Shown here piece by piece: positions 1-64,000 of a DNA stretch of 64,000 nt. This stretch comes from Planctomycetota bacterium (lineage in GTDB: Bacteria > Planctomycetota > Planctomycetia > Planctomycetales > Planctomycetaceae). Numbering within the stretch: position 1 is the stretch's first letter; each line of letters begins with the position of its first letter. The stretch lies in assembly GCA_003388505.1 (NCBI GenBank), contig QQVO01000036.1:124001-188000 (forward strand), given 5' to 3'. The notes under the pieces were generated by a model, which was given only the letters and a program-made list of their open reading frames with translations, was not told where the DNA came from and made no database searches. A program made the translations under genes and the position numbers.

Positions 1-633
1 GGCCACGTCCGCCGGATCGAGATGGGCCTTACTACCCGCGACGGCCGTGCGGACGGCTTCCACCGTCTCGGGGCTCAGGAGATGTCCTTCAAGCGGCTTC
101 AGATAGACGGTCGCCCGCACCTTGGGCGGCTTCCGCCAGCCGATGCGGGCTTCTTCGTCCCACACGATCTCGGCCGAGTCGATCCCCGGCAGTTCACCCA
201 GCAGCTTGCTCAGCAGTTCGGCGCGGGCGATCTCCCCGGCGTCTTTCCGCTGTCGGCTGAGCGCAAACTGGCTGAGCGACGAATTCGCTTCACGCCAGGT
301 GTCTCCCCAACTGTGCGGCCCGTCGGCTTCGTCGGCCGCGACCGCGTCGTACCGGTCCACGTCGGCTTCCGGCGCCAGCAAGCGGGAGCCGTCCACTTCG
401 TACTCGGTCAGCCCGGCCGCATCGAGCTGGCTGGAGATTTCATCGATCTCCGAGGGAGGTAGCGATCGCCCACCCAGGGCGGGGACCATCTTCGACGAGG
501 CCGGCCTGAGCAGCAGCCAGCAGAGCCAGCCACCGATCGCCGCCGCGCACAGGATCACGGTGCACCGTTGTGCAAACGGCATCGAACGATAAACGGCCAG
601 AAGCTGATCGCTCGTGGCTCCGGAAACCTCCAT
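1..633 (-). CDS. fliF: FliF/YscJ-like flagellar M-ring protein (partial, C-terminus off the left edge)
   Basis: From an ATG at 633 the minus frame stays open to the window edge (211 codons). GAGGA lies about 10 nt before the ATG. One hydrophobic segment sits near residues 19-44, followed by a soluble region with ELPGIDSAEIVWDEEA and then RATVYLKPLEGHLLSPETV. This order (N-terminal membrane span, then a ring-building motif with LPGIxSAxI and VxLKP...LSPExVxAVR) is that of FliF, the MS-ring base of the flagellum, and of its secretion relative YscJ. The gene lies 102 bp downstream of an FlrC/FlbD-like regulator on the same strand, which fits a flagellar operon. No fliE fits in the gap. The middle of the N-domain is divergent, so a FliF paralogue is possible. 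The C-terminal span and FliG-binding tail are outside the window. Confidence 0.68.
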   Translation of the reverse strand, partial: MEVSGATSDQLLAVYRSMPFAQRCTVILCAAAIGGWLCWLLLRPASSKMVPALGGRSLPPSEIDEISSQLDAAGLTEYEVDGSRLLAPEADVDRYDAVAADEADGPHSWGDTWREANSSLSQFALSRQRKDAGEIARAELLSKLLGELPGIDSAEIVWDEEARIGWRKPPKVRATVYLKPLEGHLLSPETVEAVRTAVAGSKAHLDPADVA

Positions 634-735
634 TCGACGTTTCCTCGAGGTTCAAGAGTGAAGCAAGCCAACCAAGCCCGCCGGTCGCGACCGGCGGGAT
701 CGAGATCATGCGACCGAGTCGGCTGCACCCGCCGC

Positions 736-2088
736 TCACGCAGCCCGCGAGACGCGATTCGAGCCCGGCCCGCCGCGCGGCGGATAGCCGTACTCCCGCA
801 GCTTGCCGGAGAGCGTCCTGAGTCCGATCTTCAGCGCCCGCGCGGTCAGTTCGCGGTTGCCGTTGAACCGGTTGAACGTCGCCTCGATGAGCTTCCGCTC
901 CATTTCGCGGAGCGACAGGCCGACGTCGTCCGGGCTGATCTCGGACGGCGTTTCGAGCCAGGTCGTCACGATGTCGGAGGTGAGCACCGGATCGGTCGTC
1001 AGCGAACAGCCCCGCGCGATCACGTTCTCGAGTTCCCGCACATTGCCGGGCCAATGATGCGCCTGCAGCCGCTGCACGGCTTCGGCCGCGAGTTGCTTGG
1101 CGGGACGTCCCTCGCGGGCCGCGAAGTCGGCCAGAAAATGTTCGGCCATCGGAGCGATGTCGTCCGGCCGATCGCGAAGCGCGGGCACAGTCACGGTATG
1201 TCCTGTCAGACATTCGTAAAGCTGGTCGTCGAAACTGCCGTCGCGGGCCATGTCGTGCAAGGGGGCGTGCGTGGTGGCGATGATCTGCGGCGGAGACTCG
1301 ATTTGTTTCAGCGCCGCCGCCAGCCGCGCCTGCACCGAAAGCGCCAACGCATCGACGTCGTCGAGCAGCAGAGTCCCTTCGCTCGCGGCAGACAGGCGGC
1401 CGCGGCTTTCGTGACCTTCGCCGAACAGCGCGGCTTCGGCCGCCGACGCGGCCAGCACTTCGCAGCGGACCGCCATCAGCGGGGCGTGCTCGCCCTTGCG
1501 GATCGAGTGAATCGCCCGGGCGATGAACGTCGTCCCGCTGCCCGATTCGCCCTGCACGATCACCGGCCGGTCGTCTTCGGCGATTTCGCGAAGCTGCTCC
1601 CGCACCTTTTCAATGCCGTCGCTGTAGCCGATCAATTCGGGCCAGAGTCGCACGTCGCTTTGCTGCTTGAGTTGCTGATTCTCCGAGACCAGTTGCGAGC
1701 GGCCGACGGCTGCGAACAGGGCGCGGCCGATCCGCTCGGGAGTGTGGGGAGGTTCGAGCACTTCGGCGTTCAGTCCGACGAACTGGCCGCGCGGCGCCGT
1801 GATGGCCGGCAGCACGACAACCTGCGTCGAAAGGCCCGCTGCTTCGATCGCGTTTGCGACCATTTCGACGAATCCGGGCGACTCCGGTTCGTCGAGGATG
1901 CAGGCCGCCGGAGAGATGCCGGCCAACAGGTCGCACAGGCTGTCGGCCGACTCCGCCTGGGTGACATCGAAACCCTGGCGGCCGACCGCTTGCGCGATCT
2001 GCTGTCGGGACTGGCTGTTTTGAGAATAGACGACGACGCGACCGCCGAGGCGGACGGTCGATGCGCGCAGATCGGGTGTCTGAGTCAT
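736..2088 (-). CDS. FlrC/FlbD-like sigma-54 activator homologue with degenerate ATPase
   Basis: 450 aa in three parts: a receiver-like N-domain (about 15-130) without a convincing acidic pocket, an AAA+ domain (about 150-385) and a Fis-type helix-turn-helix (about 395-435, NRELTARALKIGLRTLSGKL). The AAA+ fold is clear (ELIGYSDGIEKVREQL, GTLLLDDVDAL, WPGNVRELENVI), but the working parts are altered. Walker A reads GESGSGTT (180-187) with Thr for the catalytic Lys. The GAFTGA loop that contacts sigma-54 is missing after ALFG (220-223). The arginine-finger stretch normally like GRFREDLYYRL reads GSFDDQLYECL. Position next to a FliF-like gene suggests a flagellar regulator. Motif loss suggests it cannot remodel sigma-54 holoenzyme and may act only through DNA binding or as a partner of another activator. 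Confidence 0.85.
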   Translation of the reverse strand: MTQTPDLRASTVRLGGRVVVYSQNSQSRQQIAQAVGRQGFDVTQAESADSLCDLLAGISPAACILDEPESPGFVEMVANAIEAAGLSTQVVVLPAITAPRGQFVGLNAEVLEPPHTPERIGRALFAAVGRSQLVSENQQLKQQSDVRLWPELIGYSDGIEKVREQLREIAEDDRPVIVQGESGSGTTFIARAIHSIRKGEHAPLMAVRCEVLAASAAEAALFGEGHESRGRLSAASEGTLLLDDVDALALSVQARLAAALKQIESPPQIIATTHAPLHDMARDGSFDDQLYECLTGHTVTVPALRDRPDDIAPMAEHFLADFAAREGRPAKQLAAEAVQRLQAHHWPGNVRELENVIARGCSLTTDPVLTSDIVTTWLETPSEISPDDVGLSLREMERKLIEATFNRFNGNRELTARALKIGLRTLSGKLREYGYPPRGGPGSNRVSRAA

Positions 2089-2542
2089 GACGTCCTGTCA
2101 CTGACTGGAGGGTGAATTGAGAGAGATGGAGACGAACGCGAGGGAAGGGGCGGACCCGAGTCGCGGCGATTCGCGCAGAGAGGGCGCAACCGAAACCAGG
2201 ACCGGAAACGAATTGGAGTCAGGGGAACCGTGCCGAGAGAGGATGTTTGAGAGGGCGGAGTGATACGGGAACCCTGCCTCTCCTGTCAAGCGGATTTTGC
2301 GCGTTGCAAAGCGGCGGGGCAGTCGTGTGACGGAGCCGCAACGCGGTTGGTCGCGTTGGATTTCGACGCAAAGCCGCGGAGGCGCCAAGGATCGCAGAGA
2401 ATTTTCGAGTGGTGAGCGGCCGCAGCAATGGCAACGGAAAGTTCCCAAGGCGGGATGGATCGCCTACCGTAGCCCCTTGCCCCAGGCGGCGCCTTCGCCG
2501 ACGCGCTGCACGGCGTTCGAATTCGACTCGTGAGGAACGACC
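2089..2542. other. Intergenic region between divergent flrC-like gene and surE
   Basis: No convincing gene. Short open frames here translate one of the dispersed repeat arms (about 2365-2402: cgcaaagccgcggaggcgcc and flanks), which is the opposite-strand version of the ctccgcg-type arms elsewhere in the window. The region must hold promoters for both divergent neighbours, but no clear -10/-35 or -24/-12 pair stands out. Confidence 0.5.
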
Positions 2543-3319
2543 TTGAGAATCCTGCTGGTCAATGACGACGGCATTCATGCCCCTGGCCTGCGGGCCATGT
2601 ACGAGGAACTTCGCGACTGGGGAAATCTCACCGTCGTCGCTCCGCTGATCGAACAGAGCGGCATGAGCCATCGGATCACCTACCTGCATCCGATTATGGT
2701 CAAGGAGATCCAGGAAAGCGGCCGTCACTTCGGCTGGGCCGTCGACGGCAGTCCGGCCGACTGCGTGAAGATGGGGGTGCTTGAGTTCTGCGAATCGGAG
2801 CCCGAGCTCATCGTCAGCGGGATTAACTCGGGGGCCAACGCCGGGATCAACGTGCTCTATTCCGGGACCGTGGCGGCGGCCATCGAAGGGGCCTTCTTCG
2901 GAATTACGTCCGTTGCCGTGTCGCTCTCGCAGGGGACTCCTCCCGACTACGCTGCCACGGCCCGGCGGGCCGGGGAACTCATCCGCCAGGTTCTGGATCG
3001 CTACCCGGAACCCGGAACGCTCTGGAACGTCAATTTTCCCGACACATCAGAAGACGGCCCCCGCGGTGTCAAACTGTGCAGCATGGGGGTTCGGCGGCAT
3101 ACAGATACTGTCGAGAAGCGTCTCGATCCCCGCGGCCGGCCCTACTACTGGAGCGGACTCGATCCGCTCAACAACCACGAACTCGACCCCGGGACCGACG
3201 TCCAGGAGTTGAGCGACGGCTACGCCACGATCACCCCCCTGCATTTCGATCTCACCGCCAGAGACATCCTCGGCGATCGCGACGGCACCCCCTGGCCGCC
3301 CGAAAAACCTCGCGAATAA
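2543..3319 (+). CDS. surE: 5'/3'-nucleotidase SurE
   Basis: 258 aa, full family length. SurE is a metal-dependent nucleoside monophosphate phosphatase of the cytoplasm. The N-terminal metal site [16 protein letters not shown] (Asp8, Asp9), the QSGMSH loop with Ser39 and the [10 protein letters not shown] motif with the metal-binding Asn are all present. The start is TTG at 2543, chosen because GAGGAACGACC places GAGG 7-8 nt upstream and because the protein then begins exactly at the conserved MRILLxNDDG. It is monocistronic here: a repeat element follows and the next gene is 470 bp away. Confidence 0.96.
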
Positions 3320-3363
3320 GCCGACAACCGTCGGAGACGCACGGACTTTCACTGCAGATTGCT

Positions 3364-3575
3364 CAACGCAAAGACGCAAAGGCTCGCAGAGTTCAAGAAG
3401 AGAAAACGGCGTTCACGTCTCGATCCACTTTGGGTCGGAAAGAGCTTCAAGTGTTGGAATCCGTTCCACCGCAGCAGCGCTCCCATAATGGCCCCCAATC
3501 TGCACTGTCGCCGCATTCTCCCATTTTCTCGCATGACCTCTTCGCGTCCCTTTGCTCCTTTGCGACTTTGCGTTG
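3364..3575. repeat. 212-bp element with 20-bp terminal inverted repeats
   Basis: The left arm caacgcaaagacgcaaaggc (3364-3383) is the reverse complement of the right arm at 3556-3575 with 2 mismatches in 20. The interior has no gene. Both arms have the same short-phase repeat (cgcaaag-acgcaaag) seen in arms elsewhere in the window. It fits a small non-autonomous (MITE-like) or long-hairpin repeat. The rest of 3320-3793 shows no gene. Confidence 0.6.
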
Positions 3576-3793
3576 CATTCGACCGTCGGAACAAATTTCG
3601 CACGCAGACCGGCGGGATATTGCGATTGAGTCGTTTTCGGCAATTGAAGTAGTATCCCGCGTTCGTTCAGGGAGACGGCGTTGGAATCGAATCCGGGGGT
3701 CTGAGACCTCCGGGTTGCGGGGCGCGCAGATCGGCGAATTCGGGCCATATTGGCCAGATTCGCGGCCGCCCCGAATGGCAAGGAGGTCCCGCG

Positions 3794-4486
3794 ATGAGTG
3801 CAAAGGGCGGAACGTCTCTGGGGACGCTGCTGGTATCGGTCCCGCTGGCCGCGATCCCGTTGATGGCCATTTTCGGAATCCCGGAGTTCGCTCCGGTTGT
3901 CGCATCCCCCGATACGGACGAGGTTTTCCTCGACCGCGCGGACAGCGCTGAGGTCGACCTCGGCGGCGATCGGGAACTCGCGTCCGATCTCCGCGACGCG
4001 CCGGAGTACAACCCCTTCGAGTCGACCGAGATGGAAGACGCCGTGCGTCTGGACGATCCGGCCGCGTCGCCCGGCGAATCGTGGGCAAACTCGAATCACG
4101 GCGGCAGTCTGGAGCCGGACTTTCCGGACGAGCCGGAGCGGATGGCCCGCAACGATGACAGATTCACCGAACCGGGTCGGGACGACGAGCGGGCGACCCC
4201 CCGCCCGGGTCCGCCGGGGGCCTCGCGGCTGACATGGGACGAAGCCGCCCGACGGCTGAGCGAACTGTCCATCAGCGACTACCATCTCGAACCGGGCGTC
4301 GAAGAAGGGACGTTCCTGTTCGTCTGCGCCTTCGCTCCGGACGCCGACTCGAACGTCGTCATGCGTTTCGAAGCGGAGTCAGCCGAACCGCTCGCGGCCG
4401 TGGAAGACGTGCTGGGACAGGTCGATCACTGGCTGCGGCAGCGGTTTGCCGACACCCAGGCGACTCAAGGCCTCGAACGCCGCTGA
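3794..4486 (+). CDS. Membrane-anchored hypothetical protein, acidic
   Basis: 230 aa. A perfect AAGGAGG stands 7 nt before the ATG. Residues about 8-28 (TLLVSVPLAAIPLMAIFGIP) form a single N-terminal membrane span or uncleaved signal. A long acidic, low-complexity stretch follows (about 38-140, rich in D, E and P). A small folded C-terminal domain then runs from about 143 (RLTWDEAARRLSELSISDYH to DHWLRQRFADTQ). The family was not recognised. It is 95 bp upstream of scpB on the same strand, so the two may be co-transcribed. Confidence 0.75.
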   Translation: MSAKGGTSLGTLLVSVPLAAIPLMAIFGIPEFAPVVASPDTDEVFLDRADSAEVDLGGDRELASDLRDAPEYNPFESTEMEDAVRLDDPAASPGESWANSNHGGSLEPDFPDEPERMARNDDRFTEPGRDDERATPRPGPPGASRLTWDEAARRLSELSISDYHLEPGVEEGTFLFVCAFAPDADSNVVMRFEAESAEPLAAVEDVLGQVDHWLRQRFADTQATQGLERR

Positions 4487-4580
4487 TAGGCGGTCGACGG
4501 CACACACCTCGGTCGCCCGCACCACGGAGCGAAACCCTTGGGCCGCGCGGCGACGCCACACATCTTCCGAAGCCCCAAGC

Positions 4581-5390
4581 ATGCGGCAAATCGTCGGCAA
4601 TCACTCGTTGCAACCCGACTATCGTCGCTTCGAGACGTCCGTCGGCGCTCAACTCGCATGCCGCCTGACCGAAATCGAGCGGTTCTGGCGTCGGTGCCGG
4701 GACTCGCTCGACGCTGCTCTGATCCAGTTCGGCGGCGGGCCGGAAGTCCGCAGTCCCCGGGCGGCGCGGCTGGAAGCGGCGCTCTTTGTCGCCGACCGGC
4801 CCCTCTCGCCCGGCAAACTGGCGCAGTCCGCCGCGATCGCCGGAGCGAAAGAAGTTCAGGAGGCGGTTGAGGAACTGAACGACAACTACAACGCGACCGA
4901 CTCGCCGTTCCGCGTGCAGCGCGCTGCGACCGGCTACCAGTTGCTGACGCGGCCCGAGTTCTCCCCCTGGCTCGACAAAGTGCACGAGCGGCACGCCCGG
5001 CTGCGGCTCTCGCCCCCCGCGATGGAAACGCTCGCCATCGTCGCCTACCGGCAGCCGATCCTCAGAGCAGACATCGAAGCGATCCGCGGCGTGATGTCGG
5101 GCGAGATGCTCAAGCAGCTGATGGAGCGCGGACTTGTGAAGATCGTCGGCGAAGACGATTCCCTCGGCCGCCCGTACCTGTACGGCACCACGCGCCAGTT
5201 CCTGGAACTCTTCGGCCTGCACTCGCTGGCCGAACTCCCCGAAGCCGAGACGCGCCGTCCGCAACCCCCCGTCCCGGCGACCGTTGACGAAGACGACGAC
5301 ATCCATCTCGACGACGAAGATGGGGACGAAGACGACGAGTGGGATGAGGACGACGACTTCGACGAACTCGAAGACGACGTCGCGGCGTGA
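4581..5390 (+). CDS. scpB: Segregation and condensation protein B (ScpB)
   Basis: 269 aa from the ATG at 4581. ScpB dimerises through winged-helix domains and binds ScpA in the SMC condensin that compacts and segregates the chromosome. Winged-helix landmarks include AARLEAALFVADRPLSPGKL, ETLAIVAYRQPILRADIE and RGLVKIVGEDDSLGRPYLYG. There is an N-terminal extension of about 50 residues and an unusual C-terminal tail made almost wholly of Asp and Glu (about 225-265). A farther upstream ATG at 4446 would overlap the previous gene. It was not chosen because its extension is Arg-rich and unlike the family. scpA is not adjacent. Confidence 0.93.
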   Translation: MRQIVGNHSLQPDYRRFETSVGAQLACRLTEIERFWRRCRDSLDAALIQFGGGPEVRSPRAARLEAALFVADRPLSPGKLAQSAAIAGAKEVQEAVEELNDNYNATDSPFRVQRAATGYQLLTRPEFSPWLDKVHERHARLRLSPPAMETLAIVAYRQPILRADIEAIRGVMSGEMLKQLMERGLVKIVGEDDSLGRPYLYGTTRQFLELFGLHSLAELPEAETRRPQPPVPATVDEDDDIHLDDEDGDEDDEWDEDDDFDELEDDVAA

Positions 5391-5429
5391 ATGCGGAGCG
5401 GGTGACTCAAGTGCGGACGCGGAGCCCGG

Positions 5430-5565
5430 AACGGAATGCAATGCAGTGATGGGCGTGGCCGGCTGCTCAATCGTCTCCGATTTGCGGCAAGTGCCACACC
5501 GCGATCTGACTCCGACCGACCACGCCCACCGCTTCGCTGCGCTCCACTCAGGGCGTGCCACCTGG
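5430..5565 (+). repeat. R1 repeat, copy A (136 bp)
   Basis: Begins aacggaatgcaatgcagtg and ends cagggcgtgccacctgg. It is near-identical in length and largely in sequence to 6405-6540, same orientation. It can fold on itself: gggcgtggccgg near the left pairs with ccgaccacgccc near the middle (one G-U pair). The two copies bracket the methyltransferase gene. Confidence 0.8.
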
Positions 5566-5617
5566 GGGAAAGACGAGCGTGCGCCGGTGCAACGCCTTGC
5601 TCGTCGGCCTCTTCAGG

Positions 5618-6373
5618 TCAGGTCTCCTTCTTGCTGGCGATGCAACATCGCACAGTCGCGTGGCAAGAGTGGTCGTCTCGCTTCAGGCAATTCAGGAAGT
5701 TGTTTCGGACATGCTCGAATTCCGAGCCGCAGAATTCGCGCAGCAGATGCATCCGCTCGAAACGAGTTCGCCACGCTTCGAGCACGAGCGGTGACGCCGG
5801 GCCCGAAAAACTCAGTTCGGCGTCTGGAACCGTGAATTCATGCGTCACAACCAAGCCGATCTGCTGCAGTACACCGGAAAGTTTTCGCCCCATGCGGAAG
5901 TCGTACCGCGAACGTTCCAGTGACTCCTCGACATAGCGATTCAAGAGTTCGTGCGTACGATTCGACAGGGGCTGATGTCCGAACAAATCGTCAACCTCCG
6001 TCAACGCCAACCAGCCGCCCGGTCGTAAGTGAACAAGCCATGAACCAATGGTGTCACATGGCGACGGGAAGTACGCAGCGGCAAAGCTGGACCAGATTCC
6101 GTCCGCCCGAATGTGGGGATCACGAAACGTGCGGAGGTCACCGATGCGGAATTGTGCGTTCACAATGTGTCGCTCCTTCGCATAGGTGATCAACTCATCG
6201 TTCATGTCCACGCCGATGACGCGAGCGCCGCGAGCCGCAAGGTCAGCCGCCAGGTCGCCAATACCGCAGCCGAGGTCCAATACGAGCCGGCCGTCCAGAT
6301 CGGGCAGCGCGTCGAAGATGATCGGCCAAGCGCGCCAATCGTATTGTTGCGAGTATTCTTCGATGAGACTCAT
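5618..6373 (-). CDS. Class I SAM-dependent methyltransferase
   Basis: 251 aa. Motif I is LVLDLGCGIGDLAADLAARG (about 31-50), followed by VIGVDMND (motif II acidic residue) and a post-I region FRIGDLRTF. It resembles small-molecule or ubiquinone-type methyltransferases, and the substrate cannot be inferred. The start at 6373 (MSLIEEYSQQYDW) was chosen over an in-frame ATG at 6472, because the longer version would translate the R1 repeat. The gene sits exactly between two direct copies of R1, so it may have arrived with them or been captured by recombination between them. Confidence 0.85.
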   Translation of the reverse strand: MSLIEEYSQQYDWRAWPIIFDALPDLDGRLVLDLGCGIGDLAADLAARGARVIGVDMNDELITYAKERHIVNAQFRIGDLRTFRDPHIRADGIWSSFAAAYFPSPCDTIGSWLVHLRPGGWLALTEVDDLFGHQPLSNRTHELLNRYVEESLERSRYDFRMGRKLSGVLQQIGLVVTHEFTVPDAELSFSGPASPLVLEAWRTRFERMHLLREFCGSEFEHVRNNFLNCLKRDDHSCHATVRCCIASKKET

Positions 6374-6404
6374 GACGCCTGACCGGACGTGTGGCGCGGT
6401 CCAC

Positions 6405-6540
6405 AACGGAATGCAATGCAGTGATGGGCGTGGCCGGTTGCTCAATTGTCTCCGATTGTCAGCCAGCGCCACGCCGTGGGTTGACTCCGATCGACCACGC
6501 CCACCGTTTCGCTTCGCTCCACTCAGGGCGTGCCACCTGG
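6405..6540 (+). repeat. R1 repeat, copy B (136 bp)
   Basis: Direct copy of 5430-5565 with scattered substitutions, mostly C/T changes. Termini aacggaatgcaatgcagtg and cagggcgtgccacctgg are conserved. It lies between the methyltransferase start and the SUKH gene end. Confidence 0.8.
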
Positions 6541-6548
6541 CCGATTCC

Positions 6549-6971
6549 TCAAACCACTGCGTTGTCTTCCGGAACGATGCTCCTCAAAAATTGCTGAAAT
6601 GATTCAGAGACCGGGACAACCGAATGATCGCTGTCATCCCGCTCATGTTCCCAGAACACGACCTGACCAGCCGCAGCACCCGCAAGCATCAAGCAAAAGA
6701 AATTGCCTCCCCAGTCCTCTGCGATTGGCAAGGCACCGAAAGGAAGTACGTCAGCGACGAGACGGCAGACCTGGTCGAGCTGGCTAGAATCATCTCGCTC
6801 ATCAAGCCGAAACATGTTCCGGATGCCGCATTGACCTCCCTCAAAGTGGATTTCGAAGCCACCTTCTTCAACAGCCGGGCCGTTCTGCAGATACTCGATG
6901 TACTCCTCCGGAAGGGTCTCGCCGATGTACCGCTCCACAATACGTATTCTCTGAGGGTCGGGAGCACTCAT
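6549..6971 (-). CDS. SMI1/KNR4 (SUKH-1) family protein
   Basis: 140 aa, the usual single-domain size. Features are an N-terminal helix with LPEEYIEYLQNGPAVEEGGFE, the middle GIRNMFRL and a C-terminal stretch VLPFGALPIAEDWGGNFFCL followed by GQVVFWEHE. The pattern LPxxYxxFLxxxNGG...(I/L)PIAxDxGGNxxCL is the SUKH hallmark. These proteins often serve as immunity proteins to nuclease toxins of polymorphic or contact-dependent systems, but orphan copies are common. No toxin is adjacent. It lies next to an R1 repeat in an accessory patch. Confidence 0.85.
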   Translation of the reverse strand: MSAPDPQRIRIVERYIGETLPEEYIEYLQNGPAVEEGGFEIHFEGGQCGIRNMFRLDERDDSSQLDQVCRLVADVLPFGALPIAEDWGGNFFCLMLAGAAAGQVVFWEHERDDSDHSVVPVSESFQQFLRSIVPEDNAVV

Positions 6972-7177
6972 GGTAGGCTCTTCACTCTCTCAAAAATCCG
7001 CAACGAACACATTCTGCTCGCTACGGGCGCCGATACTCAATCGACTCAATATGAACGCCCGACTTTGCTGCGAGAATCGACCCGGCATTTTCTGATCGGC
7101 ATGAGTGGCAAGGGTCGGAGTGCCGTCACGTCCTGCAGCGATCCAAGGTCAAACGGTGCGAGGAAACGCACTCTTCG

Positions 7178-7354
7178 TCACTCCTCGGCGTCATACATCG
7201 AGAACAGTTCAGCCCCGGCGATCGTGAGTTCGTCGTCGGAAATCGGGCCGGCGTCGGCCTCGGAAATCCCGGCGAGTTCGACCATGACCGCGTACCGGTC
7301 TTGCGGGGCCAGGGCGGTGAAGGCATCGACCAGTTGCTTTGCGTCTTCGCTCAT
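7178..7354 (-). CDS. Small antitoxin-like protein (58 aa)
   Basis: Starts MSEDAKQLVDAFTALAPQDR and ends with DDELTIAGAELFSMYDAEE. A short N-terminal helix with L-P-x-(D/E)-R followed by a C-terminal (T/S)DDEL...AxxLF...D helix resembles small antitoxin or addiction-module components. Assignment is from pattern only. The ATG lies inside a clean minus-strand frame with high GC at codon third positions. No toxin is directly attached: the next minus-strand gene upstream is 142 bp away and has its own toxin partner. Confidence 0.6.
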   Translation of the reverse strand: MSEDAKQLVDAFTALAPQDRYAVMVELAGISEADAGPISDDELTIAGAELFSMYDAEE

Positions 7355-7495
7355 TGTGGATTCCTGTGGCTGACGGGCTCAACGCACAATTGTAGCCCAA
7401 GTCGCTGTATCGATTTGAAACAGCATCCCGGTCAACCGATGTAGCTCTGACTGATCTTCCGGCGTCATGAAAGCTGTCCGCAGGAACGTCGATTG

Positions 7496-7723
7496 TCAGC
7501 CTGCGGCGACGGATGCACTCTTATCGCCGGCGCCGCCGAGTTCGCCAGTCGGCGGCGTTGCTGTGTTCGTCGCGGTGGGTTGCCACACCGGACGATTCGA
7601 GGCTGCCTGTCGTCGGGCCGCGTCCTGGGCGATCGCAAAGACGTCGCCGCCGAAGCGGTCTGAGACCTCGCGTCGGTACTGGTGGATTTCTTCGATGGTG
7701 CAGTCAGTCGTTTTCCGTGTCAT
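7496..7723 (-). CDS. Putative antitoxin paired with PIN-domain toxin
   Basis: 75 aa. The conserved core is TIEEIHQYRREVSDRFGGDV followed by DAARRQAASNRPVWQ, and the C-terminal 25 residues are Ser/Ala/Thr-rich and probably disordered. The same core appears in the 61-aa gene at 48341-48526 (EIHRTRRETSDRFDGDF, DDARRRQEASGRPI), so the two are paralogues. It overlaps the 3' end of the PIN-domain gene by 20 nt on the same strand, the coupling expected for a type II toxin-antitoxin pair, here with the toxin first. Confidence 0.75.
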   Translation of the reverse strand: MTRKTTDCTIEEIHQYRREVSDRFGGDVFAIAQDAARRQAASNRPVWQPTATNTATPPTGELGGAGDKSASVAAG

Positions 7724-8192
7724 TTCCCAACATCTCTTCCGGTGTGCAGATAATCGGGATTGGAATGCCCATCCGCGTCAACACGTCGTGAATGCGGGGG
7801 AGAATCTTCGCATTCGCGATATGCTTGCAGTTCCACGTCAACAGGTATTGTATCCGATGGTGAGCGACGGCGGCGATATGAAGGGCATCGACCTGCGCGT
7901 TTGTCGGCAATACGCCTGAAATCATGATCTCTCTAGCATTTTGAGGGATCTCGGCCGCATCAGGCAACAACGGGATGCCGTCAAGCGATTCGAGCCTTTC
8001 TGCTGCACGCGTCGGATCGCCCCCTGAAGCTTCATCAATCACGTATTGCGAGACCACGAGTTCATAGTTCTGCCGCTGATCGTTCCACCATTGATGCGTC
8101 AGCAACTGTCGTGTGGCTGTGATGACCTGCGTGCTTGGCTTCTGCCGCAAGTAACTGACGATCGACGTTTCGATGTAGACCGTGTCCATCAT
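7704..8192 (-). CDS. PIN-domain ribonuclease toxin (VapC-like)
   Basis: 162 aa. PIN acidic positions are visible: MMDTVYIETSIVSYL at the N-terminus, YVIDEASGG in the middle and VDALHIAAVAHHRIQYLLTW in the third motif, ending in CKHIANAKILPRI. PIN proteins cleave RNA with Mg2+. This subgroup has YIETSI where classical VapC has (L/I)DTxxxI. The adjacent 75-aa gene overlaps its end and is the likely antitoxin. MM at 8192/8189 makes the exact start uncertain by one codon. Confidence 0.85.
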   Translation of the reverse strand: MMDTVYIETSIVSYLRQKPSTQVITATRQLLTHQWWNDQRQNYELVVSQYVIDEASGGDPTRAAERLESLDGIPLLPDAAEIPQNAREIMISGVLPTNAQVDALHIAAVAHHRIQYLLTWNCKHIANAKILPRIHDVLTRMGIPIPIICTPEEMLGNDTEND

Positions 8193-8324
8193 ACCATCCT
8201 ATCACGACGGCCTGCCGATTCTCGCAATAACTCGCATTGAATTCATTCTGGCCACCGCGAGCCGCCAGCTTCAAACGCAGCATTAGCTGCGCTTCCACCC
8301 GTCGCCAACAGTGTCCTGCACTAC

Positions 8325-8987
8325 CTACCGTCCAATCACCCCCAGCACCTCATCCGCGATTTCATCCACCGGTCGTACGGTCCCGTCGCGTAGCACCTCG
8401 ACCCGCCGCCAGTTTTCACTGGTCTCGGCCAGTTGCAGATAAACGTCCCGCACTGCGGCGAGGTACTCTGCGTCTGCTTCCTGCAGGTCGGCGGCTTTTT
8501 CCGTGTAGGTGCGTTTTTGTTTTTTGGCGATCAGTTCCTGGGCACTCTCGACCGGGAGGTCGAGGAGCAGGCAGAGGTCGGGGTGGGGGAGGCCGTAGAT
8601 TCTGTATTCCAGGTTTTCGATCCACTGGCGGAGATCGTCCCGGTCCTTACCGGTCCGCTTGGCGCACTGGTGGGCGATGTTGGAGGGGACGTAGCGGTCG
8701 AGGACGACGATGTCGCACGCGGCGATTGCGTCCTGCAATGCGCTTTTCGATTCGAAACGGTCGCCGGCGTAGAGCAGGGAGACCAGCAGTGGGTCGACCT
8801 GGTTGAGTTCGCCGTAACGGCCGTTCAGAAAGTGGCCGATCCTCCGGCCGAACGCGGTTTGCTCGTAGCGGGGGAAACTGAATAGCCGCACTGACTGGCC
8901 GCGGGCTTCGATCGATTGCACCAGCCGCTGGGCCTGCGTCCCCTTGCCGGAGCCGTCGATGCCTTCGATCGCAATCAGCCGTCCCAC
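8325..8987 (-). CDS. tmk: Thymidylate (dTMP) kinase
   Basis: 220 aa, cytoplasmic. It phosphorylates dTMP to dTDP with ATP. Walker A is IEGIDGSGKGTQAQRL (residues 7-22), followed by the dTMP-binding region LFSFPRYEQTAFGRRI, the DRYVPSNIAHQ motif with the DR pair and the LID region KKQKRTYTEKAADLQE. It lies 24 bp upstream of the STAS gene's downstream end with all neighbours on the minus strand (mtaB - STAS - tmk), suggesting one transcript. Confidence 0.94.
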   Translation of the reverse strand: MGRLIAIEGIDGSGKGTQAQRLVQSIEARGQSVRLFSFPRYEQTAFGRRIGHFLNGRYGELNQVDPLLVSLLYAGDRFESKSALQDAIAACDIVVLDRYVPSNIAHQCAKRTGKDRDDLRQWIENLEYRIYGLPHPDLCLLLDLPVESAQELIAKKQKRTYTEKAADLQEADAEYLAAVRDVYLQLAETSENWRRVEVLRDGTVRPVDEIADEVLGVIGR

Positions 8988-9011
8988 ACGGTCGGTCCCT
9001 GTCGATCAGCG

Positions 9012-9386
9012 CTAGCCGCCGGACTTTTTCTCGCCGACGAGGCGGCGGGCGTCGTCCACGGTCTCGACCGACTTGAAGTAGGTCAACAGCCGGCTGGTAT
9101 CGAGAATGTTGTGCAGGTCGGCCTGCAGATGGCACAACACCAGTTGGCCGTCTTTGCGGACGAGCTTGCGATGCAGCGTAATCCACTTGCCGAGCACCGA
9201 GCTGGTGACGTAGCGGACCATCGAGAGATTGAGAATCACGGCCCGGTGCCCGTCCTGCTCGACGAGGGAGAAGAGCCGCTCGACGTTGTCCTCATCGGTC
9301 AACTGGTCGCGATGGAACGTGACGACGACCGCTTCGGCGTCGCTTGTGCACGTGAAACAGGCGGTTTGATCGGTTGTGGAAGTCAT
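9012..9386 (-). CDS. STAS-domain protein (anti-sigma factor antagonist type)
   Basis: 124 aa from the ATG at 9386. The single STAS fold shows VVVTFHRDQLTDEDNVERLF, the phospho-site loop NLSMVRYVTSSVLGKW and VLCHLQADLHNILDTSRLL. In SpoIIAA-type partners a Ser or Thr in this loop is phosphorylated by an anti-sigma kinase; here TSS is available. Its ATG overlaps the TGA of mtaB (TGATG), so translation is probably coupled. No kinase partner is adjacent. An in-frame ATG 15 nt earlier is possible but lacks the overlap logic. Confidence 0.85.
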   Translation of the reverse strand: MTSTTDQTACFTCTSDAEAVVVTFHRDQLTDEDNVERLFSLVEQDGHRAVILNLSMVRYVTSSVLGKWITLHRKLVRKDGQLVLCHLQADLHNILDTSRLLTYFKSVETVDDARRLVGEKKSGG

Positions 9387-10660
9387 CACCGCAGTGCCCA
9401 TAGGAATTCGCGACTGCCGGCGGCGCCCCGCGCCGATACGAAACGGCCCACGTCACTGCGATCGCCCGGCAGCACCACCGGAACATAGTGACGATCCGTG
9501 CCGGAAACGTAACCCGGCCTGTCGCGGCATTCACGCTCTACCAGGACTTCCATCTCCCGGCCCACTAACGTTTCATAGTACCGCCGGGCAAGCTGCCGCT
9601 CCAGTTCGCCGAGTTCGCGGACTCGACTTTTTCGGACTTCCGGAGAAATCTGCCCCTGTGCGGTTGCAGCCGGCGTCCCTTTGCGGGCGCTGAAGGGGAA
9701 CACGTGAATCTTCATGAACTGCGCGCGGCGGCACGCGTCAAGCGTCTCCTTGAACTCGGCGTCGGTCTCGCCCGGGAAGCCGACGATGACGTCGGTCGTA
9801 AAGGCGACGTCCGGCATCACCTCGCGAATGCGGTCCAGTTTCTCGAGGAATCGTCCGACCTTGTATCGCCGCCGCATCCGGCTCAAAACGGCGTCTGATC
9901 CGCTCTGCAGAGCCGGATGAAACTGCGGGCAGAGGTGTTCGCAGTCGGCCGCGGCGCTGATGAAGTCGTCGTTGATCTCATTCGCCTCGATGCTCGACAA
10001 CCGCATGCGCCAGTCTCCGGGAATGCGGTCCAACCGCCGAAACAGATGCCACAACCGGAACGGCGGCCTGCCCGACTTGCCGCGGGTGGTGTCGACGCCG
10101 AAGTGTCCCACGTGAATCCCGCTGATAACGACTTCGCGATACCCGTTGTCGACCAGCCTGCGGACTTCGTTCTCAATCTCGGCCGGCGCGCGGCTGCGGA
10201 GCCCCGGACGGACCTGCGGGATGATGCAGTAACTGCAGCGCAGCAGGCATCCGTCCTGAACCTTCACGTAGGCCCGCTTGCGACCCTGGAAGTAGCTGAT
10301 GCCGTGCGGAATGTCGCTCACGCCCTGCCGGGAGAGGACATCGGGCATCTCGCGCTTGTCGGTGATGACTTCGAACACGCCGGGCAGCCGCGCCACGGCT
10401 TCGGGATCCCGCGTGGCGTAACAGCCCATGACGATCGTGCGGGTGCCGGCGTTCTCGCGGGAGAGTTGCCGGATGACCTTGCGGGATTTGGCGTCCCCTT
10501 CGGAGGTCACGGTGCAGGTGTTGACGACGCAGAGATCGGCCGCCTCATCGCCGGCCGCTTCGCGAAAGCCGCTCTGCTCGAGCGCCTCTTTCACAAGCTG
10601 CGTCTCGTACTGGTTCACCTTGCAGCCAAGCGTGACCAGACGGCAGGTTCGCTGCGACAT
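9386..10660 (-). CDS. mtaB: tRNA (t6A37) methylthiotransferase MtaB family
   Basis: 424 aa. This radical-SAM enzyme converts t6A to ms2t6A at position 37 of ANN-decoding tRNAs. Three cluster cysteines lie in the N-terminal UPF0004 domain: LGCKVNQYE (Cys13), NTCTVT (Cys49) and MGCYA (Cys80). The radical SAM triad is CLLRCSYC (138/142/145) and a TRAM-like tail follows from about 360. LGCKVNQYE favours MtaB over MiaB or RimO. The ATG at 10660 was chosen over an upstream ATG at 10759, whose extra residues are Arg-rich and non-family. Confidence 0.93.
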   Translation of the reverse strand: MSQRTCRLVTLGCKVNQYETQLVKEALEQSGFREAAGDEAADLCVVNTCTVTSEGDAKSRKVIRQLSRENAGTRTIVMGCYATRDPEAVARLPGVFEVITDKREMPDVLSRQGVSDIPHGISYFQGRKRAYVKVQDGCLLRCSYCIIPQVRPGLRSRAPAEIENEVRRLVDNGYREVVISGIHVGHFGVDTTRGKSGRPPFRLWHLFRRLDRIPGDWRMRLSSIEANEINDDFISAAADCEHLCPQFHPALQSGSDAVLSRMRRRYKVGRFLEKLDRIREVMPDVAFTTDVIVGFPGETDAEFKETLDACRRAQFMKIHVFPFSARKGTPAATAQGQISPEVRKSRVRELGELERQLARRYYETLVGREMEVLVERECRDRPGYVSGTDRHYVPVVLPGDRSDVGRFVSARGAAGSREFLWALR

Positions 10661-10784
10661 GACTGAGAGATTCCGAAGAGATGCTGCGCCGATGCGAGAA
10701 AGCGGTGTTGAACGCCGACGCCGCGAGTATACCGGTCGTGGCTGCAACCTGCGAGACACGGGGTTGGCGACGTGCGGCGCGCAT

Positions 10785-10818
10785 GAAAAAAGCCCACGGG
10801 TTGCAACCCGTGGGCTTT
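10785..10818 (-). terminator. Rho-independent terminator after the YbjN-like gene
   Basis: agcccacgggttgcaacccgtgggct forms a perfect stem with a 2-4 nt loop. Read on the minus strand it is followed by a run of T (the aaaaaa at 10785-10790 on plus). It lies about 35 bp past the stop of the minus-strand gene at 10852-11490. Confidence 0.88.
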
Positions 10819-10851
10819 GAACTCAGTGAAGACGCTTCCGGCGACGAAGTG

Positions 10852-11490
10852 TTACCTCCGCACCGGCTGATCGAAGCGGGAGCTGTTGTCGGCCGAACGC
10901 TGCAGCGGCTTCTCGGCCGAGGCGTCGCCGCTCGCGGCGGTCTTGTCGTCGTCCGGCTTCTTGTTCCAGTTGGTGACCGACCAGACGCCGTAGGTGTCGA
11001 CGACCGACGTCCCCAGGTCCTGCAGCGCCACCTTGAACTTCGCGCTGGTCATGTTTTCGTTCGGCATGGTCTTCTCCAGCACGAACCGGCGGTTGGCCGG
11101 GATGTAGGCGAAGAACTTGCCGTTGCCGATGCGGTCGTTCTCGGCCAGCAGACGCAGGAGGGCGTTCCGCGGGACTTCGGCGGCCGATTCGGGCATCGGA
11201 TCGAGCCACGCCATGATCCAGATCGACTTCTCGTCCTGGCTGAGAACGGCCGACATCGACAGTTCCCATTCATCCTCGCCCATCTTGGCGCGGAAGGCGA
11301 AGTCGTAGCGCTGTTCCTGCTTGTCCGGCTTGATTCCCAGGGCGGCAATCATCTGGCCGAGTTGTTCTTCCGTCAACTGGCCCGGTACGCGTTTCGTCTG
11401 CTGCGCAAAGAGGGCGCTTGTTCCCACGGAGGCTCCGAGGAGGGTTGCGGCGCCGGTCGCCAGCAGTTGTCGTCGAGAGGAAATCGTCAT
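10852..11490 (-). CDS. Exported YbjN-like protein with Tat-type leader
   Basis: 212 aa. The N-terminus SRRQLLATGAATLLGASVG resembles a twin-arginine signal, with cleavage likely near ALFAQQ. The mature part has an alpha/beta core (YDFAFRAKMGEDEWELSMSA, IWIMAWLDPMP, VPRNALLRLLAENDRIGNGK) that resembles the YbjN / secretion-chaperone-like fold, followed by a polar tail rich in K, D, A and S. It is expected in the periplasm with unknown function. A strong terminator closes the unit. Confidence 0.72.
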   Translation of the reverse strand: MTISSRRQLLATGAATLLGASVGTSALFAQQTKRVPGQLTEEQLGQMIAALGIKPDKQEQRYDFAFRAKMGEDEWELSMSAVLSQDEKSIWIMAWLDPMPESAAEVPRNALLRLLAENDRIGNGKFFAYIPANRRFVLEKTMPNENMTSAKFKVALQDLGTSVVDTYGVWSVTNWNKKPDDDKTAASGDASAEKPLQRSADNSSRFDQPVRR

Positions 11491-11580
11491 AGCCAGACAC
11501 TCCTTTGTCTGCGGTCACCAAAATGAATGTACGCCGGCGCGGAGTGCGTCCCCTTTGACGCCGCCCTCGCTGCCCCTCTG

Positions 11581-12189
11581 TCACCTGCCGGCCAGATGGT
11601 CCAGGCAGATCTGCGACCACGTTTCAAACGCCTCACGGTCGTCGATCAATCGTGACGGATGTGAGAATCCTGTCTGTGTAATCGACTCTTCACGTGGGCG
11701 AACTTTGGGCGCTTCGAGGTCGAAAACATGAACTATTCCGAGATGGACCCGGCCGACGTCCGTCTCGTCATCGTTGATCAGACCGATGCAATTCTGCGTA
11801 ACTCCCGATTCCACATAGACTTCCTCTCGAATTTCTCGCTGCATGCCCTCCTCGTAGACGGTTCCGGCCCGGTCTGCGTCCACCGAGGAAATATGCCCCC
11901 CCACTCCGATCGAGCGTTTGCTGTGCAGCCGCCCCTCTCCCTGGCCGTCCCCGCGCCGGTAGTGAAACACCTCCTCGCCGTGACGGAAGATGCAGTACGG
12001 AATCAACTGCTTGAAGCTGGGGTCTTCTTCGACTTCGTTCCGCGGCCTGTAGCTGGTGTAAGCCGGATCGAACAGCGTCTTCAGGTAGGGTTCGACGTCC
12101 GGCGTGAACCCCTGAAAGTGCCCCACCTCGTGGAACAGCGACGTCGGCACGACCAGCACATGTTCCACTGCTTCCGTCCGAACACTCAT
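11581..12189 (-). CDS. Nudix-like conserved hydrolase family protein
   Basis: 202 aa from the ATG at 12189 with AGGGAG 8 nt upstream. It begins [20 protein letters not shown], continues with [20 protein letters not shown] and has a Nudix-box region: [15 protein letters not shown], then [17 protein letters not shown]. This fits a Nudix GX5EX7REUXEEXGU box with an insertion. The end has [15 protein letters not shown]. Members of this conserved group are often called phosphoesterases, and the substrate is unknown. An in-frame ATG 36 nt earlier lacks a ribosome-binding site. Confidence 0.78.
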
Positions 12190-12268
12190 GAATCGCTCCC
12201 TGCTGAAGATTCGTTTGGATTGCAAAAATGGCCGTCAGAGCGTGACTGCCGGCCGGCCGCTGGAGAAC

Positions 12269-13063
12269 TCAGTCGCCCGTTCCCTTCCCCAGCAGCGCCT
12301 CCACGCCGGGACCGATCTCCGCGTGGCGCATTAACGTCTCACCGACCAGAATGGCGTGAATTCCGGCCTCTTGCAGCCGCACGACGTCCCCGCGGTCCCG
12401 AATCCCGCTCTCGCTGACCATCAGAATGTCGTCCGGCACGTTGGCTCGCAACCGAATGGAGTGATCGAGGTCGGTCACGAATGTTCTCAGGTTCCGGTTG
12501 TTCACGCCGACGAGCCGGGGTGACAGGGCCAGCACGCGGGACAGATTCTCCGGTTCATAGAACTCGATCAGCGTCTGCATGCCGAGTTCACCCGCGCAAT
12601 TGTGCAGGTCGCCAAGTTCGTCGTCGCTGAGACACTCGGCGATCAGCAGCACGCAGTCGGCCCCGGCGGCGCGGGCTTCGTAAATCTGATGCCGGTCCAG
12701 GATGAAGTCCTTCCGCAACAGCGGCGCGTCCACGGCGGCCCGCACGCTGCGCAGGTCGTCCAGCGAGCCTTTGAAGAACTTCTCATCGGTCAGCACGCTC
12801 AGACACGCCGCCCCGTGGGTGACGTACTCGCGCGCGATCTCGACCGGATCAAAGTCCTCCCGAATCAGCCCGGCCGACGGCGACGCCCGCTTCACCTCCG
12901 CGATCAACCCCATCGGATGATTGGCCCGCAAGGCGCCGCAAAAGTCCCTTGCAGGCTGTGCTCTTGCGATTTCCGCTTCGAGATCATGCAGTGGACGCGC
13001 GGTCTTCGCCGCCGTAATCTCGGTTCGCTTATGCTCGACAATTTCCTGCAGAATGTTGTGCAT
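12269..13063 (-). CDS. trpC: Indole-3-glycerol phosphate synthase
   Basis: 264 aa, a stand-alone TrpC with a TIM barrel. It closes the indole ring of CdRP in tryptophan synthesis. Motifs are ILQEIVEHKRTEI at the N-terminus, LIAEVKRASPSAGLI (phosphate and catalytic Lys), LSVLTDEKFFKGSL, LLRKDFILDRHQIYEARAAG (catalytic Lys), LVGVNNRNLRTF and VSESGIRDRGDV. The start at 13063 matches family N-termini. The next upstream in-frame start at 13111 would run into the R4 repeat. No other trp gene is adjacent, so the pathway is scattered. Confidence 0.95.
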   Translation of the reverse strand: MHNILQEIVEHKRTEITAAKTARPLHDLEAEIARAQPARDFCGALRANHPMGLIAEVKRASPSAGLIREDFDPVEIAREYVTHGAACLSVLTDEKFFKGSLDDLRSVRAAVDAPLLRKDFILDRHQIYEARAAGADCVLLIAECLSDDELGDLHNCAGELGMQTLIEFYEPENLSRVLALSPRLVGVNNRNLRTFVTDLDHSIRLRANVPDDILMVSESGIRDRGDVVRLQEAGIHAILVGETLMRHAEIGPGVEALLGKGTGD

Positions 13064-13085
13064 CAATCGATCACCGTTCGAGTGA

Positions 13086-13260
13086 CTCTCCGAGAGATTC
13101 GAATGGAACACGGATGACCACGGATTGGACCGATTTTCGCTGATTGCTTTCTGTGGAGTGCAGAGTATTCACGCCTGGATCGATGTGGTCTCGTCGCTGC
13201 CGCCACTTGAGGAATCCCCCCGAAATCCGTGCTGATCCGCCGCATCCGTCAGATCCGCGG
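13086..13260 (+). repeat. R4 repeat, copy 1 (about 175 bp)
   Basis: From ctctccgagagattcgaatg to gccgcatccgtcagatccgc. An inverted copy lies at 54331-54496. The ends themselves are loosely inverted: cacggatgaccacggatt on the left against aatccgtgctgatccg on the right, built from a tandem cacggat motif. It lies 23 bp upstream of trpC. The rest of the spacer to 13548 holds nothing recognisable. Confidence 0.75.
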
Positions 13261-13548
13261 TTTATTCGATCCCATCGACGCCTCCGTCTTGCAGCGACGG
13301 GCCAAAGCCGACTTGTGTGAAATCGACCGCCTTCCAAGTGCGACACTCCACTTGTGGTCCGCACAGCGGACCCCACTTCTTGCCGGCACGATAGCCTCTT
13401 CATACGGCGGTCGAAAGGGGTCGCCGGTGAGACCGCACTTCGAGGAACGGCGGCGATCCCTGGCGCGCACCGCGTCCCGATTGACATCCTCACCTGGAGC
13501 AAGGATCGTTGCCAGCCGTTCCCGAGCGCATTACGACGAACGATTCGC

Positions 13549-14355
13549 ATGCCGTCTGTCGCCGACATTCTGATCATTCTGCTGTGCGTCAGCAGCATTG
13601 CGCTGTGGGGCCGGCTGTATGGCCGTCGTGTATCGATCGTCGAATCTCTCAGAGAGAGAGAGAGTCAACGTGTGGTCCCCCGGTTTGTTGCGTTCCTTGC
13701 AGTGGGTTGGATTCTGCTTCAACTCGCAACACACATTCTGCACGTCCTGCGGCCAGCGCCCGTCTCCCAAGAGTTTGACGCCGGCGCCGTGGAAGCGAAC
13801 CTCCTTTCAATCAGTATCTACCAGGCGAGCCAATGGGTGATTCTGTTGACCGCGTTGACCGCGGGCTTTCGTGTCTCCCCGGAAGAATGGGGCATGCATG
13901 AACGACGATTTCCGCAGCAACTGAAATGGGGTCTCGCCGCCGTCACAGCGGCCTGGGCGCCGGTGTTTCTGGTGATGCTCGTCACCTTCCCGCTGCGCAC
14001 GGTGGAAGCACAGCATCCCCTGTTGCGATTGCTGCAGGAAGCTCCGACTCCCCGGAACGTCGTGGGAGTCGTCCTGGCGGCCGTCATCCTCGCGCCGATG
14101 ATCGAAGAACTTCTCTACCGCGTCATCCTGCAGAGCTGGCTGATGCAGCACGTCTCTCCCGTGTGGGCGATCGCGGCCTCTTCAACCATCTTCGGCCTCG
14201 TCCACGGCTTCCCCGACTCCCTCGCCATTGTCCCGCTGGGCGCGATCCTCGGCACGACCTATTACCTCCGCCGCAGCTACTGGTCCATCGTCCTCGCCCA
14301 CGCCCTCTTCAACGCCGTCAACATTGCCCTAACGGCGCTGACGACGGAGTCGTAG
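13549..14355 (+). CDS. CPBP (CAAX/Abi) family intramembrane protease
   Basis: 268 aa with about seven hydrophobic segments. The glutamyl protease signature is present: APMIEELLYRVILQ (EExxxR, 186-191), FGLVHG with His219 and AHALFNAVN with His251. Some bacterial CPBP proteins serve in bacteriocin self-immunity or protein maturation, but the substrate here is unknown. The ATG at 13549 places the first span at the start; upstream in-frame starts give a hydrophilic Arg-rich extension. A (GA)n run at about 13647-13664 encodes RERES and is a potential slippage site. Confidence 0.87.
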   Translation: MPSVADILIILLCVSSIALWGRLYGRRVSIVESLRERESQRVVPRFVAFLAVGWILLQLATHILHVLRPAPVSQEFDAGAVEANLLSISIYQASQWVILLTALTAGFRVSPEEWGMHERRFPQQLKWGLAAVTAAWAPVFLVMLVTFPLRTVEAQHPLLRLLQEAPTPRNVVGVVLAAVILAPMIEELLYRVILQSWLMQHVSPVWAIAASSTIFGLVHGFPDSLAIVPLGAILGTTYYLRRSYWSIVLAHALFNAVNIALTALTTES

Positions 14356-14453
14356 GTCCGTCGGTGACCGAAGACTTCTCGGCGATGCACAGATGTTAAG
14401 AGAACCCGTTCCGAGACACCTATCGTCTGCCCGAACTGCCGGTTGCACGGCGA

Positions 14454-15461
14454 TCACTCAGACTCGACGTACTCCCGGACCACGCGGAACCCGAAAGTGC
14501 TCCTTCGCCCGTCCGGAAAGTACCCCGCACGAAACGCCGATCGAAGGCAACTCGGATCCAGGTACATGGCAAACGAACCACCCCGCATCACACGGGCACG
14601 ACCGGACACAACCTCCTCACCGGATTCATCTAACCGAACAACTTCGTCTCCCTCAGCGGGGCCGGTCGGATCATTCACGCTTTCACCTTCATATTTGAGT
14701 GCGTACCAGTCAGCGCACCATTCCTCAACATTGCCGTGCATGTCATACAAACCCCAGGGATTCGCCTCCTTTTGGCCGACCGCATGCACCCGCCCTTCTG
14801 ATCCGTTCGTGTATCCATAGCACCATGCGTGTCGATCCAGTTCTGAGAGATCATCGCCGAAACTGAACGCCGTCGTTGTGCCCGCGCGACAGGCGTATTC
14901 CCACTCGGCTTCGGACGGCAGTCGGTACTCTGCACCTTCAATTTCGCTCAGCCTGCTGCAGAATTCGACGGCGTTGTGGTAGCTGACTGACGTCGCCGCC
15001 AGCAATTTACTCTCCGGCTGCTGACCCTGTTCCAGCCACTCGCCAACGTCAATCAACTGCCAGGGACGGGCATCCAAAACCTGCTCGTATTGTGCTCGCG
15101 TCACTTCGCAAACGCCCAGATAGAACGGTTTGGTGATTCTGACCAGATGCTGAGGTCTCTCCATCGGCAGTCCCGCCTGGTCCGTGTCACTGCTGCCCAT
15201 CAGGTATTCACCTGCTGGGATCGGCGCAAGGACGATGCCGATGCTGTCGACGAGCGGCCCTCCCAATTCAAGCTGCTCGGGTGTCAGATGACTCGCCACC
15301 TGCGCGGTATCCGGCAACGTCGCAATTGGATCGTAAGCGTTTTCGTTCTCTTGCGGTGGAGCGTGAGTCGAGTCACTGGACTCAGTGACTTCGATTGGAT
15401 TGCCTTCAGAGGCACAGCCGAAGAGTCCAACAAGCAATGTGATGAGTAAGCTTCGATGCAT
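14454..15461 (-). CDS. SUMF1/FGE-domain lipoprotein
   Basis: 335 aa. The signal LLITLLVGLFGC ends in a lipobox with Cys16. A linker (about 17-75) precedes a formylglycine-generating-enzyme fold: IPAGEYLMGSSDTDQAG, LGVCEVTRAQYEQVL, YRLPSEAEWEYACRAG, WGLYDMHGNVEEWCADW, RVMRGGSFAMYLDPSCLRSA and FGFRVV. Only the second of the two FGE catalytic Cys positions is kept (GGSF...SCLRSA, no Cys after GGSF), so it probably is not a sulfatase-activating oxygenase and uses the fold for another role. The upstream in-frame start at 15629 was rejected because the lipobox would be internal. Confidence 0.88.
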   Translation of the reverse strand: MHRSLLITLLVGLFGCASEGNPIEVTESSDSTHAPPQENENAYDPIATLPDTAQVASHLTPEQLELGGPLVDSIGIVLAPIPAGEYLMGSSDTDQAGLPMERPQHLVRITKPFYLGVCEVTRAQYEQVLDARPWQLIDVGEWLEQGQQPESKLLAATSVSYHNAVEFCSRLSEIEGAEYRLPSEAEWEYACRAGTTTAFSFGDDLSELDRHAWCYGYTNGSEGRVHAVGQKEANPWGLYDMHGNVEEWCADWYALKYEGESVNDPTGPAEGDEVVRLDESGEEVVSGRARVMRGGSFAMYLDPSCLRSAFRAGYFPDGRRSTFGFRVVREYVESE

Positions 15462-15902
15462 CAGCGATGTCCTTCGTCGTGCACGACCCACCTTCAGCTT
15501 CCTCCTGTCTGGGGGAAACCGCGACGCGCTGGTACTGACGAGACGAGTACTCGATCTGGCGTCGTCATCGCCCTCGAAAGCAGCGCAAAACCTCAATCCT
15601 GTTGTCAATCTGACGGAGGCACTCAGCAACGTCCTTCGTTCCGCCTGTCTCCGCCGTTCCCGCTCTTGCGTGTGACTGACTTGGAGGATTGCCGTTCAGG
15701 CGACGACCAACAGTTCCGTGCGGCGGTGTCACCTGTCGTCACTTCAACACGACAGTGAATCACTGCGATTTTACCCCGACTGCATCCGCCGCTCAATTCG
15801 GCGATTCCCGGCTATCCATGTCCGCCATCCTATTTCAACGGCTGACCGGACGTCGCGGTTCAAAGGGACTCTGTAGATTTCCACACATGAGCCACCAACA
15901 AG
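15462..15902. other. Intergenic, no gene seen
   Basis: About 440 bp upstream of the SUMF1 lipoprotein gene. Short plus-strand frames have no family resemblance and no ribosome-binding site. The region leads into the R3 repeat. Confidence 0.45.
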
Positions 15903-16119
15903 TCTGAGGTTGGCGCGCGTGCAGGAACGCTGAAAGCGTTCGACAGGCGGCGACGCGTCACTGTGGAACTCTTTCAGAGTTCACGCTGAATCTTTGCCCA
16001 CGACAACCCAGGGTGACGCGGCTGCGCCGCTCACCCTGGGCTAAGTTGTCGTACGCCTTCAGCGTACATTTGGCGCCCGCGCGGCGTTGACGAAGCCAGG
16101 ATGATATCGAGATGTGTGT
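15903..16119 (+). repeat. R3 multi-hairpin repeat, copy 1 (about 217 bp)
   Basis: Runs from tctgaggttggcgcgc to gatatcgagatgtgtgt. An inverted copy is at 42559-42768. It contains four successive stem-loops: gaacgctgaaagcgttc, gaactctttcagagttc, a 34-nt palindrome centred on the cccagggtgacgcgg / ccgctcaccctggg arms, and gtacgccttcagcgtac. There is no coding content. Downstream to 16305 nothing else is recognised. Confidence 0.82.
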
Positions 16120-16305
16120 CAAGGACAGGGCGAGAGGGGACCGTATATCGAAATTGGCGCGACGGAGTCATCGAGCACTCGTGAACTGCATGGACGGTCA
16201 TCGCTGCCTGCAACCGACTCGCGGAGCGAGTCGGCTACACTGGTTGTGGCCGCAGGCCAATCGATAACTCCGCGGTGTATTGTCCGAGCGATGTCCCAGT
16301 TGCAC

Positions 16306-17598
16306 TCAAGGCGACTCGACCGCAATCTCCACCGTTTCCCCGTCGGCGACCTCACTCACCTGCCGGGCGTGGAACGAGATCGAGGTCCCTCGTTCCCAGC
16401 CGTCGAGATTGAGGACTTTCGGGATCCACTCCGAGGAACCGTCCAGATTCGCGCGCAGCCAGATCGGCTGCTCGAACGGGCCTTCGTGTTCGAGCGACTG
16501 GAGCACGGCATCGTCCGGCTTGCCGAGAAAGCTTTCCACAGCGACAGTCACTGTCCCCGGCACGATCGGCAGCGCGACTTCGTCTGCCGGGTGCTTCTGT
16601 TCGGAATTAATTTTCAGATAGCCGACCTTGTATCTCCTCGAGGAACTCTCGCGATCGTCCTCGTCCTGCCGACGGAAATACCGGGCGGTCTCGGCAGCTT
16701 CGGCGGAGCCGCCGTCGTAGTCGGAAATCCCCGTCACGCGGTCGTCAATCGCCAGCAGGATCCTGGGAAAACGCAACTCCTCCGGCGGCCGCCAGTACCA
16801 CGTCTGCGCGTCGCCGTCCGGCTGCTCGATCTCCTGCTCCACGCTGACCTCCAATTGCACGGCGACCTCGCCGATGCCGTCACTCACCGTCGGGAACGAA
16901 TCGAACGGCATGTAGTACCGACCTGCATCCTCCTGCCCCGGTTCCGGGGAGTGGGAGACCGAGTACGCGGAGTAGCCGGAACGGTAATGCCGGCGTTCGC
17001 CGAATCGCAGCCCCTCAAACCGGCTGCGATCGATCGACGAGCGAATCGCCACGGTCGCACGGCCGCTGGGATCGGGGGCCCGCACCACCTTCTCAAACGA
17101 CTTGCCCGGCTCGACCGTCTGATTCTTCATACTCATCGTCCAGCCGGACGGATGGCTGATGGAGATTCGGTAGTCGCCGTAAGGCAACTGACGGGTCAGC
17201 CCCGCTCCGTCCGCTCCCGACACGTCCGAAGCCTCGATGTGGCGCCCCTCAAGCGAATACATTTTGACATCAAAACCGGACAGCGGTTCGCCTGCTTCCG
17301 TCTCGATCCGGATCATCACCGGGGAGAACTCCGACGCCCCTTTGTCCGCGGTCACTGCCTGCTCCAGGCGTTCCAGCGTCGCGCGAATCTCGGCGATCTC
17401 CTTCCGAATCGCTTCCAGTTCGTCGCCAACGTTGTCTCCTTCGGCCGAATTTTCTGAGTTTGGTTCCTGTCGCGATCGATCCCCCTCAGCCGGAACCGGG
17501 GACTGCCCCCCGGCCAGAAGCAGACCGGCTGCGAGTAATGTGAGCAGCACGGCGGCAGGGAAGCGTCCAATCCATCGATTACGAATCAAGCGACGCAT
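16306..17598 (-). CDS. Exported hypothetical with coiled coil and CarboxypepD_reg-like domain
   Basis: 430 aa. A long N-terminal hydrophobic segment (LLTLLAAGLLLAGG) acts as signal or anchor. A predicted coiled coil follows at about 57-85 (ELEAIRKEIAEIRATLERLE). A beta domain at about 92-165 (MIRIETEAGEPLSGFDVKMY, LPYGDYRISISHPSGW) looks like a carboxypeptidase-regulatory or Ig-like fold. The remaining 260 residues are beta-rich and unrecognised. It is expected outside the inner membrane. It lies 336 bp downstream of the dehydrogenase-like gene, same strand. Confidence 0.75.
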   Translation of the reverse strand: MRRLIRNRWIGRFPAAVLLTLLAAGLLLAGGQSPVPAEGDRSRQEPNSENSAEGDNVGDELEAIRKEIAEIRATLERLEQAVTADKGASEFSPVMIRIETEAGEPLSGFDVKMYSLEGRHIEASDVSGADGAGLTRQLPYGDYRISISHPSGWTMSMKNQTVEPGKSFEKVVRAPDPSGRATVAIRSSIDRSRFEGLRFGERRHYRSGYSAYSVSHSPEPGQEDAGRYYMPFDSFPTVSDGIGEVAVQLEVSVEQEIEQPDGDAQTWYWRPPEELRFPRILLAIDDRVTGISDYDGGSAEAAETARYFRRQDEDDRESSSRRYKVGYLKINSEQKHPADEVALPIVPGTVTVAVESFLGKPDDAVLQSLEHEGPFEQPIWLRANLDGSSEWIPKVLNLDGWERGTSISFHARQVSEVADGETVEIAVESP

Positions 17599-17934
17599 GA
17601 GAGCCTCAATTCATCCGGAAAAAAGTGCTTGTGAGTCCCCTCACAATAGCCCCACCCGCCGAATCCCGACTCGGCCGATCCCCGACAGGCGGCGTGGGGG
17701 CAATCCGGATGTGACTTGCAGACATCGGAAAGATTCAGCTTCACTCCACTGACGTTGGCGACGTTCGTAATACGAGAACGACCAATGCCAACGCCGCGAA
17801 ACCCGGGATCCAAGCGCATCAGCCACCCTCCGCGCACCCTCCGTGTCTCTGCGCCTCCGTGGTGACCCGAACGCAGAAGCTCCCTCACCTCAACAGCCGG
17901 GACCGCAGGACTCGGCGCCAACCGTTCCCCACAG
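17599..17934. other. Intergenic with a ctccgtg-type repeat arm
   Basis: The only recognisable item is the arm cctccgtgtctctgcgcctc (17838-17857, continuing to 17864), a member of the short dispersed family also seen at about 21443, 24021, 25199 and 56495. No gene is supported. Confidence 0.5.
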
Positions 17935-20928
17935 CTACTTGTCCGGAAACTCTGCCTCGCGCAGAAACGAGATCACGTCCGCAAGATCCTGCTGCGACAG
18001 CTTCTTTTCGAGCCCTTCCGGCATCAGCGACTTGTTGGAACTGCGAATCTCCTCCACATCGCTGCGGAGGATCGTCTGCTCCTTCCCCTCCGCCTGCTTC
18101 AACGTGATGCTCGTGGCCGTTTCCGAAGCAATGATGCCGGTGTGAATCGTGCCGCTGTTCGTCAGCACGACGAACTCCTGATAGTTCGGCGAGACTTCGC
18201 GGTTCGGATCGAGGATATGCAGCAGCAGTTCGGCCGGCGTCCGGTGCTTCACGGTTGCCAGGCTCGGTGCCACGTTGTGGCCTTCGCCGCCGAAACGGTG
18301 GCACGCGCTGCATTCCTTCCGGAACACCGCGTGTCCGCGCTCGAAGTCCGTCTCCAGCGTCAACGCCGACTGATACTCGTCCACGACCTCTTTCCGCGGA
18401 CTGGGGGCGTCTGCCGCAAAGACCTTGACCGCGCGGTCCCGAATCTCGGGAACCGCGCTGTTCATGTAGATGTCCCGCCGGCCCCACGAGATGTAACCGG
18501 GCGAAACGGTCCCTTCGGCAATGGCGTCCAGAACGGCGATCAACCAGTCGCTCCGCGACAGCAGCCGGTTCACCGTTTCTCCCCGCACTTCCGGAGTCAG
18601 CGAGGAATAGCGGTCCAGAATGATTTCCGCGACCTCCGGCTGAGGATAACTCGTGAGAGCGAGAATCGCGGCCTGCTGCAGTTCCGCCGGATGCTGCGGG
18701 CCCAGCAGCGCCGGCAGGGCGTCGCGCACCGGTTCGTACGGGCCGTAGGACAGGAGTTGGACCGCCAGCGTCCGGTCGGCGATCCCGGCCTCCGGATTCA
18801 TCGCCGTCTGCTCCGCGTCTGCGAGGAACGCGGCGATCAGCCGGCCCGCCGGCGAATTCTCGTCTTCGATGGTCGAACCCAGATGCGCGCCCGCGCGTTT
18901 ACGTCCCGCTCCGAGTGCGGCGATTACATATGTCTGCAGATTCGTTTCGAGGTCAACCGTTGCGTTCAGCAATGCCTGCACTTCGTTCGGGCTGCCGGCG
19001 ATTCCGATCGACATGCAGAGCTGCTGGATCATCGCCCGGCCTCCCTCGTCGCTGGTGAACTCGCGATCGGACAGGACGTCCAGCACAAACGGCAGGGCTT
19101 TGCGCGACAGCGAACTCAACACGGCCGTCCGCGTCCACGGATCACCTGCGTCTCGCGCCGCAATCGCGCGCAGCGCAGAGGTGACCCGCTCATCGTCGAC
19201 CTCGCCCAGCGTGAGCGCCAACTGGAACCGCACGCGGGGTGCTTCGTCACCTGTGAGACCGAGAACGGCTGTCAGCAGTTCCGGATTGTCGCCCAGACGC
19301 GGTTCGGCCAGCCGCACTGCATGCTCCCGCACGTGCGCATCGGCGTCCGAGAGCGCTTGCAGCAGATCGTCCGCCGTCAGCACGCCCAGGCCGTGCAGCG
19401 ACCACAGCGCGTGCAGCCGCGCCTCTGCGGCCTCGCTGCCGCTGAGCAGCTTCCGCAACGGATCGACCGCGGCCTGATCCTGCCGCTCGAAGATCAACCG
19501 GTGAGACGTTTCCCGCCACCACGCATTCGGATTCTCCAGTTCGGCAACCAGTTCTTTCGTGGAGGCATCCCCCAACCGAGGCGCCGGCGGCAGCTCGAAA
19601 CCCGCTGCATACTCGCCCGGAACAATCCGGTAAATCCGCCCGCGATCTCGGCCGCTGGTCAGGTCGACCCGCGCTTTGAGGTCGTCCGGCATCGACCACG
19701 GATGCTCGATCGTCTCGCGATACATGTCCAGCACGTGCAGCGTCCCGTCCGGCGCGTTGATGAAGTTCACCGGCCGAAACCAGTTGTCGGTCGACGCCAG
19801 GAACTCGACCCCGTCATGCGCCCGCTCGCCCACGAAGCTCACCCCCGCCGGCGACAACCGGTAGCGCATCACCAGATTCCCGGCCACCTCGCCGATAAAG
19901 GCATTCCCCCGGTACTCCTCCGGGTACGCGTGCCCCCGGTAGATCGTCACTCCGCTGGAAGACGTGACGAACCCGCTCGGCACCGTCGAGTCATGCGGCG
20001 GATTCGTCGCGGCGTCGGCCGCCTGCCGTGCCGCATTGATCACCCGCCACGGCTCCGGCGGACTGATCTGATACACCGCGATCGCGTCGCCCGCCGTCGC
20101 CACGTCGTTGAGTGCCGAGGCGACCGGCAGGGAAGGGTTTCGCTGCAGGTAACGGTCCGGCAGGACCACATGCTGCACCGGGTTGCGGATGTTGCACAGA
20201 AAGCGGTTGCCCCAGTCGTCAAACGTGTTGCCGAACCGCGCGCCCCCCGAAATCACTTCGAACTCCTCGGTGATCGGATCGAAACGGAAGTCGCTACGTC
20301 CCAGCCGTACCGGCTCGCCATCCTCGCTCCGTCGAATGTCCCCTCCGTTGCCCGAGCCGGCGGCGTAGATGTGATGATCGAGTCCCCAGTGCAGGTTGTT
20401 CATCACCGCCTGCACGTTGTACTTGCGGAAGCCGGTGAACACGGTCCGCCAGACGTCGGCCTTCCGGTCCCCGTCGGTGTCCTTCAGATACAGCACGTCA
20501 GGCGTCGCCGCCACGTAAACTCCGCCGTCCCACAGCGCGATCCCGGCCGGCCACGACAGCTCGTCGGCGAACACGGTCGACTTGTCGAACACCCCGTCCC
20601 CGTCCGTATCCTCCAGCACGCTGACCCGCCCCAGAGGTTCCGACGTCTGCTCCTGCCACGCCTGATCGTGCGACGGGTCGGAATACGGGTAATCGATCAT
20701 CTCCACCACGTACGCCAGACCGTTCTCGTCGTACTGCATCGCAATCGGATCGGCCACCAGCGGCTCGGCCGCAATCAACTCCGCCCGAAACCCGTCCTGC
20801 AGCACAATCGTCTCCACCGCCTCCCCCGGCTCCGTCGCCGGCACCCGCGGCAAAGGCTCCGCTTCCGCCGCCTGCCCCATGAGCGCGTAAAGGAGCAACA
20901 AACCTTCCGTTCCGGTGACCATGCTCAA
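17935..20928 (-). CDS. PVC-type membrane-bound dehydrogenase with HEAT repeats and cytochrome c domain
   Basis: 997 aa. The start is TTG at 20928 or ATG at 20922; GGGGAGG sits 5 or 11 nt upstream. The signal peptide GLLLLYALMGQAAEAEP precedes a sorbosone-dehydrogenase-like beta-propeller (about 35-430), with EPLVADPIAMQYDENG, LEDTDGDGVFDKSTVFAD, YLKDTDGDRKADVW and YAAGSGNGG. Helical HEAT-type repeats fill about 450-860. The C-terminal heme domain has CSACH near residue 873 and a Met-containing tail (NKSLMPEGLEKKLSQQDLAD). Such proteins are abundant in planctomycetes and are thought to oxidise sugars or polysaccharide parts in the periplasm. The substrate is unknown. The long opposite-strand frame over it is a shadow. 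Confidence 0.93.
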   Translation of the reverse strand: MSMVTGTEGLLLLYALMGQAAEAEPLPRVPATEPGEAVETIVLQDGFRAELIAAEPLVADPIAMQYDENGLAYVVEMIDYPYSDPSHDQAWQEQTSEPLGRVSVLEDTDGDGVFDKSTVFADELSWPAGIALWDGGVYVAATPDVLYLKDTDGDRKADVWRTVFTGFRKYNVQAVMNNLHWGLDHHIYAAGSGNGGDIRRSEDGEPVRLGRSDFRFDPITEEFEVISGGARFGNTFDDWGNRFLCNIRNPVQHVVLPDRYLQRNPSLPVASALNDVATAGDAIAVYQISPPEPWRVINAARQAADAATNPPHDSTVPSGFVTSSSGVTIYRGHAYPEEYRGNAFIGEVAGNLVMRYRLSPAGVSFVGERAHDGVEFLASTDNWFRPVNFINAPDGTLHVLDMYRETIEHPWSMPDDLKARVDLTSGRDRGRIYRIVPGEYAAGFELPPAPRLGDASTKELVAELENPNAWWRETSHRLIFERQDQAAVDPLRKLLSGSEAAEARLHALWSLHGLGVLTADDLLQALSDADAHVREHAVRLAEPRLGDNPELLTAVLGLTGDEAPRVRFQLALTLGEVDDERVTSALRAIAARDAGDPWTRTAVLSSLSRKALPFVLDVLSDREFTSDEGGRAMIQQLCMSIGIAGSPNEVQALLNATVDLETNLQTYVIAALGAGRKRAGAHLGSTIEDENSPAGRLIAAFLADAEQTAMNPEAGIADRTLAVQLLSYGPYEPVRDALPALLGPQHPAELQQAAILALTSYPQPEVAEIILDRYSSLTPEVRGETVNRLLSRSDWLIAVLDAIAEGTVSPGYISWGRRDIYMNSAVPEIRDRAVKVFAADAPSPRKEVVDEYQSALTLETDFERGHAVFRKECSACHRFGGEGHNVAPSLATVKHRTPAELLLHILDPNREVSPNYQEFVVLTNSGTIHTGIIASETATSITLKQAEGKEQTILRSDVEEIRSSNKSLMPEGLEKKLSQQDLADVISFLREAEFPDK

Positions 20929-20929
20929 T

Positions 20930-21226
20930 TCATCCTCCCCATACCGCGACGCACCACGCGGTCAATGATGCAACTATGATGATCCCAAGTACAGCTGCGA
21001 TGGACGCAACTCGTGAAACTGATTTGTGCCGAATCGTCCTCAAGAGGAGCGTCACGATTACGACGAGCAGTGACGCGACGATTACCAGATTCGTCGTTTC
21101 TGGGACTCTGTCGAAAGAGCTGGTCGATCGCGAAAGTTGGACCATCGACAATGCGAAATGGACATAAACCGGGAGCAGTGCGATCGCAGCCGCAAGATCG
21201 ATCGGCCATTGGCGGTGCCCATTCAT
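20930..21226 (-). CDS. Small membrane protein
   Basis: 98 aa from ATG 21226 (MNGHRQWPIDLAAAIALLPV). There are three hydrophobic segments: around 9-30, TTNLVIVASLLVVIVTLLLR and VASIAAVLGIIIVASLTAW. A longer version starting at 21352 would have its first 40 residues encoded by the R5 repeat, so the shorter start is preferred. The stop lies 1-7 nt before the start of the dehydrogenase-like gene on the same strand, implying co-transcription. Family not recognised. Confidence 0.6.
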   Translation of the reverse strand: MNGHRQWPIDLAAAIALLPVYVHFALSMVQLSRSTSSFDRVPETTNLVIVASLLVVIVTLLLRTIRHKSVSRVASIAAVLGIIIVASLTAWCVAVWGG

Positions 21227-21264
21227 CGCGAATCCAAACCGTTCAAGGATTTCGAGATATATCG

Positions 21265-21360
21265 CTTTGCAGATCAAAGTTGGCGATCTGTCTCGCGGAT
21301 TCTCGTCTTCGACAGTCCAAACACCGCTCGACGCGGACACGTGGTCGAGCAATTTGCTCT
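21265..21360 (+). repeat. R5 repeat, copy 1 (96 bp)
   Basis: Shares about 90 per cent of its bases with 62715-62810, same orientation. The core gacagtccaaacaccgctcg is identical. It contains a stem gctcgac...gtcgagc. It overlaps the putative 5' extension of the small membrane protein frame. Confidence 0.78.
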
Positions 21361-21475
21361 AACGACGTGTCGCAACGTTGCAGTCGCTGCAAGAACGCCC
21401 CCAATCCTCCCCGAACTCCCCTCCCAGAACAACAGCACGCAAAACTCCGCGCCTCTGCGATTCCGCGAGAGCCCC

Positions 21476-23095
21476 TCAGTCCCGGAACTGATACGAATAC
21501 AGGTCCGCATCACGTAACTCGAACCGCACCCGCACCGCCCGGCCGGCCAGCTCTGCCAGGTCCGCCTCTGACTTCCACACGACCGGACGGTCGAGCGTGT
21601 CGCCGAACAGTTCCTCGCAGTCCTCCAGGGAGTAGCCGGGGAGAGGCTCGCCCTGCTCATTCTGAATCTCGACGCGAACACTCCCAGCGGCCGACGTCGC
21701 GAAGTTCAGCCACAGCGTGTTCCCGCTGAAGACAATCGGCTGCGTGACCAACTCCCCACCGCTCAGTGGCGCTTGTACCGAGACAAACCCGTCCAGTCGC
21801 AACGTGTAGCGCCGCAGCAGGTCGCTGGTGTCGGTCCAGTAACTCTCCACTGCGTAGAGCGAAAGCTCATTTGGCCCGCCTTCGAGCATCCCCTTTGTCT
21901 CGACCGGATGCCACGCGATGAACTGATGTCCGTAGTTCCACGTCCCCGGTCGCTCGATCCCGGGCCGCAGGAATCCCTCGTTCCAGCGTTTGAAAACGAC
22001 GCCGTCCCGGCTTGCCATCAGCAGCCCTTCCGTCAGCGCGCGGCCATATCGTTCGCTCGCCTTCGCCCGCCACAACCGGTTCTCCAGTTCCGGCAACGCA
22101 CGCAGCGAGGGCGACCAGAGATCGGTCCGTTCCGGCCCCGCACTCGCGCGGGCCTCATGATCCGGCCCGTCCTGATGGCCGCGCTCGACGTACCGCGTCG
22201 GAAACCCGATCAGCAGATGCGGCGCCCGATAATACGGCTTCACCTGGTTCGTATAGAGCTGCTCCGACGGGGAGTCGACATATTCCAGATCGGCCTGCTC
22301 CTCCCAGTGCAGGAAATCGTGCGACACCGCCGTGCGAATCGCGCGGTCTCCCTGCGGATTCCACACCTCTTTGAGGTCGTCGCCGCCCCCGGTGAAGTAC
22401 CGCCAGTACGCGCGATACTGACCACGCTCGGCATCCCAGAACGCCAGGTTCTGTGAATCAAACGCCCCGGCGTTGATCACCGCTTCGTCACTCATCGGCG
22501 ACCAGTGCAGTCCGTCCGGCGATTTGAACGCCAGCAATCCGCGTCGATTGTCCTCCGGCAACCGATCGGCAGGCAGCAGGGCCTTGTACCGCGCATCGGC
22601 CGGCGCGTCGGGGTTGTCATCCTTAAAGACCGCCGGCTCCCCGGGGACCGACATCGCGTCGCCCACTTTCTGCCGGACCATCACGATATTGTTCGCCCTG
22701 CTCCCCTCAAACTCATGCAGTCCCAGCGCCGGCTTCCGCCAGTGAATCCCGTCGTCGCTCTCCGCATAGCAGCAGAACTGACCGTGAGTCCCGGCATCGA
22801 CTCCATTCGGCGTGACGGTCAGTTGCCCGGCCGCGTAGTACATGCGGTACAGGTCGCCGTCCTTGAAGACACTGTGATAGACCGAGCCGCTCCCCTCCCA
22901 CGGCTCGTCATGCTCCATCACCACTTCCTGCGGAACCGGATGATGCAATCGCAACTCGGCATCGCCTTCGAGCCGTTCGACGAGGCTCTCCTCAACAAAC
23001 AGTTCCCGCCGCGACCCGATCTCCACCGCATCCTGCGCGGCCGCATCGAGCAACGTGAAAGCGATCACAGACAAACCGACAACGCAGCGAATCAT
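21476..23095 (-). CDS. Exported GH32-like five-bladed propeller protein
   Basis: 539 aa. The signal peptide MIRCVVGLSVIAFTLLDAAA is cleaved near AQD. The body repeats the glycosidase-propeller signatures of GH32/43/68-like proteins: EPWEGSGSVYHSVFKDGDLY, YAESDDGIHWRKPALGL, FKSPDGLHWSPMSDEAV and YVDSPSEQLYTNQVKPYYRA. A C-terminal beta-sandwich ends in VRVRFELRDADLYSYQF. Planctomycetes hold many such proteins of unproven substrate, probably acting on glycans outside the cell. A decayed copy of the C-terminal part may lie at 27811-28036. Confidence 0.85.
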   Translation of the reverse strand: MIRCVVGLSVIAFTLLDAAAQDAVEIGSRRELFVEESLVERLEGDAELRLHHPVPQEVVMEHDEPWEGSGSVYHSVFKDGDLYRMYYAAGQLTVTPNGVDAGTHGQFCCYAESDDGIHWRKPALGLHEFEGSRANNIVMVRQKVGDAMSVPGEPAVFKDDNPDAPADARYKALLPADRLPEDNRRGLLAFKSPDGLHWSPMSDEAVINAGAFDSQNLAFWDAERGQYRAYWRYFTGGGDDLKEVWNPQGDRAIRTAVSHDFLHWEEQADLEYVDSPSEQLYTNQVKPYYRAPHLLIGFPTRYVERGHQDGPDHEARASAGPERTDLWSPSLRALPELENRLWRAKASERYGRALTEGLLMASRDGVVFKRWNEGFLRPGIERPGTWNYGHQFIAWHPVETKGMLEGGPNELSLYAVESYWTDTSDLLRRYTLRLDGFVSVQAPLSGGELVTQPIVFSGNTLWLNFATSAAGSVRVEIQNEQGEPLPGYSLEDCEELFGDTLDRPVVWKSEADLAELAGRAVRVRFELRDADLYSYQFRD

Positions 23096-23225
23096 GGAGG
23101 TTCCTCATTGGCTCAGACCTGGAAACCGACCCAAGATTCAATATGCCCCTCTGCTTGTCAACGCCGCACCAGGGCTTACCGGCTGAGTGCCGTGTGTGGT
23201 CAATGAAGCCGACACCCCAATCCCG

Positions 23226-23498
23226 TCATGTCTGTTCACTCCGTGTCCTGCGCCGCCACCATGATCGCATCCGTTCAATGGTCCGCGGCCCGACCAGCGC
23301 TGCTCCGCTCCACCATGCAACCTGCACTCCGACAAACATCGCCCCCGCCAGCCCGGCCTTCTGGCCAACCGTCAATGGCAGGAACGGAACCACAAACAGC
23401 GAAAACCACAACACGCCCGAGAGCAGTATCAACACCATCCCGGCTCGCGCAGCCGTTCGACTTCGGACACGCCCGCCAACCGGCGAATCATCTGTCAT
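23226..23498 (-). CDS. Small two-span membrane protein ('transporter suffix' type)
   Basis: About 90 aa from ATG 23498. Hydrophobic segments are GMVLILLSGVLWFSLFVVPF and GLAGAMFVGVQVAWWSGAAL, with LPLTVGQKAGLAGAMF between and a basic tail RRRTRSEQT. The pattern (PFLPLsxxqKaxlaga...FWxGaxLlG) resembles the short 'transporter suffix domain' proteins of unknown function. A longer frame to 23549 has a Cys-rich N-terminus that is not family-like. Confidence 0.65.
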   Translation of the reverse strand: MTDDSPVGGRVRSRTAARAGMVLILLSGVLWFSLFVVPFLPLTVGQKAGLAGAMFVGVQVAWWSGAALVGPRTIERMRSWWRRRTRSEQT

Positions 23499-23641
23499 CT
23501 GTGCACTCGCACAACACATCCCATCGATGCGGCAGGCAGGCTGCCGCACTCTGCAGACAGCGTCTGCCGGTCGACAACATCGTTTTCGGCCAATGCACAG
23601 TTTGCACGAACGCGTCGTGCATTTCCTGCAGCACGGGCTCG

Positions 23642-23950
23642 TCAGTCGCCATAGAACTTGGGGTACGTATGGACGTGCGAATTTGCCTGTCTGGCGAGTT
23701 CCAACATCGCCTGACCATGCGCTTTGACGTCCGAATCGGTGGCCGATTCGAGGGCACTTTCGATTTCAACGATGAGCACGGGAAGCTGCACCTGATTGAA
23801 AGTGGTGTCGCCGTATGGGTCAATGAAACGGAGGCAGATCGAATCGGATCCAGGGTACGAGTCCGCGAGTCGAGCTGTTAAGTGGCCAGGATCGAACAAC
23901 TCCGCCTCGATGTCGCCATCTTCTGACTCGATTCTGACGTCGATACTCAT
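23642..23950 (-). CDS. Hypothetical small acidic protein
   Basis: 102 aa from ATG 23950 (MSIDVRIESEDGDIEAELFD). An alternative start at 24022 adds 24 residues. The composition is acidic, with a beta-rich N-half and a helical C-half (VEIESALESATDSDVKAHGQ). There is no recognisable domain. It could be an immunity-type or housekeeping small protein. Support comes from codon usage and length only. Confidence 0.55.
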   Translation of the reverse strand: MSIDVRIESEDGDIEAELFDPGHLTARLADSYPGSDSICLRFIDPYGDTTFNQVQLPVLIVEIESALESATDSDVKAHGQAMLELARQANSHVHTYPKFYGD

Positions 23951-24020
23951 CACTCGGTCTTCCCCAATAGCGAATACCGAATTCTCCCCGATCTCTCCAA
24001 CCACAGCAACAGGTCTCATC

Positions 24021-24047
24021 ACTCCGCGGCTCTGCGCCTCCGCGAGA
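24021..24047 (+). repeat. ctccgcg-type repeat arm
   Basis: actccgcggctctgcgcctc and following cgcgaga. It is one of the short dispersed arms, here about 75 bp upstream of the BNR protein gene. Confidence 0.5.
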
Positions 24048-24122
24048 GGTTGATCACCATCGACGAGGAAACGACGATACTCGCATCACCCACCGCCAAC
24101 GAAACCCAACGCGGCCAACCCG

Positions 24123-25169
24123 ATGAAAACGCTCGCCCTCTCCATCACCGCCTTCGCTCTCACCGCCACCGCCGACGATCCCCCCCGGGACGACGCATAC
24201 ATCGCCGTCAAGGACGCCACGGTCTGGCCCAATCTCACCCGGTTGCCCAGCGGCGACATCCTGCTCGCCGGCCTCAATGTGCCCAGCCACGGCCAGCGCG
24301 AAGGCGACGTCGGCTGCTGGATCAGCAGCGATGATGGCGAATCGTGGGAGTCGGTCGGCCGCATGACGCAGCATGACCCCGATACCGTCCGCATGAATCA
24401 AGCCGTCGGCCTCAATCAGCACGGCCACATCGTCGGCCTCGTCAGCGGTTGGACCAACGTGCAGCAGGAGGGAGCGCCGAAGCGAGACGCCTTCCGGGAT
24501 GCGATCCTCAGGCCGTGGGTCTGCATTTCGGAGGACGAAGCGAGGAACTGGGACGTCACGAAGGAATTCCCGGTCGACCCGGCCGGGCGTGAGTTGATCC
24601 CCTTCGGCGACATTATCCTCTCCGCCGACGGCCGCCTCAACGTGTCCGCCTACTCCACCGCCTATTGGGACCATCCCGACCCCTGGGCGGCCTTTTTCCT
24701 CACCAGCGAAGACGACGGCCGCACCTGGCAGGTCGGCGCCAAGATCGACGACAACATCAACGAAACCGCCCTGCTGAACCTCGGCGACGGCCAGTGGCTC
24801 GCCGTCGCCCGATCCGGCCAGTTGACGCAGTACCGTTCCACCGACGACGGCGAAACTTGGACCAACGAAGGAGCCGTCACGAACGGCCGCCAGATCCCCG
24901 GACATCTGCTCAGGCTGAACGACGGCCGCCTCGTCTTCAGCTACGGAGACCGCTCGCAGGAGAAAGGCGTCAAAGTGGAAATCAGCGACGATCTCGGCAA
25001 AACCTGGAGCGCCCCCACCCACCTCGCCTCCATGCCCGCCACCGACGGCGGCTACCCATCCAGCGTCCAAAGAAACGACGGCAAGATCCTCACCCTCTTC
25101 TACACCAAGACAGAAGACACCTACGTCGTCAAAGCCATCATCTGGGAGGTCCCCTCAACGACCGAGTGA
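24123..25169 (+). CDS. Exported BNR/Asp-box protein (sialidase-like)
   Basis: 348 aa. The short signal peptide MKTLALSITAFALTATA is followed by a six-bladed propeller. Asp-boxes (S-x-D-x-G-x-x-W) are SSDDGESW (68-75), SEDDGRTW (195-202), STDDGETW (239-246) and SDDLGKTW (288-295), with a degenerate one at 136-143. This is the sialidase superfamily. Arg/Tyr/Asp catalysis for true neuraminidase activity cannot be confirmed, so 'exo-alpha-sialidase family' is the safe call. It lies 95 bp upstream of the UGA-containing FrnE-like gene, same strand. Confidence 0.88.
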   Translation: MKTLALSITAFALTATADDPPRDDAYIAVKDATVWPNLTRLPSGDILLAGLNVPSHGQREGDVGCWISSDDGESWESVGRMTQHDPDTVRMNQAVGLNQHGHIVGLVSGWTNVQQEGAPKRDAFRDAILRPWVCISEDEARNWDVTKEFPVDPAGRELIPFGDIILSADGRLNVSAYSTAYWDHPDPWAAFFLTSEDDGRTWQVGAKIDDNINETALLNLGDGQWLAVARSGQLTQYRSTDDGETWTNEGAVTNGRQIPGHLLRLNDGRLVFSYGDRSQEKGVKVEISDDLGKTWSAPTHLASMPATDGGYPSSVQRNDGKILTLFYTKTEDTYVVKAIIWEVPSTTE

Positions 25170-25198
25170 TCGCGCAACCGGAATCCAATGCCGATCAA

Positions 25199-25227
25199 CC
25201 TCTGCGTCTCTGCAACTCCGCGAGAAA
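25199..25227 (+). repeat. ctctgcgtctctgc-type repeat arm
   Basis: cctctgcgtctctgcaactc then cgcgaga. It belongs to the same short family as 24021-24047 and lies between the BNR gene and the candidate selenoprotein gene. Confidence 0.45.
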
Positions 25228-25263
25228 CCCCTTTCACAGCGACTCACTGACCCGAAGCCCCCC

Positions 25264-25893
25264 ATGCCGACCGAGCACACCATCAACCTCGAAGTCTTCT
25301 CCGACTACATCTGACCCTGGTGCTACCTCAGTACGGTCCGTATTGAACGACTTGCCCACGCGTACGACATCGCGGTGAAGTTCCGTCACTTCCCGCTACA
25401 TCCCGATACGCCCGTGGAAGGCCTCACGCTCGAGGAACTCTTCCGCGGCCGCAACATCGACATTCCTGCCGCACAGCAGCGGATGGCAGATTTGATGCGG
25501 GAAGCGGGTCTCCCTTACGGCGAACGGACGATGACCTACAACAGCCGTCTCGCCCAGGAACTGGCCGCCTGGGCCGACCAGCAACCTGGGGGTGAAGAAA
25601 TCCACGATATTCTGTTCAAGGCCTACTTCGTCGAAGGCCGGAACCTCGCCGAGATCGACACGCTCCTGGAGGCCGCGGAACAGGCCGGCCTCTCCGGAAC
25701 TGAAGCGCACGAAGTGCTCGAATCACGATCCTGCAGCGACCTCGTCGACGCCGACTGGAACCGCTCCCGGCAACTCGGCATCACCGGCGTCCCCACCTTC
25801 GTCGCCGGCGACCGCGGCGTCGTCGGCGCCCAACCCTACGAAGCCCTCCAACAACTCATCAAATCCGCCGGCGCACGCGCAATCTCTTCATGA
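25264..25893 (+). CDS. Candidate selenoprotein: FrnE/DsbA-family thioredoxin-fold oxidoreductase with UPWC active site
   Basis: 210 codons from ATG 25264 to the final stop, with one in-frame TGA at 25312-25314 (codon 17). The reading is MPTEHTINLEVFSDYI-TGA-PWCYL. FrnE-type DsbA proteins begin with (V)(F)SD(F/Y)(I/V)CPWCYLG, so the TGA replaces the first Cys of the CPWC redox motif. The rest is intact: FRHFPLHPDTPVEGLTLEEL, KAYFVEGRNLAEIDTLLEAA, LGITGVPTFVAGDRGVVGAQ (cis-Pro loop) and full family length (209 residues plus stop). UxxC in a thioredoxin fold is a known selenoprotein pattern. A hairpin at 25328-25346 has SECIS-like spacing. If Sec is not inserted, only a 172-aa product from GTG 25375 lacking the active site could form. 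The alternative is a recent C-to-TGA nonsense mutation or a sequencing error. selA/B/C/D are not in this window. Confidence 0.8.
25328..25346 (+). promoter_or_regulatory. SECIS-like stem-loop after in-frame TGA
   Basis: tcagtacg (25328-25335) pairs with cgtattga (25339-25346) over 8 bp, including one G-U pair, closing a 3-nt loop gtc. The loop starts 21 nt after the TGA. Bacterial SECIS elements lie directly downstream of UGA with an apical loop roughly 16-37 nt away and a G in the first loop positions, and both hold here. The stem encodes Ser-Thr-Val, where relatives usually have Gly-Lys-Arg, as if RNA structure constrains the codons. Confidence 0.65.
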
Positions 25894-26036
25894 CTGAGTC
25901 TTCTCAAAACTCAGGGTGGCCCGGACGCCCCCGCGTCCGGGTGGCGCAGCCACAAGATGCAGCCCCACAATCTTGAGAACTCACCAACCGGCCCAACTCC
26001 CGCGCCAACCAGTGACAGCACCATCCCATCTCCCTG

Positions 26037-27791
26037 CTACCGCGACTTCGCCAACTCGCGAATCTCATCAGCCGACAACGCGCCGCGATATAGCCGGAGG
26101 TCCTTCAGCTTCCCTCGCAAATGATCATGCGGCCCCGACCCGATCCGCAGCGGAGCATCGTTGCTCAGGTCGAACTGTTCTGCCTTGAACTCGCGGGACG
26201 CGGCCACCGGCTCTCCATCCACATAGAGCCGCAGCCGATCGGCATCTCGCACGGCGACGATGTGATGCCAACCGGACGGGAATTCGTGGTCGTAGGTGAC
26301 ATTCACTCCCGCCTCGAACGACCGGACATGTCCGGACGGCAGCGTTCCTGAGAAAAGACGCCCCTGATAAACGGCCATCGACCAGGCTCGTCGATAGATC
26401 ACATCCGGAGTGAAATCGACCCGGCCGACTGATTTCCACTGCTCATCGCCGTCATACCGATAGATCTCCGCCATCGGCAGCGTTCCCGCATAGAGCTTCC
26501 CGTTATAGACGTTCGGCCCCATCACCTCTTCCGCGTTGCCCAATCGTCCCGTGCTGATCCAGCCGTCCTCCCCTTCGTAACGATAAACCGTCCCCTTCGG
26601 CCACGTCCCGGCGTGTAGTTGCCCCTCGTAGATGACGAGCCCATAGACCTGCGTCGCGTCGCCCAGGATACCGGTGTGGCTCCAGCTCTCGCCGTCGAAG
26701 CGGTAGACCGCTCCCTCGTCGTACCCGGTGGCGTACATCGCTCCGTTATAGACGCAGAGCGCTTCGGGTCGCATACCGTCGGGCGAGCCGAGCGACGTCC
26801 ATTCGGTTCCCCCTTCGTAGCGGAACAGCGCCGGCTGGTAGAAGCCCGTGACGTAGAGCTGGCCGCGAAAGATCGCCATCCCGTTGACGCCGTCGACTCC
26901 CAGCAACTGCCCCAGGTCAACCCATTCGCCGTCTTCGTACCGGAAGACTTTTCCGCCGATGTGATGCGCGATCGTCGGTTCGAGCCCCGAGTAGTGCAGC
27001 AGCACGCGGGAGACTCCGACATAGAGATGGCCGTCGTAGCTCGCCATCGAGGTGACACCGTTGCTCTTCCACGGCGCGCCGAGGTCTTGCCACTCTCCCG
27101 TTCCGTCGTAGCGGTAGACGTGACCGTGGTCGTTGTTGGTCCAACCCTCCACCGTGCCGACGTACAGATCCCCGTCGTGCACTGTCATCGAGTGGACGAA
27201 GATCGAATTGCCGGGACGACCTTCGTCGCGCCACTCGTCCTCCTGCTTTCCGTCGTCGATGCCGAACTCCAGATGCCGGTAGTTCGACTGACTTCCGGTT
27301 ACCCCCGCATGATGCTTGATCGACAGATTGAATCCCCGGCGGGCCGCCGGATCGTACTTGTTGAGCAGGTCGCCGATCGCATCATCAAGTTCGGAGTCCG
27401 TGTGCACCCATGCGGCAATCGAGAATTCGCCGTCTCCGAAATTGAGCCGATCGTCGTCGTTCACGTCGAGCCGACTTGTCTGGCCGTCGAAAACGGCTCC
27501 CTCACGCGTGTACGCGAGGTCTTTGTCGCGTCCTGCGAGATTTGAGCCGGATGAGTCGTCGGCGTTCTCCGTGAGCGTCCAGTGTCCCACCATGTGAGGT
27601 TTCAGTTCGTCTTGCGCAGAGAGCGTCGATGAGGATGACATCACAAGCACCACAGAATACAGGGAGAGCACTGCTGCCGCGGACGGAGCACCGCGCCGGA
27701 AACGAAGCGCATTGATCGAAGTCACAAAGCCGGCCTGACGTCGTTCTAGTCGACGTCCAGGGGACGTTGCCGGGAAAGTGTTGCGTCTCAC
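26037..27791 (-). CDS. Exported LamG-like protein interrupted by a beta-propeller
   Basis: 584 aa from a GTG at 27791 with GAGGGG 9 nt upstream. The hydrophobic leader AAVLSLYSVVLVMSSSSTLS ends near SAQD. Residues about 66-195 form the first half of a concanavalin/LamG sandwich (VGHWTLTENADDSSGSNLAG, GEFSIAAWVHTDSELDDAIG). Residues about 198-485 are seven or eight repeats of the type 'YNGxLYAGTxxxAxxYRYDGxxxWxxxG'. Residues about 490-580 resume and finish the LamG fold (SGWHHIVAVRDADRLRLYVD, LKDLRLYRGALSADEI). The propeller thus looks inserted into a loop of the lectin domain. It is probably a secreted glycan-binding or structural protein with no catalytic motif recognised. Confidence 0.82.
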   Translation of the reverse strand: MRRNTFPATSPGRRLERRQAGFVTSINALRFRRGAPSAAAVLSLYSVVLVMSSSSTLSAQDELKPHMVGHWTLTENADDSSGSNLAGRDKDLAYTREGAVFDGQTSRLDVNDDDRLNFGDGEFSIAAWVHTDSELDDAIGDLLNKYDPAARRGFNLSIKHHAGVTGSQSNYRHLEFGIDDGKQEDEWRDEGRPGNSIFVHSMTVHDGDLYVGTVEGWTNNDHGHVYRYDGTGEWQDLGAPWKSNGVTSMASYDGHLYVGVSRVLLHYSGLEPTIAHHIGGKVFRYEDGEWVDLGQLLGVDGVNGMAIFRGQLYVTGFYQPALFRYEGGTEWTSLGSPDGMRPEALCVYNGAMYATGYDEGAVYRFDGESWSHTGILGDATQVYGLVIYEGQLHAGTWPKGTVYRYEGEDGWISTGRLGNAEEVMGPNVYNGKLYAGTLPMAEIYRYDGDEQWKSVGRVDFTPDVIYRRAWSMAVYQGRLFSGTLPSGHVRSFEAGVNVTYDHEFPSGWHHIVAVRDADRLRLYVDGEPVAASREFKAEQFDLSNDAPLRIGSGPHDHLRGKLKDLRLYRGALSADEIRELAKSR

Positions 27792-27810
27792 GATGTGTCC
27801 CCCTCGTTAT

Positions 27811-28036
27811 TCAAGAACCGGATGCTTCCCCATCAGTGGCAACTGATTCGAGGAGCGGTCTGCCGATCAGGTACGAATAGACGTCGCCGTCCCGGATGTC
27901 AAACAGCACTTGCACCGTCGGGCGGACAGGAACGCACCGACCAGCGACTTCAAAACCACCCCATTCCGCGGTCGCCGAGAGCTTGCCATGTCCCGCACTC
28001 CCCGATGCATGAACCGCCACGGAAACTGGCCACGAA
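27811..28036 (-). pseudogene. Remnant of a GH32-like protein C-terminus
   Basis: The minus frame here reads FEVAGRCVPVRPTVQVLFDI and RDGDVYSYLIG. This parallels the end of the exported propeller protein at 21476-23095 (LAGRAVRVRFELRDADLYSY). The preceding part is shortened and no start or signal peptide remains. The frame continues only through the R2 repeat, which abuts it at 28040. Best read as a decayed fragment left beside a repeat insertion. Confidence 0.42.
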
Positions 28037-28039
28037 AAA

Positions 28040-28196
28040 CCCAGCGCGGGCGATGCCCGCAACACAACCACGTAGCGCACGCAGCCTTGCGTGCGTCCCG
28101 CTGATCGCAGAGGCGGTTCGCGCACGCTGGCAGCGTACGCTACGGACAAACGCCAAAATTTGCGCAGGACGACAAACTTTCGCTGGTGAGTAGCAC
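28040..28196 (+). repeat. R2 repeat, copy 1 (about 157 bp)
   Basis: Starts cccagcgcgggcgatgcccg. Shared blocks are aaccacgtagcgcacgcagc, cttgcgtgcgtcc, ctgatcgca, cgcacgctggcagcg and gcgctacgg-type ends. Two further copies lie at 30287-30443 and 56146-56301, all in the same orientation. Imperfect outer arms ggccacgaaaaa (from 28029) and gcttctcgtggc (to about 28264) suggest a larger bounded element. The rest of the spacer to 28477 is empty. Confidence 0.8.
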
Positions 28197-28477
28197 AAAA
28201 AGACGCGAAAAGGGGTCGATGTCGCGCCTTCCCTCTTTTTGTGAGTTTTTGTGCTTCTCGTGGCAATCCTGCCGAATCCTTCGCAAATCGGCGGCAAGAC
28301 TCACATCTCGGATGCCGCGGAAAGGCCGGTCACTGACCTGTCCCCCACCGAACCGATTTTCTCCCGGTCCCGTCTCATTGCACCACACGTAATGCGGCAG
28401 TACCGTGAGACGCTTCATTGTCGATACGAACGCTGACACCCTGTGTCCGACAACCACCTCACCAGTGAGACCCCTGC

Positions 28478-29596
28478 ATGAAGGCCGCTATCATCCGTCG
28501 CACTCCCGCCTCTCTCAACCTGCCGCTCCTCGCGATCATCACGATCGGCTGCCTGACCGTCGGCGCGGCACACGCCGCGGAACCAACTCAGGGTGATTCC
28601 AAAGAAGCGCAGCTCAGCGACGACGTCAGTCTTGAAGTCGTCTTCATCCCGCCCGGTGAGTTCATGATGGGCAGCACTGCCGAGGAAAAGGAATGGGCCG
28701 TCGGAGAGGCAGGCGGGGCGAAGTTTTCATCGAGCGACGGCGTCCGCGAAGGTTACGAAGGCGAACCGCGCAAGATGCGCGTCAAGGAGGGCTTCTGGAT
28801 CGGCCGCACCGAAGTCACCATCGCCCAGTTCCGCGACTTCGTCGAAGCGACCGGCTACGTCACCGACGCCGAAAAGCCGGGCGGGATGACGCAGTGTTTC
28901 GATCACACCTGGGTCGCCCAGCACGGCAAGAGCGGAGGCCCGCCCCATCCCTGGATCGAAATGGAGGACAAGAGCTGGCGCGACCCGAACCACGGCGTTC
29001 CTGAGCAGGACGACTTCCCCGTCGTCTGCGTGAGTTACAACGACATGAACGCATTCTGCGACTGGCTGACCGGGAAGGAACGCGAAGCGGGCGCGCTGCC
29101 CGAGGGCATGGTCTACCGCCTTCCGACCGAAGCCGAGTGGGCCTACGCCTGCCGCGGCGGCCGCGACGACAGCAGCTATTTCTGGTGGGGCAATGACCTC
29201 AACGACGCCAAAGGCCGGCTGAACATCTCCGCCATTGACTTCCTCCCCGGCCGGGACGAAGTCTGGCCCGGAGCGAAGCTCCCCTGGAGCGACGGCTATG
29301 CGATGGTTTCACCGGTCGACTGCTACGGAGAACGAGGCCGCAACGGATTCGGACTGGCCGACATGCTCGGCGGAGTCTGGGAGTTCACGATCGACCACTT
29401 CGATCCCGAGGGGGGACACGAAGAGGTCCACTACCTGGATCCGGAACAGAAGACCGTGGGCCGTCCCGTCTGCCGCGGCGGAAACTACTACGACGTTCCC
29501 GGCAACGCCCGCTGCGCCGTCCGGCTGGGCATCTACAACAAGTCCTACTCCGACTCCCGCGACGGCTTCCGAGTCGCCCTCGGCACGCCGCGCTGA
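28478..29596 (+). CDS. Exported SUMF1/FGE-domain protein
   Basis: 372 aa. The signal peptide LNLPLLAIITIGCLTVGAAHAA precedes an FGE fold: VFIPPGEFMMGSTAEEKEW, FWIGRTEVTIAQFRDFVEAT, FPVVCVSYNDMNAFCDWLTG, YRLPTEAEWAYACRGG, FGLADMLGGVWEFTIDHF and CRGGNYYDVPGNARCAVRLG. As in the lipoprotein at 14454-15461, the first FGE catalytic Cys is absent (GGNYYD) and only the second position is Cys (ARCAVR). A role as sulfatase-maturing oxygenase is therefore doubtful. Planctomycetes use many such domains in exported proteins. Confidence 0.87.
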   Translation: MKAAIIRRTPASLNLPLLAIITIGCLTVGAAHAAEPTQGDSKEAQLSDDVSLEVVFIPPGEFMMGSTAEEKEWAVGEAGGAKFSSSDGVREGYEGEPRKMRVKEGFWIGRTEVTIAQFRDFVEATGYVTDAEKPGGMTQCFDHTWVAQHGKSGGPPHPWIEMEDKSWRDPNHGVPEQDDFPVVCVSYNDMNAFCDWLTGKEREAGALPEGMVYRLPTEAEWAYACRGGRDDSSYFWWGNDLNDAKGRLNISAIDFLPGRDEVWPGAKLPWSDGYAMVSPVDCYGERGRNGFGLADMLGGVWEFTIDHFDPEGGHEEVHYLDPEQKTVGRPVCRGGNYYDVPGNARCAVRLGIYNKSYSDSRDGFRVALGTPR

Positions 29597-29615
29597 ATCG
29601 CAACGCAGCGTATCG

Positions 29616-30206
29616 ATGTATCTCCTCAAGAAGCCGACCGACGAACGAATCAGCGCATTCATCGAGGCGCAATCGTCACTCGAATTCACTTACCCCTCCG
29701 TCGGCGCAACGCGGAACGCCGAATCGCCGCCCGGCTTCGTCGTCGACCACAACCGCATCTGCCTCGGCAGCGGACGCGCAGTATTCGACGCGTCCTGCGA
29801 GGCGCTGAAAGGCTGGCAACACTACCGGTTCGACTGGGTTGACCTGCACCGCCCGGACGCCGAACCGCAACCGGGACAAACGGTCGGCGTTCTGGCCCAC
29901 GCACTGGGAATCTGGGTGCTCAACGCCTGCCGCATCGTTTACGTCCTCGATGAGGAACAGCCGCTCCGCCGGTTTGCTTTCGCCTACGGCACACTTCCGG
30001 AACACGCCGAGTCCGGGGAAGAACGTTTTCAGGTCGAATGGCGCGCCGACGACGACACCGTCTGGTACGACATCCTCGCCTTCTCCCGCCCCCACCAGTG
30101 GCCCGCCCGCATCAGCTACCCCTACGTCCGCCGCAAACAGAAACAGTTCGCCCGCGAATCGAAGCAGGTCATGCACGCCGCCGTCACTAATGCAGCGTCA
30201 CCTTGA
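29616..30206 (+). CDS. DUF1990 family protein
   Basis: 196 aa from ATG 29616, 19 bp after the SUMF1 gene stop. Landmarks are FTYPSVGATRNAE, VDHNRICLGSGRAVFDASCE, HYRFDWVDLHRPD, QTVGVLAHALGIWVLNACRI, FAFAYGTLPEHAESGEERFQ and VWYDILAFSRPHQW. The G(T)LPxHxExGEExF motif and the closing AFSRPxHW are typical of DUF1990. Function unknown; plant and actinobacterial relatives are also uncharacterised. Probably cytoplasmic. Confidence 0.88.
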   Translation: MYLLKKPTDERISAFIEAQSSLEFTYPSVGATRNAESPPGFVVDHNRICLGSGRAVFDASCEALKGWQHYRFDWVDLHRPDAEPQPGQTVGVLAHALGIWVLNACRIVYVLDEEQPLRRFAFAYGTLPEHAESGEERFQVEWRADDDTVWYDILAFSRPHQWPARISYPYVRRKQKQFARESKQVMHAAVTNAASP

Positions 30207-30265
30207 TCCACAAAACAAACACGAGAGTGACGACCACAACCTACTGCGATCCTGTCACGAGATGG

Positions 30266-30537
30266 GAACCACAAAGGCACGAAGAACCCAGCGCGGGCGT
30301 CGCCCGCAACCCAACCACGTAGCGCACGCAGCCTTGCGTGCGTCCTGCTGATCGCAAAGCTGCTGGCGCACGCTGGCAGCGTGCGCTACGGACAATCGCA
30401 AGAATTCGCGCGGGACGACAAGATTCTGCACGTTAGTAGCACAAAGGGAAGTCCAGCAGACGGAGGATGCCCGTTTTTCAACGTCGAATGGTTCCCCCTT
30501 TCAATTCGTCTTCGTGTCCTTCGTGCCTTTGTGGTTC
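30266..30537. repeat. 272-bp element with perfect 18-bp inverted ends enclosing R2 copy 2
   Basis: gaaccacaaaggcacgaa at 30266-30283 is the exact reverse complement of 30520-30537. R2 copy 2 fills 30287-30443. It has no gene inside, and the small size with inverted ends looks MITE-like. Confidence 0.7.
30287..30443 (+). repeat. R2 repeat, copy 2
   Basis: Same blocks as 28040-28196, with cccagcgcgggcgtcgcccg at the start and gattctgcacgttagtagca at the end, the latter closer to copy 3 (56146-56301). Confidence 0.8.
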
Positions 30538-30611
30538 CTCTCAATACCGCATCTTGTTCATTACCTACCCGTAATCCGAAAACGTCGTCGCAATACAGAA
30601 CGAGAACACCC

Positions 30612-31586
30612 ATGCACGCCATCCTCTGCCGCGAGCACGGCGGCCCCGACGTCATGCAGTACACGGAGATCGACCAGCCGCGGCCCGCAGCCGGCGAAGT
30701 CGTCATCGAATCCGAAGCGATCGGCGTCAACTATGTTGACACGATGCGCCGCAGCGGCCGGCATCCCTCAGCCCCCAAACCGCCCTTCACGCCCGGCATC
30801 GAAGTCTGCGGCCGCGTCGTTGCAGTCGGCGATGACGTGACGAAGTTCCAGCCGGGAGACCGGGTCATCGGCCGCTGCGTCAGTCACGGGGCCTATGCCG
30901 AGTTCGTCTGCGTCGAAGAGCGTTTCACGGTTGCCTGCCCTGAAGCGATCGACTCCGAACAGGGAGCCGCGCTGTTCGTCACCGGCCAGACCGCCTTGCA
31001 TGCCCTGCAGACGATCGGACAGGTGCAGCCGAAAGAAACCGTGCTGATCACCGCCGCCGCCGGGGGAGTCGGAACCTGCGCCGTCCAGATCGCAAAGCTC
31101 CTCGGCGCTCAGGTCATTGCCGCCGCCGGCTCGAACGAGAAATGCCAACTTGCCCGTGACAACGGCGCCGACGCCGCAATCAACTACTCACGATCCGGGT
31201 GGCCAGAGCAGGTCCGCGATGCAACTGCAGGTCGAGGCGTCGATCTCATCATCGAGTCGGTCGGCGGCGAGATTGCAGCCGCCTCCATCGCCTGCTGGGC
31301 TCCCGGCGGCCGCATGGTGATCTTCGGCAAAGCCTCCGGCCAAGCCGCAACGATCTCAGGCGACGACCTCCTCTTCGGCAACCGCACCGTCCACGGACTC
31401 GCCGTCGGCGCCGTCATCGAGAACGAACCGGTCATGCGCCACGCCATGGATCAACTCACCGCCTGGCTCAACGAAGGCCAACTCCACCTCCACATCGGCC
31501 AGACCTACCCCCTGCAACACGCCCCCGAGGCCCACCGCGACCTCGAAGCCCGCCACACCACCGGCAAGCTGGTGCTGAAGCCGTGA
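30612..31586 (+). CDS. Quinone oxidoreductase / zinc-independent MDR alcohol dehydrogenase family
   Basis: 324 aa from ATG 30612. It is an NADPH:quinone oxidoreductase-type medium-chain dehydrogenase. The GroES-like N-domain is seen in FTPGIEVCGRVVAVGDDVTK and FQPGDRVIGRC. The Rossmann fold has VLITAAAGGVGTCAVQIAKL. VTGQTALHAL is the QOR substrate-loop motif. No structural-zinc cysteine set is present, as expected for QOR. It probably reduces quinones or activated alkenes in the cytoplasm. Confidence 0.92.
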   Translation: MHAILCREHGGPDVMQYTEIDQPRPAAGEVVIESEAIGVNYVDTMRRSGRHPSAPKPPFTPGIEVCGRVVAVGDDVTKFQPGDRVIGRCVSHGAYAEFVCVEERFTVACPEAIDSEQGAALFVTGQTALHALQTIGQVQPKETVLITAAAGGVGTCAVQIAKLLGAQVIAAAGSNEKCQLARDNGADAAINYSRSGWPEQVRDATAGRGVDLIIESVGGEIAAASIACWAPGGRMVIFGKASGQAATISGDDLLFGNRTVHGLAVGAVIENEPVMRHAMDQLTAWLNEGQLHLHIGQTYPLQHAPEAHRDLEARHTTGKLVLKP

Positions 31587-31612
31587 CAGGTCGGAGCCCT
31601 GAAAGGGCGCCA

Positions 31613-31918
31613 CTACAAAATATCTTCAAGCGTCAGCAGAGCGCTGAGCGCAATGTGCTCCGCACTGTACGGCGACCCGCGTTTGATATTCGCATCGAGC
31701 CAACTCTTCAGTTCCTCTCGATGCTCTTTGAACAGCCGCCGGAATGTGACCCGGTCCCGGGGACTTGCACTCCGAAATGCGTCTTGCGTTCCGTCGTACG
31801 TGGGACGCCGGATTCGCTCCGCGAGCGGAAGCAGGCACTGAAGCGACTCCGGCACGCTACCGGGGTCTGATGGGCGACCGCCGTCCTCCACTGGGCGAAA
31901 ATAGATGTCGTCGTCCAT
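31613..31918 (-). CDS. Hypothetical protein (101 aa)
   Basis: MDDDIYFRPVEDGGRPSDPG at the start; the C-half is helical and charged (SPRDRVTFRRLFKEHREELK, SAEHIALSALLTLEDIL). The plausible start lies near GC-rich coding bias. No domain recognised and no clear neighbour link. Confidence 0.55.
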   Translation of the reverse strand: MDDDIYFRPVEDGGRPSDPGSVPESLQCLLPLAERIRRPTYDGTQDAFRSASPRDRVTFRRLFKEHREELKSWLDANIKRGSPYSAEHIALSALLTLEDIL

Positions 31919-31991
31919 CTCAAATTGAACTCAGGATTGTTGCAAGGTGATAACGAATCGTGTGAACTTGCATACGCCAGACTCCCGCCCC

Positions 31992-32231
31992 CTACCCCCC
32001 GTCGATCCGCTCTCTCGCCTCCGCAATCAGCCGTTCCAGAATCTCGAGCGGGACGTCCGTGTTGAACGTCTCGACAAAGAACTGCCCCGACGCGTCCCAG
32101 AACACGACTTCCGCCGCCACAATCGGCTGGGCGCCCGCCCGAGTCCGATGCAGCCGGACTCCGGCGCACCCCTCATTTTGATCTTCAAAATAGCTCGTCT
32201 CGAAGTAGACGTCTCCGAACTGTCTTTCCAT
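31992..32231 (-). CDS. Hypothetical protein (79 aa)
   Basis: MERQFGDVYFETSYFEDQNE, then AEVVFWDASGQFFVETFNTD and a C-terminal helix LEILERLIAEARERIDGG. A beta-beta-beta-alpha outline with no family match that I recognise. It is tandem with the 101-aa gene, 73 bp upstream of it on the same strand. Confidence 0.62.
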   Translation of the reverse strand: MERQFGDVYFETSYFEDQNEGCAGVRLHRTRAGAQPIVAAEVVFWDASGQFFVETFNTDVPLEILERLIAEARERIDGG

Positions 32232-32295
32232 CAGTTTCGCCCATACTGAAACACAGCAGATTCCGCGTCACGCTACCCCACCGGCAACCGGCGAG

Positions 32296-32880
32296 TCAGC
32301 CCGCAGACTCCGACTCCACAGCCAGCGCCTCGTCGATCGCCTCCCGCAGCGTGCCCGGCAGCATGCTGTTCCACACCACCTTGCCGTCCTTTCCGATCAC
32401 GATCGTCGTTGGATAGCCGTACACGCCCAAACCATCAATTGTCGCTCCGGCGCCGTAACCGTTCGGCCAGGTGATGTCGTACCTCGAGAGAAACAACTCA
32501 CTCTCGGCTTTCCGGTCGACTTCCTCAGCCGTCAATCCAATGAAAACGACGTCCCGCACTTTGTAGTCGTTGTACGTCTGCACTAGTTCCGGCGCGATGC
32601 TCGCACACGGACCGCACCAGTACGCCCACGTCTCAACCACAACCACTTTCCCCGCCAACTCCGATTCACTTGGAGCGTCGCCGTTCAGCCAGCCCTCGGC
32701 GGCCAACTCCGGCGGCGTCGCCCCCGGCCCCAGCGGACTGCTTCCGAAATCCGGTTCTGTATCGATCGAACTCCCGTTCGCCGCCGCCTCGTCATCGGCC
32801 GACCCCTCTTGCCCCCCGGAACCACATCCGGCGAGCCCCCCGCTCAAGACCACAACCGCCAGCACCAACACCCGTCGCAT
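32296..32880 (-). CDS. TlpA/ResA-like thioredoxin-fold lipoprotein
   Basis: 194 aa. Signal VLVLAVVVLSGGLAGC with lipid-anchor Cys19 is followed by an acidic or Ser/Gly linker to about 50. A redoxin domain follows with GKVVVVETWAYWCGPCASIA (Cys89/Cys92, WCGPC), FIGLTAEEVDRKAESELFLS and a cis-Pro loop VYGYPTTIVIGKDGKVVW. It is expected to act as a periplasmic thiol-disulfide reductase. Its intact WCGPC contrasts with the UGA-bearing UPWC gene 6 kb away. Confidence 0.92.
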   Translation of the reverse strand: MRRVLVLAVVVLSGGLAGCGSGGQEGSADDEAAANGSSIDTEPDFGSSPLGPGATPPELAAEGWLNGDAPSESELAGKVVVVETWAYWCGPCASIAPELVQTYNDYKVRDVVFIGLTAEEVDRKAESELFLSRYDITWPNGYGAGATIDGLGVYGYPTTIVIGKDGKVVWNSMLPGTLREAIDEALAVESESAG

Positions 32881-33014
32881 GGAATGACGTCCTGCTCAAT
32901 AAACCCGATGAAACAAAATAACCCGCTGCATGCCCGCTCCGATTCTAGACGACGCCCGAATCCCGGCGACAGATCAGGCCGCCCCGGCACGACAATAAGT
33001 ACATCGGCGAAGTC

Positions 33015-33626
33015 CTAATTCTCCCGCAACCAACTTGTCACCCCCTGCATGATCATTTCAACGGCGATCGTACCGACGTAGAGGGCGGTCACCCGGCCGG
33101 CGATCTCCACGTAACGCTCCACCAACGCCTCATTGCGAGGCCGCACGTAGTCGTGAACGGCCTTCAGCAGCAGCACAATAATCAATGACAGCGCAATCGC
33201 GCTCAGCACGATGACGCACGCCGTGAGCGGCGGATGGGCCTTCCCGACCACGACGCTGGCACTGACTGTTCCCGGTCCGATGAGCACCGGCATCGCGACG
33301 GCGCCGGCGACGTGCACCGATTGGCCGCGGAGGATCTCGATGGCGACCGGACCGCGAAACATGAACTGCAGGCCGATGAGGACGAACACGATCCCGCCGA
33401 AGATCTGAAAAGAAGCGAACTCGGCGTGAATCACCCGCGTGAAAATATACTCGCCCAGAACTGCGAACGAGCAGAGAGTGGCGCCGGCGATCACTCCGGC
33501 CCGCACCAGGACGCGCCGAAACTGCCAGTGATCGAGACTCTTGAACAAGTCGACAAGGTAAACAACCAGCAGGAAGGGATTGAGCAACGCCAGCAGCAGC
33601 GAACCGGACTCCAGAATCTCAGCCAC
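33015..33626 (-). CDS. MarC-family membrane protein
   Basis: 203 aa with six hydrophobic segments. N-terminus LLLALLNPFLLVVYLVDLFK, then FQIFGGIVFVLIGLQFMFRG, AVAMPVLIGPGTVSASVVVG (the MarC P-L-x-x-GPG-x-I signature) and a C-terminal span VTALYVGTIAVEMIMQGVTS. MarC/UPF0056 proteins sit in the inner membrane with unproven transport function, despite the historic drug-resistance name. Confidence 0.9.
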   Translation of the reverse strand: MAEILESGSLLLALLNPFLLVVYLVDLFKSLDHWQFRRVLVRAGVIAGATLCSFAVLGEYIFTRVIHAEFASFQIFGGIVFVLIGLQFMFRGPVAIEILRGQSVHVAGAVAMPVLIGPGTVSASVVVGKAHPPLTACVIVLSAIALSLIIVLLLKAVHDYVRPRNEALVERYVEIAGRVTALYVGTIAVEMIMQGVTSWLREN

Positions 33627-33891
33627 CGTCCCGTCCCGCTTCCGGATTGATGGATCAGCGCGCGTGCCGCGTTAGATCGAACGCGGATTGCTCGAACGCC
33701 GCGTCGCAGTCCAGCGACCGCCCGCGCATGCGCTACGAATTCTGCCGCATCGCATCACCCACGGCAACAACAATCAGTTTCTCCTTCTCCACCAGCCCTC
33801 GACCCTCGACCATCCGCCATCGACCATCGACCAACCGGCTGCTACCCTGACGCCGCGCAATCACAACAGCTCCGTTCAACAACCGTCTCCC

Positions 33892-35109
33892 ATGAGCTTC
33901 CCCCCCGTTGACGAACAACTCGAGGTCATTCGCCGCGGCGTCGAAAAGATCGTCCCCGCAGAAGAACTGGCCCCCAGACTCGAGCAGAGCCGCAAGGCAA
34001 ATCAGCCGCTCCGCATCAAGTACGGCATCGATCCCACCGCGGCCGACGTCCATCTCGGCCACACCGTGCCGCTCCGCAAAATGCGGCAGTTCCAGGAACT
34101 CGGCCACCAGGCGGTCATCATCATCGGCAACTACACGGCCATGGTCGGCGACCCCAGCGGCCGCGACGAAACCCGCGCCCGGCTCACCGCCGATCAGGTC
34201 GAAGAGAACGCAAAATTCTACCTCGAACAGGTCGGCAAAGTCGTTGACCTCGATCGCGCCGAAATTCACCGCAACGGCGACTGGTTCGCCAAGATGTCCT
34301 TCGCCGACGTGCTCGAACTGACCGGCAAGGTCACCGTCGCGCAGCTCCTCACGCGGGACGACTTCGCCAAGCGGATGGAATCGGAAAGCGCCATTTACCT
34401 CCACGAATGCCTTTACCCGGTGATGCAGGGCTGGGACTCCGTCGAGATCAAGGCGGACGTGGAACTTGGAGGCACCGAGCAACTGCACGCCTTCATGCTG
34501 GCCCGGCAACTCCAGAAGGGAGAGAGTCTGCCGACGCAGATCGGGCTCATGTCGCCAATCCTCGTCGGCGTCGACGGCGTCCGCCGGATGGGCAAGAGCC
34601 TCGGGAACTACATCGGGATTTCCGAGCCCCCCTACGAGATGATGAAGAAGTTCATGCAGGTTCCCGACGATTGCCTGCGACAGTACTTCGAGCTGCTCAC
34701 CGACATTCCGCTGGACGAGGTCGACCGTCTGCTGAGCGGTCACCCGAAGGAGGCCAAGGTCAAACTGGCCGCAGCGGTCATCGCCCAATACCACGACGCC
34801 GGCGCCGCCGGGGAGGCCGCCGAACGGTGGCAGCGCGAGATCGGGCGGGGCGGCCTGCCGGAAGACATCCCCGAGGTCGCGCTGAGCAGGGACGCCCTGG
34901 AAAATGGTGGAATGCGAGCCGCCCAGTTGCTCAAAGCGACCGGCCTCTGCTCTTCGACCAGCGACGCCCGCCGGGCCATCCAGCAGGGGGGCGCGTATCT
35001 CGGCGAGGGGAAAACCCCGATCGAAGCCTACGACCAGTTCATCCCGGCGACCGACGGACTCCTGATTCGCGTCGGCAAGAAACGCCTCTGCCGCCTGCGC
35101 ATCGAATAA
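33892..35109 (+). CDS. tyrS: Tyrosyl-tRNA synthetase
   Basis: 405 aa from ATG 33892. This class I synthetase charges tRNA-Tyr. HIGH motif is DVHLGHTVPLRKM (54-57), and KMSKS is replaced by RRMGKSLGN. ELGGTEQLHAFMLARQLQ carries tyrosine and adenylate contacts. A C-terminal S4-like RNA-binding domain is present (LLKATGLCSSTSDARRAIQQ, GLLIRVGKKRLCRL). The reading frame is open to 33688, but the extra residues come from short direct repeats (ccatcgaccatcgacc, 33793-33836) and are not part of the protein. Confidence 0.96.
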   Translation: MSFPPVDEQLEVIRRGVEKIVPAEELAPRLEQSRKANQPLRIKYGIDPTAADVHLGHTVPLRKMRQFQELGHQAVIIIGNYTAMVGDPSGRDETRARLTADQVEENAKFYLEQVGKVVDLDRAEIHRNGDWFAKMSFADVLELTGKVTVAQLLTRDDFAKRMESESAIYLHECLYPVMQGWDSVEIKADVELGGTEQLHAFMLARQLQKGESLPTQIGLMSPILVGVDGVRRMGKSLGNYIGISEPPYEMMKKFMQVPDDCLRQYFELLTDIPLDEVDRLLSGHPKEAKVKLAAAVIAQYHDAGAAGEAAERWQREIGRGGLPEDIPEVALSRDALENGGMRAAQLLKATGLCSSTSDARRAIQQGGAYLGEGKTPIEAYDQFIPATDGLLIRVGKKRLCRLRIE

Positions 35110-35154
35110 CGCTCAGCGGCTGGCCGTTTCGCAGTTTCGCACCCTCGCAAATGA

Positions 35155-35193
35155 GCACAGGCCCTTCCGGCTTCCATGCCGGCGGGCCTGTGC
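35155..35193. terminator. Strong hairpin between convergent tyrS and YHS-like gene
   Basis: gcacaggccc and gggcctgtgc pair fully, enclosing an inner ccggc/gccgg stem with a ttccat loop. There is no U-run on either side, so it may act as a bidirectional or Rho-assisted terminator. Confidence 0.6.
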
Positions 35194-35259
35194 GGCGTCT
35201 CGACGCTTCCGGTCAGCATCGTGCGACCGGAAGCGACAGGCAGTCTCCATGTCCCCCGT

Positions 35260-36813
35260 TCAATTCGAGGGCAGATGGTCGCGAGGTGCGGATTTGAACT
35301 CTTCCTTGTTCGCGTCCGACGAGAACAGGTAGAGCTGTCCCCGGAACCACACGGCGTGATCCAGCGATCCGTCCGTCTTCTCGCCGGTCTGGCTGAAGTG
35401 GACCAGGTCGATTCCTCCGTTCGCCGGGGCGTACGCTTCCGGAGCGGCCAGGAAGGCCTCCTTGGCTTCCGCGGAAGAGAACCAGTAGGTCTTGCCGTGA
35501 TAGACGGCGGAGTGATCCAGGCTCGCGTTGACCAGTTCGCGATGGTCCCGCAGCATCACCGGGCAGAATCCCTTGAAGCCCTTGAGACCCCGGCGGGCGG
35601 CGATCAGTTCCATCTTCTCACGCGTGGTGGACCCCACGTTGACGCCGGTTCCCGCCAGCGGCCGCTGCTGCGAAACCTGAGGCAGCTCGCCGGGCGCTCC
35701 CTTCCGGCCCGGCCCGGACAACGCCGGTCCCCCAACCGGGGCGGCCGGTTTCTCTGTCGTGACCGACCGGCGATCGGGCTGCGCGGCCTGTTGCGGCGCC
35801 GCATACGGGACCGGCTCGAGTTCCAGACCGGTGAACGGATTGTCGCTTTCGCTGGTCAGTTCCGCAGCCGGCGACGGTCCCTGACCGGGGAGTTCCAGTT
35901 CCGGACGCGCCTCCGTGACAACGGCCGGTTGCTCTGCGACGGGAAGAGGTTCCGCCGGAGGCGCAGCCTGCGGTTCCGCGAACGGCGTCGTTTCAGGCTC
36001 AGGCTGTGCGAAGAAGAACTCGATCTGCGGCTTCCCGGCCGGAGCGGCGTCGGCAGCGGGCGCGTCCGCAGGTTCGTCGCTTTCCGCCAGGCCCGGGAAC
36101 GGCTGTGGCTGAGGCCTCGGCTCCGACTCCAGTGTGAAGATCTCTGGCGAGACCTGCGGGAGCTTGATCTCCTCGGCGGGTGCAGCCGCGGGCTGCGGAG
36201 CAGGCTGAGTCGCGGTCATTGCCGGCGGCACGGCCTGCGGCAAAGGAGCCGGGGCGCCCGTCTCCACGCCCTGCACCGGTTGCTGATAGACCGGTTCGGC
36301 ATTCTGGTTTCTGGTGAACCGTCGCCGCCACGTCCTCGGCTTCAACCAGTCGGTGAACGTCCGCTTCCTCGGCGAGACGTAGCCGCCCTGCTGTTCCCGC
36401 GCCTGACGAGCCGACTCGTACAGTTCTTGCGGGACAACGAATCTCGGCACGTCAGTGCGGCCGTCGGCCTGACGCAACTGCTCGAGGTGCTGCTGGACCG
36501 CGCTCTCCATGTGTCGCACGCGCTGCGACTGATTGCTTCGCGGGTGCGGTTGCGGCGCGTCCGTGGTATGGGCCACCCGGATGATCGGCATCGCACTTTC
36601 TGCCGCAGTCGGCGTCGGAGCGGCCGTCTCAGCGGGGATCGCCTCGATTTCCCGCGTGAGGATCTGTTCGAGCTTGTGCGAATTCGCGCCGGAAGCGGGC
36701 TCGCCGGCCTTGAGAGCGCCGAAGTGCATTGCGACGGGGGTTGCGAACAACATTCCCGCGGCTCCCGCAACGAGAAACCGACGCGCTGCCTTGCTGTGCC
36801 TGTCGATGGTCAT
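35260..36813 (-). CDS. Exported Pro/Ala/Glu-rich protein with two C-terminal YHS-like domains
   Basis: 517 aa from ATG 36813, with AGGAG about 10 nt upstream. The signal RFLVAGAAGMLFATPVAMHF precedes a helical region (about 60-150), then a 230-residue low-complexity stretch rich in P, A, E and Q. Two tandem YHS-type segments end the protein: GFCPVMLRDHRELVNASLDH with YHGKTYWFSSAEAKEAFLAA, then SLDHAVWFRGQLYLFSSDAN. YHS domains often bind metals or accompany metal-handling proteins. Only the first retains a Cys (GFCPV). Probably anchored or free in the periplasm; function unknown. Confidence 0.8.
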   Translation of the reverse strand: MTIDRHSKAARRFLVAGAAGMLFATPVAMHFGALKAGEPASGANSHKLEQILTREIEAIPAETAAPTPTAAESAMPIIRVAHTTDAPQPHPRSNQSQRVRHMESAVQQHLEQLRQADGRTDVPRFVVPQELYESARQAREQQGGYVSPRKRTFTDWLKPRTWRRRFTRNQNAEPVYQQPVQGVETGAPAPLPQAVPPAMTATQPAPQPAAAPAEEIKLPQVSPEIFTLESEPRPQPQPFPGLAESDEPADAPAADAAPAGKPQIEFFFAQPEPETTPFAEPQAAPPAEPLPVAEQPAVVTEARPELELPGQGPSPAAELTSESDNPFTGLELEPVPYAAPQQAAQPDRRSVTTEKPAAPVGGPALSGPGRKGAPGELPQVSQQRPLAGTGVNVGSTTREKMELIAARRGLKGFKGFCPVMLRDHRELVNASLDHSAVYHGKTYWFSSAEAKEAFLAAPEAYAPANGGIDLVHFSQTGEKTDGSLDHAVWFRGQLYLFSSDANKEEFKSAPRDHLPSN

Positions 36814-37167
36814 ACTTGCTTGCTCCTGCCTTGCGGCGACCGTGGACAATCCTGGTCGGCGGACTTTGCTGTTGGCCCGATGCGGCTGCGTCGAGTCGTG
36901 CACAACGCCCGTTCGACCCGTCCGATGGGGCCGAATGAATTCAACGACCTGTCCGAAAAGAGATCGCTGTTGCACGCCGGCCGTCCGGGGCGGATAATTC
37001 CTGATATCCGCTTGACCGGCCGGTCAGATCATCTATCGACCGGTTGGTCGTCTGGATTCCGCCGGTTGTGCCGTCTACACCGCCTGAATCATCAGGTCGG
37101 AATGAACAGCCGTCACGACAGGCAGAACCCGTAAAGTGCCCCCGTTTCCTCCAGCTTCACAGGTGCG
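36814..37167. other. Divergent promoter region with two dyads
   Basis: No gene. Two 12-bp dyads lie 24 bp apart centre to centre: gaccggccggtc (37014-37025, perfect) and gaccggttggtc (37038-37049, near-perfect). They lie between the divergent YHS-like gene and sppA and look like a double operator. The binding protein is unknown. Confidence 0.4.
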
Positions 37168-38181
37168 ATGAGCGATTCCCCCTCTGAACGGCAGCCGCAA
37201 ACGATCGTGATTCAACAGGTTCCCCGACGGCGGTGGTTTCTGGTGCTCTTTCTGTTCCTGTTGCTGTCCGGGTCGATGCTGCTGAATCTGACGCAGTTCG
37301 CCGTCTCCCGAAACGCGTCCGAAAGCGGAAGCGGTGCGATCGAATCATTTCACTCAGGCGACTCGAACTCCGACGAGAAAATCGCCCTGCTGCACATCCG
37401 GGGCACCATCATGCCTCCCTTTACGGAGCGGGTTCTGGACACGATCGAGACGATCGAAGAGGACGACGACGTGAAGGGGGTCATTCTCGTGATCGACAGC
37501 CCGGGCGGTCTGGTCGCCGACAGCCATCAGATCTACCACCGTTTGCAGCGGTTGCGCGAAGAGCGGGGCATGCCGATGGCGGTCCAGATGACGCGGATGG
37601 CCGCCTCCGGAGGCTACTATGTCGCGATGGGCGCCGGCCCGGGCGCGAAGATTTACGCGGAACCGACCACCTGGACCGGCTCCATCGGCGTCATCATCCC
37701 CCGTTACGACGTCTCGCAACTGGCCAGCGAATGGGGCGTCCGCTCCGAGCCGTTGACGACCGGCCCGTTCAAGGACTCGCTCAGCCCGTTTCGCGAACTC
37801 TCGGACGAGGAGCGGGATGTCTGGAAAGACATCATGGACGATTCGTTTGACCGCTTTAAGGGTGTGATCGTCGAAGGCCGCGCGAATCTCGACGAAGCGG
37901 CTGTGGCGGAACTCGCCACCGGACGCATCTTTACCGCCGACCAGGCGTCGGCCAACGGCCTGATCGACGAGATCGGATTCCTCGACGACGCCATCCAGAC
38001 CATGACGGACGAACTGGGCGTCAAGCATCCTTGCGTGGTCGAGTACTCCCATCCGCTCTCCTTCGCCGATCTGCTGCTGGGGACCGCGGAGGCCAGCCGC
38101 CCGGTCGACCCGCTGCAGGAACTGCTCGAATCGGGCGTCCCCCGCGCGATGTACTTCTGCGGCTGGAACGCCGGCCTGTGA
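37168..38181 (+). CDS. sppA: Signal peptide peptidase SppA (S49 family)
   Basis: 337 aa. One N-terminal membrane span (FLVLFLFLLLSGSMLLNLTQ, about 24-45) precedes the S49 protease domain. The clp-like core is ALLHIRGTIMPPF, GVILVIDSPGGLVADSHQIY, catalytic Ser in MAASGGYYVAMGA, WTGSIGVI, general-base Lys in TTGPFKDSLSPF and GRIFTADQASANGLIDEIG. Length fits the short (about 330-aa) SppA type, which degrades cleaved signal peptides at the membrane. The C-terminal 50 residues (SRPVDPLQELLESG) are family-variable. Confidence 0.92.
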   Translation: MSDSPSERQPQTIVIQQVPRRRWFLVLFLFLLLSGSMLLNLTQFAVSRNASESGSGAIESFHSGDSNSDEKIALLHIRGTIMPPFTERVLDTIETIEEDDDVKGVILVIDSPGGLVADSHQIYHRLQRLREERGMPMAVQMTRMAASGGYYVAMGAGPGAKIYAEPTTWTGSIGVIIPRYDVSQLASEWGVRSEPLTTGPFKDSLSPFRELSDEERDVWKDIMDDSFDRFKGVIVEGRANLDEAAVAELATGRIFTADQASANGLIDEIGFLDDAIQTMTDELGVKHPCVVEYSHPLSFADLLLGTAEASRPVDPLQELLESGVPRAMYFCGWNAGL

Positions 38182-38493
38182 AGATCCTGATGCGCGCCGG
38201 TCGCATTTGCCGAAGCGCACGCCCATTCCGATTCTCCGGGATTTCGCGGGTTCGCAGCCTGTCTCCGAGCCCCTTACGGACGCCCTGCTTTCTCTAAACC
38301 GCATCGGAAAGCAAGTATCTCCGGCGCTGCCGGCCGAAATCGCGACCCGAATCCGGCCGCCCGCTGTCGATGGGGTAGTTTTCGATGGCGGGTCTCTCGG
38401 CTCGTCGGGGTCCCAGAGGCAGTGCCGCGTTTCGAGCGCCGACCGTATCGACGCGAAGCCGCGGCCGAGTCATTCAGATGAGGAGCAACTCAG
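38182..38493. other. Intergenic, no gene seen
   Basis: 312 bp between sppA and the Cys-rich exported gene. The only functional site recognised is the GAGGAG ribosome-binding site at about 38478-38483 before the ATG at 38494. Confidence 0.5.
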
Positions 38494-38877
38494 ATGCGAA
38501 TCAAGTTCACACTGGCCGCCTTGAGTTTGTTTGCGGTCAACTTCGCGGCGGCCGACGACCAACCTCCTGTTCCGGTGCCCGACGCACCCGAATCATCCAC
38601 TCACGAAGTGGGACCGGCGCCGATTGCGCTCTACCCCTGCGTGAAGGTGGAAGACGCAGACAATATTCATCCCTGCGCCGTGCCGATCATCGTGTCGGTC
38701 GCCGACCCCTGCAATCCCTGCTGCGGTTGCCGCCACGTCCAGATTTGCGTGCCGCCCGATTGCTGCCCGAAGATCAAGACCAACAAAGACGGCACGAAGG
38801 TTGAATACGATTACGGCGAGTACGAAGTCGACATCAAGGCGAAGCGGGACGTCGTGATCGTCAATTACGACGACTGA
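38494..38877 (+). CDS. Small exported Cys-rich protein
   Basis: 127 aa. The signal peptide MRIKFTLAALSLFAVNFAAA is cleaved before DDQ. The mature part carries nine Cys (YPCVKVED, HPCAV, DPCNPCCGCRH, QICVPPDCCPKI), with CNPCCGC as a tight cluster that suggests metal binding or disulfides. An acidic Tyr-rich tail follows (EYDYGEYEVDIKAKRD). GAGGAG precedes the ATG and a terminator follows. This type is common in planctomycetes, with no known function. Confidence 0.82.
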   Translation: MRIKFTLAALSLFAVNFAAADDQPPVPVPDAPESSTHEVGPAPIALYPCVKVEDADNIHPCAVPIIVSVADPCNPCCGCRHVQICVPPDCCPKIKTNKDGTKVEYDYGEYEVDIKAKRDVVIVNYDD

Positions 38878-38905
38878 CCGCTCGCGCTTACTCGACGAAT
38901 CGTCG

Positions 38906-38938
38906 CGGCCCCCGGAGACTCTCCGGGGGCCGTTCTTT
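38906..38938 (+). terminator. Rho-independent terminator after the Cys-rich gene
   Basis: cggcccccggaga / tctccgggggccg is a perfect 12-13 bp stem with a 1-2 nt loop, followed by ttcttt. It also faces the convergent trkA end and may stop both transcripts. Confidence 0.85.
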
Positions 38939-38944
38939 GTCTCG

Positions 38945-39601
38945 CTACTCCTTCGGCAGGCGGGCCAGCGCTTCGTCCGAACCGATCATGACCAGCACGT
39001 CGTCGGGTTGAATCACTTCTTCGGGCGACGGAGAAAAGACGCGCTGCGCCTCCCCCTGCCGGCGGCGGATCACCACCAGGTTCACGTCGTACTTCGCCCG
39101 CAGTTCGAGATGCCGGATCGACTTCTCGTGAAACTCCGCCGGCGCTGAGAACTCGATCAGCGTCAGGCCGTCCGCCAGCCGGAAGGCGTCGACCAGCCGC
39201 GGATTGGCCAGCCGCCGCGCGAGATGCGCCCCCGTTTCCTGCTCGGGTTGAACCACTTCGTCCGCCCCGATCTGCCGAAAGATCTCGGCATGAATGGCCG
39301 TCTGAGCGCGGCACACGACGTGCGGCACGCCAAACTGCTTGAGCACGACGGCCGTCAACAGCGAGGCTTCAAAGTTCTCGCCGATCGCCACCACCGCGAC
39401 GTCCACTTTGTCAACCTCCTGCGAGAGCAGCGCCTGCCGATCGGTCGCATCGAGACGCACGGCGACGTCGACGTCGTCCTTGATCTCGTCGATCAGCCGG
39501 CCGTCGCGGTCGATCGCCAAAACTTCAGCCCCTGCTGCAGACAACCGCCGGGAGAGCGCCGTTCCGAATCGTCCCAGTCCGATCACAGCGACCTTGGGCA
39601 T
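38945..39601 (-). CDS. trkA: K+ uptake regulatory protein TrkA/KtrA
   Basis: 218 aa, the single RCK_N plus RCK_C form (KtrA-like; E. coli TrkA is doubled). The nucleotide-binding fold starts MPKVAVIGLGRFGTALSRRL, with the acidic residue at strand 2 (VLAIDRDGRL) and EASLLTAVVLKQFGVPHVVC. The RCK_C domain begins near 135 (LTLIEFSAPAEFHEKSIRHL). It gates the neighbouring TrkH pore through NAD(H)/ATP or c-di-AMP type ligands. It lies 23 bp downstream of trkH, same strand, one operon. Confidence 0.95.
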   Translation of the reverse strand: MPKVAVIGLGRFGTALSRRLSAAGAEVLAIDRDGRLIDEIKDDVDVAVRLDATDRQALLSQEVDKVDVAVVAIGENFEASLLTAVVLKQFGVPHVVCRAQTAIHAEIFRQIGADEVVQPEQETGAHLARRLANPRLVDAFRLADGLTLIEFSAPAEFHEKSIRHLELRAKYDVNLVVIRRRQGEAQRVFSPSPEEVIQPDDVLVMIGSDEALARLPKE

Positions 39602-39624
39602 GTTTCAGCTTTCCAGGAATCGAA

Positions 39625-41487
39625 TCAGCCGAGGGTGACCGATTCTTCGGGGTATTGATAACGGGCCGGCGACACCTTTCCAGACAGCGCCAGCATCAGC
39701 GTCAAAGGTCCGATGCGTCCGAGAAACATGGCGACGACAATGACGACTCGCGACGGCGGACTCAATGATTGCGTCGTGGAAATCACGTCTCCGCTCCCGG
39801 TGGAAACGGAAGTCGTGAGGCCGACCGTTCCAGCCGCGCTCGTCGCTTCAAACACGTAGTCCAGCAGGTTCTCAGGACGCTGTTCGAACAGCAACAGCAG
39901 CGCGGTGGTCGTCATCACCGACGCCAGTCCGACGAACAGCACGGCCAGGGCACGGTTCGTCAGCGTCGGCGGAATCGATCGCCCGAAGCACTCGATGCTG
40001 TTCCGCCCCCGCAGCGTGGAGAGCAGGCCCAGCACGGCCAGCGCCAGCACCACGGTCTTCACTCCGCCCCCCGTCGAGCAGGGGGACGCGCCGATGAACA
40101 TCAGGGCGATCGCCAGCAGCTTGGTCGCCGGCTGCAAGCCGTCGATGTCGACCGTATTGAAGCCCGCCGTCCTGAGCGTGACCGCCTGAAACCAGGCGTC
40201 CGCCGGATGCATCGCGGTGGCGCTGGTTCGATCGGGGTCGGTCAGTTCCAGCAGGTAAATCACCGCCGTCCCCCCCAGCAGCAGGCACGCCGTCGTGACG
40301 AGGACCAGCTTTGAAGACAGCGACACCCGTGCCCTCGGCTGAGGTTCAGATCCGGCCTGACGCCGCCAGAGCCGGGAAAGACGTCGCACCCCGACCCGCA
40401 ACAGATTCCAGACGACCGGAAAACCGAGTCCCCCCACAATAATCAGCAGCGGCACCACTCCCCACACTTCCCAAGCTCTGGAGCGACCAATGAAGCTGTC
40501 CGGCGTCAGCGAAAAACCGGCGTTACAGAAGGCGCTCACGGAGTGAAAACCGCTCATGAAAATGCGATCGGCCGATTCCAGATCGGCCCACAATCCGCTC
40601 AGCAGGAACGCGCCCGCCAACTCGGCGACGGCCGTCAGAATCAGAATCGAGGCGATCACCGGGCGAATGCTGCCGGCATGTTCGGAAGAGACAATTTCTT
40701 TGAGCGTCGAGAACTCGCGCAACTGCACGCCGCGCCCCGCGAGGATCGCAAAAAAGGCCCCGCACGTCATGATGCCCAGCCCGCCCAACTGAATCAGGCA
40801 GAGAATCACGGCCTGCCCCGTGCGGCTCCAATAGGTTCCCGTGTCGACGACGATCAAGCCGGTCACACAACTCGCGCTCGTCGACGTGAACAGCGCGTCG
40901 AGGAACGGCGCACCGACCGGTTCAACGCCCGGCGTTTGCGCCCGGCAGCGGGGCAGCATGAGCACGAGCGTGCCGACTGTGATCAGAAACAGAAAGGACG
41001 AAGTCAGCAGCACGGCAGGATTGATCCCGCCGGCCGTCGCCGTGCGAAGAACTTTCACGCCGCCGCTGACCGCAGCCACGATCATCAACCACTCCGAGAC
41101 GCGGACGATCCAATGCCAGCGGCCGCCGTTCCCATCCGCCGCGCCGCCGGCGATCAAAGGCCCCAGAATCACGACGCCGAGCACGCCCAGCGTCCACAAC
41201 ACGGCCAGCACCACGTGGCTGCGGTGCCGCGAGAAAAACGTCGGCTTTCTCAGGCTCCAGTGATAACGCAGCGCGATCTCTGCGCTCGTAAAGGCCATGC
41301 CGAGAAAGACGATCGCGCCGAATTGCCACGGACGGTCGCGCCCGCTCCATACGCCGTGACTGACCACGATGGCCGCAACGCAGACCGTGCGCAGGATGGC
41401 GTCGCTCCGCCGCAACCAGCGCGACCGCGCAGGATAGAGCGATCTCTGCGCCAGCAGTTCTTCGACGTCGCGGTCGTTGGCGGTCAT
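39625..41487 (-). CDS. trkH: K+ transporter TrkH/KtrB family
   Basis: 620 aa. Four P-loops of the selectivity filter are visible: TSTSASCVTGLIVVDT, HSVSAFCNAGFSLTPDS, QAVTLRTAGFNTVDIDG and EATSAAGTVGLTTSVS, each with the filter Gly. About 10-12 membrane spans surround them, including an N-terminal extension of about 170 residues with extra spans not found in KtrB. It imports K+ with the TrkA-type ring encoded just downstream. The very basic opposite-strand frame over it is a shadow. Confidence 0.94.
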   Translation of the reverse strand: MTANDRDVEELLAQRSLYPARSRWLRRSDAILRTVCVAAIVVSHGVWSGRDRPWQFGAIVFLGMAFTSAEIALRYHWSLRKPTFFSRHRSHVVLAVLWTLGVLGVVILGPLIAGGAADGNGGRWHWIVRVSEWLMIVAAVSGGVKVLRTATAGGINPAVLLTSSFLFLITVGTLVLMLPRCRAQTPGVEPVGAPFLDALFTSTSASCVTGLIVVDTGTYWSRTGQAVILCLIQLGGLGIMTCGAFFAILAGRGVQLREFSTLKEIVSSEHAGSIRPVIASILILTAVAELAGAFLLSGLWADLESADRIFMSGFHSVSAFCNAGFSLTPDSFIGRSRAWEVWGVVPLLIIVGGLGFPVVWNLLRVGVRRLSRLWRRQAGSEPQPRARVSLSSKLVLVTTACLLLGGTAVIYLLELTDPDRTSATAMHPADAWFQAVTLRTAGFNTVDIDGLQPATKLLAIALMFIGASPCSTGGGVKTVVLALAVLGLLSTLRGRNSIECFGRSIPPTLTNRALAVLFVGLASVMTTTALLLLFEQRPENLLDYVFEATSAAGTVGLTTSVSTGSGDVISTTQSLSPPSRVVIVVAMFLGRIGPLTLMLALSGKVSPARYQYPEESVTLG

Positions 41488-41683
41488 TTCAAAATGCTAC
41501 TCAAACTCGGAGCCGCTCCGCAGCCGTCACGATGTGGTTGCGGCGCACCGGACAATCGAGCGCCCAGTGGACGGGGTTGTCAACAACAGCGCGAACGAAT
41601 CTAATCCCTTAAGACCGACTTATCGAGTTCGACATCGAAATCCGCAGCAGCGGCGAATCGCGGTCGCACCAGTGGAGGCCATC

Positions 41684-42406
41684 ATGCGGAACTCAGCACT
41701 CGCTTTCCGTCCCTCGATCGCGGCGTCACTGGCGGCCATGGCGCTGGCTGTCGCAGTGGGACTTCCGGTGACGGGGCAATCCCGCAAGCCGCGGCCCGAT
41801 TCACCCGCCAATCTCAAGGCGCTCGATCAGAAGGCGGAGGATCTCCAGCGATCATACCTCACCGGACTCTACGACCTGGCGGAGGGCTACGAGGACGCCG
41901 GTCAACTGGAGAAGGCCAAACAGGCGTTGCAAGAGATTCTCAAGATCAAGCCGGACGCAGAGGGTGTGAAAACCCGCCTCCAGGAAATCGAGGACGCGGT
42001 CTTCGACGGTACGAGTCACGTCGTCGAGGTCGATGCCTCCAAAGGGTGGATTACAACGGGGGTGTTCGTCAAGAAGGACCAGCCGGTTCGTCTGACGGCG
42101 GATGGAACTTATCGCTACATCGTGAATGAGTCGCTGGGACCGGAGGGTTTCCGCGGCGAGGACGTGATGCGCGACATGGCTTCCGACGTTCCCAACGGCG
42201 CTGTGATGGCACTGATCGTCCCCCCGCCCCAGCAGGGACAACGCCAGCCGCCCAAACCGAGCGGACCGTTCACAATCGGCAAGGCGCGCGATCTGGAGCC
42301 GCCGGCCGACGGCATGCTGCTGCTGCGAATCAACGTGCCGCCGGGCAGCAAATGCATCGGCAAACTCAAAGTCACCCTGTCGGGCAATATCCAGCCGAAC
42401 CCGTAG
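41684..42406 (+). CDS. Exported protein: TPR-like helices plus PA-IL/LecA-like beta-sandwich
   Basis: 240 aa from ATG 41684, with GGAGG 7 nt upstream. The signal SLAAMALAVAVGLPVTGQS is followed by one TPR-like helix pair (YLTGLYDLAEGYEDAGQLEK, KQALQEILKIKPDAEGVKTR). The beta domain from about 105 (VVEVDASKGWITTGVFVKKD, RLTADGTYRYIVNESLGPEG, GAVMALIV, FTIGKARDLEPPADGMLLLR, CIGKLKVTLSG) follows the PA-IL lectin layout (GdxlxixAxGxx, xGaLixxI, xxIGxxxxxxxpxxGxLyLxIN). It could bind sugar in the periplasm or at the surface. No catalytic motif. Confidence 0.8.
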   Translation: MRNSALAFRPSIAASLAAMALAVAVGLPVTGQSRKPRPDSPANLKALDQKAEDLQRSYLTGLYDLAEGYEDAGQLEKAKQALQEILKIKPDAEGVKTRLQEIEDAVFDGTSHVVEVDASKGWITTGVFVKKDQPVRLTADGTYRYIVNESLGPEGFRGEDVMRDMASDVPNGAVMALIVPPPQQGQRQPPKPSGPFTIGKARDLEPPADGMLLLRINVPPGSKCIGKLKVTLSGNIQPNP

Positions 42407-42558
42407 CACACCGGGCAAGAACGACTCTTCGAAATTCCAGCAATCCGGGCCGCCGGGACCGGACTGCGTGTCCTCGCCGCGACAGTTCGTCCGTTGATCG
42501 ACCAGGGACGCCCCAGCGCGGGTGTCTACGCTGCCACGGCCTTGGAAGGCCGTCAGTT

Positions 42559-42768
42559 ACACACATCTCGATATCACTCTGGCTCCGTAAACGCCGCGCG
42601 GGCGCCGACCGTACGCTGAAGGCGTACGACAGCGGAGCCCAGGGTGAGCGGCGCAGCCGCGTCACCCTGGGTTGTCGTGGGCAAGGATTCAGCGTGAACT
42701 CTGAAAGAGTTCCACAGTCGCCGCCTGTCGAACGCCTTCAGCGTTCTTGCAAGCGCGCCAACCTCAGA
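42559..42768 (-). repeat. R3 multi-hairpin repeat, copy 2
   Basis: Inverted relative to 15903-16119. Ends acacacatctcgatatc and gcgcgccaacctcaga match copy 1 in reverse complement. The hairpin blocks gtacgctgaaggcgtac, cccagggtgagcgg/ccgcgtcaccctggg, gaactctgaaagagttc and gaacgccttcagcgttc are all kept, with compensatory-looking changes in stems and loops. Flanks in 42407-42851 hold no gene. Confidence 0.82.
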
Positions 42769-42851
42769 CCGGGGGTGCGCTCCTGTCGTCGCGACCCCCG
42801 GCTTCGCTGTGCGACGCCTTCAGCGTCGCTCGCAGTCGGCGTTTCTGGTCC

Positions 42852-44300
42852 TCAATCGGTATTCGGCGTCGGCCGCGGGCGGGGTTCGGGAGCGGGGGGA
42901 CGCTTTGAGGGGTCGATCGGCCATTCTCGGCTTGGCTCGTGGGCTTCCTCCATAATCTGCGCCAGATCCCGGGCGATGCTCTCGTGCTCCGCTGCGACGT
43001 TGTGCTCTTCGCCCACGTCCGCCTCCAGATCGTAGAGTTCAAGCGTTTCGTCGTCGGTCAGGTAACGGACCGCCTTCCACTTGCCCATCCGCACCGCCTG
43101 CGCGAACTTCCCTTCGTGAAACTCCCAGTACAAGTACTCGTGCTGCTCCTGTTCGTCCTCATTGCCCAGCAGCGTCGGCGCCATGCTCAGTCCGTCAAAG
43201 CCGGGAGGATAAAAGGCGCTCGCCAGTTCCCCGAAGGTCGCCATCAGGTCCTGATGGCCGGAGATGTGGTCGGTCTCGGCGCCGGGTTCGATCCGGCCGG
43301 GCCAGCGGGCGATCATCGGCACGCGGATTCCACCTTCGTACAGATCCCGCTTCTTGCCCCGCAGCGGACCGTTGGAATCGAAGAACTCCGGATCGTTGCC
43401 CCCCTCCGCGTGCGGACCGTTGTCCGACGTAAAGAACACCAGCGTCTTTTCATCCAGTCCGTGTTCCCGCAGTTTGAAGAACAGCAGCCCCATGTCGGTA
43501 TCGAGCCGGGTGATCATCGCCGCCAGACCTTTCTGCGGGTCCGGCCAGTCCTTCTCGGCGTAGATTCCGTAATCAGGGATCTCCATCCCGGCTTCGCGGG
43601 CCTCGTTATTGGCGTGGGGGATCGTGACCGGCAGGTACAGGAAGAATGGCTCATCTTTGTGCCGGTCGATGAACTGCAGCGCCTCGGCGAAGATCAGATC
43701 GTGTGAGTATTCGTTCTTCTCGGTCGCGACGCCTTGACCGTAATCCCCCTCGCCGGGCACGACGTTAGTCAACGTCTCCCGCTTCAGATTGCGAATCAGG
43801 AACGAGGGGTAATAGTTGTGCGCGTGGTGCTGATCGAGATAGCCGTAAAACTCGTCGAATCCCTGGACGATGGGATGCCCTCCGGAGTTCTCGTGTCCGA
43901 GTCCCCACTTGCCGAACGCGCCGGTCTTGTAACCGGCCTTTTGCGCCACCTCGCCGACGGTCACGTCGCCGATCCGCAGATTCCACTTGCTGTTGCCGCG
44001 GATGAAGCAATGCCCGGTGTGCAGGGCGGTCATCAGCACGCAGCGCGACGGAGCGCAGACGGTCGACCCGGCATAGTAGTTCGTGAACTTCATCCCCTCG
44101 GCCGCCATGCCGTCGATGTTGGGCGTCTCGATCTCCGTCTGCCCGTAACAGCCGAGGTCGCCGTATCCGAGATCGTCGGCCATGACGAAGATGACGTTCG
44201 GCTTCTCTTTCGTCAGTTCCGCGTCGTCGTCCGCCAGAACGGGCGTCAGACCGAATGCAGCGACATAGAGAGCAAGCAGGCGCCGAATGAGGGACATCAC
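42852..44300 (-). CDS. Exported sulfatase (arylsulfatase family)
   Basis: 482 aa. Signal LIRRLLALYVAAFGLTPVLA, then the sulfatase fold. Metal Asps are in PNVIFVMADDLGYGDLGCYG. The formylglycine site is STVCAPSRCVLMTALHTGHC (C-x-P-S-R core intact; the usual TG five residues later reads TA). Other landmarks are GKWGLGHENSGGHPIVQGFD, TLVFFTSDNGPHAEGGNDPE and GGIRVPMIARWPGRIEPGAE. It desulfates glycans or aryl esters in the periplasm after Cys is converted to formylglycine. Neither SUMF1 protein in the window has both FGE cysteines, so activation must come from elsewhere. Confidence 0.94.
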   Translation of the reverse strand: MMSLIRRLLALYVAAFGLTPVLADDDAELTKEKPNVIFVMADDLGYGDLGCYGQTEIETPNIDGMAAEGMKFTNYYAGSTVCAPSRCVLMTALHTGHCFIRGNSKWNLRIGDVTVGEVAQKAGYKTGAFGKWGLGHENSGGHPIVQGFDEFYGYLDQHHAHNYYPSFLIRNLKRETLTNVVPGEGDYGQGVATEKNEYSHDLIFAEALQFIDRHKDEPFFLYLPVTIPHANNEAREAGMEIPDYGIYAEKDWPDPQKGLAAMITRLDTDMGLLFFKLREHGLDEKTLVFFTSDNGPHAEGGNDPEFFDSNGPLRGKKRDLYEGGIRVPMIARWPGRIEPGAETDHISGHQDLMATFGELASAFYPPGFDGLSMAPTLLGNEDEQEQHEYLYWEFHEGKFAQAVRMGKWKAVRYLTDDETLELYDLEADVGEEHNVAAEHESIARDLAQIMEEAHEPSREWPIDPSKRPPAPEPRPRPTPNTD

Positions 44301-44723
44301 GTTCCTTCCGTCAGAAGAATTCTCGATGGATGAGAGACGCGCGATTGATCCGGCGAGAATCGGTCACGTGCAACGAAAACTACCAGCCGTTTCGAGTCCG
44401 ATCAACGGCTTGGCGATCCGTTTCAAAACGTCACATGGTTTCACGCGTCCCGTTTATAGTGCTGTGCAGTTCGGTATGTGGTTCCAAGAATGATCCGTTC
44501 TTGATTCGCGGATGCATGACCGAAAATGAGCTGAGGGCTGAGAGTCAAGAGCCCAGAGCTCTAACCATCGACGCATCAAAGAGTTGTGCCCCTTGATTCT
44601 CGACTCTCGGCTCTCGACCCGCCACTTCGCCGGAGATGACGAACTCCAGCCAACCTGCCCCCTCAGCACAAACACAGTTCTGCAGAGCGCTCTGGCCGCG
44701 ACCCGCAGGGGAGCGCTGCGTTG
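44301..44723. other. Intergenic with imperfect inverted phrase
   Basis: No gene seen. gagggctgagagtcaagagc (44531 on) is loosely the reverse complement of attctcgactctcggctctc (44596 on), a gagagtc-type inverted repeat that could hairpin beyond the end of the esterase gene. Confidence 0.4.
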
Positions 44724-45803
44724 CTACCTCGACTCGACAGAACCGTCTCCGATCCGGCTGCGGACCTGTTTGACCATGTGGTCCACGATGAACGGGAAGT
44801 AAACGGCGACCGTGTAATGTCCCCCGGGAACTTCCAGCCGGTGGGACGGGTCGAGATTCGCGGCCTTGGCGAGCAGACGGGCGTTCTTGATCGGCACCAC
44901 TTCGTCCTGTTGAGCCGCATAGACCCAGGTCTTCTCCGGATCGAGCCGGTGCGCCAACGTGGACGGTTCCGCGATCTCGAGGACTTTCTGCAACCGCTCC
45001 CCCTGGTAACCGGCTTCGGCCAGTTGCTCGCGGAGTTTGGCCGTGTCCTTTTGTCCGGTCTGCACAATGTCGTACAGGTCCGCCCCCGCCAGCATGATGA
45101 ACACGCCGTCGAAGCAACCGTCGATGGCCGCGGTGATCGACGTCACAAATCCGCCCAGGCTTGTCCCCTGGATCCCGATGAAGTCAGTGTCGACCTCGGG
45201 GATCGCCGCGATCGCGTCCCGTCCGCGGCGGGCGTCGGTCATCCCCTGCCGCATCACGGCATGAAAGTTCTCCGCCGTCGGACGCCGCTGCTCCCCCCGC
45301 CGCTCGCCATAGTACGGCAGGTGAATCATGAACGCGTGCACCCCCCGATTGCGGATCGCCTTGGCGAAGAGGCGACCGGCCGTCATCCCCGAACCCGATT
45401 CATGGATGACGAGGATCGCCGGCGCATTGACGATAGGAGTCGCCGCCGCTTCATTCTCGGAACCCCCATCCCGCACCGCGTACCACTCCATAGTGACCAG
45501 ATCGTTCTGTGATTCACCGCTCGGCAGCGGCGAGGGGAAGGAGAGCAAGGCGTCGTACTCTTCCCCGGCACGGAATTCACACCGCACGGAGAACTCGTCC
45601 GGCTTCCAACTCAGCAGCCGGAGTCGCTCCTTCCCGGCTTGGTCGTCCGCAGCGGGGGGCGCCACTGTGTCGGCTGCGGAGTACGTGACTTCGTCCTGCT
45701 TCTCCGCAGCCTCGGCCGCAAGTGCAGTCTGCATCAGGAGCGACAACGTCAGCAGAACGAGCGGTCGGCCGCCGCTGGCTGGATTGAGAGTGGGCATGGG
45801 CAA
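44724..45803 (-). CDS. Exported alpha/beta hydrolase (acetylxylan-esterase-like)
   Basis: 359 aa. Signal RPLVLLTLSLLMQTALAAEA. Alpha/beta hydrolase landmarks are AILVIHESGSGMTAGRLFAK (oxyanion region), HAFMIHLPYYGERRG, nucleophile elbow IGIQGTSLGGFVTSITAA (Ser in GxSxG-like GTSLGG), acid VYAAQQDEVVPIKNARLLAK and His VPGGHYTVAVYF. It is predicted to cleave esters on extracellular glycans or peptides. Minus strand, divergent from lhr. Confidence 0.87.
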   Translation of the reverse strand: MPMPTLNPASGGRPLVLLTLSLLMQTALAAEAAEKQDEVTYSAADTVAPPAADDQAGKERLRLLSWKPDEFSVRCEFRAGEEYDALLSFPSPLPSGESQNDLVTMEWYAVRDGGSENEAAATPIVNAPAILVIHESGSGMTAGRLFAKAIRNRGVHAFMIHLPYYGERRGEQRRPTAENFHAVMRQGMTDARRGRDAIAAIPEVDTDFIGIQGTSLGGFVTSITAAIDGCFDGVFIMLAGADLYDIVQTGQKDTAKLREQLAEAGYQGERLQKVLEIAEPSTLAHRLDPEKTWVYAAQQDEVVPIKNARLLAKAANLDPSHRLEVPGGHYTVAVYFPFIVDHMVKQVRSRIGDGSVESR

Positions 45804-45986
45804 GCTGACTCAGGTTGTGGGTAGGAAAGGAGACACCGGCCGGAGACGAGGATACCGCTGTGCTCCATTCTGTCCGTTGTCCACTTGAAAGTGAATGGTT
45901 CTTGCATGTGTCTGGTGGAGTATGAAGCCACTGGATGGAGTGCACAGATTTTGACTGGCTGCACCCTCTTCCATTTTGTGTCGTGC

Positions 45987-45995
45987 TGTTATAAT
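45987..45995 (+). promoter_or_regulatory. Extended -10 promoter candidate for lhr N-half
   Basis: tgttataat is an exact extended -10 (TGnTATAAT), 39 nt upstream of the ATG at 46034. No good -35 hexamer is seen, which extended -10 promoters can tolerate. Confidence 0.42.
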
Positions 45996-46033
45996 CGGTG
46001 TGCACCTGTTCACATTCGGTCCGAGGTCTCCAA

Positions 46034-47854
46034 ATGCCGCTCGATGCATTTCATCCCGTCATACAAGGCTGGTTCGAGAACCGCTTTGACGGTCCGACCG
46101 AGCCGCAGACGAAGGGGTGGCCGGCGATCGTCAGCGGCCGGCACACGCTGATTGCCGCGCCGACCGGCAGCGGAAAAACCCTCACCGGCTTTCTCGCGGT
46201 GATCGACCGGCTCTTTCGCGAAGCGGCGGAGGGCCGGCTGAACGAGGAGCTGCGGGTCGTCTACGTTTCGCCGCTGCGGGCGCTCTCGAACGACATGCAC
46301 CGCAACCTCGAAGTGCCGCTGGCGGAGATCGCCGCGCACGCGGAGGCCCAGGGTCTCACGGTCCCTCCCATTCGCATCGGTTTGCGCACCGGAGACACGA
46401 ATTCGTATCGCCGTTCGCAACTGGTCAAACGGCCGCCCCACATACTGGTGACGACGCCCGAGTCGCTCTACCTGATGCTGACGGCGGAAAAGAGCCGTGA
46501 GGTACTGTGTTCGGTCGACACGGTGATCGTCGATGAGATTCACGCGCTGGTGCGGGATAAGCGCGGTTCGCACCTGGCGCTGAGCCTCGAACGACTCGAA
46601 GCATTGGCCGATCGTCGGTTGCAGCGGATCGGGCTGTCGGCGACTCAGAAGCCGATCGAACGGATGGCTGACTTCCTCATTGGCCGAGACTCGTCCGCCA
46701 ACGCGCCGTCGGACGGAATAAATGAGGACCGGTCGCTGACGTGTGAAATCATCGACGTGGGACACGCCCGCGACCTCGATCTGGCGATCGAAACGCCGCC
46801 GAGCGAATTGTCGGCAGTCTGCTCCCATGAGCAATGGGCGGAGATTAACGCCCGGCTGGTGGAATTGATCGAGCAGCACCACAGCACGCTGATCTTCGTC
46901 AATACGCGGCGACTGGCGGAACGGGTCACGCATCAGTTGACGGAGTTGCTGGGGGAGGACGCCGTCGGAACGCATCACGGCGCGCTGGCGGCCGATCTTA
47001 GGCTCGGAACGGAACAGCGTCTCAAAGAGGGAACGCTGCGGGCCGTGGTGGCGACGGCATCGCTGGAACTCGGCATCGATGTGGGGCACATCGACCTGGT
47101 GGTTCAATTGGGATCGCCGCGGTCGATCGCGACGTTCCTGCAGCGGATCGGCCGTAGCGGCCACGCCTTGGGACTTGTGCCGAAGGGCCGCCTCTTCGCC
47201 CTCACGCGCGATGAACTGCTGGAGTGCATGGCGCTGATCCGCGCGGTGAAGGCCGGCCGTCTGGACGCCGTGCCGATTCCGGAAGCTCCGCTCGACGTGC
47301 TTGCGCAACAGATCGTGGCCGAGGCGGCCGGACAGGAATGGAACACGGATGAACTCTTCAACCGCGTCCGCCGCGCTTACCCCTACCGCAACCTGTCGCG
47401 GGAGCAGTTCGATGAGACGCTGAAGTTTCTGAGCGAAGGAGTGACTTCGACCTCCGGACGGACAACCACGCTGCTGCACCACGATCAAGTGAACGGCCGC
47501 ATCCGCGGTCGCCGCGCCGCCCGGCTGACGGCGATCAACAACGCCGGGGCGATCCCGGAAGTTGACGCGATTCGCGTGATCCTTGAATCGGAGAACACCG
47601 TCGTCGGCTCGGTTGACGAGGACTTCGGCGTGGAGAGCATGGCGGGGGACATCTTCCTGCTCGGCAACACCTCCTGGCGGATTCACCAACTTCGCGGCAA
47701 CGACCTCATCGTCTCCGACGCCCAGGGCGCACCGCCGACAATCCCATTCTGGCGAGGCGAAGCCCCCGGACGGACTGTGGAATTGTCGGAGGAAGTGTCC
47801 CGGTTGCGGGAGGAGATTCGCGGAAGGATAATGACCTCCGATTCGACGCAGTAA
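46034..47854 (+). CDS. lhr: Lhr-type DNA/RNA helicase, N-terminal part (split gene)
   Basis: 606 aa from ATG 46034. Superfamily 2 motifs are all present: Q-like entry FHPVIQGWFENRFDGPTEPQ, Walker A AAPTGSGKT (42-50), VSPLRALSND (Ia), TTPESLYLML, Walker B VDEIHAL, SATQKPIE (III), LIFVNTRRLAERV (IV), ATASLELGIDVGHIDLV (V) and QRIGRSGHALG (VI). The winged-helix and the start of the beta-barrel follow (FLLGNTSWRIHQLRGNDLIV). The frame ends after LREEIRG, 11 residues before the stop, where intact Lhr continues with the VxxERFxDE region. That region occurs in the frame at 50180. Lhr is an ATP-driven 3'-5' helicase of DNA repair. Confidence 0.93.
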   Translation: MPLDAFHPVIQGWFENRFDGPTEPQTKGWPAIVSGRHTLIAAPTGSGKTLTGFLAVIDRLFREAAEGRLNEELRVVYVSPLRALSNDMHRNLEVPLAEIAAHAEAQGLTVPPIRIGLRTGDTNSYRRSQLVKRPPHILVTTPESLYLMLTAEKSREVLCSVDTVIVDEIHALVRDKRGSHLALSLERLEALADRRLQRIGLSATQKPIERMADFLIGRDSSANAPSDGINEDRSLTCEIIDVGHARDLDLAIETPPSELSAVCSHEQWAEINARLVELIEQHHSTLIFVNTRRLAERVTHQLTELLGEDAVGTHHGALAADLRLGTEQRLKEGTLRAVVATASLELGIDVGHIDLVVQLGSPRSIATFLQRIGRSGHALGLVPKGRLFALTRDELLECMALIRAVKAGRLDAVPIPEAPLDVLAQQIVAEAAGQEWNTDELFNRVRRAYPYRNLSREQFDETLKFLSEGVTSTSGRTTTLLHHDQVNGRIRGRRAARLTAINNAGAIPEVDAIRVILESENTVVGSVDEDFGVESMAGDIFLLGNTSWRIHQLRGNDLIVSDAQGAPPTIPFWRGEAPGRTVELSEEVSRLREEIRGRIMTSDSTQ

Positions 47855-47908
47855 TGACCTGAATCGCACAGGCGCGAACGACATCCTTGAGAGTGCAATA
47901 GCGGAACC

Positions 47909-48109
47909 ATGAAAGTCCGCGAAGTCATCAAACTCATCAAAGCGGACGGCTGGTATCTCGACAGGACGCGCGGCGACCATCGACAGTTCAAGCACGCAAC
48001 CAAGCCCGGTCTGGTCACCGTTTCCGGGAAACTCAGTCAGGACATTCCACCAGGCACACTGAACAGCATCCTCAAGCAGGCGGGCCTGAAAGGCTCGGAC
48101 CAATCATGA
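47909..48109 (+). CDS. hicA: HicA-type mRNA interferase toxin
   Basis: 66 aa. KVREVIKLIKADGWYLDRTR, GDHRQFKHA with the catalytic His24 and LSQDIPPGTLNSILKQAGL form the dsRBD-like HicA fold. It cleaves mRNA or tmRNA when free. Its stop overlaps the hicB start (ATGA, 48106-48109). It lies in the segment that separates the two parts of lhr. Confidence 0.93.
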   Translation: MKVREVIKLIKADGWYLDRTRGDHRQFKHATKPGLVTVSGKLSQDIPPGTLNSILKQAGLKGSDQS

Positions 48110-48327
48110 ATCGATATGCTGTCGTTATCGAACAGGGACCGGACGGGTATGGCGCGTACGTCCCTGATCTGCCCGGTTGCGCGGCCGCTGCCGATACGGA
48201 AGCCGAGGTCCGACGGTTGATTGAAGAGGCGATCGATTTTCACATCGAAGGGCTGCGGCTGTCCGGTGAGCAAGTCCCCGAAGCAACCAGCACGGTGGAC
48301 TATGTCGAGACAACCGCCGGGCGGTGA
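48106..48327 (+). CDS. hicB: HicB-type antitoxin (short form)
   Basis: 73 aa. YAVVIEQGPDGYGAYVPDLP and GCAAAADTEAEVRRLIEEAI are the partial RNase-H-like HicB core. There is no C-terminal DNA-binding domain, as in short HicB proteins. Overlaps hicA by 4 nt. It neutralises HicA by direct binding. Confidence 0.93.
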   Translation: MNRYAVVIEQGPDGYGAYVPDLPGCAAAADTEAEVRRLIEEAIDFHIEGLRLSGEQVPEATSTVDYVETTAGR

Positions 48328-48340
48328 ATGGAGACAGACA

Positions 48341-48526
48341 TTGACGGCTGATCCCCTACTTGACGAAATCCACCGAACCCGCCGGGAGACGTCCGATCGG
48401 TTCGACGGCGATTTCCTCGCCATGCTCGACGACGCCCGCCGCCGCCAGGAGGCATCGGGACGTCCCATCGGGCAACTGAAACACCATAACGAGGTCAACC
48501 AGCTAGAACGACAACCTGCCACTTGA
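48341..48526 (+). CDS. Antitoxin-like small protein downstream of HicAB
   Basis: 61 aa from TTG 48341, with GGAGA 7 nt upstream. The core LDEIHRTRRETSDRFDGDF and DDARRRQEASGRPI matches the 75-aa antitoxin at 7496-7723 that is paired with a PIN toxin. Here no PIN gene is attached. It follows hicB by 13 bp in the same direction and may be a third member of the operon or an orphan. Confidence 0.68.
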   Translation: MTADPLLDEIHRTRRETSDRFDGDFLAMLDDARRRQEASGRPIGQLKHHNEVNQLERQPAT

Positions 48527-48588
48527 TTCACGCCGCGCGTCTTGGAAAGAAGGCCCGCTTACTCGTCGTCATTCACCTGCGCGGCGCG

Positions 48589-49161
48589 CTACATCTCGCG
48601 AAATTTTTCTGCGACATACGGGTTGAGCGAATCGGCGTAGGTCTCCGGCAACCTGTTCACGCGGATCAATTGAATCACATCGTCGAAGTCGCGAGGGCGA
48701 TGCTGCGTCGTCATTCCGCTCGCCAGTTTCAGTTCGAGCAGGGCTCTCAGCGAGACGAAAGGGATGCCGTCCTCATGCACTTCCGCCACGTCCTCGGGCG
48801 CCGGGAACGCGACCGGCTTGGGCTGCCCGTCACCCGGGTACTGGCCCACGATCAGCGCAACGATGTTGACGCCGGTGACCGCGTCGCGGAAGTTCTTCGC
48901 CCCCTCGAACTTGTTGACCCAGCCCCGTCCCAGGTAGGCCGCCTTGAATCGGTCCAGGTCTTCGCGCCGAATCAGAATGTCGACGTCAGCCGTGGTCCGC
49001 GCGTGTCCGTGTGCATTGGCCGCCATCGCCCCAGCCACCGCGAAGGGAATCTGCAACTCACCCAGCGTGCTCGCGAGTCGCTTCATGGCGGAATGAATCG
49101 GTGAATCGCCCATGAAGAATCGATCCGCGCGCCGGGCGGCTTCCAGAATGGATGTGGGCAT
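48589..49161 (-). CDS. Nucleotidyltransferase-fold protein (minus strand)
   Basis: 190 aa. VAGAMAANAHGHARTTADVD then ILIRREDL gives the G-G/A helix and DxD of the Pol-beta-type nucleotidyltransferase fold (AbiEii/MNT-like). RALLELKLASGMTTQHRPRD then FDDVIQLI is the typical C-terminal 'LKL...R.KD..D...L' element. Possible roles are tRNA or protein nucleotidylation as a toxin, or an antitoxin. It is the only minus-strand gene in the lhr insert and no partner abuts it. Confidence 0.82.
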   Translation of the reverse strand: MPTSILEAARRADRFFMGDSPIHSAMKRLASTLGELQIPFAVAGAMAANAHGHARTTADVDILIRREDLDRFKAAYLGRGWVNKFEGAKNFRDAVTGVNIVALIVGQYPGDGQPKPVAFPAPEDVAEVHEDGIPFVSLRALLELKLASGMTTQHRPRDFDDVIQLIRVNRLPETYADSLNPYVAEKFREM

Positions 49162-49407
49162 GTTGAGATCGCCTCAGACTCTGCCGCTGACATCAACGAC
49201 AGGCATTCTTGTACGACACTATCGTATCCGCCAGTGGTGGGCCATTCCAGACGCGTCCACAGCAAGATGCCGTTCGACGCTCCACCAGACAGAGATTGGA
49301 CTGCCTGACTGGTGTGGTCCGCTATAATTGACGGAGACCATACTGCAAGGCATTCGATCCCGGACGCAAGGCAATCTGACGACGAACTCAAGAATGCGGG
49401 GATTTCA

Positions 49408-49599
49408 ATGAACGTCGAACTTGACGAAAACGTTGTTCACTCGCGGCTCGCGCGGTGTTTCGAACTGCACGAGGTCGGTCGTGAACTCGCGTTGACCGGT
49501 CTGCGGATGCGATTCCCGAAGGCAACTGAGGAGGAGATCTGGCAGAAACTCCGCGAGCAAGTTTCGTTGCGACGCCGGGGAAAGTGGGGGATCGAATGA
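49408..49599 (+). CDS. Small partner protein of nucleotidyltransferase (63 aa)
   Basis: ATG 49408. LARCFELHEVGRELALTGLR and RFPKATEEEIWQKLREQVSL are all-helical. Small proteins with 'RL...A..L...G......R..P.ASEEEI...L..WL..R' commonly precede nucleotidyltransferase genes as a presumed toxin-antitoxin pair. Its stop overlaps the next start (ATGA at 49596-49599). TATAAT at 49323-49328 is a possible -10 about 80 nt upstream, with no clear -35. Confidence 0.78.
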   Translation: MNVELDENVVHSRLARCFELHEVGRELALTGLRMRFPKATEEEIWQKLREQVSLRRRGKWGIE

Positions 49600-50183
49600 C
49601 CGACTCCCCTCTCGGCAACCCGCGCTTGGGTCAGCTTCTAAAAAACGTTTGCGACACGTTGGATGACGCCGATATTGAGTATGCGATCATTGGAGGAATC
49701 GCCTTGTCGATCTGGGGCGAGCCGCGCACGACTTTCGACATTGATCTGGTTGTCGCTGCGAGTCCTGGCCAAATTGAGTCGCTCTGCCAGGTGTTCCGCG
49801 ACTCCGAGCGATTCGTTCTGGAGCCCAGCGTCTGCCCGATGCCGAACGTGACGCTCGTACGCGTCCATCAGGTCGATCACGACAAGACGCCGTCCGAATT
49901 GCTCCTGGCGGACCTGTTGGTCCATGAGGATGACACGGCAGCTCACGTCATCGCCAGACGTCGCAAAGGCAGGTTTCTCGGTCGCGACTACTGGTTCTGT
50001 TCTCCAGAAGACCTAATCGTGCTGAAACTCGTCGCCGCCCGGCCGCGCGACAAGATGGATGTTCTCGCCGTCTTGTCTCAGATGTCCGACGAGCTTGATT
50101 TCGATTACATCGAACAGCGAGCGACTGACGTCGGAAAGTCCGTAGAGTGGAAAGACCTCGTGTCGCAATGGAAAACCCAATGA
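49596..50183 (+). CDS. Nucleotidyltransferase-fold protein, coupled to both neighbours
   Basis: 195 aa from ATG 49596. YAIIGGIALSIWGEPRTTFD then IDLVV shows GG...DxD of the minimal nucleotidyltransferase fold. EDLIVLKLVAARPRDKMDVL is the C-terminal element. ATGA overlaps occur at both ends: with the 63-aa gene upstream and with the distal lhr part downstream (50180-50183). This is the likely enzyme of a toxin-antitoxin-type pair, now in one translation-coupled string with half of a helicase. Confidence 0.85.
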   Translation: MTDSPLGNPRLGQLLKNVCDTLDDADIEYAIIGGIALSIWGEPRTTFDIDLVVAASPGQIESLCQVFRDSERFVLEPSVCPMPNVTLVRVHQVDHDKTPSELLLADLLVHEDDTAAHVIARRRKGRFLGRDYWFCSPEDLIVLKLVAARPRDKMDVLAVLSQMSDELDFDYIEQRATDVGKSVEWKDLVSQWKTQ

Positions 50184-52963
50184 CGGAAGTCCGAATTTCC
50201 GAGACACCGCAATCCGCGAACGATCCCTCCAGCGAAGCTGTTATCGCCTGGCTCGCCGCCGAGACCAACTGCTCCCCGCACGCTGCCGAACAGGCGCTCA
50301 CGTACGTCGCCGCTCAACAGGCCGCTATCGGAACGGTGCCGACTCAGACTGAAGTGGTCTTCGAGCGGTTCTTTGACGAGTCGGGCGGAATGCAACTGGT
50401 CGTCCACGCGCCGTTTGGGGGCCGCATCAACCGGGCCTGGGGTCTGGCGATGCGCAAGCGGTTCTGCCGCTCGTTCGACTTTGAGCTGCAGGCGAGCGCG
50501 GACGACGACGGATTCATCCTCTCGCTCGGACCGCAGCACAGCTTTCCGATTGAGAGCCTGTTCTCCATGCTCACGCCGGACAACGTCCGCACGCTGCTGG
50601 AGCAGGCGCTCCTCGCCGTGCCGATGTTTCACCTCCGCTGGCGCTGGAACGTCACACGCGCGCTGATCGTCCAGCGTCAAAGAAACGGCAAGAAAGTCCC
50701 GCCGGCTCTGCAGCGGTTCCGCAGCGAAGACCTGCTGACCGCCGTGTTTCCCAAGCTGACCGGGTGCCAGGAGAACATCACCGGCGACCACGAGATTCCC
50801 AACCATCCTCTGATCCGGCAGACGGTCGAAGACTGCCTGCACGAGGCGCTCGATCTCGACGGCCTGCGCGAGATCCTGCGGCGCGTGGAAAACGGAGAAA
50901 TCCGGTTCGTCGCCCGCGACACCCGCGAACCCTCGCCCTTCGCCTATGAATTGCTCAACGCCAACCCATACGCGTTTCTGGACGGCGGCGAGATTCAGGA
51001 ACGGCGAGCCCGTGCCGTGGCGACCCGGAGAAGCCTGACCGTCGAGAGCGTCCGCGATCTCGCGAAACTCGACCCCCAGGCCATCGCCCAGGTCGTCGAC
51101 GAAGCGCAGCCGATCGTCCGGTCCGCCGACGAACTGCACGACCTGCTGATCGGCCGACTCCTGCTGCCGGTCTCCTCCCCAGACGAATCGCAACCCGATG
51201 CCTGGCATGAGCACTTCGAGGAGCTGAAACGCGACGGCCGCGCTACACAGGTCTCCTACGGAGACTGTCGCCGCGCCTGGGTGGCCACGGAGCGTTGGCC
51301 CGCCGTCCGCAGGATGTTCCCCGACGGGACGGCGTCGCCCATCGTGCAGGTTCCCGACGGAATCGGCGACGACGAATGGGACGAGGTGACCGCCCGTGTC
51401 GCCGCCGTCCGCGGATTGCTTGAATACTGCGGCCCGGTGACGGCGAGCGAGGTTGCGGCGGAGATCGGCATCACCGTCAGCCAGTCGAACGCGGCCCTGG
51501 AGGGGCTGGAAGGGGAGGGAATCGCTCTCCGCGGCCAGTTTCGCCCTCCGGCCGAGAGCGTTCCGACCGGCGACGCCGAACCTGCAACCGGGCCGGAAAT
51601 CGAGTGGTGTCACCGCCGCCTGCTGGCCCGGATTCACAGGCTGACGATCTCAGGACTCCGCAGGGAGATCGAACCGGTCGGGATCGAGGTCTTCTACCGC
51701 TTTCTCCACCGGCTCCACGGCGTCGCGCCTGGTACACGGCAGACCGGCACGAACGGCGTCTTCGAAGTCGTCAGCCGTCTGCAGGGGCTCGACATCCCCG
51801 CCGCCTGCTGGGAACGCGACATCCTGGCCGCCAGACTCGACGGTTATCAGCCCGCCTGGCTCGATGAGCTGTGCCTGACGGGGGAAGTCGGCTGGGGACG
51901 CCTCTATCCGAAGCCGCGCGATCCCGAAAAGTCGCGCCCGATGGCGTCAGTCACCCGGAACGCCCCCGTCTCTCTTTTTCTTCGCGAAGACGCCCATTGG
52001 CTGACCGACGATTCCCGACACATCCCGGACGACCAACTCACCACGACGGCCCAGTCGCTGCTGGAACTGCTGCGCCGGAAAGGCGCGCTGTTCGCCGCCG
52101 ACATGCTGGCCGAATGCCGCCTGCTGCCGACGCAGATTGACGACGCCATCGGCGAACTGGTCTCGCACGGCCTGGTCACCTCCGATGGCTTCGCCGGGCT
52201 GCGGAGCCTGGTCCGCATCGGCGACGCCGCGCGATCCGAGCAGAGTGAACGCCGGCGGTCGCCGAAAGTCGTGCGGCGACGACGATCGGTCGGCTCCACC
52301 GGCCGCTGGTCGCTCCGTGCCGCTCCCGAAGCTCCGGCCGATGAGGAGCGATCCGAGAGGGAACGTCGCCGTGAAGTCGTGGAGCAATGGGCGTGGCAGC
52401 TTCTGCGGCGATGGGGCGTCGTATTCCGCGACCTGCTCCGCCGCGAGCAGGGCGCGCCGCGGTGGTACGAACTGCTGCAGGTCTACCGCCGGCTCGAAGC
52501 CCGCGGCGAAATCCGCGGCGGACGATTCATCAGGAATGTCGGCGGTGAGCAGTTCGCCGTCGGGGAAACGGTCTCCGAACTGCGGCGGCTCAGAGACGCC
52601 GCCGCCGAGAATTCGATCTGCGTGATCTCGGCCGCCGATCCGCTCAATCTGGTCGGCGTCATATCCCCCGGGCCGCGCGTTCCGGCGACCGCGCAGAACC
52701 GAATCGCCTGCCTCGACGGCCGCCCGGTCGCCGCCCGGATCGCCGAAGAGATCCGGTGGCTGAGCAAGCCCGACCCGGCCGATGCGGATCGGATCAGTGA
52801 AGCGCTCGGTGAACGTCGGCACCGGCAGGCGACCAGGCAAGACGCCGAATCGGAAGAACCGGGCGACGGCAAGTCCGGCCAACGACGCGGCCGCAAGGAA
52901 CAGCGCGATCGCCGTCGCCCACCCAGGCATCCCTCCGGCATCCCCCGCCCGATGATCTCCTGA
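50180..52963 (+). CDS. lhr: Lhr-type helicase, C-terminal part (split gene)
   Basis: 927 aa from ATG 50180. It starts mid-domain for Lhr: IAWLAAETNCSPHAAEQALT, then TEVVFERFFDESGGMQLVVH and APFGGRINRAWGLAMRKRFC. These match the intact-Lhr stretch 'VxxERFRDExGxWxVxxHxPFGxxVxxPWALAL'. Further Lhr landmarks are VPMFHLRWRWNVTRALIVQR, HPLIRQTVEDCLHEALDLDG and REPSPFAYELLNANPYAFLD, followed by tandem winged helices of the Lhr-CTD (LLEYCGPVTASEVAAEIGIT). It ends in a basic tail. It has no ATPase motifs of its own. Together with 46034-47854 it totals 1533 residues, close to the 1538 of E. coli Lhr. Confidence 0.9.
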   Translation: MTEVRISETPQSANDPSSEAVIAWLAAETNCSPHAAEQALTYVAAQQAAIGTVPTQTEVVFERFFDESGGMQLVVHAPFGGRINRAWGLAMRKRFCRSFDFELQASADDDGFILSLGPQHSFPIESLFSMLTPDNVRTLLEQALLAVPMFHLRWRWNVTRALIVQRQRNGKKVPPALQRFRSEDLLTAVFPKLTGCQENITGDHEIPNHPLIRQTVEDCLHEALDLDGLREILRRVENGEIRFVARDTREPSPFAYELLNANPYAFLDGGEIQERRARAVATRRSLTVESVRDLAKLDPQAIAQVVDEAQPIVRSADELHDLLIGRLLLPVSSPDESQPDAWHEHFEELKRDGRATQVSYGDCRRAWVATERWPAVRRMFPDGTASPIVQVPDGIGDDEWDEVTARVAAVRGLLEYCGPVTASEVAAEIGITVSQSNAALEGLEGEGIALRGQFRPPAESVPTGDAEPATGPEIEWCHRRLLARIHRLTISGLRREIEPVGIEVFYRFLHRLHGVAPGTRQTGTNGVFEVVSRLQGLDIPAACWERDILAARLDGYQPAWLDELCLTGEVGWGRLYPKPRDPEKSRPMASVTRNAPVSLFLREDAHWLTDDSRHIPDDQLTTTAQSLLELLRRKGALFAADMLAECRLLPTQIDDAIGELVSHGLVTSDGFAGLRSLVRIGDAARSEQSERRRSPKVVRRRRSVGSTGRWSLRAAPEAPADEERSERERRREVVEQWAWQLLRRWGVVFRDLLRREQGAPRWYELLQVYRRLEARGEIRGGRFIRNVGGEQFAVGETVSELRRLRDAAAENSICVISAADPLNLVGVISPGPRVPATAQNRIACLDGRPVAARIAEEIRWLSKPDPADADRISEALGERRHRQATRQDAESEEPGDGKSGQRRGRKEQRDRRRPPRHPSGIPRPMIS

Positions 52964-53013
52964 GTTTCCGGCGAGCCCAACCTCGCCGCAAAACTGGTTC
53001 TCCACTGACGCGA

Positions 53014-54015
53014 TCAGAACTCCCCGAGAACTTCGCCGTCGTTGCGCTGGCCGAGGTTCCGCCAGGTCTGCAGGTTGATGTTTTCGGAAACCGCCCTGGC
53101 GGACCCGTCCATCAACAGCACGAGCACGATGCCTTCGTGGTAACTCCGTGCCGTCACCGCCGCATAGGTCGGACCGGTGCACGTCTTGGCTTCGCGGCAA
53201 TTGGTGAAGTCAATGTCGTAGGTGTCGGCGCCCACAACATGCGGCACAAACGTATTCGGCGTGAAGGTCGTCGTAAACCCGGTCTGGTGGGCCCGGCCGT
53301 CGACCCACTCCGTGTGACCGGAATTCGTCTTGAACTCGCCTCCCAGGGCACTGACCCCTGTCGGAGCGGGCGGCGTCGCCGACGCCCCGTCGCCGTCGCG
53401 CAGATACGGCGTAAACGCCTTGACTTCCGCAGCGCACAGCGTGTTCGTCATGCCGTCGATGAAGTCTCGCGGCTTGTTCGCGCTATTCGGCGCAAAGGCG
53501 CCGTTGCCCTGTTCCTGGGTGGCGTTCGTGAAGACATGCCACGTCCCCATGTTGACGGCGTAGTTGAGCGGATAATACTCCACCACGCTTCCGCTCGTGC
53601 GCGGGCGATCCTGAACTTCGCTCGGGCAGAGATACATCGGAACGCGATCGATCGCCGGCGACACGCCGGGCGTGTAACTCTGCGAGAAATCGATCGTGTT
53701 GTACATGCTGCCCTGATCGACGTACGGCAGCACCCGCGCCTGGGCCGACCATTGACCGCCCGGCAGGTATCCTCCCCCGCCGTTGGGCGAGACCGCGAAG
53801 GACGGCGGAAAGACCGTGAAGGCATCCAGATAGTTGTGCAGCGCCAGGCCCAACTGCTTCAGATTGTTGCGGCACTGCGTGCGGCGGGCCGCTTCTCTCG
53901 CCTGTTGCACGGCGGGAAGCAGTAAAGCGATCAGAATGGCGATGATGGCAATCACGACGAGCAGTTCAATCAGTGTGAACGCGTGTCGCCGGGACCGTGA
54001 TTTGATGAGTTTCAT
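53014..54015 (-). CDS. DUF1559 protein with prepilin-type N-terminus
   Basis: 333 aa. A type IV prepilin-like leader ([20 protein letters not shown]) is cut before FTLIE. It is followed by [20 protein letters not shown], the DUF1559 start, and the terminal [20 protein letters not shown] (H-x9-DG). Planctomycetes encode dozens of these pseudopilin-like proteins, likely part of a secretion or surface fibre machinery. It faces the distal lhr gene. Confidence 0.95.
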
Positions 54016-54330
54016 CTTCGATTTCCAGACAGAGGGCTTGGATCAGGGGGCGGGCGCTCCCTGATGCTGGTTCAAAGTCCACGAGTCTGGCTGGCAGCCC
54101 GGAGGAAGGCAGATTCGGGCGCGGCAGGTTGCGGCGGAACTGTGCGACACAGCGCTTCTCGCCGCAGATCGATGGCTGGCTAACTCGTCTCGCGAGACTG
54201 ACACTGAGTCTCAATTTCAGATGTTTAACGGTCGCCGCCAGAGATTGCAATCGGTCTGCGGCCAATTCTGCCGATTTCCCCGAATTCGCGCCCACCGCGA
54301 GGAACCGAGGGCATGGGATTCTCGAACAGG

Positions 54331-54496
54331 ACACAGATTCTCGCGGATGTGGCGGATCAGCACGGATTTGCGGGGAATTCGGCAGCGACGAGACCGCATC
54401 GATCCTGGCGTGAATGCTCCGCACTCCGCAGAAAACAATCAGCGAAAATCGGTCCAATCCGTGATCATCCGCGTTCCATTCGAATCTCTCGGAGAG
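54331..54496 (-). repeat. R4 repeat, copy 2
   Basis: Inverted copy of 13086-13260. tgtggcggatcagcacggat, ggtccaatccgtgatcatcc and ccattcgaatctctcggaga all match in reverse complement. It lies about 300 bp upstream of the DUF1559 gene. The rest of 54016-54605 has no gene. Confidence 0.75.
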
Positions 54497-54605
54497 CAAC
54501 TCGATCGGGGATCGAGAGATGTGTGTAAACGACAGCCCCACCACCCCGTCCTCTTCAGCCAGGAGCCTTCCGAGAAGGGCGTTTCGGAACGAAGATGGTT
54601 GCAGA

Positions 54606-55232
54606 TCAGCCCGTGTAGGCCTCTTGCAAGCTCGCGAGAATCGCCTGCTCAAGATCAAAGTCGCGGCCGACCGGAATCCACCCCGAAGGACTCGACTGCC
54701 CCACGACCGGGTCCAGATCCCGTTGCAGCGGCGTGCTCTCCTGAAATGTCGCCGCACCGGGAGAATTCGCCGCCAGGCCCGGCAGGTCTTCCTTTTCTTT
54801 GAAGGCCTCGACCGTCACCGCGTAGTTCCCCGCCGCATCCACCGGCATCAACGTAATTCGCACGCGGCGGCGGATCGACTGCAGCGTGCTTTCCAGCCGG
54901 TTGGCGGGGCCGACCGAATCGTGATGCCACGGCTCGAGACAGCCGGAGCCGACCTTGTAATCCGTCTCAATCACCCGCGCCAGCCGGTCTTCACGAGCCA
55001 CTTGAAACTGGTAGTCGTGCAGCACGTCCACGGTCCGCTCCCACAGATTGTCGTCGCTGACCGCGCGCACGCCGAGCGGATTGCCGACCGGATGCGACGC
55101 ACCGGAAAACCGGCCGGGCGCATGGCATCCCGCGGTCCAGACGAGCAGCATCAGCGCAGCGAAGAAGCGTGCCACAGGAAACTTGCCGAGATCGGGAATC
55201 GGAGGAACGAAGAACCGGCTCGTGATGCACAC
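54606..55232 (-). CDS. Lipoprotein of unknown function
   Basis: 208 aa from GTG 55232; a second GTG at 55175 would give VARFFAALMLLVWTAGC directly. The lipobox WTAGC puts the lipidated Cys near residue 36. The mature part has LWERTVDVLHDYQFQVARED, RLARVIETDYKVGSGCLEPW and RRRVRITLMPVDAAGNYAVT. The pattern 'W..v..vl....F.i...dr..g.I.T.......' is frequent in planctomycete lipoproteins. The exact start is uncertain. Confidence 0.72.
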   Translation of the reverse strand: MCITSRFFVPPIPDLGKFPVARFFAALMLLVWTAGCHAPGRFSGASHPVGNPLGVRAVSDDNLWERTVDVLHDYQFQVAREDRLARVIETDYKVGSGCLEPWHHDSVGPANRLESTLQSIRRRVRITLMPVDAAGNYAVTVEAFKEKEDLPGLAANSPGAATFQESTPLQRDLDPVVGQSSPSGWIPVGRDFDLEQAILASLQEAYTG

Positions 55233-55630
55233 GAGTGCCCTGTCAGGGCTCTGTTGCCCATTGACGAACCACGAAAGGAGAAATGACTCTTAGAGGGGGC
55301 CGGGATCGTTGCACGATTTCTCGGCAAACACAATACGAAATCGCCGGCAACGTGGCGTCCGGTCCGACGATACGTCGGCTCACTCCCGACCTTGCAGGTA
55401 TGGCGATCTTGCGTTGAGTGGGCAGGATGAGGCAACATGGTCGACAGTTTGTCACTCGCGGCCGAATGCAGCTCTTCAGCCGGCGACCTGCAGCGCCAAC
55501 GATTCGCAAAAGGTCGCGGACTGAGTGCGAAGGGCCCTCACGGAGGCTAATATGCCACCGGTGGACGCTGATTCCCGCAGCGTTCGTTGAGATTCCGTTC
55601 CGCTTCCGATGGTCACTGCGGAGAAAACCG
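55233..55630. other. Intergenic, no gene seen
   Basis: Divergent spacer upstream of ispF and the lipoprotein gene. A short gccctgtcagggc dyad lies at about 55238-55250. Nothing else recognised. Confidence 0.45.
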
Positions 55631-56137
55631 ATGTATCGCGTCGGCCTCGGCCACGACACACACCGGCTGATCGACGACCGCCCCTTGATACTCGGCGGTG
55701 TGACGATTCCGCATCCCAAGGGCCCTGACGCCCACAGCGACGGAGACGTCCTGCTGCATGCCCTCACGGACGCACTGTTGGGCGCCGCCGGCTTGGGTGA
55801 CATCGGCGAATGGTTCCCCGACAATGATCCCGCATTCGCCGGGGCCGATTCGACGACATTCCTGACGCAGGCCCTGGAGGAAATCGCCTCGCGCGGCTGG
55901 CAGGTCGTCAACGTGGATTGCACCGTATTCGCCCAGCAGCCGCGACTCTCCCCCCACAAAAACGAGATTGCCGCCCGCGTCGCCGAGTTGCTCGGGATCG
56001 ATCGCTCTGCGGCCAACGTGAAAGCGAAAACCGGGGAACGCGTCGGTCCCATCGGCCGGGAAGAGGCGATCGCAGCCGACGCCATCGTCCTGTTGTCGCG
56101 AGCCGAGTCGCCAGTGAACTCCAACACTTCGGGTTGA
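55631..56137 (+). CDS. ispF: 2-C-methyl-D-erythritol 2,4-cyclodiphosphate synthase
   Basis: 168 aa from ATG 55631. It catalyses the cyclisation step of the MEP isoprenoid pathway. The zinc site Asp9/His11 (MYRVGLGHDTHRL) and His43 (HSDGDVLLHALTDALLGAAG), GDIGEWFPDNDP and VKAKTGERVGPIGREEAIAA (CDP-binding) are complete. It forms trimers. The frame open to 55418 upstream lacks family similarity. ispH of the same pathway lies 4.6 kb downstream. Confidence 0.96.
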   Translation: MYRVGLGHDTHRLIDDRPLILGGVTIPHPKGPDAHSDGDVLLHALTDALLGAAGLGDIGEWFPDNDPAFAGADSTTFLTQALEEIASRGWQVVNVDCTVFAQQPRLSPHKNEIAARVAELLGIDRSAANVKAKTGERVGPIGREEAIAADAIVLLSRAESPVNSNTSG

Positions 56138-56145
56138 GCGGTTCC

Positions 56146-56301
56146 CCCAGCGCGGGCGATGCCCGCAACACAACCACGTAGCGCACGCAGCCTTGCGTGC
56201 GTCCCGCTGATCGCAGAGGCGGTTCGCGCACCCTGGCAGCGTACGCTACGGGCCTGCGCATGTAATTGCGCAGGACAACAAGATTCTGCACGTTATCAAC
56301 A
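56146..56301 (+). repeat. R2 repeat, copy 3
   Basis: cccagcgcgggcgatgcccg at the start directly follows the ispF stop. Blocks are as in copies 1 and 2; the end gattctgcacgttatcaaca matches copy 2. A ctccg-type arm lies at 56495-56522. The remainder of 56138-56883 shows no gene. Confidence 0.8.
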
Positions 56302-56883
56302 CGCAGAAAAGAACTTACGGCGAAATTTCAGACGCAGCAACTTCGACACTGTGTGCTGTGTTCGATAGAATCCTGGAGAAGTTGATTTCGCGATTCGACG
56401 CGGCCGCACTGTGCCGAATCGCCACGATTCATTCATGATCGCTGGACATACGTGAGTCATGCGACGCCGTGATTGTGAGAAGCACGATCAAGCTCCTCCG
56501 TGTCTCCGCGCCTCCGTGGTGAATAATCCGGGCACGAGGGCGAATCGCGTCGCTGAGCCGGCAGCGAGGCCTGGGCCGACGCTTCCGGTTGCGATGTGAT
56601 CCATCGGACCGAAGTCTTGCGACCACTGCCTGAAATTCGACAAATCTCTTTTGTCTGTATAGGCTTGAGACACAGTTTCCTTCGGTCTCCGGGCGTGATA
56701 CAGTCGAGTGGCGCAGAAGATGCCGTTCCTTTCTGTCTGAACGCGGTGTTCTGCAGTTTTTCACACCGATCTGAGAATCGTGATCCGCACGTCGCCCGGA
56801 TTTTGACGTAGTCGGAAGAGATTTCGTTTTTTGTTATTCAATGCATTCCGCGAGCACACATTCAGAAGGGGCGTGAAGCGATC

Positions 56884-57861
56884 ATGTCTGCGAGTCACCT
56901 ATTGACGCTGGCGGCGGACGGGCCGGCCGGCCTGTCCAGCAACAGTTGGCTGGGAATCGGAACCGTTTCCCTGTTCGCGCTGCTGCTGCTGTTCGATTAT
57001 CTCACGAGAGCCGGCACGATTGCCCGAGCCACGACGAAGGAAGCGGTTCGCCAACCGGTGTTCCTCTTGCTTTCGGTGCTGGCGATTCTGCTCATCGGCG
57101 CCAATTTCTACGTTCCGTTCTTCTCCCTCGGAGAAGACACCAAGATGTTCATCGACTGCGGTCTGGCGACGATCCTGATCACGGCCCTGCTGTTGTCGGT
57201 CTGGACGGCCAGCATGAGCGTGGCGGACGAGATCGAAGGCAAGACCGCGATGACGCTCCTCTCAAAACCGATCACGCGCAGACAATTTGTGTTCGGCAAA
57301 TACGTTGGAATCGCTCAGGCGGCCCTCTTGTTGATTATTGTTGCGGGGGCGGTCTTCGTCGTCCTGACCTACTTCAAATTCGGATACGACCGGAAAGAGT
57401 CGGGACAGACTCCACCGGACATGTACGTGACGACCGAACTCTGGGGCCGCGAAGTGCCGATGCCCGAAGCCGAGCGGCTGAGCGTGGCCTCCAAAATCCT
57501 CCCCGCACTAACGCTCATCTTCATGGAAGTCGCCGTGATGACGGCCGTCAGCGTGGCCATCTCGACGCGACTCCCCATGTTGGTGAACATCGTCGTCTGC
57601 TTCACGATCTTTGTCATCGCGCATCTGACACCGGTGCTGGTGGAGTCGACCTTCGCCGGGCTTCCGCCGGTCCAACTGCTCGCGCAGCTACTTGCGACAG
57701 TGCTGCCGAATCTGGAAAGTTTCAACATGTCGGCGGCGGTGGCGACGGGGGTCGACATCCCGCTCGATTACATCGGTTTGTCGGCGGCGTACTCCGTGGT
57801 GTACATCGCGGCTGCCGTGCTGCTGGCATTCATCCTGTTCGAGGACCGGGATCTGGCGTAA
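56884..57861 (+). CDS. ABC-2 type transporter permease
   Basis: 325 aa with about six hydrophobic segments: LFALLLLFDYLTRAGTIA, FLLLSVLAILLIGANFYVPF, ATILITALLLSVWTASMSVA, LLLIIVAGAVFVVLTYFKFG, VNIVVCFTIFVIAHLTPVLV and IGLSAAYSVVYIAAAVLLAF. The motif EIEGKTAMTLLSKPITRRQF followed by VFGKYVG is the ABC-2 permease signature (E.....T.......P..R..........). The ATPase partner is not the adjacent exporter type. It may be encoded outside the window. Confidence 0.88.
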   Translation: MSASHLLTLAADGPAGLSSNSWLGIGTVSLFALLLLFDYLTRAGTIARATTKEAVRQPVFLLLSVLAILLIGANFYVPFFSLGEDTKMFIDCGLATILITALLLSVWTASMSVADEIEGKTAMTLLSKPITRRQFVFGKYVGIAQAALLLIIVAGAVFVVLTYFKFGYDRKESGQTPPDMYVTTELWGREVPMPEAERLSVASKILPALTLIFMEVAVMTAVSVAISTRLPMLVNIVVCFTIFVIAHLTPVLVESTFAGLPPVQLLAQLLATVLPNLESFNMSAAVATGVDIPLDYIGLSAAYSVVYIAAAVLLAFILFEDRDLA

Positions 57862-57954
57862 TCCCGATCGAACGGCAAAGGAGGCGCGAAGAGTCGCCAT
57901 CAGGGCCGCGGCGACGAAATCCCAGGGAGGACGACGACAGCGACAACCACGCAG

Positions 57955-60099
57955 GTGAGTCATCCTTACAGACGTCTTCCTTCAGGCCGTACGATGAGCG
58001 TGCTTCGACGATTGCTTCCGCGGCGGACCTGGCTGCGAGGCCGCGGCTTGGGGATTGTGCTGTGGTCGTTGGCCACGGCGCTCTTGACCGGCTGCCTCAT
58101 TATCGGCGGCGCGGTTTTCGTCGACCTCCTCTCCAGCGGGGGAAGCGTCGTTACGACGCGTGCCGAACTCCGCCGCATTCAGGACGATTTCGATGCTCTG
58201 ACAATCGCCGGCGCGCCGGTCGCCGGCGCGGTGCTGCCGGCCTCCCCAATCGATCCGTCACCAGACGTCGACGAGGAACAAGACGCGGCAGGTGACGCGG
58301 CGGAACCGGACCCCGACGCAGCCCCCGAGAATTCCACGCAAACCGCCACCGCCCGCCAGACGGAACTGCAACACGAGACCTACTACCTGAGCGACCAGGG
58401 ATTGATCTCCACGCTTGTGAGGTATTCCGATTGGTTTCTGTACTGGCCGCTGGGCGCAGCGTGCGGTCGGTTTCCGCTGCTCTCCGACACGCGCTTCGCC
58501 GCGCTGGCCGTGCTTGCAACACTCATCGTCCTCTGGCTCGCGCGATCCGTCCTGCAGTCCCGGATTCGGCGGAGCGCTGTGCGAATCGGGTTGGCGACGT
58601 CGGACGGAGTTCGCCAATCCCTGCACCGGCAGGCGCTGCGGCTCACCCCCGGCGACCTGGACGGCAAGGGAACCCGCCGCGCGGTGGAACTGTTCACCGA
58701 CACGGTCGCCCGCCTCGACGAGGCGATCGTCTTGCTGGCGTCGCGCTGGCCGATCGAACTGTTGACGACGGTCGTGCTCCTCGCCGTCGCGGTCGCCGTC
58801 GACCTGCGGCTCACTCTGCAATGTGCAATTCCGGTGCTGACGGCGTGGTGGATGGTCTCGCACGAACAGAAGCACCGGCGGCAACTCGGACGGCTGAGGG
58901 CGGCCCGCGGCGACTCCGATTTGAGACGGCTTTCCGAAGGCCTGCGCAAGAGCCGGATTGTGCGCGGATACGGGATGGAAGAGTTCGAGCGTCGCCGGTT
59001 TAGTCAGTATCTCGATCATTATGGGCGCGAGTTGACGAATTCTCGCTTCGGCGACTGGTGGTCAGTGTGGGCGGCCCGCGCCTGTCTTATCCTCTGCGTG
59101 TCGCTGGTCGTGTTCTTCGTTTCGTCCCGCGTCATGAGCGCCGTGCAGCCGCTGCCGTTCTCGCTGGCTGTTCTGTTGATCGCGGTGTTCGGACGGATGA
59201 CTCTCGGCGCGATGCGTCTCGCGCCGCTCGGAGAGGCGCGGCAGACGCTGCTCGTCGAGGGCGAAAAGGTGTATCGCTATCTCGACGAGATTCCGGAAGT
59301 GGGGCAGGCGGTCGGGGCCAAATTCCTCGATCCGGTCTCTAAGTCGATCATTTTCGAATCGGTCGGGTACAAGCTGAATGGAAAGCCGTTGTTGAAAGAC
59401 CTCGACCTCCGCCTCCCCGCCGGCGAAAGCGCTGCGGTGGTCTCGCTTGACCCGACCGTGTGCCGCGCGGTCGGGTATCTCCTGCCACGGTTCATCGAAC
59501 CCCAATCGGGCCGCATCCTGTTTGACAGCGAGGACACCGCCTGGGCGACCCTCGAATCGCTTCGCGCCGAGACGGTCTACGTGGGAGGAGACGACCCCTT
59601 CTTTACCGGCACGGTCCTCGAAAACCTCACCTGCGGAGACAACCGCTTTTCGACGGCGGAGGCGACCGACGCGGCCAAGGCGGCGCACGCTCATAATTTC
59701 GTGGTCAAACTTCCACAGGGCTATGAGACCGTCATCGGCGAGCATGGAGAGCAATTGGATGCGGGACAGGCGTTTCGACTCAGTCTCGCCCGGGCCATCC
59801 TGCGAAATCCGGCCGTTCTCATCATTGAAGAGCCGGCCGAGTCACTGGACGACGACACCAAGACAATGTTGGACGACACCTACAACCGGCTCGTCAAGCA
59901 GCGGACCGTCCTGTTCCTGCCGCGCCGCCTCTCCACCGTGCGGAGATGCCGGCAGGTCATACTGATTCATGAAGGACGAGCCGCCGCAGTCGGAACCCAT
60001 GAGTCGCTCGTCACGCAGTCCGAACTGTATCGTCACTGGGAATACGTGACGTTCAGCGCCCTCTCCTCGAAGAGCGCCGATCGTCAACGCTCGTCCTGA
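57955..60099 (+). CDS. ABC exporter-type protein with degenerate nucleotide-binding domain
   Basis: 714 aa (GTG 57955, or ATG 57994). A six-helix exporter membrane domain is followed by an ABC domain (about 460-700). TM1 (IVLWSLATALLTGCLIIGGA) and TM2 are separated by a large acidic insert (about 95-140, e.g. DVDEEQDAAGDAAEPDPDAA). The ABC motifs are eroded. The Walker A site reads SAAVVSLDPTVCRAVGYLL, with no GxxGxGKS. The signature is LDAGQAFRLSLARAIL instead of LSGGQ. Walker B is VLIIEEPAESLDD. The H-loop reads LPRRLSTV with Arg for His. ATP hydrolysis is therefore unlikely. It may be a regulatory or heterodimer half, or decaying. Confidence 0.85.
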   Translation: MSHPYRRLPSGRTMSVLRRLLPRRTWLRGRGLGIVLWSLATALLTGCLIIGGAVFVDLLSSGGSVVTTRAELRRIQDDFDALTIAGAPVAGAVLPASPIDPSPDVDEEQDAAGDAAEPDPDAAPENSTQTATARQTELQHETYYLSDQGLISTLVRYSDWFLYWPLGAACGRFPLLSDTRFAALAVLATLIVLWLARSVLQSRIRRSAVRIGLATSDGVRQSLHRQALRLTPGDLDGKGTRRAVELFTDTVARLDEAIVLLASRWPIELLTTVVLLAVAVAVDLRLTLQCAIPVLTAWWMVSHEQKHRRQLGRLRAARGDSDLRRLSEGLRKSRIVRGYGMEEFERRRFSQYLDHYGRELTNSRFGDWWSVWAARACLILCVSLVVFFVSSRVMSAVQPLPFSLAVLLIAVFGRMTLGAMRLAPLGEARQTLLVEGEKVYRYLDEIPEVGQAVGAKFLDPVSKSIIFESVGYKLNGKPLLKDLDLRLPAGESAAVVSLDPTVCRAVGYLLPRFIEPQSGRILFDSEDTAWATLESLRAETVYVGGDDPFFTGTVLENLTCGDNRFSTAEATDAAKAAHAHNFVVKLPQGYETVIGEHGEQLDAGQAFRLSLARAILRNPAVLIIEEPAESLDDDTKTMLDDTYNRLVKQRTVLFLPRRLSTVRRCRQVILIHEGRAAAVGTHESLVTQSELYRHWEYVTFSALSSKSADRQRSS

Positions 60100-60710
60100 T
60101 CGGTTTCAGATTCCGGATCATTCAGCAACTGCTGCAGCACTTCGCTCGCCGCTGCTTGCAGCGCCGCGAGTTCGCTGTTCTCGCCGGCGGCCGCATCGAT
60201 CATCTCCGCATGATACTGCAGGATCCGTTCGCGCGGCGCGTTGAACCGGTCCCATACCGGTTCGCCGGCCGCCAGGTCGAACGCTATCGACTGCAGGTTG
60301 TGCAGTTTGTCGGCCAGCACAACCGCTCGCGCAGGCGGCGAAGCGCCGGCGATGTCCCGCACGTGGTCCCGCTTGCGGTCGACCCAGGGACGCTTGTTGC
60401 CCTGTTCGTCCAGCTTCCGTTCGGAGGCGGCGCAGACGATGTCGACGACTTCCGCCGGAAACTCCCGCCGCAACACCTGCTCGGTGAGTTCGGTGTCTTC
60501 GAGGACGTCGTGCAAGACCGCGGCCGCCAGAGTTGCTTCGTCGGTCACTCCGGCCCGCGCCAGCAGCAGGGCCACGGCCGCCGGATGGGCGAAGTACGGG
60601 ATGTCGGTCTGCTTGCGATGTTGCGAACGATGAGCGATCGCAGCGGTGCGCAATGCCCGCTCGAGAATCGGAGCTTGGGCAGGCAGGGAAGTCGGCGGGG
60701 CAACTGTCAT
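60084..60710 (-). CDS. Small HD-domain hydrolase (alarmone-hydrolase/MESH1-like)
   Basis: 208 aa. HD signature: RTAAIAHRSQHRKQTDIPYF, AHPAAVALLL, AAAVLHDVLEDTELTEQVLR (HD plus ED pair) and AVVLADKLHNLQSIAFDL. This is the RelA/SpoT hydrolase arrangement without synthetase, TGS or ACT domains, so it is a candidate (p)ppGpp hydrolase or related HD phosphohydrolase. Its end overlaps the convergent ABC gene by 16 nt. Confidence 0.88.
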   Translation of the reverse strand: MTVAPPTSLPAQAPILERALRTAAIAHRSQHRKQTDIPYFAHPAAVALLLARAGVTDEATLAAAVLHDVLEDTELTEQVLRREFPAEVVDIVCAASERKLDEQGNKRPWVDRKRDHVRDIAGASPPARAVVLADKLHNLQSIAFDLAAGEPVWDRFNAPRERILQYHAEMIDAAAGENSELAALQAAASEVLQQLLNDPESETDQDER

Positions 60711-60775
60711 ACAGGATTCGACGGTCCCGATGCTTCACACACTCGAACCAGCGTCCCGCAGCCGAACGACCGCGA

Positions 60776-61738
60776 TCAGCGGCCGTTGTCTTGAGGTCCG
60801 CCGGCCGCTTGCTGCAGGACGCGAAGCTCCTTTGGAAGCGGAAACGTGACATGCTCTTCGCGGGTTGTGATCTCATCCAGCGTCGCATCAAAGTGCTCGC
60901 GGAGATAGTCGACGACGTCCTGCACAACCACTTCCGGCGCGCTGGCCCCGGCGGTAATCAGCACCGTCTCGACATCGTCAAACCAGTCCGCATTCAACTC
61001 GTGGCGGCCGTCGATCAGGTGGCTTCGCTTGCCGTGCGTCTCGCCGATCTCCATCAACCTGCGGCTGTTGGAACTGTTCTGACTGCCCAGCACGAGCACC
61101 AGATCGGCCTGCTCAACCAGCGAATGCACCGCATGCTGCCGGTTGGTCGTCGCGTAGCAGATGTCTTCTTTGGGCGGATGCTCGATGTGCGGGAACTTCT
61201 CCTCCAGGCGACGGATGACGGCCCCCGCTTCCTCCACGCTCAACGTGGTTTGAGTCAGGTAGGCGATCTTCGCATCCGGAGCGAACTCGAGGCCGTCGAC
61301 GTCGTCGGGCGATTCGACCAGGGTGATGCTCTCCGGCGCTTCTCCCATCGTGCCGATCACCTCGTCGTGGCCGTCATGCCCGATCAGGACGATGTGGTAG
61401 CCATCCCGCGCGTAGCGGACGGCCTCGATGTGCACCTTCGTCACCAGCGGGCAGGTGGCGTCGATCGTCTGCAACTCGCGCCGTCGCGCATGCTCCCGGA
61501 CGGCGGGCGACACTCCGTGAGCGCTGTACAGCAGAATGGATCCCCTTGGCACCTCGTCCAGATCCTCGACAAACGTAACCCCCTGCTGCGTGAAGCGGTC
61601 CACGACATACCGGTTGTGGACGATCTCGTGATACACGTAGATGTCCGAACCGAACTTCTGGACGCACTCATCGAGGCATTCGATCGCCATGTTGACGCCC
61701 GCACAGAACCCCCGCGGATTGGCCAGAAGAATACGCAT
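60776..61738 (-). CDS. ispH: 4-hydroxy-3-methylbut-2-enyl diphosphate reductase
   Basis: 320 aa. This is the last MEP-pathway enzyme, making IPP and DMAPP with a [4Fe-4S] cluster. Three cluster Cys are in ANPRGFCAGV (Cys12), IDATCPLVTKVH and EDICYATTNRQ. HEIVHNRYVVDRF, HGVSPAVREHA, LVLVLGSQNSSNSRRLMEIG and ITAGASAPEVVVQDVVDYLR (substrate contacts) are intact. It lies 65 bp downstream of the HD gene's start, same strand. Confidence 0.97.
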   Translation of the reverse strand: MRILLANPRGFCAGVNMAIECLDECVQKFGSDIYVYHEIVHNRYVVDRFTQQGVTFVEDLDEVPRGSILLYSAHGVSPAVREHARRRELQTIDATCPLVTKVHIEAVRYARDGYHIVLIGHDGHDEVIGTMGEAPESITLVESPDDVDGLEFAPDAKIAYLTQTTLSVEEAGAVIRRLEEKFPHIEHPPKEDICYATTNRQHAVHSLVEQADLVLVLGSQNSSNSRRLMEIGETHGKRSHLIDGRHELNADWFDDVETVLITAGASAPEVVVQDVVDYLREHFDATLDEITTREEHVTFPLPKELRVLQQAAGGPQDNGR

Positions 61739-62149
61739 CAGTTTTCGTCTGCAACAGATTCAGGATTGGAAGTCGAAGTCAACAAGAACGGGTGGTTCGC
61801 CGGTTCATATTCTTCAGGTGGATTGGTTCTCAGGGATGCAAGAATCCCGCATCGCTTCAGGCGGACTTGCGGTCCAGCCAACCCGAAAACAAACCCCTGT
61901 CAGGGCACATCGCAATTGTAGGCGAGTCGAGACCCGGCAGCGACACTGATTCGAAGGCGAACCCTCCTTCCTCGTCAACGGCTCACGCAAGCGCAATTCC
62001 CGGCCGGGCGAACTCGCACGAAGAGCGACTCCGCCGGTGCTTCTCAATCCTCGCGGGATGAATTATCGTGTCTCCCTGTCGGCCGTTAGCGCAACGGAAT
62101 CGTGGCGGAGCGCGTGCCATCGTCCCCGCCGAACCCAGGAGCCTGCAAT
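61739..62149. other. Intergenic between divergent ispH and frr
   Basis: No gene seen. A cctgtcagg dyad lies near 61897. AGGAG at about 62136 serves frr. Confidence 0.45.
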
Positions 62150-62710
62150 ATGGACCAGGACGAGATACTTCTCGATGCGGAAGACCGCATGGAGAAAGCG
62201 GTCAAGATTTTTCACGACCAGTTGCAGGGCCTCCGCACCGGGCGGGCGACGCCCGGTCTGGTCGACTCCATCCGGGTGGACTACTACGGATCCCCGACGC
62301 CGCTCAAGCAACTGGCGACGATCAGCATCCCGGAGCCGCAACAGATCGTGATTCGCCCGTTTGACGCGTCCGCCGTCAGTGAAATTGTCAAGGCGATCCA
62401 GTCGAGCGACGCCGGCATGGCGCCCAACTCCGACGGACGATTGATCCGGCTGAACGTCCCTCCCCTCTCCGGCGAACGCCGCCGCGAACTCGTCACCCGC
62501 GTGAACAAGTTCGCCGAAGAGGCTCGCGTCGCCATTCGCAACATCCGCCGCGACGCCAACAAACACGCCGACCAGGCCGAAAAAGACAAGACGATGTCCG
62601 AGGATGAACGGGACGCGACGAAGACCAGCATCCAGGACCTGACCAAAAACTACGAAGGGAAGGTCAACGAGCAGGCCAGCGCCAAGGAGCAGGAAATCCT
62701 CGACGAATAG
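62150..62710 (+). CDS. frr: Ribosome recycling factor
   Basis: 186 aa from ATG 62150 with AGGAG upstream. RRF splits the post-termination ribosome together with EF-G. Motifs are AEDRMEKAVKIFHDQLQGLR, TGRATPGLVDSIRVDYYGSP, TPLKQLATISIPEPQQIVI, LNVPPLSGERRRELV and EEARVAIRNIRRDANKHADQ. Full length. The in-frame ATG at 62102 adds 16 non-family residues and was rejected. Confidence 0.97.
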   Translation: MDQDEILLDAEDRMEKAVKIFHDQLQGLRTGRATPGLVDSIRVDYYGSPTPLKQLATISIPEPQQIVIRPFDASAVSEIVKAIQSSDAGMAPNSDGRLIRLNVPPLSGERRRELVTRVNKFAEEARVAIRNIRRDANKHADQAEKDKTMSEDERDATKTSIQDLTKNYEGKVNEQASAKEQEILDE

Positions 62711-62714
62711 AGCG

Positions 62715-62810
62715 CTCTGCAAATCAGTGTTGGCGCTCTGTCTCGCGGATTTTCGTCCTCGACAGTCCAAACACCGCTCGACGCGGACACATGGTCGAGC
62801 TATTTGCTCT
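62715..62810 (+). repeat. R5 repeat, copy 2 (96 bp)
   Basis: Begins 5 bp after the frr stop. Near-identical to 21265-21360 with the same ctcgac...gtcgag stem. Beyond it, 62811-63187 has no recognised gene. Confidence 0.78.
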
Positions 62811-63187
62811 GGCCGGCATTGCTCGGCGGGCACAATCTTTGGGGTGCGGTGCGCGACAGCCCGCGCATCCGGAACATTCGGCGCGATCGGCGCGAAGCAC
62901 ACGCGCCGGTTGATCGCTCGGAACGGGAAATCGTTCTCTCGGTTAGAAGCGGCCGCAAGGTTGTGCCGCGCAGTTCGAATCGGCCGTTTCGTCCGGTCTG
63001 GTTCGACCGCACCGTCCGATTCTCTGATTGGTACGCATTCCGCACAGGTCAGCGAACCCGGGTTTTGCGCCCAACGTATGGGTCAGCGGAGTGAAACCAT
63101 GTGTCACTCCTGGAGCGGGAGTATCGGACGTCTGTCGCCGGATCCCTTCGCGCAGACGGTTTCTGGATCTCAATGAGGAACGGTCCC

Positions 63188-63838
63188 ATGCATTTCCGGC
63201 TCACCTGCGCCTCGCTTGGCCTGTGTCTCGGGGGACTGCTGCTGCCCGGCTGCCGCTCGGACCAGAACGGCTACGGTTACCGGCCCTCTGTGCCGCTGGC
63301 GAGCGTCTTTTCGCGACGGGAACCGAACCCGGCGTCGCCCACTGAGCCGACTCGCGCGCCGGGAGTCACGCCGAACGACTACTATCCTACGGCGGATGAA
63401 GTGGAACGGCCCACGATCGACCTGAGCAATCCTCCGCCTCCCGCCCCTCCCAGCGCAGCGCCACTCGAACTGATTCCGGACGAAAACGACGAAAACCTCG
63501 AGCCGACCGACCCGTTTCCGCTGCCCACCAGCAGTTCGCGGCGGCGTTCCGGACTACGCGGCCTGATCGACACCTGGCGCAACGACCGGTCGGACGAACG
63601 GGAGAACTCCGGGATTCCGCTCGATCAGCCGGTGGCGGACGCCGGTGAGACGGTCGAAACGCCGAGCAGCCTGACGGCTCGTGTTGTCAGTTACGAAGTC
63701 CGGCCGCTGGTCGTCCTTGGGATGCCGGAGTTCGACGACGAACCGGCTGTGCATGTCGACCCGGATGACCAGCCAGCCCCCTTCCCGCCGTTGTCCCTCA
63801 CCGGTTTCGGACACTCGGTCAAGACTTCGGACCGGTAG
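63188..63838 (+). CDS. Lipoprotein, Pro-rich, unknown function
   Basis: 216 aa from ATG 63188 with GAGG 10 nt upstream. The signal MHFRLTCASLGLCLGGLLLP ends in the lipobox PGC (Cys22). The mature part is low-complexity and Pro/Glu/Ser-rich (NPPPPAPPSAAPLELIPDEN), with an RRRSGLRGL basic patch. The end has YEVRPLVVLGMPEFDDEP. No domain recognised. Probably anchored in a membrane leaflet. Confidence 0.75.
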   Translation: MHFRLTCASLGLCLGGLLLPGCRSDQNGYGYRPSVPLASVFSRREPNPASPTEPTRAPGVTPNDYYPTADEVERPTIDLSNPPPPAPPSAAPLELIPDENDENLEPTDPFPLPTSSSRRRSGLRGLIDTWRNDRSDERENSGIPLDQPVADAGETVETPSSLTARVVSYEVRPLVVLGMPEFDDEPAVHVDPDDQPAPFPPLSLTGFGHSVKTSDR

Positions 63839-63881
63839 CCGCGTCGGCGAACTGTGGGCCAGCAGCAGGGTCCGCTGCGGG

Positions 63882-64000
63882 TCAGGAAGGGGCGAGGTGT
63901 GGGAGCGTGAGACTCAACAGCCCCGCGGCGGCGCTCGTCGCGGCCAGTGGGAGGAAGGCGTCTCCCACATCGAGTTGATCGAGGTTCTTGCACAGCCAGA
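63882..64000 (-). CDS. C-terminal end of an unidentified gene (partial)
   Basis: The minus frame entering at the right edge reads WLCKNLDQLDVGDAFLPLAA then TSAAAGLLSLTLPHLAPS and stops at 63882. Third codon positions are strongly G/C, unlike the other two frames, which supports real coding. Family not recognisable from 38 residues. Confidence 0.5.
   Translation of the reverse strand, partial: WLCKNLDQLDVGDAFLPLAATSAAAGLLSLTLPHLAPS

Follow-up and report, generated by a model that had tools for sequence, protein, structure and literature searches.

The question raised by this locus is whether an in-frame TGA at the active site of a DsbA-like gene from a planctomycete is decoded as selenocysteine (Sec) or ends translation. 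The gene lies in a window of 64,000 nucleotides, i.e. the whole stretch of DNA that was analyzed, from a member of the Planctomycetaceae. On the + strand, one frame runs from an ATG to the stop TGA at 25891–25893 and includes a single inner TGA at codon 17. When this inner TGA was taken as a residue, the frame encoded a protein of 209 residues. The sequence context (EVFSDYI-TGA-PWCYL) places the TGA on the first Cys of a CPWC motif, and the 209-residue reading preserves an intact cis-Pro loop (TGVPTF). Coordinates of all features are compiled in the table.

Features of the predicted selenoprotein gene and its surroundings in the window
Feature	Position	Strand	Evidence
Complete DsbA/FrnE-type selenoprotein gene (predicted); 209 aa, Sec at residue 17, UPWC, TGVPTF	25264..25893	+	Frame, Pfam, FrnE structure, homologues
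In-frame TGA, predicted selenocysteine codon, first position of UxxC	25312..25314	+	Column comparison with homologues
bSECIS-like hairpin, 25328-25334 paired with 25340-25346, loop 25335-25339 (GGUCC)	25328..25346	+	Pairing in homologues, RNAalifold
Codons 22-28, peak of synonymous conservation in the gene	25327..25347	+	83% identical codons vs 34% expected
V-P-T codons in GVPTF, the cis-Pro loop (Pro177) facing the active site	25789..25797	+	Pro177 invariant in 23/23 rows
172-aa GTG-started ORF of a recoding-blind caller; without first strand and active site	25375..25893	+	Table-11 ORF list

The 209-residue reading matched the Pfam family DSBA (PF01323) with an E-value of 2e-36 over residues 9–199. 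Among solved structures, the FrnE protein 5cp1 (Deinococcus radiodurans DR0659 family; also PDB 5cnw) was matched over residues 6–197 (1.2e-23). The two proteins share the fold family, the position of the active site, and the cis-Pro loop. They differ in that FrnE carries CPWC with two Cys, whereas the window protein has the TGA aligned with the first of them. In the alignment of homologues, the protein sequence is conserved on both sides of the TGA, and P18, W19, and C20 as well as P177 are invariant in all 23 aligned rows. Since frnE of Deinococcus belongs to COG2761 (PMC1978522), the FrnE match would assign the window protein to the same group. None of the NCBIfam models reached its own cut-off on the window protein, so other genomes may well carry the gene under a wrong annotation. 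Membership in the family of DsbG-like proteins (NF041057, Rcas_1661 family), another thioredoxin-like (seleno)protein family of NCBIfam, was ruled out (42.1 bits; cut-off 190); a DsbG-like selenoprotein with UxxC has been listed (PMC13188914).

The initial annotation had described an open frame with one in-frame TGA at CPWC, a full-length member of the FrnE/DsbA family with an intact cis-Pro loop, and a 172-residue product from an internal GTG as the outcome of standard gene calling. Rereading of the frame, the family matches, and the table-11 ORF list bore out all three. The internal GTG, which opens this 172-residue stretch in the same frame, also allows for the gene to have two deliberate products, with selenium supply deciding at the UGA whether a full-length Sec enzyme or an internally started form devoid of the active site is made. 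In general, scarce selenium lets termination at UGA compete with the insertion of Sec, and such a switch would be compatible with the decoding of the TGA as Sec. As the short form would be without the first strand of the fold, we regard this switch as very improbable.

Genes for the Sec machinery, whose search had been proposed in the initial annotation, were all found in the host genome (6.78 Mb, 98.76% complete). A tRNA-Sec (selC) is located at C22:27134 (66.5 bits, cut-off 47) and was classified by ARAGORN as tRNA-Sec with anticodon tca. The model touched its cut-off (47 bits) at a second place (L002), which is a tRNA-Leu according to ARAGORN. On contig C33, selB (from position 23180, over cut-off), selA (528 bits, cut-off 268), and selD (285 bits, cut-off 125) lie within about 5.6 kb.

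The selD gene forms the C-terminal part of a fusion (L020:289-2523), downstream of selB and selA on contig C33, behind a pyridine nucleotide-disulfide oxidoreductase domain. Both parts of the fusion exceeded the cut-offs of their models (TIGR03169, 369 bits vs 310; TIGR00476, 283 bits vs 125), and TIGR04369, the model for an oxidoreductase/SelD-related fusion, remained below its own (424 vs 700). An Ndh-SelD fusion type has been described in the GOS paper (PMC2398784).

Within the taxonomic family, 170 genomes were searched, and 45 of them had a match at an E-value of 1e-15. A close homologue was present in 17 genomes including the host itself, with identities of 55–68% for the other 16. All 17 close homologues have exactly one stop inside the match; this stop is a TGA in column 17 in every case, and none of the genes has Cys there. 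The remaining 28 matching genomes contain FrnE-like paralogues at 28–33% identity. Column 17 is Cys in the 10 paralogues that entered the tree, and one paralogue row (G026) includes an internal TAA. An order-level search, which also comprised 170 genomes, returned the same 17 Sec genes. A profile search of a sample of 392 genomes from the host's own phylum gave, among the matches listed, only the window gene itself (1/392 at 1e-40); as it considered the best candidates (at most eight) of each genome, and the 16 further carriers were either not among the sampled genomes or overlooked, this search is weak evidence on the range of the gene.

All 17 TGA carriers have selA over the cut-off, compared to 70 of the 170 family genomes (hypergeometric probability 7.7e-8 by genome). 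Counted by genus, selA was found in nine of nine carrier genera versus 31 of 58 (0.0019). Both probabilities are only rough because the genomes are related.

The same codon was detected in a second phylum. Of 395 genomes searched with a profile in Desulfobacterota, the phylum of Desulfosarcina cetonica, 63 matched and gave 64 rows, 53 with one TGA and 11 without a stop (one of the 11 does not cover the site). For 29 of the 30 loci fetched from these 64 rows, the TGA is in column 17, and the exception (L115, which duplicates L058) has Cys; the remaining 24 TGA rows stand outside this count.

Downstream of the TGA, a hairpin with a 7-bp stem begins after 13 nt, with 20 nt separating the TGA from the loop. 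Folded as single sequences, three segments downstream of the TGA were no more stable than shuffles (z = 0.05, −0.58, and 0.76), and the informative tests of the hairpin are the comparative ones. No SECIS family was reported by Rfam for positions 25000–26200 at E-values up to 5. For the comparison, 51 nt from the TGA onward were aligned, the helix occupying columns 17–23 and 29–35. Across the 17 family genes, 99.2% of the helix cells are paired (reached by 0 of 500 shuffles; slid controls, 16.8–42.0%), and three of the seven pairs show changes on both sides (4 of 500 shuffles). Since these compensatory changes occur in only three sequences (L025, L026, and L039), they may stem from just two or three events. 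Among the five pair measures, the number of further pair types was the one that did not rise above shuffles (263 of 500). RNAalifold, unprompted, gave the same helix.

After the 29 Desulfobacterota genes had been added (46 rows, 45 of them distinct), 96.5% of the helix cells were paired (0 of 500 shuffles), compared to 21.9–49.5% for slid controls. In this two-phylum set, four pairs have changes on both sides (9 of 500 shuffles), corresponding to 17 such cells versus 2.4 in shuffles (0 of 500), and further pair types were again not above shuffles (91 of 500). Nine of the 11 unpaired cells are U-U at one position. The loop nucleotide G25 is invariant in all 46 Sec genes. Published bacterial SECIS elements have a small apical loop with a guanosine and lie immediately downstream of the UGA (PMC1088965); the window hairpin, with its small G-containing loop just past the UGA, fits this description. 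The corresponding columns of 17 Cys homologues are still paired in 61.3% of cells, which exceeds their slid versions (29.4–47.9%), so part of the pairing is explained by coding constraint.

A second footprint was found at the level of codons. Where pairs of the 17 genes share the same residue, codons 22–28 agree in 83% of 746 comparisons, while 34% would be expected from codon usage. Among 189 seven-codon windows (median excess 0.04), this was the best. The same codons in seven Cys homologues were identical in 16 of 42 comparisons, with 13.9 expected. Resampling of synonymous codons, with the protein kept, yielded p-values for the observed pairing of 0.0009–0.066 across the 46 Sec genes (median 0.013), and p was below 0.05 in one of 28 Cys genes. 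Such a peak of synonymous conservation on the hairpin would be as expected for a bacterial SECIS.

These observations bear on the possibility that the TGA is a nonsense change, real or a sequencing artefact, in a former CPWC gene that now yields only the product started at the internal GTG, as the ORF list in the same frame would permit. The recurrence of a single TGA in column 17 of 17 family homologues and 29 of the 30 fetched Desulfobacterota loci, the lack of any other stop inside the match in the homologues, the conserved protein on both sides of the TGA, and the hairpin with its synonymous footprint all argue against decay or error, and we consider it extremely unlikely. Decoding as another amino acid free of selenium (e.g. 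Trp or Cys by a near-cognate tRNA, a type of UGA readthrough that does occur in bacteria) is just as improbable, given that TGA apparently serves as a normal stop codon in this host (the window gene terminates with one), that a tRNA-Sec with anticodon tca is encoded together with the Sec machinery, that all 17 carriers have selA, that the 28 Cys rows examined have the usual counterpart of Sec in this column, and that the SECIS-like hairpin would be left without a role.

The window gene is thus very probably a genuine selenoprotein gene of the DsbA-like thioredoxin-fold family, FrnE type, with Sec predicted at residue 17. The proposal of the initial annotation that the TGA codes for Sec is supported by the machinery genes, the conserved TGA, and the hairpin with its covariation and synonymous footprint; the column comparison with relatives that it had suggested returned TGA in all 17 close homologues, and no further stop was present in them. 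SelB in complex with Sec-tRNA(Sec) would bind the hairpin and decode the UGA as Sec17. Together with Cys20, this residue would form a UPWC active site beside cis-Pro177. The protein is predicted to act as a thiol oxidoreductase by dithiol/disulfide (selenenylsulfide) exchange, presumably in the direction of a reductase or isomerase rather than an oxidase. Its N-terminus opens immediately on the first strand of the fold, which makes a cytosolic location most likely.

Selenoproteins of this kind are already known. A 2005 study of the Sargasso Sea reported DsbA-like UxxC selenoproteins (nine sequences, COG2761; PMC1088965), so the suggestion in the initial annotation that a Sec form of the FrnE family may be new did not hold. 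Later reports include (i) DsbA-like selenoproteins in Anaeromyxobacter dehalogenans, Desulfovibrio desulfuricans, and Desulfotomaculum reducens in 2006 (PMC1794560); (ii) DsbA 1–3 selenoproteins with 63, 18, and 5 sequences in 2008 (PMC2398784); (iii) 45 DsbA-like selenoproteins in 41 organisms in 2016 (PMC5029168); (iv) two DsbA-like selenoprotein sequences in Asgard archaea (PMC11227280); and (v) a 'DsbA-like protein form 1' with PF01323 and UxxC in a review table of 2026 (PMC13188914). The window protein shares PF01323, UxxC, and a predicted SECIS just past the UGA with the DsbA-like selenoprotein of the Sargasso Sea and form 1 (PMC1088965, PMC13188914). This likeness was established from the published descriptions of the proteins. 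Searches of the literature turned up no selenoprotein named FrnE, and the link between FrnE and selenoproteins runs via COG2761. Planctomycetes were not found named as hosts in the available portions of the literature on DsbA-like selenoproteins. Six putative selenoproteins have been reported for planctomycete P1 (PMC4807772), and the main text of that paper has no mention of DsbA; neither does the main text of the deep-Sep paper (PMC12013277). The present analysis adds members from the host's family, a SECIS common to both phyla, and the placement of Cys members within the Sec clade.

Outside the family, a scan of contigs of GTDB genomes gave 32 loci. The nearest of these were Cys forms (57% identity in Gemmatimonadaceae, 47% in Desulfobulbaceae, and others); as one of the peptide patterns contained CPWC, the scan disfavored Sec forms. 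Column 17 was TGC or TGT in all 28 Cys rows examined, which comprise 10 of 13 fetched paralogues and 18 of the 32 scan loci. L050–L052 and L071–L084 were left out of these rows and of the pairing and tree counts; most of them have CPWC, L076 has CSYC, and L081 and L083 are without Cys at the site. The notion that Cys forms accompany a loss of the Sec machinery was only partly borne out: selA was found in 10 of 15 genomes tested behind the 32 scan loci and in six of eight for the nearest loci (L053–L060). One of these Cys homologues, L054 (717 on), lies beside the Gemmatimonadaceae one and stems from a draft MAG; its frame stops 55 codons after the site, reflecting a frameshift, an error, or a pseudogene.

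A tree was calculated from 73 proteins, with the Sec residue entered as unknown and Cys kept in the Cys rows (L054 was left out, and L115 was dropped because it is the L058 gene). The 46 Sec rows and seven Cys rows formed one clade of 53 rows (100/97), and the 10 Cys FrnE-like paralogues of the family formed a separate one (100/100). The seven Cys rows are placed within or at the base of the Sec clade, some of them long-branched, and the bootstrap had not converged. Two Cys rows from Geobacteraceae were found inside the Desulfobacterota Sec group (96/80; branch length 1.16). For four labels placed on the tree, seven changes were needed, with three as the least possible number.

Some of the Cys genes may retain traces of the hairpin. 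The Geobacteraceae gene L059 (L059:3025-3075) keeps all seven hairpin pairs (p = 0.004), L058 of Desulfosarcina cetonica (L058:3028-3078) keeps six of seven (p = 0.059), and L068 had a resampling p of 0.068. With one of 28 tests below 0.05, relic hairpins in Cys homologues are suggestive only. A selA search in the genome records of L059 and L058 gave no match. The pattern in these two genes suggests a Sec-to-Cys reversion with a SECIS remnant, an event already described for other families (PMC1794560). Possibly, a mainly Sec-containing orthologous group of FrnE type spans the host's family and Desulfobacterota, with Sec as the ancestral state and the SECIS retained in both phyla, and its few Cys members would be reversions, two of them (L059 and L058) with a hairpin remnant; we put forward this history tentatively, at slightly less than an even chance.

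Two other features of the window were recorded. A PVC-type heme-binding CxxCH protein (TIGR02604, 305 bits) is encoded at 17935–20928 on the minus strand, in line with a planctomycete as the likely host. Also on the minus strand, a sub-threshold Rfam match to L19_leader (26118–26161; 31.3 bits, gathering threshold 36) lies inside an ORF at 26037–27791 and is probably a chance match in coding sequence.

The window gene leaves the existing knowledge of selenoproteins unchanged. For annotation, it exemplifies that gene callers treating TGA as a stop lose the active site of the enzyme. For the family, the 46 Sec genes sharing a SECIS, together with Cys relatives inside the same clade, constitute a usable case for the gain and loss of Sec in one active site.
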